IMG/VR virus record: IMGVR_UViG_3300024513_000043
Coordinates: 1 to 36,304 of that record
Direction: 5' to 3' (one strand)
Length of the DNA: 36,304 bases
From: a virus
Part shown: positions 1-36,304 of the stretch, piece after piece
Position numbering within the stretch: the first letter of the stretch is position 1
Layout of the letters: each line of letters begins with the position of its first letter
Position numbers and translations under genes: made by a program
The notes under the pieces: model-generated
What the model was told of the DNA's origin: nothing
Seen by the model: the letters and a program-made list of their open reading frames with translations, nothing else
Database searches by the model: none

Positions 1-121
1 TACCTTGCCCGCCACCACCGCCACCGCCACCCGCAACCACAAGGTAGTCCACAGAAGATACGCCAGTAGGTGCTACCCACTTGCCAGAGCCTTTGAATGT
101 GAAGACGGATTGTGTGGGTGC
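1..121. repeat. 121-bp exact repeat, copy 1 (assembly junction)
   Basis: These bases are identical to 35362-35482; the two diverge at base 122 (g here, t at 35483). They encode the linker between the two glycine-rich domains of the adhesin. The 121-base length equals that of the other end repeat, which is typical of a de Bruijn k-mer overlap rather than a biological terminal repeat. Confidence 0.9.
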
Positions 122-1003
122 GTTGTATTTAAGGATGACGATACCGGAGCCGCCTGTGCCACCGGTTCCGTTTGTTGCGCCACCACCACCACCACCTGTA
201 TTTGTAGTGCCGCCAGTAGCATTTCCACCACCAGAGCCTGCGCCACCACCCCCAGCGCCACCGGAGCCAGCGGTCCCGCCGTTGTATGTGGAACCGCCAC
301 CACCTCCGGAATAAGTCACGGACGGCCCAGATATGGAAGATGCTGTTCCAGCGCCTCCGTTACCTCCACCATCTGTCCGACCATTTGCTCCAACAGCGGA
401 AGCGCCACCACCACCACCACCGCCAAAATTTGGTCCTCCAGATAACGCATTACCACCGTTGTTTCCTTGACCTGATGTTCCGGGACCACCAGTGCTGGGG
501 GCTTGGCCTGCACTACCACCACCACCAGAGCCAAAAGGCCCGCTAGTTGGCGCAGCCGCAAATCTACTTGCACCTCCCCCGCCACCATTTGATGTTATGG
601 TAGAGAAAACAGAATTTCCTCCTGTCCCACCAGCAACAGAGTCTGTTCCGGCAGTGCCGCCACCCCCGACAGTTATTGTGTAATCTGTCCCTGCGGTTAC
701 TGACAAGCCAGTACCAGTTTTGAATCCACCAGCACCGCCGCCACCACCACCAGAATTAACACCGGATGGCCCACCACCACCGCCTGCGCCACCACCAACA
801 ACCAAATACTCCACCTCGGTCACACCTGTAGGACAAGTCCATGTGCTAGTGGCCGTGAAGGTTTGGACGACGGTGTATTGGGTCTGGGGCCAATTGCCGC
901 CACGAACCGCTTTTTGCAATTCGGTCAGCGACCAAATGCCCTTCGCCGAGGATGAGGTTGGATTATTGGCGACCCCAATAACGCCACCATTCCAGCGGGT
1001 CAT
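1..1003 (-). CDS. Glycine-rich tail adhesin, variant B (3' end off the contig)
   Basis: The ATG at 1003 overlaps the stop of the upstream gene (TAATG). The frame stays open to base 2 and is cut by the contig end. The N-terminal ~60 residues (MTRWNGGVIGVANN..., then KAVRGGNWPQTQ) look like a conserved virion-attachment part. A domain beginning PTGVTEVEYLVV follows, made of polyglycine runs separated by variable loops, with the framework NSVFSTITSNGG, then GTASSISGPSVTY, and ending GSGIVILKY. A linker (QSVFTFKGSGKW) opens a second domain. Because bases 1-121 equal 35362-35482 in the same frame, the protein continues at 35361-34700, giving about 554 residues. Glycine-rich domains of this kind are common in phage tail fibres, and Gp38-type adhesins bind receptors with similar loops. 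Receptor binding is inferred. Confidence 0.82.
   Translation of the reverse strand, partial: MTRWNGGVIGVANNPTSSSAKGIWSLTELQKAVRGGNWPQTQYTVVQTFTATSTWTCPTGVTEVEYLVVGGGAGGGGGPSGVNSGGGGGGAGGFKTGTGLSVTAGTDYTITVGGGGTAGTDSVAGGTGGNSVFSTITSNGGGGGASRFAAAPTSGPFGSGGGGSAGQAPSTGGPGTSGQGNNGGNALSGGPNFGGGGGGGASAVGANGRTDGGGNGGAGTASSISGPSVTYSGGGGGSTYNGGTAGSGGAGGGGAGSGGGNATGGTTNTGGGGGGATNGTGGTGGSGIVILKYNAPTQSVFTFKGSGKWVAPTGVSSVDYLVVAGGGGGGGGQG
122..795 (-). other. Variable segment B of the adhesin (first Gly-rich domain)
   Basis: This 674-base stretch is bounded by the two 121-base repeats and is the alternative to 35483-36183 (701 bases). The length difference is 27 bases, nine codons, and both versions keep the frame. 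Loops unique to B include SRFAAAPTSGPFGSG and GQAPSTGGPGTSGQG, while framework blocks (YTITVG, NSVFSTITSNGG, SVTY, GSGIVILKY) are shared. Confidence 0.85.
796..916. repeat. 121-bp exact repeat, copy 1 of the right-end overlap
   Basis: Identical to the last 121 bases of the window (36184-36304). It encodes the conserved N-terminal part of the adhesin just before the first Gly-rich domain. It shows that the sequence after 36304 is 917 onward, closing the genome into a circle of about 35,388 bp. Confidence 0.9.
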
Positions 1004-1377
1004 TAGGAAATCTCCTCATAGCTGCATACCACCTTGAGGTCGCTCGCGGCACTAGCAATTGCGCCTAGAGACTTATCTTCTTCCAAATAAATACTTGAGG
1101 ATTTGTCAATGACCACTAGTGAGGCATCTGCGGGTACAACCACCGTTTTGCAGATTTCCGTGGCCGTGCCACCGAGAGACGCTGCGGAATAGTAGTTAAT
1201 GGTGATGTCGGCGTTATTTGTGCCATCCACATTGGACACAATCAGCGAGTTCACTTTGAACACTTTACCGCTTGACGCGGCGTTGCTGATGATGGATGTT
1301 GCTGCCGTCGTGGTGAGGTCGGCCACTGCCGTTTTGCCGGTAATGGTTGAGACATTGACGATATTAGGGGCTGCCAT
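1003..1377 (-). CDS. Small conserved virion-associated protein, 124 aa
   Basis: Begins MAAPNIVNVSTITGKT and is Ser/Thr/Ala-rich with predicted beta strands; it has no signal peptide or membrane segment. The ATG at 1377 follows a strong Shine-Dalgarno (AAAGGAGA, about 6 nt away). Proteins of this type are found in many aquatic phages beside tail-fibre genes, with no established function. It lies between the repeat fibre and the glycine-rich adhesin, and its stop overlaps the adhesin start by one base, so coupled translation and a role in tail-tip decoration or assembly are plausible but inferred. Confidence 0.7.
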   Translation of the reverse strand: MAAPNIVNVSTITGKTAVADLTTTAATSIISNAASSGKVFKVNSLIVSNVDGTNNADITINYYSAASLGGTATEICKTVVVPADASLVVIDKSSSIYLEEDKSLGAIASAASDLKVVCSYEEIS

Positions 1378-1395
1378 GAATTTCTCCTTTAAGAA

Positions 1396-2304
1396 TTAGC
1401 CACCGAAAACAATGGCCATAGCAATGGCCTTACCCGTTGTAATACCACCACCCCCACCGCTACCAAGGGCCGTCCACGTTGACCCGGTGTAGACTTCTAA
1501 CACATCGGTGTCGTCGTTAAACCGCACCATACCGGCTACGGGGGTTCCTGGACGCTGCGCCTGAGTACCGACCGGCATTTTAACCGCGCCAGTGCTGGTA
1601 AACAATACATCGCCCGAGAAGGTGTTGGTCGTTCCTGTGGCGTTGATATTCCCCGAAATCACCTGCGAGCCGGAGAATGTGTTCGTGCCACTGGAGTTAA
1701 TGTTGCCGGAAATAATTGCCGCACCGGAAATCGTGTTCGTGGTTCCCGAGAGCGTGGCATTTCCAGAGATGGTCGTTGCCCCGGACAGGGTGTTCGTGCC
1801 CGACAGGACATTTGCCCCCGAGAACGTATTGGTCGTGCCAGAGGAATTGATATTCCCGGAGATGACCTGGCTACCCGAGAAGGTGTTGGTTCCGCTGGAA
1901 TTGACGTTGCCCGAGATGATGACCGAACTTGAGAACGTATTGGTTCCAGAATGAACCACCCCGCCGGAGAAGGTATTCGCCGTTCCCGAGGAATTGATGT
2001 TACCGGAAATAATTGCCGCACCCGAGATGGTGTTGGTCGAGGACAGAATCGTGCCCCCAGAAGCCGTCAGAATCCCCGTCACGGTCATGGTGTTGGCGGT
2101 AGCCCCACCGGATGACACCAGCCCACCGGCCACCGTCAGCGGGTCGCTAGAGGCTCCCGTCTGGAAGTTCTTAAGGTGAACCATCAACTCCCGAATGGCA
2201 TTGTTTATCCCCGAAGGCGCACAACCCTCGTCGATGTTAATGCTCTGAATATCGGTATTCTGAGAGTTCGTCGTTGAGTATTCGGAAATCTTGGTCTTGG
2301 GCAT
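1396..2304 (-). CDS. Tail fibre with repeated Ser/Gly/Thr beta motifs, 302 aa
   Basis: After a conserved N-terminus (MPKTKISEYSTTNSQNTD, then a helix ending ELMVHLKNFQTG) come about eight imperfect repeats of the type ISGNINSSGTNTFSG (residues ~75-225), which suggests a trimeric beta-helix or beta-prism shaft. The C-terminal part, with VGTQAQRPGTPVAGMVRFN and YTGSTWTAL, is the tip domain seen at the end of many phage fibres, and the protein ends in a Gly run and a hydrophobic tail. The start has GGAG seven bases upstream. It sits four bases after the ejection-protein gene and just before the adhesin operon end. Likely host-contact fibre; the receptor is unknown. Confidence 0.72.
   Translation of the reverse strand: MPKTKISEYSTTNSQNTDIQSINIDEGCAPSGINNAIRELMVHLKNFQTGASSDPLTVAGGLVSSGGATANTMTVTGILTASGGTILSSTNTISGAAIISGNINSSGTANTFSGGVVHSGTNTFSSSVIISGNVNSSGTNTFSGSQVISGNINSSGTTNTFSGANVLSGTNTLSGATTISGNATLSGTTNTISGAAIISGNINSSGTNTFSGSQVISGNINATGTTNTFSGDVLFTSTGAVKMPVGTQAQRPGTPVAGMVRFNDDTDVLEVYTGSTWTALGSGGGGGITTGKAIAMAIVFGG
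1592..2021 (-). repeat. Tandem imperfect DNA repeats in the fibre shaft
   Basis: The DNA coding for the fibre shaft contains repeated near-identical blocks of about 54 bases, readable on the plus strand as variants of ccggagaatgtgttcgtgcc followed by gagttaatgttgccggaaat. They encode the repeated ISGN.NSSGT.NTFSG units. Such repeats can change number by slippage or recombination without losing the frame. Confidence 0.6.
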
Positions 2305-2308
2305 TTAA

Positions 2309-3853
2309 TTACTCCATTCCATACTGTGTGGATAATAAACCGCGTAGTGCTGTGGGCGGCAGTAGTTCTAATGCTTGTCCTTGGGGGGTGCGGCCAAGGC
2401 TAATTTGTTCCATGAGTCGTTGGACATTTTGCTGACGCATCCCTTCTGCGCCTCTGCGAGCCATTTCGGACACCGCGGCGGCGCCCATTGCAAGCGGGCC
2501 ACCCAATTCTGGGGAAATAGACGCTGCACCGAGATAAGGAACAGAACTGACCGGGCCACGGATAGAAAACTTGCCCACAAAACGCATCATCTGTTCACCA
2601 GTGCCACCGCCTTTGGCGATGTTTTCTATTTGAGCGCGTTCTTCTGGCGTAAATGCGGCCATGCGCTTGTTGTTCTTAGCAAGGGCGGCAAATTGCACGC
2701 GCAATGCGTTGTCCATACCGGACTGGCTGTATTGGCCAGAGCTGATTTCGGCTTTGTTGACCAAATCTTCAATAATTCCCAAGCGTTTGCTCTGACCGTA
2801 GACTTTGCGGGCTTCTTTGAGTGCCGAAACCGCCATTTTTTCGTCGCCAGAGAGGATATTGGTCTTGCCAATACCTTCCACGAGGTCGTCATACTTATCC
2901 ACAAGGATTCCAGCGATGCGTTGCTGGTCAGGATTGGTAAAGTCACCCTCGGGTGAGCGCACAATTCGGCGCAATGTTTCCAGTTCTTTCAGGGTTTTGG
3001 GGCTTGACCCCTCGACTTCAAGACGATTGATGACCGAAGCGACTTTAGGGTGCAATCCAACATCGAATCCAGCATCAACGGCTTCTTGTTTCAGCGTGTT
3101 GGCAATGTTTTGAACGTAAGTGTCCTTGACCACCAGCCCTGCACGGTCTGCCAATCGATACGCAGAAGCGGCTTGCGAGGCCAATTCTGGGCGTCCTGCG
3201 CCTTTTTCTACGCGACCAGGGCGCACACCCGTTGCCGCACCAACTCCTACTCCCGCGGCCAATCCTGCCAAGGGACTTCCCGTGGCTTCGGTAACGTATT
3301 GCGCCGTTCCAGCGACCGGAGCCGCAGCACCAATCTGTGCGACAGGGGCTTGTCCCGCCTGTTGCGCTACACCACGCACTACGGGAGACACCGCACCCGT
3401 CGCCAAACGTGCCAGAGCAGGGATTTGTGCGCCCGCACCTGTGATGGCGCTTGCTCCAGCCTCTAGCATCCGCTCTCCACGGCTCTCTGGTTTTGCCAAT
3501 CCAAGGTTATCCAATAACTCTGAAATCGCCCCAGAAGGCAATTTAACGTCGCTGCGGGTGGTCAGGTTGTAAAGATTGACCAAGAAATCCGATACGGGGA
3601 TTGCAACACCACCGGCCAACGCGCCAACCGCAGAACCAACGGGGCCAGCAGGAGCCCCCATGAGGGCGCCAGCGGTTGCCATTGCCGCAGGAGGTAGAGC
3701 ACCGCGTGTGGCAATTTCTGCCACTCTTTGTGCGCCAGCCGCTTTGGGAGCATTGGCTTCGTCATACAGTTTTTTAGCGGCAGCGTTGACTTCGGCTTCC
3801 GACATGGTGTCGGGAAACTCAACCTGTCCGACTTTCGGAATGTCAATGACCAT
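2309..3853 (-). CDS. Probable internal virion / DNA-ejection protein, 514 aa
   Basis: Starts MVIDIPKVGQVEFPDTMSEA: the short N-terminal module with FPDTMSEAEVNAAAKKLYDE is found at the start of many podovirus internal virion proteins. Residues ~55-105 and ~130-225 are Ala/Gly/Pro-rich amphipathic or hydrophobic stretches that could insert in membrane; the C-terminal half is helical. The ATG overlaps the preceding stop (TAATG). It lies in a run of four Ala/Gly/Gln-rich proteins after the tail genes, the usual place for ejection proteins (P22 gp7/gp16/gp20-like position). No enzymatic motif is visible. The function is inferred from position and composition. Confidence 0.62.
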   Translation of the reverse strand: MVIDIPKVGQVEFPDTMSEAEVNAAAKKLYDEANAPKAAGAQRVAEIATRGALPPAAMATAGALMGAPAGPVGSAVGALAGGVAIPVSDFLVNLYNLTTRSDVKLPSGAISELLDNLGLAKPESRGERMLEAGASAITGAGAQIPALARLATGAVSPVVRGVAQQAGQAPVAQIGAAAPVAGTAQYVTEATGSPLAGLAAGVGVGAATGVRPGRVEKGAGRPELASQAASAYRLADRAGLVVKDTYVQNIANTLKQEAVDAGFDVGLHPKVASVINRLEVEGSSPKTLKELETLRRIVRSPEGDFTNPDQQRIAGILVDKYDDLVEGIGKTNILSGDEKMAVSALKEARKVYGQSKRLGIIEDLVNKAEISSGQYSQSGMDNALRVQFAALAKNNKRMAAFTPEERAQIENIAKGGGTGEQMMRFVGKFSIRGPVSSVPYLGAASISPELGGPLAMGAAAVSEMARRGAEGMRQQNVQRLMEQISLGRTPQGQALELLPPTALRGLLSTQYGME

Positions 3854-5085
3854 TATTCAACCTTTCCCGTCTTGGGATTGTATTTCTTGACACCAGTAGC
3901 CGTGGGCGTCGGAGCGACATTCATTGGCCCCAACTCGTAAAACGGCACGAGGTCACGTACCTCTTGGCTTCCGCTCTTACGCAGCACGTCCAATTGACGA
4001 TTGTGCGATGCGATACGGTAATTGGCTGTCTTTTCCATTGCCGTAAGCAACGACTGAACCTCTGGTGCGGTAAATTGGTCAAGGCGACCACCGGCGGCGC
4101 GTTGAATCAACGTCCGTTCATTTTCGGTGATTGCACCCTGTCCACGCATTGCGGCAGCGGCAGACAACTCAAACTTTGCCAAACCCTGCATGGCAACAGC
4201 AGTGCGGTCTAGCAACTCTTTGGTGTCTTTGCCAGTGATTCCCAATGATGAGGCAATCTGGGCCACGGCACGCGGAGCGGCACTTAATGGGCCGGCGAAC
4301 ACGCCTTCTGCAAGGATGGGGCGAAGTTCGTTGATGTTTTGTATGGTGCTCTGGGCTTCTTGGGCTTGAGTCAATGAAGAATCAAGGCGCTCCGCACCTT
4401 TAGCGCCCAAGACTTCTGCCATCTTCTTGTCGCCAGGAAGGGTAATAGTCGTGGAAGGTGCGCCCGCTTTTTTCTGCTCGGTCACAAATTCTTGATATGT
4501 GCCTTTGAATCCTTGGCCTTTGGCGTATTCGTACTCACGCACCGACGTGGGCAAATCTGCCGCTTTGGGTTGCGTCATTTGCAAATACACCTCGGGGGCG
4601 TAATCTGCCAACGCGGTCAATAACCGCTCACGGTCAACCGATACACCCGACTTGGGGGACTCTGCAATCACTTCTTGCATGGACATTCCCTCGAGTCTTT
4701 CGGGCTCAATGTTTGTCTGCCGACCTAAAACATCTTGCACCGTTGGCTGGCGAGTAATTGCGCCTTGCGCTGCTGTGCGGAACGCTTGTTGGCGTTGCTG
4801 CTGCTCCATGACTTGCCGTAATTGCATTGAGCGCAAAGCATCCGTCAACGTCTTATCAAACGATTGTTGGTAAGCACCAACGGCAGGAATTGCCGCTGAC
4901 GCCAAAACCTGTCCCAGTCCAGGACGTCCTTGCCCCGGTTGACCCTGAGAACGCGCCAAGGCGTTTAGGCTAAAGTTCAGGAGTGCGGCGTTCTGGGCGC
5001 GTTGTTCGGCTTGCGCCTGGGCTTCTGCGCCAAGCAGTCCGGCAAGGGTGGATTCGCCACCTAAGATTTCGTTGAGTGTCGCCAT
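3853..5085 (-). CDS. Structural protein, possible ejection protein, 410 aa
   Basis: Starts MATLNEILGGESTLAGLLGA. The N-terminal 130 residues are Gln/Ala-rich and helical (EAQAQAEQRAQNAALLNF), then comes a long helical middle, and the end is GVKKYNPKTGKVE, a hydrophilic tail seen in other phage virion proteins. No membrane segment or catalytic motif is visible. It overlaps the next gene by one base. Together with its neighbours it probably forms the set released with DNA into the host; I cannot assign it to a named family. Confidence 0.58.
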   Translation of the reverse strand: MATLNEILGGESTLAGLLGAEAQAQAEQRAQNAALLNFSLNALARSQGQPGQGRPGLGQVLASAAIPAVGAYQQSFDKTLTDALRSMQLRQVMEQQQRQQAFRTAAQGAITRQPTVQDVLGRQTNIEPERLEGMSMQEVIAESPKSGVSVDRERLLTALADYAPEVYLQMTQPKAADLPTSVREYEYAKGQGFKGTYQEFVTEQKKAGAPSTTITLPGDKKMAEVLGAKGAERLDSSLTQAQEAQSTIQNINELRPILAEGVFAGPLSAAPRAVAQIASSLGITGKDTKELLDRTAVAMQGLAKFELSAAAAMRGQGAITENERTLIQRAAGGRLDQFTAPEVQSLLTAMEKTANYRIASHNRQLDVLRKSGSQEVRDLVPFYELGPMNVAPTPTATGVKKYNPKTGKVE

Positions 5086-5093
5086 GTGTGTTC

Positions 5094-5921
5094 CTATGCG
5101 AGTAAACCGCCCGACACAATCGGGGCTACGTTGGGAGTGCGTGCTTTACCGGCGTTTATCAGACGCAGGAGTTCTTCGTAACTGGTCGTGCCACTTAATC
5201 CGGCCTGTTGTTGCGGCATTTCTGGCATCTGTTGTGGAACTGGCTGACCAAATAGATTGGAGCCCATCTTGGCCACATTCAATGCGTCTTTGAGACTAAA
5301 CATTGTGCTCTGCGCCACGCCGCTTGGGAAGATGTTCATGCCCGTTGCAGACTGCGCGAGGTTTTGAGCAATCACGCCCGGTGTCAATCCCTGTGCGGCC
5401 AATTGCGCGGCATCTGCGGCCAAGAATGACTCAACGCCAGCGCCTTGCAAGACTTGAGCGATTTGGGACTGGGACAATCCTTGGGACGCCAACTGTGCAG
5501 CATCTTGGCCAACGAACATGGCATCAGTTCCTAGTGTTCCCGTGGCCGTACCGCCTTGGGACAGAAGCGAACCACCATAACCCAATGCCGCACCCGCTAA
5601 CGCGCCGGTGAGCGGATTTTGTCCAGCAAGTGCTGAACCGCCCGCACCCAAGAGTCCACCGCCAAGCGCTGTGGCTCCTGCACCCGCGAGGGCGCCACCG
5701 CTGAGTGCGCTGCCAATACTGGTGGCTATTCCAAATGGGTTAAAGGCGGCCACCGCCGTTCCCCACCCACCAGGGATGTTATTGCTGACGAAATCGTCAA
5801 GTTTTGAACCGGCTTTGGAGATGGACGAGCCAAGATTGCTGATTTCTTTGCTGACGGCTTTAGAAGCACTGCTGACGGCGTTGGATACTTCTTTGTATAT
5901 TTTCTTGAATATGGTTGCCAT
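5094..5921 (-). CDS. Gly/Ala-rich putative ejection or membrane-penetrating protein, 275 aa
   Basis: I chose the ATG at 5921 (MATIFKKIYKEVSNAV), two bases after the previous stop; a start at 5936 would overlap that gene. The N-terminal 45 residues form an amphipathic Lys/Ser helix, followed by a glycine-zipper-like region (residues ~60-125, e.g. GAGATALGGGLLGAGGSALA) typical of proteins that insert in membranes. The rest is Gln/Ala-rich with QGLSQSQIAQVLQGAGVESF-type repeats. Such proteins are common in podovirus ejection sets. No enzyme motif is visible. Confidence 0.58.
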   Translation of the reverse strand: MATIFKKIYKEVSNAVSSASKAVSKEISNLGSSISKAGSKLDDFVSNNIPGGWGTAVAAFNPFGIATSIGSALSGGALAGAGATALGGGLLGAGGSALAGQNPLTGALAGAALGYGGSLLSQGGTATGTLGTDAMFVGQDAAQLASQGLSQSQIAQVLQGAGVESFLAADAAQLAAQGLTPGVIAQNLAQSATGMNIFPSGVAQSTMFSLKDALNVAKMGSNLFGQPVPQQMPEMPQQQAGLSGTTSYEELLRLINAGKARTPNVAPIVSGGLLA

Positions 5922-5923
5922 GA

Positions 5924-6283
5924 TTACACCATCCACTCATAGTCTGGGCGGTCGGACTTTTGCGGCTTGAACCCTAAACCAGTCAAAGCATCAATGAGTT
6001 CCATGTCCGTGGAATCGCTGTAAATCGCACGAATGTCGGAACCCTTAATCGTGTCGATGAAATACTTGAGCGACTCGGGTAGGACTTCCGGTGAGTCAGC
6101 GGTGAACAGATTCATTTCCACGTCATTCCCGCCAATGCGAATGATGAGCATTACGCTATCGTTCTTGCGAAGCAATATCCCTTCTTGGCTGTTGACCAGT
6201 CCCGACACCGTTTGAATCATTTGGTTGGCGTCGTCGCCGGTTTTCTCAGCTTCGGCGGCAATAATGTCCTCAACCCGCATCAT
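5924..6283 (-). CDS. Small protein with possible GNAT-like C-terminus, 119 aa
   Basis: Starts MMRVEDIIAAEAEKTG and overlaps the preceding gene by four bases. The C-terminal half (SLKYFIDTIKG, MELIDALTGLGFKPQKSDR, then DYEWMV) resembles the last strands of the acetyltransferase-like fold predicted for some podovirus internal core proteins (T7 gp13 has been compared to GNATs). The usual acetyl-CoA loop is not obvious, so it is more likely a structural relative than an enzyme. It lies between two Ala/Gln-rich structural genes. The family call is tentative. Confidence 0.5.
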   Translation of the reverse strand: MMRVEDIIAAEAEKTGDDANQMIQTVSGLVNSQEGILLRKNDSVMLIIRIGGNDVEMNLFTADSPEVLPESLKYFIDTIKGSDIRAIYSDSTDMELIDALTGLGFKPQKSDRPDYEWMV

Positions 6284-7260
6284 AGGAAGTATCCCAAGAG
6301 CCCACCAACACCTGCGCCAAGCATCTGATTGGACACACCGCTGAACAACGGGGTTGAGCCCAAGAAACTACCGCCTAAATAACCCAGTCCTGCCCCGCCA
6401 ATGGCTTGCCCAAGGCGATTGCTTGAGGCCGCTGTCTGTTGCTGGGGATAGATGCTCGAGGCCATCGGCGTGCCGTAAATGCTCGACAAGTACGACTGGA
6501 GTTGCGAGTACGGAAGCTGCTGTTGGTATTGGAATCGCTGAATCTGCTCTTGCAACGGCTGGGCGGCAATGGCTTCTTGCGCTGCACCAACCTGTGCCAA
6601 TGTCTGCGAGGGTAGGAGGCTGGCTTGGAAGAATCCGGGAGCCGCCTGTGCGAGTTGGGCTTGAGCCAACTGCGCTTGCAACTGGTTCTGGCGCTCAGTA
6701 GCGTAATTCTGTGCCACGATTCCCGTGGTCACGTCGCCCAATGCCCTGCCATACGCCTCAGAAGCCCCGCCAAGGGCACGTTCCATTGCGCCTGACCCGT
6801 AGCGTCCAGCGCGGCTATAAAGGCTGGCCACGCCCGGCAATACCTGCTCCCCGAACTGCTGGGTGAGCGGGCGGGTTGCGGCGGCAATCATCTGTTGCTG
6901 ATAGGGAGAACCCGTCAGGAATCCACCGGCAGCAGTTTGGCCGACTTGCCCCAAGGATTGCAGATAGGACTGTTGGGCTTGGCCGAGTAATTGTTGCCCT
7001 GCACCAGCCGCCGCCTCTTGTTGGGCAAGCGCCTGTTGGGTTTGGGCAGACGGGCTAACGTACATTTGCCCCTGATACATGGACGGCTGCGCCCCGAAGA
7101 ACAGTTGTTCTGCCCGTTGCAAACCTTTGGTCAGGTAAGGAATCAGGGCGGGGTCAATTTTTGAGCCAGTCGCCACGCCGGTCTGCGGGAGAACAGCGGG
7201 CAAAGCACCCATGCCGGGTGCGGTATCTGGAACTACATTGCCGAAAGCGTCAACTGCCAT
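6280..7260 (-). CDS. Gln/Ala-rich structural protein, possible ejection protein, 326 aa
   Basis: Starts MAVDAFGNVVPDTAPG. Residues ~85-270 are dominated by Gln and Ala (AQTQQALAQQEAAAGAGQQL and similar) in predicted long helices, with a central Arg/Gly stretch (YSRAGRYGSGAMERALGG). The last ~50 residues are Gly/Leu-rich and hydrophobic (GGAGLGYLGGSFLGS, then GAGVGGLLGYFL), compatible with membrane insertion. This composition and the position after the tail genes match ejection proteins such as the T7 gp14 / P22 gp7 class, though no direct homology can be claimed. Confidence 0.58.
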   Translation of the reverse strand: MAVDAFGNVVPDTAPGMGALPAVLPQTGVATGSKIDPALIPYLTKGLQRAEQLFFGAQPSMYQGQMYVSPSAQTQQALAQQEAAAGAGQQLLGQAQQSYLQSLGQVGQTAAGGFLTGSPYQQQMIAAATRPLTQQFGEQVLPGVASLYSRAGRYGSGAMERALGGASEAYGRALGDVTTGIVAQNYATERQNQLQAQLAQAQLAQAAPGFFQASLLPSQTLAQVGAAQEAIAAQPLQEQIQRFQYQQQLPYSQLQSYLSSIYGTPMASSIYPQQQTAASSNRLGQAIGGAGLGYLGGSFLGSTPLFSGVSNQMLGAGVGGLLGYFL

Positions 7261-7280
7261 AGTGTCACCTATTTTAGAGG

Positions 7281-8081
7281 TTATCCAATCAAAATGTAAG
7301 CATAAGTTTTATCTGCCGTTGCGTTGGCATAATGACTTATGGTGGCTTGTCCTTGCTGTTGGGCAGAGACATAAATGTTTGAGTACGCAATTGGAGCGAT
7401 ATATTGCACAACGACAATCACGGACGGCGTGGACGGAATTGCAGGGGTTACTCCAGCCGAAGCCGAAACCGCAGGATACTGCTCAAGTGACACCCCCAAA
7501 TCACTTGGATGCCATGCAATCTGCACATAATCTCCGGCTGCCATATCCACGAAATAGGGCGTTACGCAGATAAGATGGCTTGGGTCACCAGACGACTTCC
7601 GTGGTGGCATACCAAATCTGCTATTCGACCCAGTTATATCCGTTCCGTTTTTTCTAAGCCAGATATTGATATCTTGCGAACTATTAGTCGTATTTTTAAC
7701 TTGGACAGAAAACGTAAAGCAATATGTCCCAGCATTACGAACATTAAATCTGTTTGTGTTGCTGATATAAACACCATTAGACAAGTCCGTGGTGTCGCAC
7801 GACATGATATTTGCTGCGCCCAGCGTTGTTGCTGACTGGTCGGTACTATCCTGAAATGCTCCGTAAGGTGCGGAATCTGCTTCTGCTGCGTTAGAGAACG
7901 GAATCAGGACAATTTTTGTATCTACGGAAATGCGCTCGTCGTACAGGGTCGTGCTGGTTGCGTTGCCCGTGGCCAGCGTAATCGTCCCCGTGTTATTGGA
8001 CTTGCCGTTCATCAAATTGTTGACCACCTCGGAGATTTCCCGTGGTGTCCCGCCTTGGTACGGGAGAACCCGAAACATCAT
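7281..8081 (-). CDS. Tail-associated protein with beta jelly-roll-like C-terminus, 266 aa
   Basis: I chose the ATG at 8081 (MMFRVLPYQGGTPREISE), which overlaps the previous stop (ATGA); a longer frame to 8132 only adds out-of-family residues. Residues 15-75 hold a block common in podovirus structural proteins (VVNNLMNGKSNNTGTITL, then TTLYDERIS). Residues ~105-235 look like a C1q/TNF-type beta sandwich (AGTYCFTFSVQVKN, INIWLRKNGTDI, GDYVQIAWHPSD). The end is hydrophobic beta. It lies directly after the gp10-like protein gene, so it probably belongs to the tail or its fibres. The exact role is unknown. Confidence 0.62.
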   Translation of the reverse strand: MMFRVLPYQGGTPREISEVVNNLMNGKSNNTGTITLATGNATSTTLYDERISVDTKIVLIPFSNAAEADSAPYGAFQDSTDQSATTLGAANIMSCDTTDLSNGVYISNTNRFNVRNAGTYCFTFSVQVKNTTNSSQDINIWLRKNGTDITGSNSRFGMPPRKSSGDPSHLICVTPYFVDMAAGDYVQIAWHPSDLGVSLEQYPAVSASAGVTPAIPSTPSVIVVVQYIAPIAYSNIYVSAQQQGQATISHYANATADKTYAYILIG

Positions 8082-9505
8082 CGCGTGCCCGCCTCTTGGA
8101 TGTCCATATCCAGGCCAATGGCCGTTGTCCAATTACCCGACGGTTGCAGACGAATCCGGTGATAGCGCCCGTAAGAGCGCAGACCAACCCGGTTCTCGCT
8201 GCTCGCCGCCACTGCCGAAGAGAACGAAATCGCGTCACTCAGGGTTTTGCGCGAGGCAATCGCCGCGCTCGCCGAGCCTTCGTCCACAATGGGCTTGACC
8301 ATCGTGACCATCGACTGCTTGCCCTGAATCTCAATGTCGGCCGTGTCTATCGTTGCCGTTTTGGGCGTTCCGGTGAACGTAATCAGCTTGGAACCCTTGA
8401 CCCCTAAAAGCAGGAGTTTCCCGCCCAGCCATGTCCGGCTATCCAATGAGATGGACAGCGCATCCAGACTGGCGCTAAAACTGTCCAAATCCTCGAGCGT
8501 CAGGGATGGCGTGCTGACCGGCGCCACACGGCTTGCCGTAGAGTCGGCGTATGACCATCGGCCCGTGGGGATGTGGAACACCAGCGCACGGTAGTCCATG
8601 TCGGTGGACGGATAGCCCCAGATGATGAGGTTGTTAATCGGGTCAACTGCCGCGCTCATGGTACTGAGCACTTCTTCCCGCAGGGTATTGAAGAAGTACC
8701 GATTGACCTTCTCCGCACCAATGTTCTTAATGTTCGTGCCGTCGCACGCGTAGAACCCGTCATCGGACAGGAAGTACGTAATGCCCTGCCATTGGATGAC
8801 CGAGTTGGGCTCGTAGCACCCACGGTTGCGGGCGATGTTGTCAAATTGGAATATCAGCGGGGTTCCAACATAGGACATCCGCACAATGCTGCGCTCCAAC
8901 AATACCAACCCAAACTCGCCACCCGTCACGCCTTGCACTGCACCGCCGTCGGGAATGTCTTGGTAATCGGCTTGGGTGGTGGCCGAGGTCGTCCAGGTCT
9001 TTTCGTTGTTGATGCCCGACCACTGCACGCGGCTCTTGTAGGAGGTCTGATAACCCGACACCACAAAGTCCCGCACCACGGTGACAAACTTCGCCTTGGG
9101 CGCGTCTGCCGCCAAGTCTGCAAAGGTCGTCCCGCTGAAAATGTCGATGTATTGCATCGTGTTGGACTCATTGGCCGCAATCAGGGACGTGCCAAATTGC
9201 GTGTATTTCCAACCCGTTGTCCCGCTGTACGTTGTGCCAGAGATGTCGTCAAAAGCAAACGTCGAGGTGTTCAGCTTGAACAGTTTGGTCGTGCCCGCCG
9301 CGTAAATGGTCGTGTTGTTGCTGGCGTTCTTGGTGGCGACCGCATTGGTCAAATCCTGCGAGGCGGCCGTGGAATAGTCCACTTCCTGCGGAAATGCCCC
9401 ATAGCCCACTGCCTTTGGGAAGCAATTCTTAGCCGTCGTCAGCGCACCAATGACTCCGGGCTGGTCAGGCAACCACTCGCCAAAGGTTATCCGATTTGTA
9501 CCCAT
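8078..9505 (-). CDS. Tail/head-completion protein, P22 gp10-like (putative), 475 aa
   Basis: I chose the ATG at 9505 (MGTNRITFGEWLPDQPGV), preceded by GGAAG and overlapping the upstream gene by 19 bases; a further start at 9565 would add 20 residues read in the upstream gene's territory. The segment ITFGEWLPDQPGV followed by AKNCFPKAVGYGAFPQE is a signature of a widespread podovirus family often compared to the P22 packaged-DNA stabilisation protein gp10. Regularly spaced Trp/Gly strands suggest a beta-propeller. Residues ~370-395 carry SLTLEDLDSFSASLDALSIS, a motif shared with the next gene upstream. Confidence 0.72.
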   Translation of the reverse strand: MGTNRITFGEWLPDQPGVIGALTTAKNCFPKAVGYGAFPQEVDYSTAASQDLTNAVATKNASNNTTIYAAGTTKLFKLNTSTFAFDDISGTTYSGTTGWKYTQFGTSLIAANESNTMQYIDIFSGTTFADLAADAPKAKFVTVVRDFVVSGYQTSYKSRVQWSGINNEKTWTTSATTQADYQDIPDGGAVQGVTGGEFGLVLLERSIVRMSYVGTPLIFQFDNIARNRGCYEPNSVIQWQGITYFLSDDGFYACDGTNIKNIGAEKVNRYFFNTLREEVLSTMSAAVDPINNLIIWGYPSTDMDYRALVFHIPTGRWSYADSTASRVAPVSTPSLTLEDLDSFSASLDALSISLDSRTWLGGKLLLLGVKGSKLITFTGTPKTATIDTADIEIQGKQSMVTMVKPIVDEGSASAAIASRKTLSDAISFSSAVAASSENRVGLRSYGRYHRIRLQPSGNWTTAIGLDMDIQEAGTR

Positions 9506-10083
9506 GTGTTGCTTCCCGAAGATTGTTGTGTCCAAGTGTTGCTTTGCACGGAGATGTCCGACCAAGTATTAGGCTGGTCTGGCACTAATACCCACTCATC
9601 GCCCATCTTGTAAACCGTACAGATAAATTGCGCGTTACTTGAGATTCCTGCCGCCGCATCCACGACGTAGCCGGCCAGAGCCGTCAGGCTTCCCGACGCT
9701 GTGATGGCGTCCGTCGGCCCGAAGGTGGCATTGGCATCGCCACTCATCAATCCTTGGGCGCTGATGACCCCATCGACCACCCGAATCCGTACCGCATCCG
9801 AGGTAAACGTCCCGGCAGCGTCTATCGCCCCGGTGACTTCTTGAATCCGTGCGACCAGCGCCGCCACGTTGCCCGAGGCGACAATCAATCCCTGCACGTT
9901 TGACGTGACGGACGTTCCGGTGTTGACCGTGCCCGCAGACGTCACTGCCCCATCGGCATAGAGCACGCACGTGGTCGTGAGCGTCCAGATGGCGTCGTCC
10001 AAAGAGAACGGCAGTGCGTCTAGGTTTCCCCCGAATAAATCAAGTTGTTCAAGGGTAAACGGGCCGCAAACATCGGCTGGCAT
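9487..10083 (-). CDS. Beta-rich virion protein with shared LDAL motif, 198 aa
   Basis: Starts MPADVCGPFTLEQLDLFG. The N-terminal motif FTLEQLDLFGGNLDALPF followed by SLDDAIW matches, in spacing and residues, a motif inside the adjacent gp10-like protein. The middle (residues ~40-150) has Ala/Thr/Val-rich beta repeats (DGAVTSAGTVNTG, GAIDAAGTFTSDA). The C-terminus repeats a short motif (PNTWSDIS, SNTWTQQS, SNTWVQIG) found at the end of many phage tail proteins. It starts one base after the preceding stop. Structural, function unassigned. Confidence 0.62.
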   Translation of the reverse strand: MPADVCGPFTLEQLDLFGGNLDALPFSLDDAIWTLTTTCVLYADGAVTSAGTVNTGTSVTSNVQGLIVASGNVAALVARIQEVTGAIDAAGTFTSDAVRIRVVDGVISAQGLMSGDANATFGPTDAITASGSLTALAGYVVDAAAGISSNAQFICTVYKMGDEWVLVPDQPNTWSDISVQSNTWTQQSSGSNTWVQIG

Positions 10084-10084
10084 C

Positions 10085-10471
10085 TTAGTCGAGGGTGACC
10101 GTCAGGTTACCGCTGGAAATCTTAAGAATGTCGCCGTTGTCAATGCTCTTAGACGTGGTAAGCGCCGTGTGCATCAGCAGGTTTCCGCTGGTGATGGCAT
10201 CCAACAGTCCAAGGTGCGTAATTGTTCCCCACTGTGCCGTGGCCTGGGGGAAGGTCACATCCGCAGAGGACGTCACAATCCCGCCCGAAGCGGTGGTCAC
10301 GGACAGGGTTTGGCGGGCATAAGAACCACCCGAGACTTCCGTACCCGTACCCGCGTCCGTGGGGTCGCTCGTGAACAGACCAACATAGACGGTCGTGGGG
10401 GATGTGTAGGACGTATTGCGGAGAACGTGGTCAAGAACCTTGTTTTCCAGATAGTTTGAAAATTCAGCCAT
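10085..10471 (-). CDS. Conserved phage structural protein, 128 aa
   Basis: Starts MAEFSNYLENKVLDHVLRNT and continues TTVYVGLFTSDPTDAGTG then EVSGGSYARQTL, a pattern conserved in a large family of small phage virion proteins (often labelled tail fibre-like or head fibre). Predicted all-beta after a short N-terminal helix that may anchor it to the virion. It starts two bases after the adaptor gene stop, with AGG upstream. No membrane or catalytic features. Located between adaptor and tail genes, so a role in the neck or as a decoration is reasonable but not shown. Confidence 0.66.
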   Translation of the reverse strand: MAEFSNYLENKVLDHVLRNTSYTSPTTVYVGLFTSDPTDAGTGTEVSGGSYARQTLSVTTASGGIVTSSADVTFPQATAQWGTITHLGLLDAITSGNLLMHTALTTSKSIDNGDILKISSGNLTVTLD

Positions 10472-10473
10472 GT

Positions 10474-11094
10474 TTACCTCGAAGTAACGGTCATAACTAG
10501 GGGAACACCAGAAAACTCGGATTCCTCGTCCGAGGTGTTGATGCGGGTCACGGCTTGGTTATACAGGCTCGACCAAGTGGTTGTCCGTGCATCATTCATC
10601 AAATACGGCTCTGCTTCCAAGAGGGCAGCGTACAGGAGCGCGTCCGGGTAGTTGGCCAGAAACTCATTGCTGGCGTTGGTGGACGACAACTCCGTGGGTT
10701 TGGAGTAATACAGCATTTGCAGGGTGTACGCCGAATCCGGCTTGGGCGCAAACTCCATCTCGTTGCCCCGCATGGTGTAAAACACCGGCAGCCCAGACTC
10801 ATCTGCGCGGGAGTTGCTTGAAAAGATGGCCGGGGAAATGTAGGCCACCACGGTGCGCGGTGTGCCTTGGATAAATACGTCGCGGATAGAGAGGAAATCG
10901 GTCGGCAACCCAATCGTCGGGTCGGCCACCACCATCGTTGTGGTGGAGGTTTTCAGCATCCGGCGGGTGCGAATATCACGCGATAGGCGCAACTCCGCTA
11001 GGCTGATGAAGTCAGGAATCTGGCTGGTAAGGTCACTCCGTCCGAGGTAGTTGGCTACCGTCGTCTGGAGGTCGCTGTATGTCGCTAGGGCCAT
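10474..11094 (-). CDS. Head-tail adaptor / short-tail connector protein, 206 aa
   Basis: I chose the ATG at 11094 (MALATYSDLQTTVANYLGRS), with GGAA upstream; it overlaps the glycosyltransferase by 62 bases, and an earlier start at 11136 would lengthen that overlap. The order LQTTVANYLGRSDLTSQIPD, then LAELRLSRDIRTRRM, then LPTDFLSIRDVFI is typical of the phage adaptor family that docks under the portal (T7 gp11 / P22 gp4-like role). The rest includes YTLQMLYYSKPTEL and a helical end. It precedes the tail genes, as expected for a connector. Confidence 0.78.
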   Translation of the reverse strand: MALATYSDLQTTVANYLGRSDLTSQIPDFISLAELRLSRDIRTRRMLKTSTTTMVVADPTIGLPTDFLSIRDVFIQGTPRTVVAYISPAIFSSNSRADESGLPVFYTMRGNEMEFAPKPDSAYTLQMLYYSKPTELSSTNASNEFLANYPDALLYAALLEAEPYLMNDARTTTWSSLYNQAVTRINTSDEESEFSGVPLVMTVTSR

Positions 11095-11764
11095 TGTAAT
11101 CGTTCCATGAGTAGGTATACGACCCCACATGGCCAATTGCGTTGGACAAATGGTGGTCTAAGTAAGTATCAAATCCTGCGTCCTTGGCTTTCACGCAGAA
11201 ATACACATCTTCCCCCAGCAGCTTTCCACCAGGGATTTGTTCAAACCAGAACCACGGGCGTGGTGTTTTCTCGAACACTTCCCGTTTCACCATCATCACC
11301 CCGCAACCAATCGCCGTCACGGGCTCGAGGTGCGTCTTGTCCTTGGACACAATCGGAATCCAATGGTTGATTTCGTTCTCAAAATCAATCTCAAGATTCT
11401 TTGCCGTGGGCCTCACCGGCGCTGTTCGCGTGGTGGCGTTGACCCCGACAATCGGTTTGTCGTGTTTTAGCAACACTTCAATTGTGTTCTTTGGAAAGCG
11501 CATATCGGCGTCAATCCAGAGAATGTAATCCGCGCCTTCTTTCAAGGCTTCGGCAGCCAGCTTCTCGCGCTGGTCAAATATCAGGGTTCCGGCCACGGTG
11601 TAGATGGCCTGATGGCCTTCTCGGTGGCGGGAGTCGTACGCACACATCACGGCCAAGTCAAACGCCGTTCCTATCTCCATCTCTCCACGAGAAGGAATAC
11701 AAATGGCGACTTTCTTGCCCTCTACCTTGTTCTTTGCCTTAATTTTGTCGTGAATCTTGCCCAC
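11033..11764 (-). CDS. Family-2-like glycosyltransferase, 243 aa
   Basis: Start is GTG at 11764, overlapping the preceding stop (TAGTG) with GGGGAG upstream. Residues 18-90 have the GT-A fold signature: VAICIPSRGEM, then ADYILWIDADMRFP with a DxD-type metal/nucleotide-sugar motif at 85-87. Later come AIGCGVMMVKREVFE and PGGKLLGEDVYFCVKAKDAG, the acceptor side with an ED pair typical of GT2. It would transfer a sugar from a nucleotide-sugar donor; the acceptor is unknown (virion protein, host surface or DNA). It is inside the structural operon, between capsid and adaptor genes, so late expression is expected. Confidence 0.8.
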   Translation of the reverse strand: MGKIHDKIKAKNKVEGKKVAICIPSRGEMEIGTAFDLAVMCAYDSRHREGHQAIYTVAGTLIFDQREKLAAEALKEGADYILWIDADMRFPKNTIEVLLKHDKPIVGVNATTRTAPVRPTAKNLEIDFENEINHWIPIVSKDKTHLEPVTAIGCGVMMVKREVFEKTPRPWFWFEQIPGGKLLGEDVYFCVKAKDAGFDTYLDHHLSNAIGHVGSYTYSWNDYNGPSDIQRPPDDGSQLPRTE

Positions 11765-12081
11765 TACACTCTCCCCGGTCGTGTCCGTAGAAAACGGTTC
11801 GCCGGGTCGTTGAGAAACGCCTTCATGCGCTTCTGGTCTACTACCGTGAACCCCCTCATAATCCCCTGCACATTAAGGTCGGCTATGACTGAGTTCGGGA
11901 TTTCTGCCACTCGCGTGAGTTCACCCCACCGAGCACGTTCATCCACTTGGTTGTACGCAGACTTGTTGGCCTCCAGAATAGGGGCAACATTCTGTGCATC
12001 TTGAATCACCAGCCCACCTTCGCCATCGGCGTAGTAGGTGCGCTTTCCCTCAATCGTGACTTCTTCGCCTAACTTTTGCAT
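11764..12081 (-). CDS. Conserved small protein after the capsid gene, 105 aa
   Basis: Starts MQKLGEEVTIEGKRTYYADG and ends FLNDPANRFLRTRPGRV. A similar small protein is found next to capsid/adaptor genes in many podoviruses; no function is known to me. Predicted mixed alpha/beta, no membrane or Cys motifs. It lies just after the terminator downstream of the capsid gene and overlaps the glycosyltransferase by one base. The Shine-Dalgarno is weak (AGGGCTG). A head-completion role is a guess from position only. Confidence 0.6.
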   Translation of the reverse strand: MQKLGEEVTIEGKRTYYADGEGGLVIQDAQNVAPILEANKSAYNQVDERARWGELTRVAEIPNSVIADLNVQGIMRGFTVVDQKRMKAFLNDPANRFLRTRPGRV

Positions 12082-12093
12082 TTTCAGCCCTGT

Positions 12094-12122
12094 GAAAACG
12101 GGGACGGTTTTACCCGCCCCCG
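12094..12122 (-). terminator. Rho-independent terminator after the capsid gene (minus strand)
   Basis: Read on the minus strand: CGGGGGCGG, loop GTAAAA, CCGTCCCCG, then TTTTC. All nine stem positions pair (one as G-U). It sits between the capsid stop (12145) and the next gene (12081). It could partly stop transcription so that capsid RNA exceeds downstream tail RNA, or be read through under antitermination. On the plus strand the hairpin lacks a T-run, so it works only leftwards. Confidence 0.75.
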
Positions 12123-12144
12123 ATTCTACAACAATTTACTGCGT

Positions 12145-13098
12145 TTAGGCAGCCTTGATGTCAAAAATACCACCGTGGGCTTTTTCGTTACGCACTTCCA
12201 GGGTCAGTTCGGCAAGAATCTGAGTCTTGTCAGAGTCGCCGGTCTTGGCCAGGTCGTTCGTTTGGAAAGGACGCAGATATGCCAGCGCAGCGTACTCGGG
12301 GTCGAGCATCAGCGCGTCGGTCGAGCGCATAAAGCGGTCAGGCACGATGCTGATGAGGCCGAAGTCCGACAGGTAAGCACCGGCGGCTGCCACGATGGTC
12401 GTGGGCTCTGCGCCAGTCACATAACGCTGCTGTGCAACACCGGCAAAACCCGACACCGTAGCCTTGAGTCCGGGAGGAACGACCAACATCTTGGGCGTGC
12501 CGCCATCTTCAAAAATCTGCTGTGCCACGTCTTTGAGCATCGACTCCAGGAATGTACGGGTCGTCGTGTCGGAACGAACGTCCGAACCGTCGCCGGTCGG
12601 GTTCGTACCGGCAGAACCTTTGCTCACGTTGCTGGTGATGTAAGACAGGAGCGAGCCCAGCTTACGAGCGCCAGAAGTGGCCGTGCCGTTGGTCTTGGCT
12701 TGGTTAGCCGTGATGATGGTTTCGATGTCGCGCTTGATTTCCGAGGAAGCCTTGGCCAACTGGTAAGCCTTCTCCGACTTGCGGCCAGCCTTGTCCACAG
12801 CTTCCAGCGTGCCGGAAACCTGAACGGTCTTGCCCACGATTTGCGTGTAGTTGCCCACACGAGTTGTCGGGGACAAGGAAGCGGCAGAAGCGTCGTCACC
12901 CTCAATCAGGGCGTTGGCCGTGGTTGCAGCGGCCAGAGCGTCGGTTTGCCACTCGTGGTTGGTTTGGGTCGCACGGGCTTTGCCGATGGACGACATAATC
13001 GGGGTATCGGTCGGGCTGATGTCATAAATTACGTCAGCGAGGTCCTCACGCACACCAATCGAGGTGTAGCGCAGGTAGGTATTTGAGGGTACAGACAT
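12145..13098 (-). CDS. Major capsid protein (HK97-fold, SU10/DUF5309-like), 317 aa
   Basis: Forms the head shell. Starts MSVPSNTYLRYTSIGVREDL; the order REDLADVIYDISPTDTP, then IKRDIETIITANQAKTNG, then GGTPKMLVVPPGLKATVSG and RFMRSTDALMLDPEYAALAY fits the SU10-like capsid family of about 300-350 residues with HK97 fold. The start has a strong AAGGAG eight bases upstream, consistent with high expression. It follows the scaffold gene by 11 bases and is followed by a strong terminator. No N-terminal delta domain is visible, as expected with a separate scaffold gene. Confidence 0.9.
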   Translation of the reverse strand: MSVPSNTYLRYTSIGVREDLADVIYDISPTDTPIMSSIGKARATQTNHEWQTDALAAATTANALIEGDDASAASLSPTTRVGNYTQIVGKTVQVSGTLEAVDKAGRKSEKAYQLAKASSEIKRDIETIITANQAKTNGTATSGARKLGSLLSYITSNVSKGSAGTNPTGDGSDVRSDTTTRTFLESMLKDVAQQIFEDGGTPKMLVVPPGLKATVSGFAGVAQQRYVTGAEPTTIVAAAGAYLSDFGLISIVPDRFMRSTDALMLDPEYAALAYLRPFQTNDLAKTGDSDKTQILAELTLEVRNEKAHGGIFDIKAA

Positions 13099-13109
13099 TT
13101 CTAATCTCC

Positions 13110-14057
13110 TTAGAGGAATCGTTCAAATAGTTTGGCCGCATCTCTGGGCCGTCCAGTTGCCTTGAGTTGTTTGCTCAACTTTTTGGCAAGTTCCGAATCC
13201 TTGTCAATCTTTTGATTGCCAGTTCCGGGGCGAAGTGCCTTCGGGGCTTCGGCGACCTTTTTCTGGGCCACGGCTTTCCCTTTGGTCAACTTCTCGTATT
13301 GCATCGCACGATATAGCGTGAGAACGGCACGGTGGTCGTACACCTGCGACAACTCTTGGTCAGTCCAGCCCACGGATTTCGCGTAGTTCCGAATATCCCT
13401 GCGGATAATCTCGCCTTTCACATCGTCGGCCATGTCGGGGATGGCGGCGCGTAGCCGTTCCGCTTCCTGGGCAATGTGACTTTTCAGCCGTTCCTGTTGT
13501 TCAGAAACTTGCTTGGCTTCTACGGATTCGCGTTCTGCCCGGACAGCGGCAAGTTGCTTTTCCCGTTCCATGCGCTCTGCCATCTTGACGGCGTACCCAA
13601 TAGGGTCTTGGTCTTTCAGGGCAGAGATATCTTCCTCCGGCTGTGTCAGCATTTGCTCGATGACTTGCAACCGTTGGGCGTAGGTGTCGCGCAGTTTGGC
13701 GGCTTCTTCTATCTTCGTGCGTTCGGCTTCGACTGCCTTGCGCTGTTCAGCTAGAGTCTGCGTCTTTTTGGTGTAATCCGATGTGCGGGAATACCCCTTG
13801 ATGAGCTCGTCTAAGTCCACTTCCAGTTCTTCGTTGTCCACTTTGACACGAAACCGTTGTGGTTCTTGGACTTCTTCCTCTTGGATTTCCTCGCCTTCCG
13901 CTTCCTCGTCAGTGTCGGCTTGCGCTTCGACTTCCTCGGTGTCTTGGGGCGCTAGTTCCTCGGCTTGGCCTTCTGGCTGCTCTGGGTCTAACATACCAAA
14001 GATTTTGGCGGCGGCATCGTCTACTGTTTGACTCCCTTGCGGGTTGGTCTGCTCCAT
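13110..14057 (-). CDS. Head scaffolding protein, 315 aa
   Basis: Directs assembly of the procapsid. Residues ~25-70 are very acidic (EEVEAQADTDEEAEGEEIQ), then a basic-hydrophobic module (RFRVKVDNEELEVDLDELI, then KGYSRTSDYTKKTQ), a long coiled coil at ~85-210 with many E, K, Q and R, and a basic C-terminus (KKLSKQLKATGRPRDAAKLF) that probably binds the capsid protein. This composition, and the place between portal and capsid genes, is characteristic. The start has AGGAG seven bases upstream. No protease motif is visible. Confidence 0.85.
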   Translation of the reverse strand: MEQTNPQGSQTVDDAAAKIFGMLDPEQPEGQAEELAPQDTEEVEAQADTDEEAEGEEIQEEEVQEPQRFRVKVDNEELEVDLDELIKGYSRTSDYTKKTQTLAEQRKAVEAERTKIEEAAKLRDTYAQRLQVIEQMLTQPEEDISALKDQDPIGYAVKMAERMEREKQLAAVRAERESVEAKQVSEQQERLKSHIAQEAERLRAAIPDMADDVKGEIIRRDIRNYAKSVGWTDQELSQVYDHRAVLTLYRAMQYEKLTKGKAVAQKKVAEAPKALRPGTGNQKIDKDSELAKKLSKQLKATGRPRDAAKLFERFL

Positions 14058-14073
14058 CTGGCACTCCTAGTGG

Positions 14074-14304
14074 TTAAAAAACCTTCCAGCGTTTCTTGTC
14101 AATTTCCTTTTGCATGGCCATTGACTTGAGTGACGCTATAAATTCTTCCAGTCCTTTGAGTTTCAGACGTTCGCGCTCTCGCACGTCCACGTCCTCATCT
14201 CGACTGTCTAATATGTTGGAAATATACAACAGGCGTTGCTTTTCCACAACACCCATAAAAAACTCGTCAGTCAAAAAGGCTTGCGCCCGTTCGGATTCGT
14301 TCAA
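14074..14304 (-). CDS. Small helical protein between portal and scaffold, 76 aa
   Basis: Start is TTG at 14304 (reads NESERAQAFLTDEFFMG after the initiator), overlapping the portal stop (TTGA), with GGAG eight bases upstream. It is highly charged and helical (RDEDVDVRERERLKLKGLEE) and ends KEIDKKRWKVF. A small gene in this place is common in P22-like and other podovirus head clusters; the function is not known to me, but a head-assembly role fits. There is no membrane segment. Confidence 0.62.
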   Translation of the reverse strand: MNESERAQAFLTDEFFMGVVEKQRLLYISNILDSRDEDVDVRERERLKLKGLEEFIASLKSMAMQKEIDKKRWKVF

Positions 14305-16343
14305 CCGGGTATCTCCACGTTACCTGTAATCTGTGCCCCGACCTTGGCGGCTTTGAGTTGCGCCTCGGCTTGGAACTCGGCCGTCTTGAGTTGCAGTTGG
14401 GCAGCGGCTTTCTCGCGCTCCAGTTGAATCTGGGCGGCGGCCTTGCCTTTGGCAATCTCGATGTCGTTCAAGGCTTTGGCGCGGTCAATCTCAATCTGCG
14501 CCTGGGCCTGTTGCATGATGGCATCCATAGCCGGGTTGGAGGCGGGTTGTTGCGGTTGCAACATCTGTTGCTCCATCTCCGGGGTAATCTCGCGGAAGAA
14601 CTCGTTGGTGTCCTTGAACCCAGAGGCTTCAATGAAGCGTCCTAAAGTGTTGCGGTACTGGGTCGGGGAGACGAACGGGTTTGCCATGCCCATTTGACCA
14701 AGAATCTGCTCTTGTTTCTGGAGCACGGCGGCGGTCATGGCCATCTGCTGCTCGCGGTTTCCGGTTCCTAGGCCCACGTTCACGGTCAGGTCGTACTCGT
14801 TGCTCCACTCCCGTGGGTCGATGGACACGAACTTGCCCCGCATCCGCACAATCCGCTCTTTGTCCTGATACTTGCAGACCAGGTGCAGGATGGCTTTGAA
14901 CAGGTCTTTGACCCCGCTTTCGGCGAAGATTCGGGCAATCAGTTCGACCTTGGCCGCGCCAGCGTTTTGCACCATGGCAATGGCGGTGGCCGTTGTGTTT
15001 TGCAGGATGTTGGGGTCGAGTCCTTGGGACGTCTGGGTAACGCCGGTGCGCTTCTGCTGCACCTCGTCCATGTAGCCCAGCATCGGGAAGGCTTGACTGG
15101 CCACCTGTGGAACCACCAGAGGTTGAATCGCCGCGTTGTTCTTGACACGCACAATCCCACCTGGAGTAACGGTCAACATATCGTCCAGGTTGACTTGGCC
15201 ATCCACCACGGCCATCCGAGCGTTGTTGGACAGATACAGGTTGTCTAACATCTGACGGGTAATCGTGGTCTTAATCTTCTGAATGTCGCTCACGCGGTCG
15301 GCCAAGCTGTGACCGAAGAACTTGTGCGGCATCGGAATCGGGCAGACCGAGCAGAACGGGATGAAGTCGGCTTCCTCGTTCTCTAAGATGGTGCTGCCAG
15401 CGTAGAACACACGGCGCAGTTCGGCAATGCCGTCCCCGTCGTAATCCGTGCGGATGTAGCACTCAAACGTCTCAATCTCGTCCATGCTGGTGTCGAGACT
15501 GGGGTCATCCGGCTGCTCCCCGTTCGGGAAGCGGGCCACGCGCTCGGGCGTGAAGGTCAGGTCGTCATAGGCGGGCAGAAGGTCGATGTCATCTGCCTTG
15601 AATCCCATGGCAATCAACTCGGAGCGGGTCGTCAGTTTGCGGTGCGCCACAAACGGGGCATCGGCAATCCGACGGGCTTTCTTAGAAATCAGGAATTCTT
15701 CGGGCGGGACGTTCTCAACCTTGACCGAGCCCTTCTTGTTGATTTTCTTGACTTTGACGTTGTAGGCAAAGATGGGCTGCATCGTTTGGATGGGAGCGCC
15801 CGTCATGGGGTCGGGCATCATCGACGGCATTTCGCCAATCTGCACCTGCTCTTGGGACACCACTTCCATCTGCCCATCGGCCAGCAACAGGGTCAATTCA
15901 TCTTCGGACAGGTTCTCATACTGCTCCTTGTCCACGGATGTCTCGTCATTCCACCAGACCTTGATGACGCCGTTCTTCTGGAGCAGGGCATCTTTAAACC
16001 ACGTATGAAAGACTTCAAAGCCGGGGTTGTCGTTCATCAGCACCCAGTTGCAATACTCGGTGGCTTGCTTGGCGGCTTCCTCGTCACCCGGAGCCTTGGG
16101 CTCAAAGCGCACCACGTCGTCCGACTGCGTGAAGATGCGGATAAGTTGGGGCAGCGAGCCATCCACGGCTTCGGCGACTTCGCCCGTGACGATGGTGGAG
16201 CGGCCCTCGACTTCGTTGCCATAGGGCTCACGGTTGTAGGACATCAGCGCATTGCGGCGCTCCTCTACCGTCTCGGTATTGATGTAGCCAATGGCGTTGT
16301 CAATCTCGTTGTCCAGGATGGCTTGTAGGTCAAATTCTTGCAT
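14301..16343 (-). CDS. Portal protein (P22-like), 680 aa
   Basis: Forms the dodecameric DNA gate at one head vertex and binds the terminase. Starts MQEFDLQAILDNEIDNAIGY; early helices are followed by GNEVEGRSTIVTGEVAEAVD and PQLIRIFTQSDDVVRFEPKA, a typical portal block. The crown and stem are in the middle (IQKIKTTITRQMLDNLYLSN). The last ~80 residues are Gln/Ala/Lys-rich and helical (the barrel-like C-terminus seen in P22 gp1). Length near 700 residues matches P22 (725). The ATG follows the terminase stop directly, so translation is probably coupled. Confidence 0.9.
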   Translation of the reverse strand: MQEFDLQAILDNEIDNAIGYINTETVEERRNALMSYNREPYGNEVEGRSTIVTGEVAEAVDGSLPQLIRIFTQSDDVVRFEPKAPGDEEAAKQATEYCNWVLMNDNPGFEVFHTWFKDALLQKNGVIKVWWNDETSVDKEQYENLSEDELTLLLADGQMEVVSQEQVQIGEMPSMMPDPMTGAPIQTMQPIFAYNVKVKKINKKGSVKVENVPPEEFLISKKARRIADAPFVAHRKLTTRSELIAMGFKADDIDLLPAYDDLTFTPERVARFPNGEQPDDPSLDTSMDEIETFECYIRTDYDGDGIAELRRVFYAGSTILENEEADFIPFCSVCPIPMPHKFFGHSLADRVSDIQKIKTTITRQMLDNLYLSNNARMAVVDGQVNLDDMLTVTPGGIVRVKNNAAIQPLVVPQVASQAFPMLGYMDEVQQKRTGVTQTSQGLDPNILQNTTATAIAMVQNAGAAKVELIARIFAESGVKDLFKAILHLVCKYQDKERIVRMRGKFVSIDPREWSNEYDLTVNVGLGTGNREQQMAMTAAVLQKQEQILGQMGMANPFVSPTQYRNTLGRFIEASGFKDTNEFFREITPEMEQQMLQPQQPASNPAMDAIMQQAQAQIEIDRAKALNDIEIAKGKAAAQIQLEREKAAAQLQLKTAEFQAEAQLKAAKVGAQITGNVEIPG

Positions 16344-17600
16344 TTAGACAATCCATTTCGTGTTAATCGGTAGCGGTTTGCCCCACGTGCTCGACGTATT
16401 TAAGCCGACAGCGAGATACCTAAAGGCATCCGCAGCGTGAGAACTCCAGTCATGCAGGGGTTTGTCGTAGTAAACATTGCGTTTCTCATCGTACTCGCGG
16501 CGGTAGTTGCGTAGTGCATCTGAGCCTTGTTTAGTTCGTGGATGGAAGTAGCAATTAGGTAAAAGCCTTCTAACGGCTTGTATGCCATCATCGACAGAGA
16601 TTTTGGGACAGACTGTAATGTGGAGTCCAAAGTCCTGTAACACCTCTTTTCGGCTCTTACCTGTTCCCAGTTCTCTAACTTCGACATCGTGGGGAAGTAT
16701 ATGTTCAGCCTTGGTGTAATCATTCTGCTTTATCCAGTTCACGTACCAGTCTAACCCGACACCGTGATTTTCCACGAAATCGAGGATGCGCCTTTCTTGA
16801 CCCGCCACTTGGCAGACCCAGATGGCCGTTGAATCTCCAACACCCAAGTCCCAAGCGGTGTACGTTTTGCACAAATCGTCCCGCGCAAATTCTTGAAAGC
16901 GTTCCGAGGCGAGCGCATTAAGGTGAGCAGCGTAATACGCGCCTTCAACCGGGCTATCAAAGGAGCACTCAAACTCTTGGGCGAACTTGTCATCGCCCAT
17001 TTCTTTCTTGGCGGCCTCAAGTTCTTCCGCTGGAAGTATGCCCGTCTCCGAAGCCTTGAACTCAAGTAACTTCCATCCAGGCTCGGATTCGGCTCGGTCT
17101 CGGAATTCTTTGAAGTGGTTAGCACCCTTGGGCGTTCCTAGAAATAGCGCCCAGCCCATGCGGTCTGCGAGAGCAGGACGAACAATCTCGTTCCAAATCT
17201 TTGGGTTCTGGTCACCAATCTCATCCAGGATAACCCCATCAAAGTATTGCCCCCGCAGCGAGTCGGAGTTGTCGCTTCCGTAGAGTTGGATTCTGCGCCC
17301 ATAGAAGTCTGCCCTCAGTTCCGAGATGTTATGCGTGGCTTCGAGCGGTCGCGTGAAGTTGCATAGGTAGTCCCAGGCAACCCGCTTGGCCTGTCCGTAA
17401 GTGGGCGCGATGTAAGCAAAACGCGGGTCTGGCTTCTCGCACTCCAAGGCGGCGTGGATAAGCTGATTGAGCGCAGCCACAGTCTTGCCCATACGTCGGT
17501 GAGCCACCACGACCACAAACCGATGATTGGCCACAGCGTCGTGGATTGCTCGCTGCTGGGTTCTTGGTCGGTACTTGGTGTCAACGGTAACCTCACCCAA
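16344..17600 (-). CDS. terL: Terminase large subunit, 418 aa
   Basis: ATP-driven DNA packaging motor and nuclease. Walker A AHRRMGKT at residues 33-40, Walker B FDGVILDEIGD around 120-130 (catalytic E127), coupling motif LGTPKG at 154-159. The nuclease domain has AWDLGVGDST (D251), LPHDVEV (D305) and a final HAADAFRY Asp near the end. The start is TTG at 17600: an in-frame TGA lies two codons upstream, so no earlier start is possible, and the next candidate (GTG, codon 23) would cut the adenine-binding region. It overlaps the small subunit by 8 bases. The lineage (headful versus cos) cannot be told by eye. Confidence 0.93.
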   Translation of the reverse strand: MGEVTVDTKYRPRTQQRAIHDAVANHRFVVVVAHRRMGKTVAALNQLIHAALECEKPDPRFAYIAPTYGQAKRVAWDYLCNFTRPLEATHNISELRADFYGRRIQLYGSDNSDSLRGQYFDGVILDEIGDQNPKIWNEIVRPALADRMGWALFLGTPKGANHFKEFRDRAESEPGWKLLEFKASETGILPAEELEAAKKEMGDDKFAQEFECSFDSPVEGAYYAAHLNALASERFQEFARDDLCKTYTAWDLGVGDSTAIWVCQVAGQERRILDFVENHGVGLDWYVNWIKQNDYTKAEHILPHDVEVRELGTGKSRKEVLQDFGLHITVCPKISVDDGIQAVRRLLPNCYFHPRTKQGSDALRNYRREYDEKRNVYYDKPLHDWSSHAADAFRYLAVGLNTSSTWGKPLPINTKWIV

Positions 17601-17937
17601 TGCCGGTCACCACGTTAATTTTGAGCGGTTGGCCATCGGCTCCGGTGTGCTCGTTGACCTGCGTCTCTTTCCAGCCAGCGCGGGTCTTGAGCCAGAATAT
17701 CATCGCCGCCGTGTTGCCGTTCTTGGCCTGTTCATAGAGCGACTTGCCTATCTGGGCATTGGCGTCCACGCGGCCATCGTCTAACTCCTGGCGATAATAC
17801 TTTGTCAGCGTATCGGCGCTCACACCGAGCTTCGCTGCTATATCTTCGTGCCGGATACCTACCGCAGCCAGAGTCTTGACCTGAAGCCGATTCTGGTCAG
17901 TCGGTTGGTGTGCCGGGCGGCCCACTCCTTCTGCCAT
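17593..17937 (-). CDS. terS: Terminase small subunit (putative), 114 aa
   Basis: Binds the packaging start site and loads the large subunit. Residues ~17-47 form a helix-turn-helix (NRLQVKTLAAVGIRHEDIAA, then KLGVSADTLTKYYRQEL), followed by the helical region IGKSLYEQAKNGNTAAMIFW with LKTRAGWKET, a common pattern in small terminases. The C-terminus is probably the large-subunit contact. It is directly upstream of, and overlaps, the large-subunit gene. A general DNA-binding regulator is the alternative, but the location argues for terminase. Confidence 0.85.
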   Translation of the reverse strand: MAEGVGRPAHQPTDQNRLQVKTLAAVGIRHEDIAAKLGVSADTLTKYYRQELDDGRVDANAQIGKSLYEQAKNGNTAAMIFWLKTRAGWKETQVNEHTGADGQPLKINVVTGIG

Positions 17938-17938
17938 T

Positions 17939-18091
17939 TTATATCTCCGTTAAATTAAACTGAGCAACCACTAACTTGTCTGCATTTGATTGTGCTGCGC
18001 GGTATTTTTCTGCTGCTGCCTTGTGGACAAAGATTGCTCCGTCCACAGGAGACTTATCGTGCTTGTAGACCACTACCCAGCGCTTAAACAC
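17939..18091 (-). CDS. Small hypothetical protein, 50 aa
   Basis: Reads from GTG at 18091 (after the initiator: FKRWVVVYKHDKSPVDGAIF, ending VVAQFNLTEI), with AGAAGG upstream and an 8-base overlap with the methyltransferase stop. A longer frame to 18220 would overlap the methyltransferase and looks like shadow sequence. It lies one base from the terminase small subunit gene, so it may be an accessory of packaging or of modification. I do not recognise the family. Confidence 0.5.
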   Translation of the reverse strand: MFKRWVVVYKHDKSPVDGAIFVHKAAAEKYRAAQSNADKLVVAQFNLTEI

Positions 18092-19280
18092 GTTCAGCCT
18101 TCTGTCCGGTGAATTCTTCCCATCGTTTGACAATGACGTCGCAGTATTTTGGGTCAAGTTCCATAAGCCGAGCCACACGTCCGTTTTTCTCCGCTGCGAT
18201 AAGGGTAGAGCCAGAGCCACCGAACAAGTCTAAGACTATATCCGCGCCCTTAGTGTTGTTGAGCAACTGGTACTCAATCAACTCCACCGGTTTCATGGTT
18301 GGGTGAAGTTCGCTTTTGGATGGACGCTTAAAATTTAAAACTGTCACTTGTTTTCGGTCAGACGCCCAAAGATGCCCCGCTCCGTCTTTCCACCCGTAAA
18401 GGCAAGGTTCGTGCTTCCAATGGTAGTCAGAGCGGCCAAATGCTGAATTATCCTTATTCCATATAAGCGTTTGTCTAATTTTCCATCCGGTGTCTATACA
18501 AGCACCACGGAAATTGTACCCCTCGGAATCAGCGTGCCAAATATAAAAAACTGCGCCTTGTTTCATGACTGCATTTGCTGAAACAAACGCGTCCCGCAAA
18601 AATTGCCGGAACTGGTCATCGGCCATTGAATCGTTTTTAATCTGTTCCCATTTTTTTGTGCCACCCTCATAGGCAATGTTGTACGGCGGGTCGGTAATTA
18701 GAATATCGGCCAATCCATCATCCATCAGCTTCTCCACCGCGTCTATGCTGGTAGAGTCGCCGCACATCAACCTGTGCCGTCCAAGTTTGTAGATGTCTCC
18801 GGGCTTGGTCACCGGTTCTTCTGGAACCTCTGGAACCTCGTCCTCGTCCGTCAGCCCCTCGGTTTCTTTGATGGGGTTCAGCAGGGCATTGAGTTCGTCA
18901 GCCTCAAATCCTAGTAAGGACAAGTCAAAGGATTCCGCGTCTAGTTCTTGCAGCTCGACCGTGAGCATCTGGTCATCCCACCCGGCGTTCAACGCCAAGC
19001 GGTTATCCGCTATCACGTAGGCTTTGCGCTGGGTGTCCGATAGGTGAGCCAGCCGGATACACGGGACGGCCTGTAAGCCTAATTTCTGGGCGGCCATGAC
19101 CCTGCCGTGGCCAGCAATGATGCCGTTGTCCTCGTCAATTAAGACGGGATTGTTAAAGCCAAATTCTTTGATGCTCCCGGCAATCTGCGCGACCTGGGCC
19201 TCGCTGTGCGTGCGGGAGTTCTTTGCGTAGGGAATCAATCCCTTGGTTTCAAGCCATTCAACTGTTTTTGCGCCCTGCAT
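18084..19280 (-). CDS. ParB-domain DNA adenine/cytosine-N4 methyltransferase, 398 aa
   Basis: Residues 10-95 are a ParB/Srx-like domain (IKEFGFNNPVLIDEDNGIIA, then GHGRVMAAQKLGL). Residues 160-395 are a beta-class amino-methyltransferase: catalytic DPPY at 197-200, then the S-adenosylmethionine motif LDLFGGSGSTL at 350-360, with target recognition between. It probably methylates adenine N6 (or cytosine N4) in phage DNA, protecting it from restriction or marking it for packaging. The ATG at 19280 has GAGGA five bases upstream. The same ParB-methyltransferase fusion is widespread in phages. No cognate restriction gene is seen. Confidence 0.88.
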   Translation of the reverse strand: MQGAKTVEWLETKGLIPYAKNSRTHSEAQVAQIAGSIKEFGFNNPVLIDEDNGIIAGHGRVMAAQKLGLQAVPCIRLAHLSDTQRKAYVIADNRLALNAGWDDQMLTVELQELDAESFDLSLLGFEADELNALLNPIKETEGLTDEDEVPEVPEEPVTKPGDIYKLGRHRLMCGDSTSIDAVEKLMDDGLADILITDPPYNIAYEGGTKKWEQIKNDSMADDQFRQFLRDAFVSANAVMKQGAVFYIWHADSEGYNFRGACIDTGWKIRQTLIWNKDNSAFGRSDYHWKHEPCLYGWKDGAGHLWASDRKQVTVLNFKRPSKSELHPTMKPVELIEYQLLNNTKGADIVLDLFGGSGSTLIAAEKNGRVARLMELDPKYCDVIVKRWEEFTGQKAERV

Positions 19281-19314
19281 CCGATTCCTCTGAGGTTGTT
19301 CGGTTGTTGCTAGT

Positions 19315-19386
19315 TTACCACAAGTTTCTAATCTTTCGCCACAAGCGACTTAGAAAAGTCTTGAGGTCTTGGATAAATGTGTTCAT
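19315..19386 (-). CDS. Short cationic amphipathic peptide ORF, 23 aa (candidate)
   Basis: Starts at ATG 19386, one base after the methyltransferase-like gene's stop, with AAGGA six bases upstream. It encodes MNTFIQDLKTFLSRLWRKIR plus NLW and a TAA stop. The helix would be amphipathic with Lys/Arg on one face and Phe/Leu/Trp on the other. It fills the gap before the ParB methyltransferase gene. Translation is supported by the ribosome-binding site only; the function is unknown. Confidence 0.4.
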   Translation of the reverse strand: MNTFIQDLKTFLSRLWRKIRNLW

Positions 19387-19387
19387 G

Positions 19388-19915
19388 TCAGTCCTTTCGC
19401 AGTACGACTTGCAGGGCATCCACGGCGCGAGGGGTGCGAATGATAGTCTCTAAGGAGACTTTCTGCTCCCGCATCTCGTGCCCGAGGTCGGAAAGTTCAA
19501 ACCCCAGTTGCGTGCAGGTGAACCGTTCTTCCCAGTTCAGATACCAGTGCCAGTCGGTGTAATACAAGAATGAGTTTTCGTTAAATGCCCGTACATGGGT
19601 CGGGTCTTGCCACGCCCCCAGACTCAGGTCATAGGGCACGTGGATGTGCATTTCCCCGCCGCGTTTGAGTAAGTCCCGGCAGTTGGTCATGGCTTTTACA
19701 AGGTCAGGAATGTGCTCCAGGACATCGTTGGCGATGATTTCTGAGAACATCCCCTTCTCGACCGGGAACCGCCCCAGGCGGGTGTCGATGACCGTATCCC
19801 ACGGGACGTTGCAGATGTCTAATATCCAGTCCGGTTTTTTCTCCGGTTGGATGTCGGCGTTGATGCAGTCCTTACGCCAGTCTTTTCCGCTGCCTAAGTT
19901 GAGTGATAAGCCCAT
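19388..19915 (-). CDS. Class I SAM-dependent methyltransferase, 175 aa
   Basis: Residues 3-20 carry the SAM-binding motif I (LSLNLGSGKDWRKDC) with acidic INADIQ after it; IIANDVLEHIPDLVKAMTNC is motif IV-like, and HVPYDL follows. This is a small Rossmann methyltransferase of the methyltransf_11/UbiE-like type, usually acting on small molecules or sugars. It overlaps the acyltransferase gene by 44 bases, which suggests the two act together, for instance in modifying a surface sugar. The substrate cannot be told from sequence. Confidence 0.75.
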   Translation of the reverse strand: MGLSLNLGSGKDWRKDCINADIQPEKKPDWILDICNVPWDTVIDTRLGRFPVEKGMFSEIIANDVLEHIPDLVKAMTNCRDLLKRGGEMHIHVPYDLSLGAWQDPTHVRAFNENSFLYYTDWHWYLNWEERFTCTQLGFELSDLGHEMREQKVSLETIIRTPRAVDALQVVLRKD

Positions 19916-20390
19916 CGACGTCCTCTGAACATAATGCGGGGATGAGCGGCTCTATCTCCGCATCCGGTAAGTCCCACCAGGCCAAGTCTAGCAGGGCGGC
20001 AATCTGTTCGTCCGTGAATCGCTTTTTGACAACTTTGGCAGGGTTTCCAGCCACAATGCAGTAGTCAGGAATGTCCCGTGTGACCACCGAATTACCTGCC
20101 ACAACCGCTCCGTTACCAATGGTGACCCCAGAGTAGATGGTCGCGTTTGCGCCTATCCAGACGTCGTTTTTGATAGTAACGTCGCCTTTAGTAGCGGGGT
20201 GGCCTTCTACGTGAACCTTGAATACGTCTTTAGAGGTGTGCCCGAACGGGAAAGTTGTCACCCAGTCGGTGCGGTGGTTACCACCTAAGAATATCTGCAC
20301 CCCAAAGGCAATACTGCAAAAATTGCCGATGGTGTATTTAGCCCCCTCGCCCCATTGAAAGAGTTGAGGGTTGCCGTAACTATGCCTCAC
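19872..20390 (-). CDS. Hexapeptide-repeat acyltransferase (CatB/XAT-like), 172 aa
   Basis: Left-handed beta-helix acetyltransferase. Hexapeptide turns are visible: TIGNFCSIAFGVQIF, VTIKNDVWIGANATIYSGVT and IGNGAVVAGNSVVTRD. The XAT-like loop (GGNHRTDWVTTFPF) contains His39, the position of the catalytic base. It should acetylate a hydroxyl, probably on a sugar or a xenobiotic. The GTG start overlaps the previous stop (GTGA). A host-surface or glycan-modifying role beside glycosyltransferase-type genes is more likely than drug resistance, but this is inference. Confidence 0.85.
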   Translation of the reverse strand: MRHSYGNPQLFQWGEGAKYTIGNFCSIAFGVQIFLGGNHRTDWVTTFPFGHTSKDVFKVHVEGHPATKGDVTIKNDVWIGANATIYSGVTIGNGAVVAGNSVVTRDIPDYCIVAGNPAKVVKKRFTDEQIAALLDLAWWDLPDAEIEPLIPALCSEDVDGLITQLRQRKRLA

Positions 20391-20728
20391 TTTTTCGGCT
20401 TGTACCTTTCTTTGAGGCGGGAGCCGAGGGCTTTGAGGTCTTGGAGGTCTTGACGGTTTTGCGGGACTTTGGCTGCCCAGCGTTTGAACTGGAGGGCGGC
20501 GGGCGTCGGCGTTCCGTTGTCGTCTTTGAGAGGGTGTCCAGCAGTGAGGGCTTGGGCCGCTTTGCGGTAGATGAACTTGGCGCGGTCGTACTTGTCGCCT
20601 GTTGACGCACCCGCAACTGACCGGACGGGCTTGCGTACACCACCACCTTCGCGATTGTATTCAGCCATCTTTCGGCTAGTGCGAGTATCGTACTTCTCAA
20701 AGATTTTAGCGGCATCTTTTACCTTCAT
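20387..20728 (-). CDS. Basic hypothetical protein, 113 aa
   Basis: Starts MKVKDAAKIFEKYDTRTSRK and ends LGSRLKERYKPKK. Rich in Lys and Arg with short helices (DRAKFIYRKAAQALTAGHP); no membrane segment or Cys. ATGA overlap with the preceding small gene suggests coupled expression. It may bind nucleic acid or the virion DNA, but I do not recognise a family with known function. It belongs to a cluster of three small basic proteins at 20387-21044. Confidence 0.6.
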   Translation of the reverse strand: MKVKDAAKIFEKYDTRTSRKMAEYNREGGGVRKPVRSVAGASTGDKYDRAKFIYRKAAQALTAGHPLKDDNGTPTPAALQFKRWAAKVPQNRQDLQDLKALGSRLKERYKPKK

Positions 20729-20883
20729 TTTTTAGCCTGTGCCCCACGCATATTGGCCAGGAGAGAAGGGTACTTTCTCCCTGTTTCCTTGGCAAATCGT
20801 TTGGCCGCTGCCTTTTGATTCTTAGACAACGCCTTGGGCTTGGGCAAGGACTTGGGGCGGGCTTTCTCCCAGACGGACTTCAC
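20725..20883 (-). CDS. Small basic phage protein, 52 aa
   Basis: GTG start at 20883 with AAGGGGA upstream and a GTGA overlap with the preceding gene; the stop overlaps the next start (ATGA). After the initiator it reads KSVWEKARPKSLPKPKALSK, then KRFAKETGRKYPSLLANM, a pattern seen in small proteins of many aquatic phages. Nearly a quarter of the residues are Lys or Arg. Possibly nucleic acid binding; the function is unknown. Confidence 0.65.
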   Translation of the reverse strand: MKSVWEKARPKSLPKPKALSKNQKAAAKRFAKETGRKYPSLLANMRGAQAKK

Positions 20884-21044
20884 ATCTTCCCCTTGACTTT
20901 AGTGGGAAGCTTCTTCAAGGACTTCTGGCCTTCCTTGACCATTTTCTTGGCAACCTTCTGGGGCACGCCGGTGGCCTTGGCGACCTTGGGGGACGCGGCG
21001 GCAGCGAACATCAGTTTGGCTTGTTGCTTAGACTTGAAGGGCAT
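20880..21044 (-). CDS. Small Lys-rich phage protein, 54 aa
   Basis: ATG at 21044 with AGGAGA upstream. Reads MPFKSKQQAKLMFAAAASPK, then GVPQKVAKKMVKEGQKSL, ending KVKGKM. Proteins starting MPFKSKAQ are common in phages (DUF3008-like), of unknown function. It overlaps the next small basic gene by four bases. No membrane or Cys features. Confidence 0.68.
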   Translation of the reverse strand: MPFKSKQQAKLMFAAAASPKVAKATGVPQKVAKKMVKEGQKSLKKLPTKVKGKM

Positions 21045-21105
21045 TGCTATCTCCTAAAAGGGCGGGCGAGTGTGTACGACAACCGAATCCCACGTTGCGG
21101 GCTTC

Positions 21106-21462
21106 TTAGTCCTCGCCCTCGGATTCTTCTCCCTCAGATTCTTCTTCGGGCTTCTTAAACTCGTATGCCGCGCAGATGTTAGTGTCGGCACACTTAAATT
21201 CCCACAGTTCACAGAACCCTTGGCCTTTAGACAATCCGGGCAGTTCCATGTTGAAGTATTCGCAGTTTCCGCAATAGCGCTGCTTGTCCTCGGATGGGCC
21301 ATAGTTGGCTTTCAGGACGGCATTGGCCTTGTTGGCCTTGTTGACGGCTTCATCCGTCATGGCCTCGGGCATCTCCATCTCGGACTCAAGCAGCCCGCCT
21401 TCGGGCTTTTCCTTGTGCATGGGCTTGCCCAGCAGCCCAATCATTATGGTCGGCCCTTTCAT
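21106..21462 (-). CDS. Cys-containing small protein, possible metal/Fe-S binding, 118 aa
   Basis: After an acidic-hydrophobic N-terminus, residues ~63-101 hold five Cys: YCGNCEYF, GFCELWEF, KCADTNICAAYEF. The spacing resembles small high-potential iron-sulfur-like or zinc-binding phage proteins. The C-terminus is an acidic tail (EEESEGEESEGED). ATGA overlap with the preceding small basic gene. A metal site is inferred from the Cys pattern only, and the function is unknown. Confidence 0.6.
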   Translation of the reverse strand: MKGPTIMIGLLGKPMHKEKPEGGLLESEMEMPEAMTDEAVNKANKANAVLKANYGPSEDKQRYCGNCEYFNMELPGLSKGQGFCELWEFKCADTNICAAYEFKKPEEESEGEESEGED

Positions 21463-21539
21463 TTCTTCGGGGCGTACTTGCCCGGTTTGGCGGGCTTCAT
21501 GGGTTTCATGGGCTTCTTAGCGGGTTTCTTGCCGTACAT
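21459..21539 (-). CDS. Tiny Lys/Pro-rich protein, 26 aa
   Basis: ATG at 21539 with GGAGA about six bases upstream; a second ATG at 21545 would be too close to that site. Encodes MYGKKPAKKPMKPMKPAKPG plus KYAPKK, a repetitive Lys-Pro peptide seen in several phage genomes. Its stop overlaps the next start (ATGA). Possibly a nucleic-acid-binding or charge-neutralising peptide; the function is unknown. Confidence 0.55.
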   Translation of the reverse strand: MYGKKPAKKPMKPMKPAKPGKYAPKK

Positions 21540-21557
21540 GGTCATTCTCCGTAAAAG

Positions 21558-21590
21558 AAAACCCCCCAGCCTTGTGGGCCGAGGGGTTTA
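21558..21590 (-). terminator. Rho-independent terminator (minus strand)
   Basis: On the minus strand: AAACCCCTCGGCCC, loop ACAA, GGCTGGGGGGTTTT, followed by CTTTT. The outer AAACCCC/GGGGTTT and inner GGCC/GGC-type pairs make a strong hairpin with a U-tract. It separates the small early genes (23978-21641) from the next leftward genes, so those need read-through, another promoter or antitermination. Confidence 0.72.
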
Positions 21591-21640
21591 AGGGCTTGAA
21601 GGATAAAGCGTGAGGAGGACGCAAGTATCCACGGATTAGT

Positions 21641-21871
21641 CTACCCATTTTGTTGCGAGTTTGCAACAAGTTTGTAGAACCACTGCATTTTTGGGCCGTT
21701 GCCGTTCACGCGCTCCATTTTCTCTCGGCACAAGCGGTTGGACTTGCACAGGGACACCAGAAACCCAGCCACCAGATTGGGCTTGAGTTCTAAGGCTTCC
21801 TGTATCTCTTTCAGGGATACGGGACGGTTCTGGGCGGTGATGAATTCGACAATCTTATCGGTGGTTTTCAA
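21641..21871 (-). CDS. Winged-helix DNA-binding protein, 76 aa
   Basis: I chose TTG at 21871, preceded by AAAGAGGAGAAGAAG, an almost perfect ribosome-binding site; the frame extends to an ATG at 21970 but the extra residues look non-native. It reads KTTDKIVEFITAQNRPVSLK then EIQEALELKPNLVAGFLVSL, a helix-turn-helix followed by a wing-like strand (GPKMQWFYKLV). This is a small DNA-binding regulator or replication accessory. It is the last gene before the terminator. Confidence 0.62.
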   Translation of the reverse strand: MKTTDKIVEFITAQNRPVSLKEIQEALELKPNLVAGFLVSLCKSNRLCREKMERVNGNGPKMQWFYKLVANSQQNG

Positions 21872-21970
21872 CTTCTTCTCCTCTTTCAGTACGGTGATAT
21901 TCAGGACGGTGAGCCGGGGTTTTCCAAAGCCAGATGCCAACGAAACCATAAACAAAGACCCCCAAGCCAA

Positions 21971-22159
21971 TTAAAAACGCTGTTTCTTTTGACAAGTGAA
22001 GCATTTCCATTGCGTCCTCCCGTTGCGTTTGATTTGACTACCTGCCTCCAAAGACTTCCAAGTTTGGCAGGTGAAGCACTTTTTCTCGCCGAGCGCCTTG
22101 GTGGCCGCCTGGTCGATTTCCTTCTGTGTGGGTGATGTACCTCTTGCGATTTCTAACAA
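21971..22159 (-). CDS. Zinc-ribbon small protein, 62 aa
   Basis: Start is TTG at 22159 with AAGGTGAG upstream, inside the overlapping regulator gene. The end carries two CxxC knuckles, KKCFTCQTW and WKCFTCQKKQRF, separated by about 20 residues (SQIKRNGRTQ), a zinc-ribbon for nucleic-acid binding. It overlaps the winged-helix gene by 121 bases in a different frame; the Cys pattern makes it convincing. Role unknown. Confidence 0.6.
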   Translation of the reverse strand: MLEIARGTSPTQKEIDQAATKALGEKKCFTCQTWKSLEAGSQIKRNGRTQWKCFTCQKKQRF

Positions 22160-22295
22160 TTCGTCTCACCTTTCCCTGTGATAACAGCGAATTGACGGCT
22201 TTCCTGACCGTAGACTCGCTGACGAGGAAGTGCTTCATTACCTCCTCGATGCTGACCCGTTTGCGGGACAGAATGTAGGTTTCGTACCGATTCAT
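22038..22295 (-). CDS. Winged-helix regulator, 85 aa
   Basis: Starts MNRYETYILSRKRVSIEEVM, continuing KHFLVSESTVRKAVNSLLSQ and GKVRRIVRNRKRYI: a clear winged helix-turn-helix of GntR/DeoR-like type. The last ~25 residues are shadow-like, where the zinc-ribbon gene overlaps. AAGGAAAAAG lies upstream. It could bind the operator-like repeats upstream of the divergent promoters, but this is not shown. Confidence 0.55.
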   Translation of the reverse strand: MNRYETYILSRKRVSIEEVMKHFLVSESTVRKAVNSLLSQGKVRRIVRNRKRYITHTEGNRPGGHQGARREKVLHLPNLEVFGGR

Positions 22296-22389
22296 GCTTT
22301 ACTTTTTCCTTATAACGCTCCATTGACACCCGGATGTCCGTTTTGTCGGCGGGCGTGTAATGAAAATCTGGGTTGAGTATTCTAGCCAT
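22153..22389 (-). CDS. Small hypothetical protein, 78 aa (C-terminus uncertain)
   Basis: ATG at 22389 overlaps the preceding small gene's stop by eight bases. The N-terminal 40 residues, MARILNPDFHYTPADKTDIR then VSMERYKEKVKHES, look like a real small phage protein, but the rest overlaps the winged-helix gene in another frame and is low-complexity Arg/Gln. A frameshift or a shorter true protein is possible. Function unknown. Confidence 0.42.
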   Translation of the reverse strand: MARILNPDFHYTPADKTDIRVSMERYKEKVKHESVRNLHSVPQTGQHRGGNEALPRQRVYGQESRQFAVITGKGETNC

Positions 22390-22558
22390 TTTCGCCCTCG
22401 ATTCCACGTGCCCACCTGTAAATTTCACTGGCAGAGTTCTCAATTTCTTGACATAACGCAACGATGGCGTCTCGGTTGGGATTAAACGCATTTGCCATCT
22501 CGTGCTGGAGGCGGTTACCCAGTTGAATAATCCGGACAGCATGGTCAGCTTCATACAT
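22382..22558 (-). CDS. Small helical protein, 58 aa
   Basis: ATG at 22558 with GAGGAGAG upstream. Reads MYEADHAVRIIQLGNRLQHE, then MANAFNPNRDAIVALCQEIE and ends YRWARGIEGENG: a short all-helical protein with no membrane part. It overlaps the secreted-protein stop by one base, indicating coupled translation. The function is unknown. Confidence 0.6.
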   Translation of the reverse strand: MYEADHAVRIIQLGNRLQHEMANAFNPNRDAIVALCQEIENSASEIYRWARGIEGENG

Positions 22559-22833
22559 CAGTCTCTCCTCGTAAAGTCAGAAATACGGTAGACGCGGGTA
22601 TGCCCGTTTTCATAGATGATTTCTACGTTTCCATCTTTGACATACCAACAACCCTGAATCTTGCGGTACTCGTTAGACCACGTATATGCTTCTCTAAGAG
22701 CGTTATACGTTTTCCCTTCGTGTATGCAAGGTCTAGCAGTCAGGACAATTTCGCCACCACCTTGATTCGGCATATAAAACACCTGGGCCAGACCGGCCAC
22801 GGGTGTTAGTAGTAACGCGGCGAGCCACCTCAT
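22558..22833 (-). CDS. Secreted small protein with signal peptide, 91 aa
   Basis: I chose the ATG at 22833 (MRWLAALLLTPVAGLAQ), which gives a classic signal peptide cut after GLA; the longer frame to 22869 would spoil it. The mature part (FYMPNQGGGEIVLTARPC, then GCWYVKDGNVEIIYENGH) has a Cys pair that may form a disulfide in the periplasm. It is in the early leftward unit. Such proteins can act in superinfection or envelope changes, but the family is unknown to me. A clear ribosome site is lacking. Confidence 0.55.
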   Translation of the reverse strand: MRWLAALLLTPVAGLAQVFYMPNQGGGEIVLTARPCIHEGKTYNALREAYTWSNEYRKIQGCWYVKDGNVEIIYENGHTRVYRISDFTRRD

Positions 22834-22887
22834 AGCATCACAAGCACGGCGTAACCTGTAACGCAACACGCTACAAAGATGATACCG

Positions 22888-23436
22888 TCAAGCAGCGAGT
22901 TCGGACTTGCGCTTGTCTTTCGCTGCATTAACCAGTGCGAGTGCATCTGGCATACGCTGTAATGCGGCAAAGGCTGACTTGAACGACGTTTTGAGTTCCT
23001 CGACATTTTTACTCTCCTCAATTTGTTTGACATAGTTGGTTGCGTCTACTGCATCGCCTTCGGGTAAATCTTCCCCGGCGTAGATGTAAAGCCCAAGCCC
23101 GTGCATGGCAATACATTTAGCAAGGCAACGCATGATGGCCGTGTTGACCTGAAAAGCGTCTGGGTTTGGTATGGCCTTGTTCCGATGGTCAAGCACCGGA
23201 AGCTGGCAGCAGAGTGTCTTATCGAACATGGACACCTCCACAAACACCATCGCTGTGTCGCCAATCTTGCAGTAAGGCTGGTCGTAATTTGGGCCAAACA
23301 TCTTGACCTGCCATTCGGCTTTGGGGTCGGCTTTGATGGCTTCTTGCCATGCCCATGCCCACGACAAATACGTCAGGCCGTTTTTCTTTTCCGTGTGGTC
23401 ATTGACATTGACCTTTAGTAATTCTAACGGACTCAT
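22888..23436 (-). CDS. Single-strand annealing protein (Sak3 / DUF1071), 182 aa
   Basis: Promotes annealing of homologous single strands during recombination. The opening NGLTYLSWAWAWQEAIKADP, followed by PYCKIGDTAMVFVEVSMFDK and HRNKAIPNPDAFQVNTAIMR with CLAKCIAMHGLGLYIYAGED, is characteristic of DUF1071/Sak3, a phage relative of the Rad52-like annealing proteins. C-terminal helices are charged. TAATG overlap with the previous gene. It would pair with the exonuclease at 28055-28651. Confidence 0.85.
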   Translation of the reverse strand: MSPLELLKVNVNDHTEKKNGLTYLSWAWAWQEAIKADPKAEWQVKMFGPNYDQPYCKIGDTAMVFVEVSMFDKTLCCQLPVLDHRNKAIPNPDAFQVNTAIMRCLAKCIAMHGLGLYIYAGEDLPEGDAVDATNYVKQIEESKNVEELKTSFKSAFAALQRMPDALALVNAAKDKRKSELAA

Positions 23437-23663
23437 TACAGGCTCCTCATTTTTCTGTTGATATTCTCAAAGTCACCGAGCAGGTCAAGCAGCCTGTCGA
23501 TAACCGCCTCTTTTTCGTAACCCGTGGGGATGAAGTCCCGCAGGTAGCGAATCTGGTTGATGATTAAACCATGGTTGGTTTTAAGTTCCTCATCGCACTT
23601 CTCTAATTCCTCAAGCCATTGTTGGTGTTCCAGCTCTTGCTGGTGAAATTCGGCGGCGTTCAT
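23436..23663 (-). CDS. Coiled-coil small protein, 75 aa
   Basis: Starts MNAAEFHQQELEHQQWLEEL and is almost entirely helical (CDEELKTNHGLIINQIRYLR, ending FENINRKMRSL), with a heptad-like pattern. ATGA overlap with the previous gene and TAATG with the annealing protein gene, so all are coupled. Unknown; could regulate recombination by binding the annealing protein. Confidence 0.55.
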   Translation of the reverse strand: MNAAEFHQQELEHQQWLEELEKCDEELKTNHGLIINQIRYLRDFIPTGYEKEAVIDRLLDLLGDFENINRKMRSL

Positions 23664-23833
23664 GCGTTCTCCCAGTATTGTTTCTCAAGCCATTCTTTAT
23701 GGTCGTTCAGTTCGTCATGTAATTGACCATCTGCATCTGACCACTCCTCTTGCTTTTCCAGTTCACGGATTTGTTTCTCGACAGCATTGAGTTCCTTTTC
23801 CATTTCCTGAATGTATTTGTAACTGCGTTTCAT
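23660..23833 (-). CDS. Small charged coiled-coil protein, 57 aa
   Basis: ATG at 23833 after the previous gene, reading MKRSYKYIQEMEKELNAVEK, then IRELEKQEEWSDADGQLHDE, ending KQYWENA. It is strongly helical and charged, with ATGA overlap to the next gene. Function unknown. Confidence 0.5.
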   Translation of the reverse strand: MKRSYKYIQEMEKELNAVEKQIRELEKQEEWSDADGQLHDELNDHKEWLEKQYWENA

Positions 23834-23843
23834 GTTTTTTCCT

Positions 23844-23978
23844 TCAAGTCAATTGTTTTAGAAGATTACACAACAACGCTGTTTTTTCTTTTAGAACTTC
23901 AGGTGGCCAAAAAACCCATCCTTGACGATGAGCATTTAAGTCTCCACGTAATTCTTGAATTTGCTGTTGAATTGTCAT
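23844..23978 (-). CDS. Leftmost-promoter-proximal small protein, 44 aa
   Basis: First gene of the leftward unit: ATG at 23978, GGAG upstream (GGAGAAAAAAAATG). Reads MTIQQQIQELRGDLNAHRQG, then WVFWPPEVLKEKTALLCNLL. A short helical protein, perhaps with a Trp-rich turn. Encoded in AT-rich DNA. Function unknown. Confidence 0.5.
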   Translation of the reverse strand: MTIQQQIQELRGDLNAHRQGWVFWPPEVLKEKTALLCNLLKQLT

Positions 23979-24019
23979 TTTTTTTCTCCTTCAAGCCACG
24001 GCGGTATTGCCGTATAGGT

Positions 24020-24048
24020 ATTAGACATCTTTTCTTAGAAAGGTGCAA
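24020..24048 (-). promoter_or_regulatory. Sigma70 promoter for the leftward (minus) unit
   Basis: On the minus strand: TTGCAC (24048-24043), 17-base spacer, TCTAAT (24025-24020). The first gene start is at 23978, about 35 bases downstream of the expected start point. The -35 hexamer lies inside an inverted repeat, so it is probably repressible. Confidence 0.65.
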
Positions 24049-24060
24049 GTGTTTTCTAAG
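24031..24060. promoter_or_regulatory. Inverted repeat operator candidate between divergent promoters
   Basis: CTTAGAAA (24034-24041) and TTTCTAAG (24053-24060) form an inverted repeat spanning the leftward -35. Related direct copies of TTYTCTAAG/A occur at 24102-24110 and 24143-24151. A small phage regulator binding these could control both directions. Which protein binds is unknown. Confidence 0.55.
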
Positions 24061-24063
24061 ATT

Positions 24064-24093
24064 TTGACTAGGGCTTACCCTATGTTGTATAAA
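24064..24093 (+). promoter_or_regulatory. Sigma70 promoter for the rightward (plus) unit
   Basis: TTGACT at 24064-24069, 18-base spacer, TATAAA at 24088-24093 (or GTATAA with a 17-base spacer), giving transcription from about 24100 into the GTG at 24120. A good match to host sigma70 consensus, as expected for the early operon. Confidence 0.75.
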
Positions 24094-24101
24094 CCCAACA
24101 G

Positions 24102-24151
24102 TTCTCTAAGGATTAGAATGTGGCCATGTCCCCGACCCAGCGTTCTCTAAA
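24102..24151. promoter_or_regulatory. Repeated TTCTCTAAG/A motifs around the first plus-strand start
   Basis: TTCTCTAAG at 24102-24110 overlaps the Shine-Dalgarno (AAGGA) of the first rightward gene, and TTCTCTAAA at 24143-24151 lies inside its first codons. They resemble the half-sites at 24034-24060 and may be a second operator or a translational control site. Confidence 0.4.
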
Positions 24152-24434
24152 GTATCTGCGCGACCAAGGCTATCGGTGCTGGATAGTTGAGCGATGGTGT
24201 CCGTACTCCCGCAAGCGGATAGACCTGTGGAACTGCATTGACATCTTGGCCATCGGGCACGGGCAGACCATCGGTGTCCAGACCACGAGCCGGGGCAACG
24301 TATCGGCCAGGGTCAAGAAGATTGTTGAGAATGAGTATTATTCCGAATTGGTGCGAAGCAACTGGAAAGTCCATGTGCACGGCTGGGGGAAACTCAAAGC
24401 CGGGTGGACGATAAAAATTGTTGAACTAAACTGA
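24120..24434 (+). CDS. PD-(D/E)XK-like small nuclease-fold protein, 104 aa
   Basis: Start is GTG at 24120 (AAGGA seven bases upstream); the ATG at 24126 is farther from it. Reads MAMSPTQRSLKYLRDQGYRC, then DLWNCIDILAIGHGQTIGVQ and TTSRGNVSARVKKIVEN. The D41 and the strand GVQTTSRGN match a phage family distantly related to PD-(D/E)XK/VRR nucleases, but the usual E and K are Q54 and T, so activity may be altered or lost. It is first in the early operon. Confidence 0.7.
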   Translation: MAMSPTQRSLKYLRDQGYRCWIVERWCPYSRKRIDLWNCIDILAIGHGQTIGVQTTSRGNVSARVKKIVENEYYSELVRSNWKVHVHGWGKLKAGWTIKIVELN

Positions 24435-24493
24435 TTTCGTGGTATCGTAGTGGTGTCAGCGGTGTGGCAGCCGTTGGAAACAATATAAGCGCA

Positions 24494-24598
24494 ATGCACA
24501 AGCCCATATCAGTCTGGGGCGTGTGTGGTGTTGAGAAGGATGGGATTTTCGCGCTTTCCATTGTTTTCAACGCTGCTCATGCCAGAGCCACGCTCTAG
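24494..24598 (+). CDS. Short candidate peptide, 34 aa
   Basis: Open frame from ATG 24494, reading MHKPISVWGVCGVEKDGIFA, then LSIVFNAAHARATL. The composition looks protein-like, but no strong ribosome-binding site is visible and the region may be a leader or regulatory RNA instead. Confidence 0.35.
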   Translation: MHKPISVWGVCGVEKDGIFALSIVFNAAHARATL

Positions 24599-24618
24599 AC
24601 TCATGTGGGCTTTTTTAT
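24584..24618 (+). terminator. Weak terminator-like hairpin (plus strand)
   Basis: AGCCAC pairs with GTGGGCT across a 13-base loop (one bulged G), followed by TTTTTTATTT. It lies just after the short peptide stop and ~270 bases before the next supported gene. It would be an attenuator rather than a full stop, because the operon continues. Confidence 0.4.
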
Positions 24619-24868
24619 TTCCGCTGACCGCACTCCGAGCGAAATCAAGCACCTGCATGGGTGGCGCGGAAGGAAACACAGGATATTGGCTCACCACCAA
24701 TCGTTCTCGCAGCCTGTCAGCGAGGGACTGCACAACCAAGTGTCTGCATTGGGTGATGACTCGGGTGCTTGGGATGAATCGCTGCCTTATGGGGTATGTA
24801 GGGTTGGGACTGTTTCCTTGTTCTTACCTGGCATCAGAGTGATACGGGCTATCACCCTAGGGGAACCT

Positions 24869-25240
24869 ATGTTCAGGAATAAACAGTACGCAGGACAACT
24901 CAAAGACTTCTCCGGTCTGAGATGGGGAGCCATATCCCCCACCGACATTGACGGGCTACTGGAATTCTCCAATCGCCTGTTTATCTTCGTGGAGACCAAA
25001 TACAAAAATGCCCCAGTTCCTACGGGACAACGCCTCGCTCTAGAGCGCATGGCCGATTGCGTCCACCGTTGCGAAAAAGCCGCGATTATTGTGGTCACGA
25101 GCCATGAATCCGATGGGGACATCGACATGGGTTTGACAACTGTTAGACAATACCGTGAAAATGGCACCTGGCACCACGACGTGCCGGAAATAGGCTTGAG
25201 GGATTTTGTAGACTTAATGAGGAGAAAATATCTTGGATGA
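24869..25240 (+). CDS. PD-(D/E)XK nuclease-like protein, 123 aa
   Basis: I chose the ATG at 24869 (MFRNKQYAGQLKDFSGLRWG) with AGGGGAA upstream; the frame is open from 24605 but the earlier part is not family-like. Residues 23-44 hold the nuclease core: SPTDIDGLLEFSNRLFIFVE, then TKYKN, i.e. D28...E42-x-K44. Residues 55-80 are helical and followed by IIVVTSHESDGD. Related phage proteins are annotated as putative nucleases or resolvases. It probably processes recombination intermediates. Confidence 0.75.
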   Translation: MFRNKQYAGQLKDFSGLRWGAISPTDIDGLLEFSNRLFIFVETKYKNAPVPTGQRLALERMADCVHRCEKAAIIVVTSHESDGDIDMGLTTVRQYRENGTWHHDVPEIGLRDFVDLMRRKYLG

Positions 25241-25613
25241 CTTTGATGCGTTCTGGAAGGCGTACCCGAAAAAAGTAGCAAAGGCCGATGCCCGCAAAGC
25301 ATGGGTGCAAACCAAAGATGTACGGCCAGACATTACAACTGTCCTCAACGCGATTACAGCGAATTGCAAAACCGAAAGCTGGATGAAAAATGGCGGGACG
25401 TTTATTCCCTATCCCGCCACCTGGTTGCGCGGTGAGCGTTGGGACGATGAGTTGGAAGTCAAACTCCCGGATGTGGTCAACGAAAAGCCGTGGCACGAAA
25501 CGGCCAGCGGCATAGAAGCCAAGGGCAAAGAGTTGGGGATGTCGCCCGACCAGTTCCCATCCTTCCCCCACTTTAAGACAGCGGTCATGCGTGCTGCGAT
25601 GAAGGCCGCGTGA
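25233..25613 (+). CDS. DnaD/replication-organiser-like protein, 126 aa
   Basis: Start is TTG at 25233 after GAGGAG, overlapping the nuclease stop by eight bases. The opening DDFDAFWKAYPKKVAKADAR followed by KAWVQTK is a well-known module at the C-terminus of phage replication proteins (DnaD-like/helicase loaders), here as a stand-alone protein. It is followed by GGTFIPYPATWLRGERWDDE. It probably recruits the host replisome to the phage origin. No helicase motif is visible. Confidence 0.72.
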   Translation: MDDFDAFWKAYPKKVAKADARKAWVQTKDVRPDITTVLNAITANCKTESWMKNGGTFIPYPATWLRGERWDDELEVKLPDVVNEKPWHETASGIEAKGKELGMSPDQFPSFPHFKTAVMRAAMKAA

Positions 25614-26425
25614 ATCCATTTCTAATCACAGATAACACAGCCATCAGTTTCTCCGGTGGTAGAACGTCAGCATATCTTCTACGCAAGGTTTTAGACGCTA
25701 ATAATGGGCTTCCAGAGTGCTCCAGAGTATTGTTTTGCAATACAGGGAAAGAGGATGAAGCAACTCTTAAATTTATTCATGCCGTTGAAACGAAATGGAA
25801 TGTGCCAATCACATGGCTAGAATACGTTGCTCCGTCTGAGTTCAAGGTTGTGACTTATGAAACTGCGTCTAGGAATGGCGAGCCGTTTGAATCTATTATT
25901 CGCCATCGCAAAATGCTTCCAAATACTAGGGCGAGGTTCTGCACAGTAGAACTAAAAATTAGAACCATGCGGCGATATTTGCAAAGTCTTGGCTGGGAAG
26001 AATGGGACAATATGATTGGCATACGTGGTGATGAGCAACGTCGGGCCGCAAAAATGAAGCCGGACTGTAAGCAAGAAACGCCGGTAATGCCTTTGCACGA
26101 GGCCGGGATACAAAAATCAGAAGTCTTGCAATTTTGGGCAAACAATGACTTTGACTTGGAATTGCCAATTATCAATGGGGAAACCATTGGCGGGAATTGT
26201 GATTTATGCTTTTTAAAATCTTTGCCAAAAATAATGACGTTAGTGGCTCAGAAGCCGGAACGAACAATTTGGTGGGCAAAACAAGAGGATTGGGCGCAAA
26301 CTCAGACCAGCGGAGATGCAAATAGATTTCGTATTGACCGACCACGCTATGCAGATATTCATAATTTTATAGACCGGCAAGGCGATATGTTTGATGATTC
26401 CATTGAGTGTTTTTGCGGGGACTAA
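25610..26425 (+). CDS. PAPS-reductase-family PP-loop protein, 271 aa
   Basis: GTG start at 25610 overlapping the previous stop (GTGA). The PP-loop is AISFSGGRTSAYLL (residues 11-24), followed by RVLFCNTGKEDEATLKFIHA. Later come RARFCTVELKIRTMRRYLQS, MIGIRGDEQRRAAKMKP and two Cys knots, GGNCDLCFLKS and ECFCGD at the end, which can bind an Fe-S cluster or zinc. The family uses adenylated substrates; in phages it may be a nucleotide-modifying or sulfur-transfer enzyme. GC is clearly lower than in the flanking genes, suggesting recent transfer. Confidence 0.85.
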   Translation: MNPFLITDNTAISFSGGRTSAYLLRKVLDANNGLPECSRVLFCNTGKEDEATLKFIHAVETKWNVPITWLEYVAPSEFKVVTYETASRNGEPFESIIRHRKMLPNTRARFCTVELKIRTMRRYLQSLGWEEWDNMIGIRGDEQRRAAKMKPDCKQETPVMPLHEAGIQKSEVLQFWANNDFDLELPIINGETIGGNCDLCFLKSLPKIMTLVAQKPERTIWWAKQEDWAQTQTSGDANRFRIDRPRYADIHNFIDRQGDMFDDSIECFCGD

Positions 26426-26806
26426 ATGATTCTTACCCAATACAACCGAGAAATCGCCGCGCAAATGATTGATGCCGCCCCGGATGGGTATGTGGTGGAA
26501 GTCCGCCCGGCAAAGCGGTCGCTTGACCAAAACCGGTACTATTGGGCCATTCTTACGGACATCTCTGAGCAGGTCGTAGTCGGCAAGGATTACGAGCCAA
26601 GCATCTGGCACGAATACCTACGAGCGTTGTTCTTGCCAGAACGCATGATTGAGTTGCCGGATGGCAGCATGAAAATGTTGGAACCCAGCACGGCAGAGTT
26701 GCGGAAAGACGAGTTCTCGGAATACTTAGAGAAGGTCATCAAGTTTGCGCTCGAGCACGGTGTGCAATTCTCAGAAAACACACGGAGGTTAGGTGACCAA
26801 AGATGA
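26426..26806 (+). CDS. NinB-family recombination protein, 126 aa
   Basis: Starts MILTQYNREIAAQMIDAAPD; residues 27-48 carry the NinB signature PAKRSLDQNRYYWAILTDIS, followed by WHEYLRALFLPERMIELPDG. In lambda NinB (Orf) binds SSB-coated single-stranded DNA and helps recombinase loading. It follows the PAPS-reductase gene immediately and overlaps the Ref-like gene by 14 bases. It fits with SSB-like, annealing and exonuclease genes elsewhere in the window. Confidence 0.88.
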   Translation: MILTQYNREIAAQMIDAAPDGYVVEVRPAKRSLDQNRYYWAILTDISEQVVVGKDYEPSIWHEYLRALFLPERMIELPDGSMKMLEPSTAELRKDEFSEYLEKVIKFALEHGVQFSENTRRLGDQR

Positions 26807-27068
26807 AAAAAAATGGATGTCCGCAGTTGCCGAGCTCGGATGTATGGTGTGTAAAAGACTGGGTTATGACACACCGGGGGTCGAATTACACCATCTACGT
26901 GCCGGCCAAGGATGGGGAAAGCCCGACAACTTCCACGTTATCCCGTTGTGTTTTCGACATCACAGAGGAAACGATGGAGTTCACGGCCTCGGAACCAAAG
27001 GCTTTCCAAAGCACTACGGATTTACCGAGCAAGACTTATTAGACGACGTGAGGAGACTGTTAGCGTGA
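26793..27068 (+). CDS. Ref-like zinc/HNH nuclease, 91 aa
   Basis: GTG start at 26793. The pattern LGCMVCKRLGYDTPGVELHH, then LRAGQGWGKP and DNFHVIPLCFRHHRGNDGVH matches the Ref (RecA-dependent nuclease) / NinG-like HNH family: C..C, HH, C..HH metal-binding residues. P1 Ref cuts DNA in RecA-bound loops. It probably acts in recombination with NinB. The length (about 90) is near the core Ref domain without extensions. Confidence 0.82.
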   Translation: MTKDEKKWMSAVAELGCMVCKRLGYDTPGVELHHLRAGQGWGKPDNFHVIPLCFRHHRGNDGVHGLGTKGFPKHYGFTEQDLLDDVRRLLA

Positions 27069-27748
27069 AAGCCATCGTAATTGCCACCGTAGATGCCAAG
27101 TGCCTGGTCACCCTAGCCGCCTCGGTCACCGCCTATGTGCCACAAGACGTCACCGTGTATCTGGCGGGCAGCGGGATGATATTTCCCCGCCACCGGACAA
27201 TCAACCTGCCCAATGACGCCAAGAACTTTGGCAGTGCTTATAACAATGCGGTTAATAGTGCGTTCTTAGAGTATGACGAGGTAGTGGTCTGCAACGACGA
27301 TATTGTGTTGACCCCGTATACCTGGGAGGCGCTAGGACGGGACGTTTCGCTACTCAAAGGCGATAATATCCCCCTCGGCTGGGTCGCGTGCCGTAGCGAT
27401 TACGCTAGAGGATACCAAAATATCCGGTTGGGGCAAGGCAAGATGGAGTGGTTCAGGTTTGAGACCGAGGACAAGATTCTGCGGGCCGAGGTCATCGCCC
27501 CCATCTGCGGGTGGGTGTCCAAAGAGGCGTGGGTCGATTTCCCGCCGATTAACTGGTACTCGGACGATATACAGTGCCTTGACATGATGTCTAAAGGACG
27601 GCAACATTTTATAAGTCGGGCGTATGTCCACCACGTGGGCAGCCAGACGTGCGGCAAAGACGGGATGCAGTGTATTCGGGACGCCCAGCCCTGGATTAAG
27701 GAAAACAGGCCAGAACTTTACGATTTATGGTTTCGGAAGAACGACTGA
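27065..27748 (+). CDS. Glycosyltransferase-like protein, 227 aa
   Basis: Start is GTG at 27065, overlapping the previous stop (GTGA); an earlier frame to 26912 is shadow. GT-A features: AIVIATVDAKCLVTLAASVT, then EVVVCNDDIVLTP with an NDD acidic triplet at 77-79, VIAPICGWVSKEAWVDFPPI and WYSDDIQCLDMM. It resembles GT2-like proteins in cyanophages and freshwater phages that may modify DNA bases or surface glycans. Its place in the early operon differs from the structural glycosyltransferase at 11033-11764. Confidence 0.78.
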   Translation: MKAIVIATVDAKCLVTLAASVTAYVPQDVTVYLAGSGMIFPRHRTINLPNDAKNFGSAYNNAVNSAFLEYDEVVVCNDDIVLTPYTWEALGRDVSLLKGDNIPLGWVACRSDYARGYQNIRLGQGKMEWFRFETEDKILRAEVIAPICGWVSKEAWVDFPPINWYSDDIQCLDMMSKGRQHFISRAYVHHVGSQTCGKDGMQCIRDAQPWIKENRPELYDLWFRKND

Positions 27749-28086
27749 AAAACTGGGGGTGGTGGTGTGCGTTTGGGCATCTTGGCCCAGAAGTCCGTAC
27801 CCAATGCGCCAGCGCCGAGGGAAACTATGAATCCGAAGATGTATTCGAGGGCGAGGAACCCCGGGTCGAGCCGGATATGCTGGACGGGGAAGCGGTAGAA
27901 AATGCCGTTCGCCATCTTCCAGAATTATCTCGCCGAGTTCTCAAATACCGTTATATAATGTTCCCGTACCACTTGCAGCACACGGTGGCACAAAAACTAA
28001 AAATGTCTACGGACAGGCTTGAAACGGAATTGACTGTCGCCAAGAGGAGGCTACATGACAGACTTCAACGAGCAGGGCAGCAATGA
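27727..28086 (+). CDS. Q-like antiterminator / sigma-region-4-like regulator, 119 aa
   Basis: Starts MVSEERLKNWGWWCAFGHLG, an opening like that of phage Q/DUF1133 regulators. Residues 60-115 form an all-helical DNA-binding part: AVRHLPELSRRVLKYRYIMF, then TVAQKLKMSTDRLETELTVA, a sigma-4-type helix-turn-helix. It probably acts on late transcription, either as antiterminator or as activator of the late promoter. It overlaps the glycosyltransferase by 22 bases and the exonuclease by 32. Confidence 0.7.
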   Translation: MVSEERLKNWGWWCAFGHLGPEVRTQCASAEGNYESEDVFEGEEPRVEPDMLDGEAVENAVRHLPELSRRVLKYRYIMFPYHLQHTVAQKLKMSTDRLETELTVAKRRLHDRLQRAGQQ

Positions 28087-28651
28087 ATGGTTCGCGGCTC
28101 GACTAGGGCACGTAACCGGCAGTAGAGTATCGGACGCACTCGCCAAGGAAGGAACCGCCACACGGGAAAACTACCTGTGGCAACTGGTCGCCGAACGGTT
28201 GACCGGGCAACCCCAGGATTCCTTCACTCCCAATGCCGCGATGATTCGCGGAACCGAACAGGAACCCATCTCACGGGCCGCATACGAGGCGCACACGGGC
28301 ACGTTTGTGGAGCAGACGGGCTTTGTCCACCACCCGACCATGAAATGGTTTGGAGCCTCTCCCGATGGCTTGATTGGCACGGACGGAGTGTTAGAACTTA
28401 AGAACCCCAACACGGCCACGCATTTGGCGTACAGGAAGGCCGGACAACCACCGGCCAAGTATCGGTATCAGATGATGGCGCAAATCGCCTGTACGGGCAG
28501 AAAATGGGCCGATTTCGTCAGCTTTGACTCCCGGCTTCCCGAGTCCAAACAATTGTTCGTGGTGCGATTTGAGCCCGAGCAGAAAGAGATGGATGAGATG
28601 CTGGAAAAAATACAGAAGTTCCTTGACGCCGTGGCAAAGGAATGTGAATGA
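28055..28651 (+). CDS. YqaJ/lambda-type alkaline exonuclease, 198 aa
   Basis: 5'-3' exonuclease that produces single strands for annealing. The ATG at 28055 has AGGAGG upstream. SNEWFAARLGHVTGSRVSDA opens the fold; RGTEQEPISRAAYE supplies E70; the catalytic core FGASPDGLIGTDGVLELKNP gives D104, E114 and K116 (PD-(D/E)XK). This architecture is typical of the YqaJ viral recombinase family. It pairs with the annealing protein at 22888-23436. Confidence 0.9.
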   Translation: MTDFNEQGSNEWFAARLGHVTGSRVSDALAKEGTATRENYLWQLVAERLTGQPQDSFTPNAAMIRGTEQEPISRAAYEAHTGTFVEQTGFVHHPTMKWFGASPDGLIGTDGVLELKNPNTATHLAYRKAGQPPAKYRYQMMAQIACTGRKWADFVSFDSRLPESKQLFVVRFEPEQKEMDEMLEKIQKFLDAVAKECE

Positions 28652-28803
28652 GCCAACAGGTGATGATTGAGGAATTAACTAAGGAAATCTACCTTGCGAT
28701 TGAAAAATTCAATGAGGCGCTACCGTTGGCCTCAGTCGTGGGAGTATTGGAAGTCATCAAGTACGAACTGATTCTCAATATAGGAGATGACGATGAAACC
28801 TGA
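28648..28803 (+). CDS. Small hypothetical protein, 51 aa
   Basis: ATG at 28648 overlapping the exonuclease stop (ATGA). Reads MSQQVMIEELTKEIYLAIEK, then FNEALPLASVVGVLEVIKYE and ends NIGDDDET. Helical, acidic end. Overlaps the next small gene. Function unknown. Confidence 0.6.
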   Translation: MSQQVMIEELTKEIYLAIEKFNEALPLASVVGVLEVIKYELILNIGDDDET

Positions 28804-28912
28804 ATGGATAGTCCTTTTCCCGCACTTGCTCGCGCAGGAAGCGGCATATTTTCTACTATGTATGCTGGGCGTTATTATTTTTGCAGGATGGACGGAATGG
28901 CGGCGTGGCTGA
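28793..28912 (+). CDS. Single-pass membrane peptide, 39 aa
   Basis: ATG at 28793 with AGGAGA upstream. MKPEWIVLFPHLLAQEAAYF then LLCMLGVIIFAGWTEWRRG: one membrane segment and a positive C-terminal end, so it may sit N-out/C-in. It overlaps the next membrane gene. Function unknown. Confidence 0.55.
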   Translation: MKPEWIVLFPHLLAQEAAYFLLCMLGVIIFAGWTEWRRG

Positions 28913-29040
28913 TAGCCATCATTGGTGTGGTGTACCTTGTGGTGGCGGTTCAACTGCTTCTGCAAGGTAAAATTGGGCTGGGGATAGCGTTTGTCGGCTA
29001 TGCCCTGGGAAATGTGGGCTTGTATATTGCAGCGAGGTAA
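28888..29040 (+). CDS. Two-pass membrane protein, 50 aa
   Basis: Start at ATG 28888 (or ATG 28897, three codons later, which has the better-placed site GGATGGACGGA). MAAWLIAIIGVVYLVVAVQL and IGLGIAFVGYALGNVGLYIA are two membrane segments. It could be an early membrane regulator or a superinfection factor. Function unknown. Confidence 0.55.
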   Translation: MDGMAAWLIAIIGVVYLVVAVQLLLQGKIGLGIAFVGYALGNVGLYIAAR

Positions 29041-29042
29041 TT

Positions 29043-29285
29043 ATGGAATACGACAATACGAACACGGGTGTGTTGTTCAAGAACGAATCGGACAATGAGA
29101 AAGCACCCGCTTACAAAGGCAAAATCAATGTGGACGGCAAAGAGTACGAGTTGGCCGCATGGATTAAAACCGGAAAATCTGGGCAAAAGTTTATGAGCCT
29201 CAAGGTGCAGGAGCCACGCGAAAAAGCGCCGAAACCCGCCCCTGTAAAAGACTTTGCCGACATTGCGGATGACATTCCCTTCTGA
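29043..29285 (+). CDS. ssb: SSB-like protein with acidic DDIPF tip, 80 aa
   Basis: A short OB-like core (GVLFKNESDNEKAPAYKGKI, then NVDGKEYELAAWIKTGKS, GQKFMSLKV) resembles DUF736/SSB-like phage proteins. The tail, FADIADDIPF, matches the acidic tip by which SSB proteins recruit replication and repair partners. It should bind single-stranded DNA during replication. It lies between the membrane-protein gene and a pyrophosphohydrolase gene. Confidence 0.75.
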   Translation: MEYDNTNTGVLFKNESDNEKAPAYKGKINVDGKEYELAAWIKTGKSGQKFMSLKVQEPREKAPKPAPVKDFADIADDIPF

Positions 29286-29293
29286 GGTGAGCC

Positions 29294-29728
29294 ATGAGTA
29301 TCTTCTATGACGTAGATGCGTTTATGAAGGCGTGCGGGCACAGCCCTGACCCCAAGCGGGTCGGGTTGTATTTGGACTTGGTGCGCGAGGAAACCGGCGA
29401 GTTAGAGCAAGCCATGGCCGAGTTCTACGCTGCCGAAAATAAGCAAGACGAGCAGGTGGCCAGGGCCGAGGTATTGGACGCCATCTGTGACTCGATTTGG
29501 GTGCTGGTCGGGCTTGCCAAGACGATGGACTTGCCCGTGGACTGGGGCTGGGATGAGGTCACCATCACCAATCTCAAGAAGATTGACGCGGAACTGGGGA
29601 CGGTGTTGCGGGACGAGAACGGCAAGATTATGAAGCCGCCGGGCTGGAGAGCGCCGGATATGCTGAGAATCATTCAGCAGTACGACGTCAAAAAGTCCGA
29701 GTTGGGAAGCGCCGAAGTCCAAGAGTGA
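29294..29728 (+). CDS. MazG-like NTP pyrophosphohydrolase, 144 aa
   Basis: All-alpha NTP-PPase of the MazG/phosphoribosyl-ATP type: VREETGELEQAMAEF (E32, E33, E36) and EVLDAICDSIWVLVGL (E59, D62, D66) supply the metal-binding acidic residues. A C-terminal PPGWRAPDML motif occurs in the phage subgroup. It may clean non-canonical nucleotides or (p)ppGpp during infection. GTG overlap with the following endonuclease gene (GTGA). Confidence 0.82.
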   Translation: MSIFYDVDAFMKACGHSPDPKRVGLYLDLVREETGELEQAMAEFYAAENKQDEQVARAEVLDAICDSIWVLVGLAKTMDLPVDWGWDEVTITNLKKIDAELGTVLRDENGKIMKPPGWRAPDMLRIIQQYDVKKSELGSAEVQE

Positions 29729-30237
29729 ACCAGGCATTATTGCGGTCGCTGTTCACGTATAAGCGCGGGAAGTTGTATTGGAAGCCACGCCCACGGGAGG
29801 ACTTTAACCAGCATTGCACCTGGGTGATGTGGAACCGGCGCTACGCCTATCAAGTGGCCGGGTGCATTGGGAACCGTGGGTATCGAAAAATAGCGATAGC
29901 GAAAAAATACTATTTTGCCCACCGCCTGATTTGGATGTACCACCGGGGATGGATGCCGGAAGCCCTTGACCACAAGAACGGGATTCGGGACGACAACCGG
30001 ATGAGCAATCTACGCCCTGCCACGCAGATGGAGAACCGCTGGAACTCCCGCCGACTGAGAACCACCAGCACGAACGTGAAGGGCGTTTACAAGCGGGCAA
30101 ACGGGGCTTACGAGGCTCACGTCTGCGCCAACTATAAGAGGTATTACCTTGGACGATTTGTTCGCAAATCTGACGCCGCCAGAGCCGTCACCGCCGCCAG
30201 AAAAGCGCTGCATAAAACATTTGCTCGGACTGGTTAA
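29725..30237 (+). CDS. HNH-AP2 homing endonuclease, 170 aa
   Basis: Free-standing homing endonuclease of the HNH family: YYFAHRLIWMYHRGWMPEAL, then DHKNGIRDDNRMSNLRPATQ hold the H...N...N/H catalytic core with the DHKNG loop. The C-terminal 40 residues, NVKGVYKRANGAYEAHVCAN then KRYYLGRF, form an AP2 DNA-binding domain. It spreads by cutting DNA lacking the insertion. GTG start. It overlaps the next gene by 89 bases. Confidence 0.88.
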   Translation: MNQALLRSLFTYKRGKLYWKPRPREDFNQHCTWVMWNRRYAYQVAGCIGNRGYRKIAIAKKYYFAHRLIWMYHRGWMPEALDHKNGIRDDNRMSNLRPATQMENRWNSRRLRTTSTNVKGVYKRANGAYEAHVCANYKRYYLGRFVRKSDAARAVTAARKALHKTFARTG

Positions 30238-30475
30238 TCGCGGTACGTTTACGGCTACGGAATCGGAGATGAGGGAAATTATGCTATCCGAACACGAAGC
30301 CAAGATGGAAGGGTTAGCGCGGCACGTCCTTGCCAAGCGTACTAAGGAGGAGAGGAGAAAGTGGCTGGACGAGTTTGAGTCCAAGCACGGGTATTCAATG
30401 ACGATGGAGTTGAAAAACCGGATTATTGAGCTGGCTCGGATGCGTAGAGAGCAGACTCATCCTTCCGACGCTTAA
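30149..30475 (+). CDS. Hypothetical helical protein, 108 aa
   Basis: TTG start at 30149 with AGAGG upstream, inside the HNH-AP2 gene. Begins with DDLFANLTPPEPSPPPEK (Pro-rich), then helical RGTFTATESEMREIMLSEHE and KMEGLARHVLAKRTKEERRK. Relatives occur in many phages, with no function known. It is the last gene of the rightward operon and its end overlaps the lysozyme gene by 53 bases on the opposite strand. Confidence 0.58.
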   Translation: MDDLFANLTPPEPSPPPEKRCIKHLLGLVNRGTFTATESEMREIMLSEHEAKMEGLARHVLAKRTKEERRKWLDEFESKHGYSMTMELKNRIIELARMRREQTHPSDA

Positions 30476-30911
30476 CGAGTCCCGGCAGTTCTTTCCCACC
30501 GGCCTTTGTCCAGGCCATAAATGCTTCCGCAGCGCCATCAAAGTCGCCACGGTTGTGCTTCATTCGGATGGTTGACCTTTGCAGGTTACCGAGTCCGACA
30601 TTGAAGGCAAAAGATACCAAGGCGTCGAAGCGGCCTTGAGTAAGATTTTGAGGGCAAAGTCGTAATACTCCCCGTTCAAATCCTGCCAGGTCTTGCACGA
30701 GGATATCATTGACTTCTGCCATTGATAATACTCTGTCCCACCCGTCGGGAATGGGTAAATTTTTGCGCTCATCAAATTTCACCCGAATATGATTGGGGTC
30801 AATAACATGGCCAACACCCACAGTCCACAACAGCGCCGGACAGCGGTAGGGCTTAGTGCGGACGCCTTCATGGTGCTTAATCATTTCTATTGCACTGGGT
30901 GATACCTTCAC
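30423..30911 (-). CDS. T4-type lysozyme / endolysin (GH24), 162 aa
   Basis: Cuts peptidoglycan between N-acetylmuramic acid and N-acetylglucosamine at the end of infection. E15, C24 and T30 occur as HHEGVRTKPYRCPALLWTVG, the E-x8-[DC]-x5-T signature. The middle has LTQGRFDALVSFAFNVGLGN and the end KELPGLVKRRKDESALY, typical of the fold. There is no signal or SAR segment, so export needs the holin. The GTG at 30911 overlaps the 3TM holin stop. Confidence 0.9.
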   Translation of the reverse strand: MKVSPSAIEMIKHHEGVRTKPYRCPALLWTVGVGHVIDPNHIRVKFDERKNLPIPDGWDRVLSMAEVNDILVQDLAGFERGVLRLCPQNLTQGRFDALVSFAFNVGLGNLQRSTIRMKHNRGDFDGAAEAFMAWTKAGGKELPGLVKRRKDESALYASEPAQ

Positions 30912-31411
30912 TTCTTAGACCACCCTCGGCTTCCAAACCAAAATCCGATTATCCCCCCGAGCATGGCCATTTCGTCGGACGAGAAGATGAGTTCGGCCAC
31001 CTTTTCCAAGTCGCCCGTGGAGGCCACAAGGTGCGGCATGTGAAAGATATTCCAAGCCAGCCACGCATTGATGGCAATGAGCTCGAGAACGAACAGGTAG
31101 GTCACCGTGGGGCGCACCGTTCCGACATAGTTCACCACCCACGTAGAAGCCCGCTCCATGACCTTTTTATCGTGGTCCAGAGCCGCATTTTGCATCTGGG
31201 CTTCGGTCTGCATGGCAATCTGGTCGGTGCGGATTTCCTCGACTTTTTGCTGGGCAATAAAGCCACGCTCGGCCAATGCCAGTTCCCGCTCCGTCTGGAT
31301 ACGGGCCAAGTCCAATTCTTGCTTTTTGTCGGCCTTGTCTTGGAAGAAGTCTAAAACACGGGGCAGACCGGAGATGAGCAGACCGCCTAGGGTGGAAATC
31401 AAGGAGAGCAT
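30908..31411 (-). CDS. 3TM holin (GTA-type), 167 aa
   Basis: Residues 1-20 are hydrophobic (MLSLISTLGGLLISGLP), then a long charged coiled coil with DLARIQTERELALAERGFIA, then two membrane segments (VRPTVTYLFVLELIAINAWL, and EMAMLGGIIGFWFGSRGW). This matches the 3TM holin family known from gene-transfer agents. It should form the pore that lets the lysozyme reach the periplasm. TAATG overlap with the coiled-coil gene. Confidence 0.8.
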   Translation of the reverse strand: MLSLISTLGGLLISGLPRVLDFFQDKADKKQELDLARIQTERELALAERGFIAQQKVEEIRTDQIAMQTEAQMQNAALDHDKKVMERASTWVVNYVGTVRPTVTYLFVLELIAINAWLAWNIFHMPHLVASTGDLEKVAELIFSSDEMAMLGGIIGFWFGSRGWSKK

Positions 31412-31860
31412 TACAGGTGTCCTTTGAAGATGTAATACGTGGTCACGAGGATGAACGACAGCACAAAGCAGACGATTTTGAGTTCTCGGAGCTTCTTTAA
31501 GTCCCGTCCATACTCATCGCGCCCTGCTTGGACTTCTTTCATCTGGCGCTCTTTGATGGTCTGGATTTCTTTCCACTCGATTTCGGCCTTCTCTTTCCCG
31601 TACCGCTGGATGAGTTGCTGGCGTAAATCTTCTTCGGCTTCTTTCACTTCTTTGAGGCGTCGCCACTCGGCAAACGCGGTGAGGATGGTGGTATCGCCTT
31701 TGACGACCCGTTGCTTACGCTGGAATTGTTGCTTTGCTTGGAGTTCGGCGACCCCAAGTTTCTGAATGTCGGATACTACGGATTCAATCTCTTTCCCGGC
31801 GGCCAGGGCGCTTTTTATGCCTTGCGCTGCGCCCTTTGCCGAGGATACTAAATCACTCAT
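31411..31860 (-). CDS. Coiled-coil protein with C-terminal membrane anchor, 149 aa
   Basis: Starts MSDLVSSAKGAAQGIKSALA. Residues 30-125 are a long charged coiled coil, and residues 128-145 form a membrane segment (IVCFVLSFILVTTYYIF) followed by KGHL. It sits between the 3TM holin and the phosphoesterase. It may be a spanin-like or holin-associated protein, or anchor virion parts; no lipobox is visible, so a classic spanin is not shown. Confidence 0.55.
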   Translation of the reverse strand: MSDLVSSAKGAAQGIKSALAAGKEIESVVSDIQKLGVAELQAKQQFQRKQRVVKGDTTILTAFAEWRRLKEVKEAEEDLRQQLIQRYGKEKAEIEWKEIQTIKERQMKEVQAGRDEYGRDLKKLRELKIVCFVLSFILVTTYYIFKGHL

Positions 31861-31866
31861 TCTCTC

Positions 31867-32808
31867 CTATACTTTCTCTCCCCGAAAGTAAGCCGCCCCG
31901 TTGATGACTTCGCATAGTTCAGGAGGCAGTAACATACCATCCTTAAATGTCAGGACAGCGAATCCCGAACACCAGTTCACAGGATTGCCCTCACAGTATG
32001 TAAATTGCTCGCCATAGGGCTCCGCTAACGTCCCGGTGTCCACCCCATAACGACGCCCATTGTAATCAGAATACGGAGTGACTTGGAGTTTGTGCAGGTG
32101 GCCGGTCACAATCGTCTTTCCGGCCTTCAAGGTGTTGTTGTAGGGTGCGTGAACCCCGTTGTGCCAGCGATGCTTCACAATCACTTGCTCGTTGATGTCC
32201 ACCCTCCAGCCGGTATGCCAGCCAGGGAAGTAATCAAACAAATCCATGGCGTCCGAAAGTTCAGGTGCGTTGACCGCAATATAGCGATGCAGTCGAACGT
32301 CATGGTTTCCAAATGTCCACAAGCAACGTGCGTTCTTGGAGGCGTTGCGAATCTCGTCTAAGCGGTCTTGACAGGCTTCTATCTCTTGCTTGGGGGTAGG
32401 AGGGGTTGTGCCCATCAGCGGCTCGTGGCGGCTGATTCTGGCCCCGTCAAAGACGTCCCCGTTGAGGATGATGGTCTTGGGCTTAAATTCTTTCAGGAGG
32501 TCTACAAACGCCCGATGCGCGGTGGTGACTTCCCCTGGCCAGTAGTGGCAGTCGGAAGCGATAAAAACGTGCCCGTTCTCAACGGTGTGCTCTAGGATGC
32601 GGCGGTTATCAGGAATGATGGTCTTTAGGACAGATTCCTGCTTGGCATTGAATGACGGAAGGACAATCCCGTACTTTTCTTGGATTTTACTTCTGCGCCG
32701 GTAAATGTTGACTTGGTCAACTTGGAATTCTTCTGCAACGGCTTTAGGACTTCCCAGGCGCTTGAACGCCTCGATGATTTGCTCATCCGTCAGTTTTCGG
32801 CTTGCCAC
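31867..32808 (-). CDS. Metallophosphoesterase with N-terminal HTH, 313 aa
   Basis: Calcineurin-like fold with D86 and H88 (ASDCHYW), NGDVFDG at 116-122, TFGNHD at 165-170, H213 (KHRWH) and GHLH at 236-239: the full metal-binding set. The first ~45 residues, RKLTDEQIIEAFKRLGSPKA then EEFQVDQVNIYRRRS, form a helix-turn-helix, an unusual DNA-binding addition. Substrates could be nucleotides, nucleic acid or phosphoprotein. GTG start; overlaps the HslV-like gene by 26 bases. Confidence 0.85.
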   Translation of the reverse strand: MASRKLTDEQIIEAFKRLGSPKAVAEEFQVDQVNIYRRRSKIQEKYGIVLPSFNAKQESVLKTIIPDNRRILEHTVENGHVFIASDCHYWPGEVTTAHRAFVDLLKEFKPKTIILNGDVFDGARISRHEPLMGTTPPTPKQEIEACQDRLDEIRNASKNARCLWTFGNHDVRLHRYIAVNAPELSDAMDLFDYFPGWHTGWRVDINEQVIVKHRWHNGVHAPYNNTLKAGKTIVTGHLHKLQVTPYSDYNGRRYGVDTGTLAEPYGEQFTYCEGNPVNWCSGFAVLTFKDGMLLPPELCEVINGAAYFRGEKV

Positions 32809-33229
32809 GACTTCTCCTCGGTAATCTCAGAACATCTATTGGCTCATGGGAGCTGGTGTCATACATACAGGCAATTTTTACCGCTTCCACCGGAGATAAT
32901 CCCAAGTGCATGGCGGCGATTGCGTAGTTTGCTCCTGTTCCAATAGCCCAAAAGTCGTTCTTGATACGCGCAGGGATGATGGTACTTTCGTAAATCCAAA
33001 TGCCATCACTTCTGAGTTCAAGAACCGTCACATCGGTGTCAGAGTCCAGGTCACCACCCTTCTCCAACGCCTGATAGAACTTTAATATCTTATCCCAATC
33101 TCCGCAAGCCCCATAAACAGAGGCTTTTCCTTGACGAAGTTTCTCTACGAGGTAGAAGGAATCGTCGCCGCTCACCATACTATCTGCGGCGATTTCTCCC
33201 GTAGATACTTTGGCGGCCACCGTGGTCAT
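32783..33229 (-). CDS. HslV/proteasome-beta-like Ntn-hydrolase, 148 aa
   Basis: Starts MTTVAAKVSTGEIAADSMVS. The first Thr (T2) is exposed after Met removal, as in HslV and proteasome beta; D16 and K30 are at the right spacing for the other two active-site residues. AIGTGANYAIAAMHLGLSPV, EAVKIACMYD and then SSHEPIDVL match the typical HslV C-terminal part. No HslU-like ATPase gene lies in this window, so it may use the host unfoldase or act alone. ATGA overlap with the next gene. Confidence 0.82.
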   Translation of the reverse strand: MTTVAAKVSTGEIAADSMVSGDDSFYLVEKLRQGKASVYGACGDWDKILKFYQALEKGGDLDSDTDVTVLELRSDGIWIYESTIIPARIKNDFWAIGTGANYAIAAMHLGLSPVEAVKIACMYDTSSHEPIDVLRLPRRSRGKPKTDG

Positions 33230-33459
33230 TTGTCGGCTTTAGTCTCTAGTCGGTCAAAGATGCGCTCAAGGATGTTCTCTAGCCGGTCAAAGCGAACTTC
33301 GATGTCCACTTTCTTGACGTAGTTGGAAGGCAGGTCAACTTCAATTTGATGGACGTCCCGGCGCAACTCTGCTACGGAGTCCCAAATCTGGCGGGCAAAC
33401 CATCCAATCCCTGCCAACGCTGAACCGCCGATAAGGTTAATGATGGTCTGCCATTCCAT
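33226..33459 (-). CDS. Small single-pass membrane protein, holin candidate, 77 aa
   Basis: Starts MEWQTIINLIGGSALAGIGW followed by FARQIWDSVAELRRDVHQIE and a charged helix ending ILERIFDRLETKADK. One N-terminal membrane segment and a long charged C-terminus is common for small phage membrane proteins annotated as holin-like or holin-accessory. It overlaps its neighbours by 1-4 bases. Function inferred from topology and place. Confidence 0.6.
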   Translation of the reverse strand: MEWQTIINLIGGSALAGIGWFARQIWDSVAELRRDVHQIEVDLPSNYVKKVDIEVRFDRLENILERIFDRLETKADK

Positions 33460-33818
33460 TATGCGGCCTCAACCCAGCTTGTCGTGGCCTCGTCCCATGA
33501 ATACATCTTGCCGTCGGTCGGCATCGGGGTTGGCGCTTGCCATTGGCAGGTGAGCTCGTTCAGCACCCAGCTTGCAAACGGTTTAGGCGGCACAAACGCA
33601 TCGCGGTCGGAATCGTATTTGAACCCGATTCCAGCGTAGTTCTTGCGGAAGTTGCCGTTATAGCTGGTCTGCTTCCATGTGCCACCGAACAGGCGCTCAC
33701 AGAAAGCCGCACCGATGCTTTCTTTTTCGACACCACCGGCATCGGATGTGTCCTTGTTATCGACCACAATCACCTGGGTGACGTAGCCATACTGGTCAAT
33801 TTTAGCGAAATGCGCCAT
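33459..33818 (-). CDS. Conserved phage virion-type protein, 119 aa
   Basis: Begins MAHFAKIDQYGYVTQVIVVD and continues AFCERLFGGTWKQTSYNGNF, RKNYAGIGFKYDSDRDAFVP and PKPFASWVLNE, a pattern that recurs in very many aquatic myo- and podoviruses; it is often detected as a structural protein, but the role is not known. No signal or membrane part. It is between the 2OG oxygenase and the membrane protein genes. Confidence 0.72.
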   Translation of the reverse strand: MAHFAKIDQYGYVTQVIVVDNKDTSDAGGVEKESIGAAFCERLFGGTWKQTSYNGNFRKNYAGIGFKYDSDRDAFVPPKPFASWVLNELTCQWQAPTPMPTDGKMYSWDEATTSWVEAA

Positions 33819-34422
33819 CGAGTTCTCCTAATTGAAGTCCGGTTAAATCTAATTCCTCCCCGATATTTCCAACGGGGAAAGTGTTAAATGCAAGGCTGAT
33901 GCGGGTTTGGTCAGATTCTACGGTCTGCACCATGTGGGTCAGGCTTGACGGGAACAGCACTAAGTCGCACGTTCCCACCTCGAACCACCACGATTCCGAG
34001 TTCCAGACATTCCATTCCGCAGGTGGAAACTTAATCTGCTGGTATCCATTGCGGAAGAAGTAAATCCGGTCCTTGGCTTTATCGGCCTGAACATAGAACA
34101 CCCCGGACACAAACGAATTGGGGTGCTCGTGCTTATGGTGATACTGACCAGGCTCGGTGTAATTGGTCCACGACTGCGTAATCTTGAGGTTGACCTTGTG
34201 CTTGGGGCTGTAAACCGTGGTGAAGTATTCCGACACCTTGGTTTCAATAAAGTCCCGCAACTGGGTCAATTCTTTAGACTTAAGAATCGTGTTGTTGGTG
34301 CTGGTCGTGTTGCCCGTGTTTGACCGTGTTTCCTGATTCTTTAGGAACGATAGTTCCTTGGCCGACAGGTCACGGTCTAACTTATACATACCCACAGGTG
34401 TGGGAAACAGGTTATGCAGCAC
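33802..34422 (-). CDS. 2OG-Fe(II) oxygenase-like protein, 206 aa
   Basis: I chose GTG at 34422 (VLHNLFPTPVGMYKL), six bases after GAGGA; an ATG at 34443 lacks a proper site. The Fe-binding region is EPGQYHHKHEHPNSFVSGVF, with LVLFPSSLTHMVQTVESDQT then RISLAFN containing the distal His and the 2OG-binding Arg. It resembles the TIGR02466 family of putative oxygenases widespread in marine phages. It may hydroxylate a virion or host protein. The gene is immediately after the adhesin and its helper. Confidence 0.8.
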   Translation of the reverse strand: MLHNLFPTPVGMYKLDRDLSAKELSFLKNQETRSNTGNTTSTNNTILKSKELTQLRDFIETKVSEYFTTVYSPKHKVNLKITQSWTNYTEPGQYHHKHEHPNSFVSGVFYVQADKAKDRIYFFRNGYQQIKFPPAEWNVWNSESWWFEVGTCDLVLFPSSLTHMVQTVESDQTRISLAFNTFPVGNIGEELDLTGLQLGELDGAFR

Positions 34423-34690
34423 GTTGTTCCTCAATGATTGCATCCACCTGTTTCTGAATTTCCATCTGACCCGTTAATTGTTCAATCTGCTCTGGCAACC
34501 AAATCGTGTTGATGGAATCCTCAAACGCTTTAATCTTTTCCATTGTGTCTTGAACCTCTTGCCAAGTAGGGCAGGGCCGAGGGTCTTCCCAACGGGAAAA
34601 ATAAGTGTTTGAGATTTCCCACTTTGCACCCGGTCTTAGCAAGTGCATTGCGGTGTCGATTCCATACAACCGATAGATTTTGGTTTCCAT
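34412..34690 (-). CDS. Small protein next to the adhesin, possible assembly helper, 92 aa
   Basis: ATG at 34690, with GAGGA upstream, nine bases after the adhesin stop. It reads METKIYRLYGIDTAMHLLRP then SNTYFSRWEDPRPCPTWQEV and continues as a helix (MEKIKAFEDSINTIWLPEQI). Similar proteins sit near tail fibres of many phages and may help folding. This is inference from location; no catalytic features are visible. Confidence 0.6.
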   Translation of the reverse strand: METKIYRLYGIDTAMHLLRPGAKWEISNTYFSRWEDPRPCPTWQEVQDTMEKIKAFEDSINTIWLPEQIEQLTGQMEIQKQVDAIIEEQRAA

Positions 34691-34699
34691 TTGTCCTCG

Positions 34700-36304
34700 T
34701 TATTGATTGGTCTTGATGATGACGATACCTGAACCACCGGCAAATGACTGATTTGCGCTTCCAGCTATACCACCACCACCCCCACCAGTATTTGAGCCAC
34801 CAGCGGTTCCTGTTCCAGTAGCACCACCGCTGCCATTTCCGTTACCGCCACCGCCAGTTCCTCCGGTTCCTGCCGCACCAGAAAAGAAAGCACCGCCACC
34901 GCCGCCGCCAGCATAGGTTACAGAAGTTCCTGTAATTGAAGATGCGGTTCCGTTACCACCATTTCCAGACGCTGTTCCAGTAGCACCAGCCGCAGACGCA
35001 CCACCGCCTCCACCGCCTCTAATTTGTGATGGAGAATTTGCTAGTGACGCACCGCCGTTGTTGCCTTGAGATGGCGAAGTAGATGGAGTGTTTCCAGTCC
35101 CACCACCGTATGAAGCGTTTCCAACTTCACCACCACCACCACCAGAACCTCCATTTGCCCCAGTAGCAGGGGCAGAACCGCCACCCCCACCGCCACCGCC
35201 ATTAGAAGTGATGGTAGAGAAAACAGAGTTTCCTCCGGTTCCACCAACAGCGTTTGTTGAAGCGGAACCACCAGCTCCAACTGTAACCGTGTATTCCGTA
35301 TTAGCAGTAACACTAAAACTTGTGCCAGTTCTAAAACCACCAGCACCACCTCCACCGCCAGTACCTTGCCCGCCACCACCGCCACCGCCACCCGCAACCA
35401 CAAGGTAGTCCACAGAAGATACGCCAGTAGGTGCTACCCACTTGCCAGAGCCTTTGAATGTGAAGACGGATTGTGTGGGTGCTTGGTATTTAAGGATGAC
35501 AATACCGGAGCCGCCTGCTTTGCCTCTTGTATTGTTATATGAAGCACCGCCACCACCGCCAGTATTTGTACCTCCAGCAATGCCATCAACGGCGGCAGTT
35601 GCTCCTGTGCCACCACCACCTGTTCCACCTGTTCCGCCTGTTCCCGTATTAGTGCTACCACCGCCACCACCAGCGTAAGTTACAGACGAGCCACTAATTG
35701 TAGACGCAGTTCCTGCGCCACCAGCACCCCCAACATCTAAAGCACCAGACGCTCCAATTGTTCCATTTCCACCAACTGCGTTAGCTCCGCCACCACCTCC
35801 AGATGCCAAATCAGCACCTGACCTTAAAGCCCCAGTTCCAGCATTATTCCCTTGAGAAGGAGAGGTATTAGGTGTGTTGCCAGAACCTGCAGTGCCAAGT
35901 GTTGTTACTGCGGTATTACATCCACTACTTCCACCAGAGCCGCCGTTTCGCCCATTTTGTAATGAATCTGAATATGCCCCACCACCACCACCACCATTAG
36001 AAGTAATGGTAGAAAATACAGAATTACTTCCATCACTGCCCTGCGCTCCTCCACTTGTATTGGCGTTACCGCCAGCGCCAACTGTAATGGTGTAATCTGT
36101 TCCGGCAGTTACAGACGCACCTGTTCCTGTTCTAAAACCGCCTGCTCCACCAGCACCGAGACCACCACCACCACCGCCACCAGCAACAACCAAATACTCC
36201 ACCTCGGTCACACCTGTAGGACAAGTCCATGTGCTAGTGGCCGTGAAGGTTTGGACGACGGTGTATTGGGTCTGGGGCCAATTGCCGCCACGAACCGCTT
36301 TTTG
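34700..36304 (-). CDS. Glycine-rich tail adhesin, variant A (5' end beyond window)
   Basis: The frame is open from the window end (36304) to the stop at 34700; a GTG at 36211 is only an internal Val codon. Joined through the repeat to the ATG at 1003, the full protein is about 563 residues. Domain 1 (from ~residue 58) is variant A with loops such as YSDSLQNGRNGGSGG, SGCNTAVTTLGTAG and NTPNTSPSQGNNAG; domain 2 (from FTFKGSGKWVAPTGVSSVDY) is unique and has the same framework, ending SGIVIIKTNQ. This is a two-domain receptor-binding-type protein; the receptor is unknown. Confidence 0.85.
   Translation of the reverse strand, partial: QKAVRGGNWPQTQYTVVQTFTATSTWTCPTGVTEVEYLVVAGGGGGGGLGAGGAGGFRTGTGASVTAGTDYTITVGAGGNANTSGGAQGSDGSNSVFSTITSNGGGGGGAYSDSLQNGRNGGSGGSSGCNTAVTTLGTAGSGNTPNTSPSQGNNAGTGALRSGADLASGGGGGANAVGGNGTIGASGALDVGGAGGAGTASTISGSSVTYAGGGGGSTNTGTGGTGGTGGGGTGATAAVDGIAGGTNTGGGGGASYNNTRGKAGGSGIVILKYQAPTQSVFTFKGSGKWVAPTGVSSVDYLVVAGGGGGGGGQGTGGGGGAGGFRTGTSFSVTANTEYTVTVGAGGSASTNAVGGTGGNSVFSTITSNGGGGGGGGSAPATGANGGSGGGGGEVGNASYGGGTGNTPSTSPSQGNNGGASLANSPSQIRGGGGGGASAAGATGTASGNGGNGTASSITGTSVTYAGGGGGGAFFSGAAGTGGTGGGGNGNGSGGATGTGTAGGSNTGGGGGGIAGSANQSFAGGSGIVIIKTNQ
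35362..35482. repeat. 121-bp exact repeat, copy 2
   Basis: Identical to 1-121; encodes the inter-domain linker (QSVFTFKGSGKW then VAPTGV). The two copies diverge immediately after 35482. It defines the left border of the alternative segments on the plus strand. Confidence 0.9.
35483..36183 (-). other. Variable segment A of the adhesin (first Gly-rich domain)
   Basis: A 701-base stretch that is the alternative to 122-795. Shares framework blocks with it but differs in nearly all loop residues, and it has nine more codons. Confidence 0.85.
36184..36304. repeat. 121-bp exact repeat, copy 2 of the right-end overlap
   Basis: Identical to 796-916. It shows that the window end joins the conserved adhesin N-terminus, closing the genome. 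Confidence 0.9.

Follow-up and report, generated by a model that had tools for sequence, protein, structure and literature searches.

A PPH-type proteasome-like hydrolase gene in a freshwater-clade phage and its predicted unfoldase-independent role

A phage gene whose product resembles HslV and the proteasome, in a genome with no apparent unfoldase, raises the question of what such a peptidase is and how it might work. The gene lies in IMG/VR virus record IMGVR_UViG_3300024513_000043, positions 1 to 36304, and this whole stretch of 36304 nt is referred to here as the window. The original prediction had put an HslV/proteasome-like peptidase at positions 32783..33229, and these coordinates proved exact; the gene is on the minus strand, which had been left unstated, and a plus-strand gene at 32783-33229 was rejected because of stops in that reading. 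By ORF reading, homology and modelling, the locus encodes a PPH-type proteasome-like Ntn (N-terminal-nucleophile) hydrolase of 148 aa (PHROG 1040) with an ATG start. The ORF begins MTTVAAKVSTGEIAADSMVSGDDSFYLVEKLRQ, with Thr2 (mature Thr1), Asp16 and Lys30 as candidate catalytic residues, and contains an internal FWAIGTGANYAIAAMHLGLSP block. The Thr2-Thr3 codons occupy 33221..33226 (minus strand), and Thr2 is, from the sequence and alignment, the predicted nucleophile once the methionine is removed.

The minus-strand gene order is 2OG-Fe(II) oxygenase, phrog_7759, a 77-aa protein with an N-terminal hydrophobic segment (phrog_462; 33226..33459), PPH, a metallophosphoesterase (PF00149, phrog_221; 31867..32808), a 149-aa protein, a 167-aa protein and a phage lysozyme (PF00959; 30423..30911), a lysis gene approximately 2 kb downstream of PPH. 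As phrog_462 shares an ATGA overlap with the PPH start and the metallophosphoesterase overlaps the PPH end by 26 nt, these genes look like one translation unit. At 34700-36211, also on the minus strand and adjoining the oxygenase gene, we observed a 503-aa, very glycine-rich protein that contains an internal repeat, a GGTEYLVVAGGGGGG-like motif occurring twice, and is possibly a tail or adhesin-type protein.

The family to which this protein belongs was examined by profile and sequence searches. PHROG 1040 ('peptidase HslV family'), whose members include Phage DSL-LC04, Salmonella phage ZCSE9, phiM5 and CcrSC, was matched over the whole length of the protein with E=9.6e-27. The single sequence found no proteasome match in Pfam and a weak one in the PDB, where the top hit was the BPH structure 5ovu (E 0.025). 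PF00227 was matched by nine of 38 family members at E<=1 (best 9e-6), and the 38-sequence alignment, used as a profile against the PDB, retrieved BPH at 1.7e-11 as well as proteasome beta subunits and HslV. One scan of IMG/VR gave 147 relatives, the best 80 of which have 77-100% identity and all share the position of the MTT start, and the closest isolate is Phage DSL-LC04 (54%). For pairs with a computable dS, dN/dS values against the window gene were approximately 0.05-0.15; at the sequence level, the gene is shown to be under purifying selection, with its catalytic residues conserved. The PHROG match, the relatives and the dN/dS values put the reality of the ORF far beyond chance and, as judged by sequence, its product genuinely belongs to the proteasome-like superfamily. 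By published traits it belongs to the PPH family of phage-borne proteasome homologues, described in 2021 by Fuchs, Alva and Lupas (PMC8665760). A literature search for phage HslV function returned annotation remarks and this family description only, and the papers searched reported peptidase activity for no PPH. A scan of genome contigs for bacterial or prophage copies found none. Taken as a family, PPH resembles a mobile accessory gene that often lies within late regions.

Structure prediction against HslV, which had been proposed as a check, gave a match to the Ntn fold. The AlphaFold2 model (pLDDT 91, pTM 0.85) aligned from residue 2 onward with HslV from residue 1 onward (4g4e; Z 19.5, rmsd 2.4 over 138 residues), and with BPH 5ovt at Z 17.2 and rmsd 2.7. 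A single helix (45-57) is modelled between strands 37-43 and 67-73, where HslV and the proteasome have two; further helices follow at 100-108 and 113-123, and the final element is strand 131-135, succeeded by a low-confidence tail. The loop at 58-66 (GGDLDSDTD) is acidic but short. The MTT start and candidate Thr1, Asp and Lys of the original prediction were borne out by the alignment, in which the nucleophile is Thr in 34 of the 38 members and Ser in the other four, the catalytic Asp is present in 38/38 and the catalytic Lys was located at its usual spacing by scan in 37/38, the remaining member (L115) having it at a longer spacing, as assigned by eye. Residue conservation in this alignment places equivalents of Thr1/Ser1, Asp17 and Lys33, together with the oxyanion Gly, in the window protein. 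The relatives in which Ser replaces the Thr nucleophile are L130, L131, L132 and L142, and such Ser variants have also been reported for some BPH subfamilies.

We infer from these features a compact, propeptide-free proteasome-like N-terminal-nucleophile hydrolase with predicted hydrolase activity. The description of the gene as an HslV/proteasome-like peptidase was therefore right about the Ntn/proteasome-like fold, seen in both PHROG 1040 and the model, but not about HslV, as the protein is of the PPH type, approximately 140 aa long and missing helix H2; HslV proper was ruled out by the missing H2 and by the lack of HslU in the window record. Some phages carry more than one copy, Aeromonas phage 2L372D (L085) having three PHROG 1040 copies, two of them adjacent, and CcrSC (L084) having additional copies that lie outside the terminal repeats; in these two phages the products could form hetero-oligomers.

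The reported lack of an unfoldase in the window was also upheld, with no match to HslU (TIGR00390) or AAA (PF00004), and such an absence is normal for PPH. HslU was without a match in all 11 PPH phage records searched (the window and ten genomes), whereas control genomes did match; AAA_2 (PF07724) found no match in 16 PPH phage records, and PF00004 was matched in two other phages. Phage HslV genes without HslU alongside have also been noted in a Salmonella jumbo phage (PMC7823757). Going by the 11 records, PPH phages lack an unfoldase as a rule. PPH might nevertheless borrow a host ATPase, HslU or another, redirected to degrade host proteins, as the HslV fold match and the carriage of PPH by phages of HslUV-bearing hosts would allow. 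However, BPH, the closest group, has no known partner and has lost the HslU-interface residues (PMC5777263), and PPH itself is missing H2 and has no direct sign of an interface, and we find this reading very doubtful. Independence from an unfoldase is favoured over dependence on a host ATPase, although sequence cannot tell them apart. The shared fold, at approximately 20% identity, could also mean that PPH co-assembles with host HslV and poisons or alters it, but the catalytic residues of PPH are conserved under purifying selection, and mixed PPH/HslV rings are unlikely given the low identity and the missing H2; we regard this idea as scarcely credible.

Processing of virion proteins had been suggested as another role, the window having no separate prohead protease. 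The window encodes a terminase, a portal, a scaffolding protein (phrog_3927) and a major head protein of the LUZ24/phiM5 type. Among head proteins whose host is named, the closest are those of Methylophilales phage Venkman (53%) and phiM5 (49%). Peptidase_S78 (PF04586) indeed had no match in the window record, but this proved uninformative: among nine other complete phages checked with the same head module, Peptidase_S78 is found in none and PPH only in phiM5. As eight of these phages thus have neither, PPH is dispensable for head maturation of this type, and its distribution is accessory, not head-essential. The phiM5 gene does lie between terL and the portal, as might suit a head maturation protease in place of the prohead protease; yet it is not one of the phiM5 genes flagged as present in virions, and in the window the head is of the scaffold type and the PPH gene lies away from the head genes, all of which makes such a role highly improbable. 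The PPH-free phages sharing the head module remove the prohead protease guess and point the search for a substrate away from the virion.

Placement among lysis genes had been read as a sign of late action, and this placement is found in the window clade, in Guernseyvirinae (holin and endolysin directly after the PPH gene) and in some Klebsiella and Aeromonas phages (endolysin 1-4 kb upstream of PPH), but not family-wide. A lysozyme homologous to that of the window is present at 52 of the 61 freshwater-clade loci with room for it, and one locus without it (L062) has a holin downstream of PPH. PPH also lies immediately ahead of the holin in phages of the Escherichia phage SZH-1 type. In other phages PPH adjoins terL, terS, HNH or endonuclease VII genes, lying beside terL/portal in phiM5, beside the terminase in CcrSC and L124, and beside nuclease genes elsewhere. 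A general PPH-lysis association was ruled out by the other neighbours seen in DSL-LC04, phiM5, CcrSC and several distant IMG/VR loci and, since PPH sits by non-lysis genes in these phages, a lysis neighbourhood alone is no pointer to a lysis role. At the distant loci L001, L106, L111 and L112, PPH comes after an HNH or endonuclease VII-like gene, and in some of them the two genes overlap. The 149-aa gene of the window is downstream of PPH in 55 clade loci and upstream in 18.

At 78 of the 80 loci taken from the best 80 of the 147 relatives, the next gene after PPH is the metallophosphoesterase; in the other two the contig stops just beyond PPH. A search by tblastn found no phosphoesterase partner at 29 distant PPH loci. 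This partnership is clade-specific, and the freshwater clade offers small, single-copy, conserved versions of PPH with a fixed gene partner. PPH could be an Ntn enzyme with a role other than degradation, working on a single protein or a small molecule as a specific amidohydrolase or a connectase-like ligase, possibly with the phosphoesterase. Of the relatives that have been tested, BPH is the nearest, and it showed no activity on standard peptides or casein, though epoxomicin bound its Thr1 (PMC5777263); this inertness makes a dedicated amidohydrolase or ligase a serious rival; in addition, the ligase connectase belongs to the same family, H2 is missing in PPH and the phosphoesterase neighbour is fixed in the window clade. 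Against this, the distant loci are without that neighbour, and connectase, which is without H1-H2, carries an insertion not seen in the window protein, and overall we consider the non-degradative role unlikely. We also think it quite unlikely that the two overlapping genes, PPH and the metallophosphoesterase, make up a single functional module that acts late and needs no ATPase, such as an Ntn amidohydrolase or ligase that shares its target with the phosphoesterase; such a module would give the proteasome fold an activity other than protein degradation.

The best reading, to which we assign a probability of roughly 60%, is that PPH is an ATP-independent, Thr1-dependent accessory hydrolase of restricted substrate range that acts late, its activity being a prediction. 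Host methionine aminopeptidase would remove Met1 and expose Thr1, and the subunits might then come together, perhaps in a ring like that of BPH or in a looser one, with their active sites shielded. Flanking helices make inter-subunit contacts in PPH relatives and, with H2 missing, a closed ring may not form. The enzyme would need no ATP-driven unfolding to cleave its targets, which may be peptides, unstructured proteins or a single dedicated substrate. Going by gene position, it would be co-translated with the metallophosphoesterase beside the lysis genes and act late in infection, probably as the product of a fitness gene and not as a capsid protease or lysis enzyme.

Of the known proteasome-like systems, HslV (ClpQ) shares the fold (Z 19.5) and the catalytic residues with the window protein, which is, however, approximately 25-30 residues shorter, has no H2, is accompanied by no HslU gene and has approximately 20% identity. 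Anbu differs by a C-terminal helix H5 extension that is not present in the model. BPH (5ovu/5ovs, PMC5777263) is the best PDB profile match (1.7e-11) and is likewise without a propeptide or a known partner unfoldase and with a Thr or Ser nucleophile, but BPHs are longer, have H2 and a long acidic pore loop and form tetradecamers, whereas the window model has no H2 and a short loop. Other PHROG 1040 genes (DSL-LC04 at 54%, ZCSE9, phiM5 and CcrSC) are of the same family with different gene neighbours, and those of 2L372D and FBKp34 have C-terminal extensions or paralogues. The closest likeness is to the published PPHs (PMC8665760), which are phage-borne, approximately 140 aa long and without a propeptide, have conserved Thr1/Asp/Lys/Gly and are missing H2. 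The window protein has a compact subunit of this size without a propeptide (148 aa, MTT start), is missing H2 in the model and comes from a tailed phage, as seen from the terminase, portal, scaffold and head protein of the window and from its phage relatives. As it fits each PPH trait checked and the family had already been described, the finding is not a new phenomenon; no feature separates it from published PPHs by the described traits, and what the window clade adds is the fixed metallophosphoesterase neighbour.

Follow-up and report, generated by a model that had tools for sequence, protein, structure and literature searches.

Diverged versions of host-recognition genes are known to coexist on near-identical phage backbones, as metaviromic islands or flexible genes, and this coexistence breaks assemblies (PMC3909814, PMC7468147). 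Receptor-binding proteins with comparable architectures have been described elsewhere, including gp38, the receptor-binding tip of T-even phages (PMC12892980), and the Pam3 tail fibre gp24, which combines a TNF-like sandwich with a glycine-rich tip and a variable distal end; the tip of the corresponding domain has been proposed to bind receptors (PMC9608196). Here we analyse a 36,304-nucleotide viral stretch (IMG/VR record IMGVR_UViG_3300024513_000043, positions 1–36,304; hereafter the window), whose sequence captures a probable receptor-binding domain in two versions within a single phage population. As an instance of metaviromic-island or flexible-gene variation the event is of a known kind, and the locus provides a clear new example of it. 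It most probably represents one backbone with two paths through the first domain of an adhesin, in which old alleles are exchanged as whole-domain cassettes at conserved seams.

Two domain paths on one circular backbone

The ends of the window are linked by two pairs of exact 121-bp repeats, X and Y, neither of which can be extended inwards (Table 1). Together they account for 194 of 194 repeated 25-mers, and no other repeat of at least 25 bp was found in the window. Between them lie two alternative segments that differ in length by 27 bp, or 9 codons. The contig thus has the form X-altA-Y-backbone-X-altB-Y, with X and Y of one fixed length and both window ends falling within one gene. Such a layout is what a de Bruijn assembler would be expected to emit when a bubble in a circular graph is left unpopped, and 121 would then be the assembler's k-mer size. 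We favour interpreting the window as an assembly bubble, cut open, on an SU10-like phage whose genome of approximately 35.4 kb assembles as a circle: both ends are exact 121-mers common to one backbone, and G046, an independent phage contig, is closed by a 127-bp repeat located in the corresponding stretch of the same gene.

A previous sequence-only reading had reported both repeats, the sizes of the two segments and their common frame and framework with differing loops, all of which our counts bear out; its graph of one backbone and two paths is supported by the exact 121-mer ends and the G046 closure. Its circle of about 35,388 bp holds for allele B, and the circle with allele A is 35,361 bp. 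The identical flank visible beside allele B measures 121 bp on each side, beyond which we infer its backbone. Another metagenome yielded a contig (L200, IMGVR_UViG_3300026459_000225) that is 99.98% identical to the window, with one mismatch in 5,565 bp. It is the same phage in a second metagenome and independently confirms the backbone and domain 2; it begins at 35317, inside domain 2, and so also stops within the adhesin gene.

Table 1 Positions of the adhesin, repeats, seams and neighbouring or recombination genes in the window
Feature	Position	Strand	Remarks
Adhesin part 1, allele A	2..1003	-	N-terminus, seam 1, Gly-rich domain 1 (A), linker; continues at 35361 downwards
Adhesin, allele B domain 1, single-copy Gly-rich domain 2 and C-terminus	34700..36304	-	Open frame
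Domain 1 core, allele A	122..795	-	674 bp, divergent between exact repeats
Domain 1 core, allele B	35483..36183	-	701 bp, divergent between exact repeats; dS to A 1.39
Shared 121-mer X, copy 1	1..121	.	Linker and start of domain 2; exact repeat of 35362-35482
Shared 121-mer X, copy 2	35362..35482	.	Exact repeat of 1-121
Shared 121-mer Y, copy 1	796..916	.	Lead-in strands of domain 1; exact repeat of 36184-36304
Shared 121-mer Y, copy 2	36184..36304	.	Exact repeat of 796-916
Seam (candidate handle) 1	794..895	-	aa 37-70 of allele A; synonymous mismatch obs/exp 0.75 (55 phages)
Seam (candidate handle) 2 and linker	29..172	-	About aa 278-325 of allele A; domain 1 exit strand, domain 2 lead strand
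Seam (candidate handle) 3	34700..34756	-	C-terminal exit strand, aa 537 to end of allele A; obs/exp 0.75
124-aa gene adjoining adhesin	1003..1377	-	66%-identical DSL-LC04 relative annotated putative lectin; control gene
92-aa gene downstream of adhesin	34412..34690	-	Conserved partner; PHROG 21526
2OG-Fe(II) oxygenase	33802..34443	-	Same cassette; PF13759, phrog_81; order as in DSL-LC04
Sak-type single-strand annealing protein	22888..23436	-	PF06378, E 2.4e-44
NinB recombination protein	26426..26806	+	PF05772, E 3.8e-17
YqaJ/RecE-like exonuclease	28055..28651	+	PF09588, E 5.2e-29

The two alleles are strongly diverged. They share 137 of 215 aligned residues (64% amino-acid identity) across an alignment with 27 gap columns, 79 of the 137 identical residues use different codons, and 63 of 102 four-fold sites differ (dS about 1.39, dN 0.32); on either side, the sequences match exactly for at least 121 bp. 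Such a pattern means that the segment was replaced by an old homologue, a recent mutational origin being excluded. Domain 2, the paralogous tandem domain, is equally distant from A and from B, and this distance matches that between the alleles; alleles as diverged as the gene's own two domains do not fit recent hypermutation or a diversity-generating retroelement. Of 496 pairs of family members, 19% are closer to each other in domain 1 than A is to B, so that the two alleles look unexceptional for the family. Their relationship is that of old homologues, swapped as a domain cassette, rather than of products of recent diversification in place. The earlier description of the domain as hypervariable, which suggests fast local mutation, needs refining on this point. 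We rejected an origin of domain 1 by gene conversion from domain 2, given that A and B are equally far from domain 2. As for a donor of allele B, no close cassette was found, the best segments being partial and 64–73% identical, and exact 23–27-base patterns from both alleles and both anchors retrieved no other viral_contigs record.

The adhesin gene and its neighbourhood

The split adhesin gene is encoded on the minus strand, starting at 1003, running off the start of the window and resuming at 35361 down to 34700. Joined through either path it remains open with no internal stops, giving a protein of about 555 aa with allele A or about 564 aa with allele B, in which a short N-terminus is followed by two glycine-rich PF21722 domains. 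Matches to this family (Gly_rich_2 phage adhesin) have E values of 6.3e-52 for 34700..36304 and 2.4e-25 for 2..1003, and the scores of 177.3 and 90.3 bits exceed the curated cut-off of 24.3. AlphaFold models had a mean pLDDT of 86.7 for allele B with domain 2 and 78.3 for allele A, the domains being confidently predicted. Both models matched the Bxb1 tail tip and the Pam3 tail fibre in the PDB. The Pam3 fibre (7ypx) was the best PDB match for allele B with domain 2 (E 4.5e-4), and allele A matched the Bxb1 tail tip and the Pam3 fibre at E about 1e-6 (3.5e-6 for 7ypx); the 7ypx fold match had a probability of 1.00 and a TM by target of 0.48. Many aquatic phage proteins also match the allele B model. 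No S16 or PP01 gp38 entry appeared among the PDB fold or sequence matches.

The surrounding genes are those of a tailed phage of SU10 type, with portal and major capsid proteins, a terminase, structural genes, an endolysin and a Sak/NinB/YqaJ recombination set, and the adhesin lies among the tail genes, as would be expected of a Gly_rich_2 adhesin. The portal is 61% identical to those of freshwater-spring phages and 50% identical to that of the Methylophilales phage Venkman. The order putative lectin, adhesin, 92–95-aa protein and 2OG-Fe(II) oxygenase is common to phage DSL-LC04, which has a genome of 61.5 kb, and the conserved order (window 33459-34690 and 1003-2304) also takes in a 119-aa protein. 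Judging from the domain, the fold and these neighbours, cell or receptor binding is the probable function of the adhesin domain, and a role in modifying the fibre or host surface is possible for the adjoining oxygenase.

Several further features of the genome were recorded. The adhesin cores (34763-36183 and 122-795) have a GC3 of 0.24–0.33, compared with 0.50–0.76 in nine backbone genes, which could reflect either glycine-codon choice or a shared pool of different origin. A ParB-like N-terminal domain is fused to an N6/N4 DNA methylase at 18084-19280, and this 35-kb phage also encodes a PAPS-reductase-like protein (25610-26425) and an HslV-like peptidase (32783-33229). Scans of the window for tRNAs and Rfam families returned no matches.

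Domain swaps and conserved seams in related phages

Comparable replacements of whole domains, with conserved flanks, were seen directly among related IMG/VR phages from many samples. In most of the full-length relatives retrieved, the gene is of similar length and encodes two domains. Contig L042 is 98.5–98.7% identical to L188 and L085 over about 3 kb upstream, drops to 60% in domain 1 and returns to 82–94% in domain 2 and the C-terminus (domain 2, 82%). Both cores differ in the pair L087 and L035 (55–57%), which share 90.5% upstream and 99.1% downstream. The otherwise different phages L059 and L135 have 95% identity in domain 1 and 52% in domain 2. Domain 1 is likewise kept and domain 2 differs in L014/L015, L205/L207 and L246/L247, and the reverse holds for L237/L241 and L237/L258 (domain 2 about 0.9, domain 1 0.6). 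Across 55 phages, similarity between phages in the neighbouring 124-aa gene was tracked by that in the N-terminus (Mantel r 0.69), seam 1 (0.55) and seam 2 (0.60), but hardly by that in the cores (0.19 and 0.09), whose correlations are lowered by near-saturated divergence. Similarity of the cores is nearly decoupled from that of the backbone. In two relatives (G045:C1:15825-21195 and G050:C1:6906-15935), about five to eight glycine-rich units are arrayed over several reading frames, an arrangement that suggests duplication of the same cassette.

The divergence between A and B sets in at seams 1 and 2. Synonymous conservation was assessed at identical residues only, by setting the observed codon mismatch against that predicted from the codon usage of the gene in question. 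Observed-to-expected mismatch was 0.74 in seam 2 (aa 278-306) and 0.85 in the linker (aa 307-325), similar to or somewhat above the values for seams 1 and 3 (Table 1), compared with 0.89 in the neighbour gene and N-terminus and 0.93 in the cores. Bootstrap intervals over phages for the seams did not overlap those of the neighbour gene; for the half of phage pairs that are most distant, the seams stood at 0.80–0.85 and the neighbour gene at 0.99. The seams are also among the most conserved parts of the protein, encoding strands at the base of each domain.

Contig ends fall in the same places. Within such genes, 16 of 33 ends lay in seam zones making up 23% of the gene (P 0.0015), zones that were chosen after the first ends had been inspected. 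Contigs that enter the gene tend to terminate close to a seam's end, and those that leave it tend to start close to a seam's beginning. The 127-bp terminal repeat of the 35.5-kb contig G046 is exactly seam 2 plus the linker (translation GGSGIVILKY...EVEYLVVA), and the ends of G007 flank the same stretch, one on each side. Among contigs of at least 12 kb, ends within 2 kb of the two sides of the 124-aa gene numbered 10 versus 2, an excess that serves as support only, as glycine-codon repeats could also break assemblies, and that is bettered by the seam-zone mapping.

These patterns raise the tentative idea, to which we give a little less than even weight, that the seams are kept as handles for recombination, being short tracts conserved at the nucleotide level and common to otherwise diverged aquatic phages, through which a joint pool of adhesin domains can pass from one phage species to another. 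No description of nucleotide-conserved seams in PF21722 adhesins was found in a small literature search. Conservation might instead reflect a DNA, RNA or codon constraint at the domain boundary with no repeated exchange, which we regard as a doubtful but serious alternative. Its appeal lies in the position of the seams, in the strands at each domain's base and the most conserved parts of the protein; the test, however, was restricted to identical residues and set against each gene's own codon use, and swaps with breakpoints near seams are seen directly. The two ideas can both hold, and codon or RNA constraint could partly account for the conservation.

Alternative explanations and relation to known systems

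How the two versions came to stand in one contig can be read in other ways. Allele B might belong to a different co-occurring phage that shares at least 121 identical bases at both seams, the assembler having joined the two. The seams are indeed the gene's most conserved DNA across distant phages, and L059 and L135 have a 95%-identical domain-1 cassette in common; yet exact 121-bp identity would be needed on both sides, and the nearest relatives found match the seam-1 region in short pieces only, at about 90–92%. We consider this origin unlikely, and if the cassette had recently been transferred together with both seams, the process would be no different from the exchange proposed here. A single genome holding both versions, whether domain 1 was duplicated in tandem or a linear genome carries terminal duplications, is very improbable: despite the glycine-rich arrays of G045 and G050, the X-to-Y junction that tandem copies require is absent, linear ends lying within a coding gene and cut to one fixed length on both sides are unlikely, and two-domain genes of similar length predominate among the full-length relatives. 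Variation in place, by a diversity-generating retroelement, a phase-variable inversion or hypermutation, is scarcely credible. Variable loops on a fixed framework do resemble the products of such systems, but retroelements leave adenine-directed nonsynonymous changes and no synonymous divergence, whereas here the synonymous sites are saturated and indels are many. The genes scanned included no member of a reverse transcriptase or invertase family, and neither a template repeat nor a second template copy was detected in the window.

Under the preferred reading of one backbone and two exchanged alleles, at least two old and diverged versions of the first adhesin domain would coexist in the sampled population, carried by genomes that are otherwise nearly identical. 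Whole-domain cassettes would be swapped by homologous recombination at the conserved seams, the beta strands leading into and out of each glycine-rich core, during co-infection and probably through the phage's own exonuclease and annealing proteins. The core would display variable loops that contact the host surface, and exchange would then probably change binding; variation in host surfaces may maintain several alleles. In another phage, Melnitz, tail-region variants had identical host ranges on a small panel (PMC9004378).

The comparisons also show such domains passing from one aquatic phage to another at positions that recur. Should the seams prove to be true exchange handles, swaps could be predicted from sequence, many broken viral contigs would be explained and the size of a shared adhesin pool would be measurable. 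A further lesson is that adhesin genes of this kind are lost or wrongly joined in viral catalogues.

Like metaviromic islands (Mizuno 2014, PMC3909814; Bellas 2020, PMC7468147), the locus combines diverged homologous versions with a near-identical backbone, the flank of allele B being seen for 121 bp on each side. Unlike those cases, it holds both versions in one contig, a whole glycine-rich domain is exchanged and the seams are mapped to the nucleotide. It resembles T-even gp38 adhesins (S16, PP01; PMC12892980) in setting hypervariable loops on a glycine-rich framework; in gp38, however, variable regions are flanked by glycine-rich motifs, whereas here synonymous sites are saturated in the glycine-rich cores themselves, and it is beta strands at the base of the domain that form the conserved seams. 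The Pam3 tail fibre gp24 (7YPX; PMC9608196), which ranks first or second among the PDB matches of each allele, contains a single domain of this type and a helical shaft, in contrast to the two tandem domains and different N-terminus found here. The ongoing shuffling of domains between phages also recalls the recently emerged domain mosaicism of receptor-binding proteins (PMC10684548), but that work compares families broadly, whereas here the exchange would take place within one population and at conserved seams.
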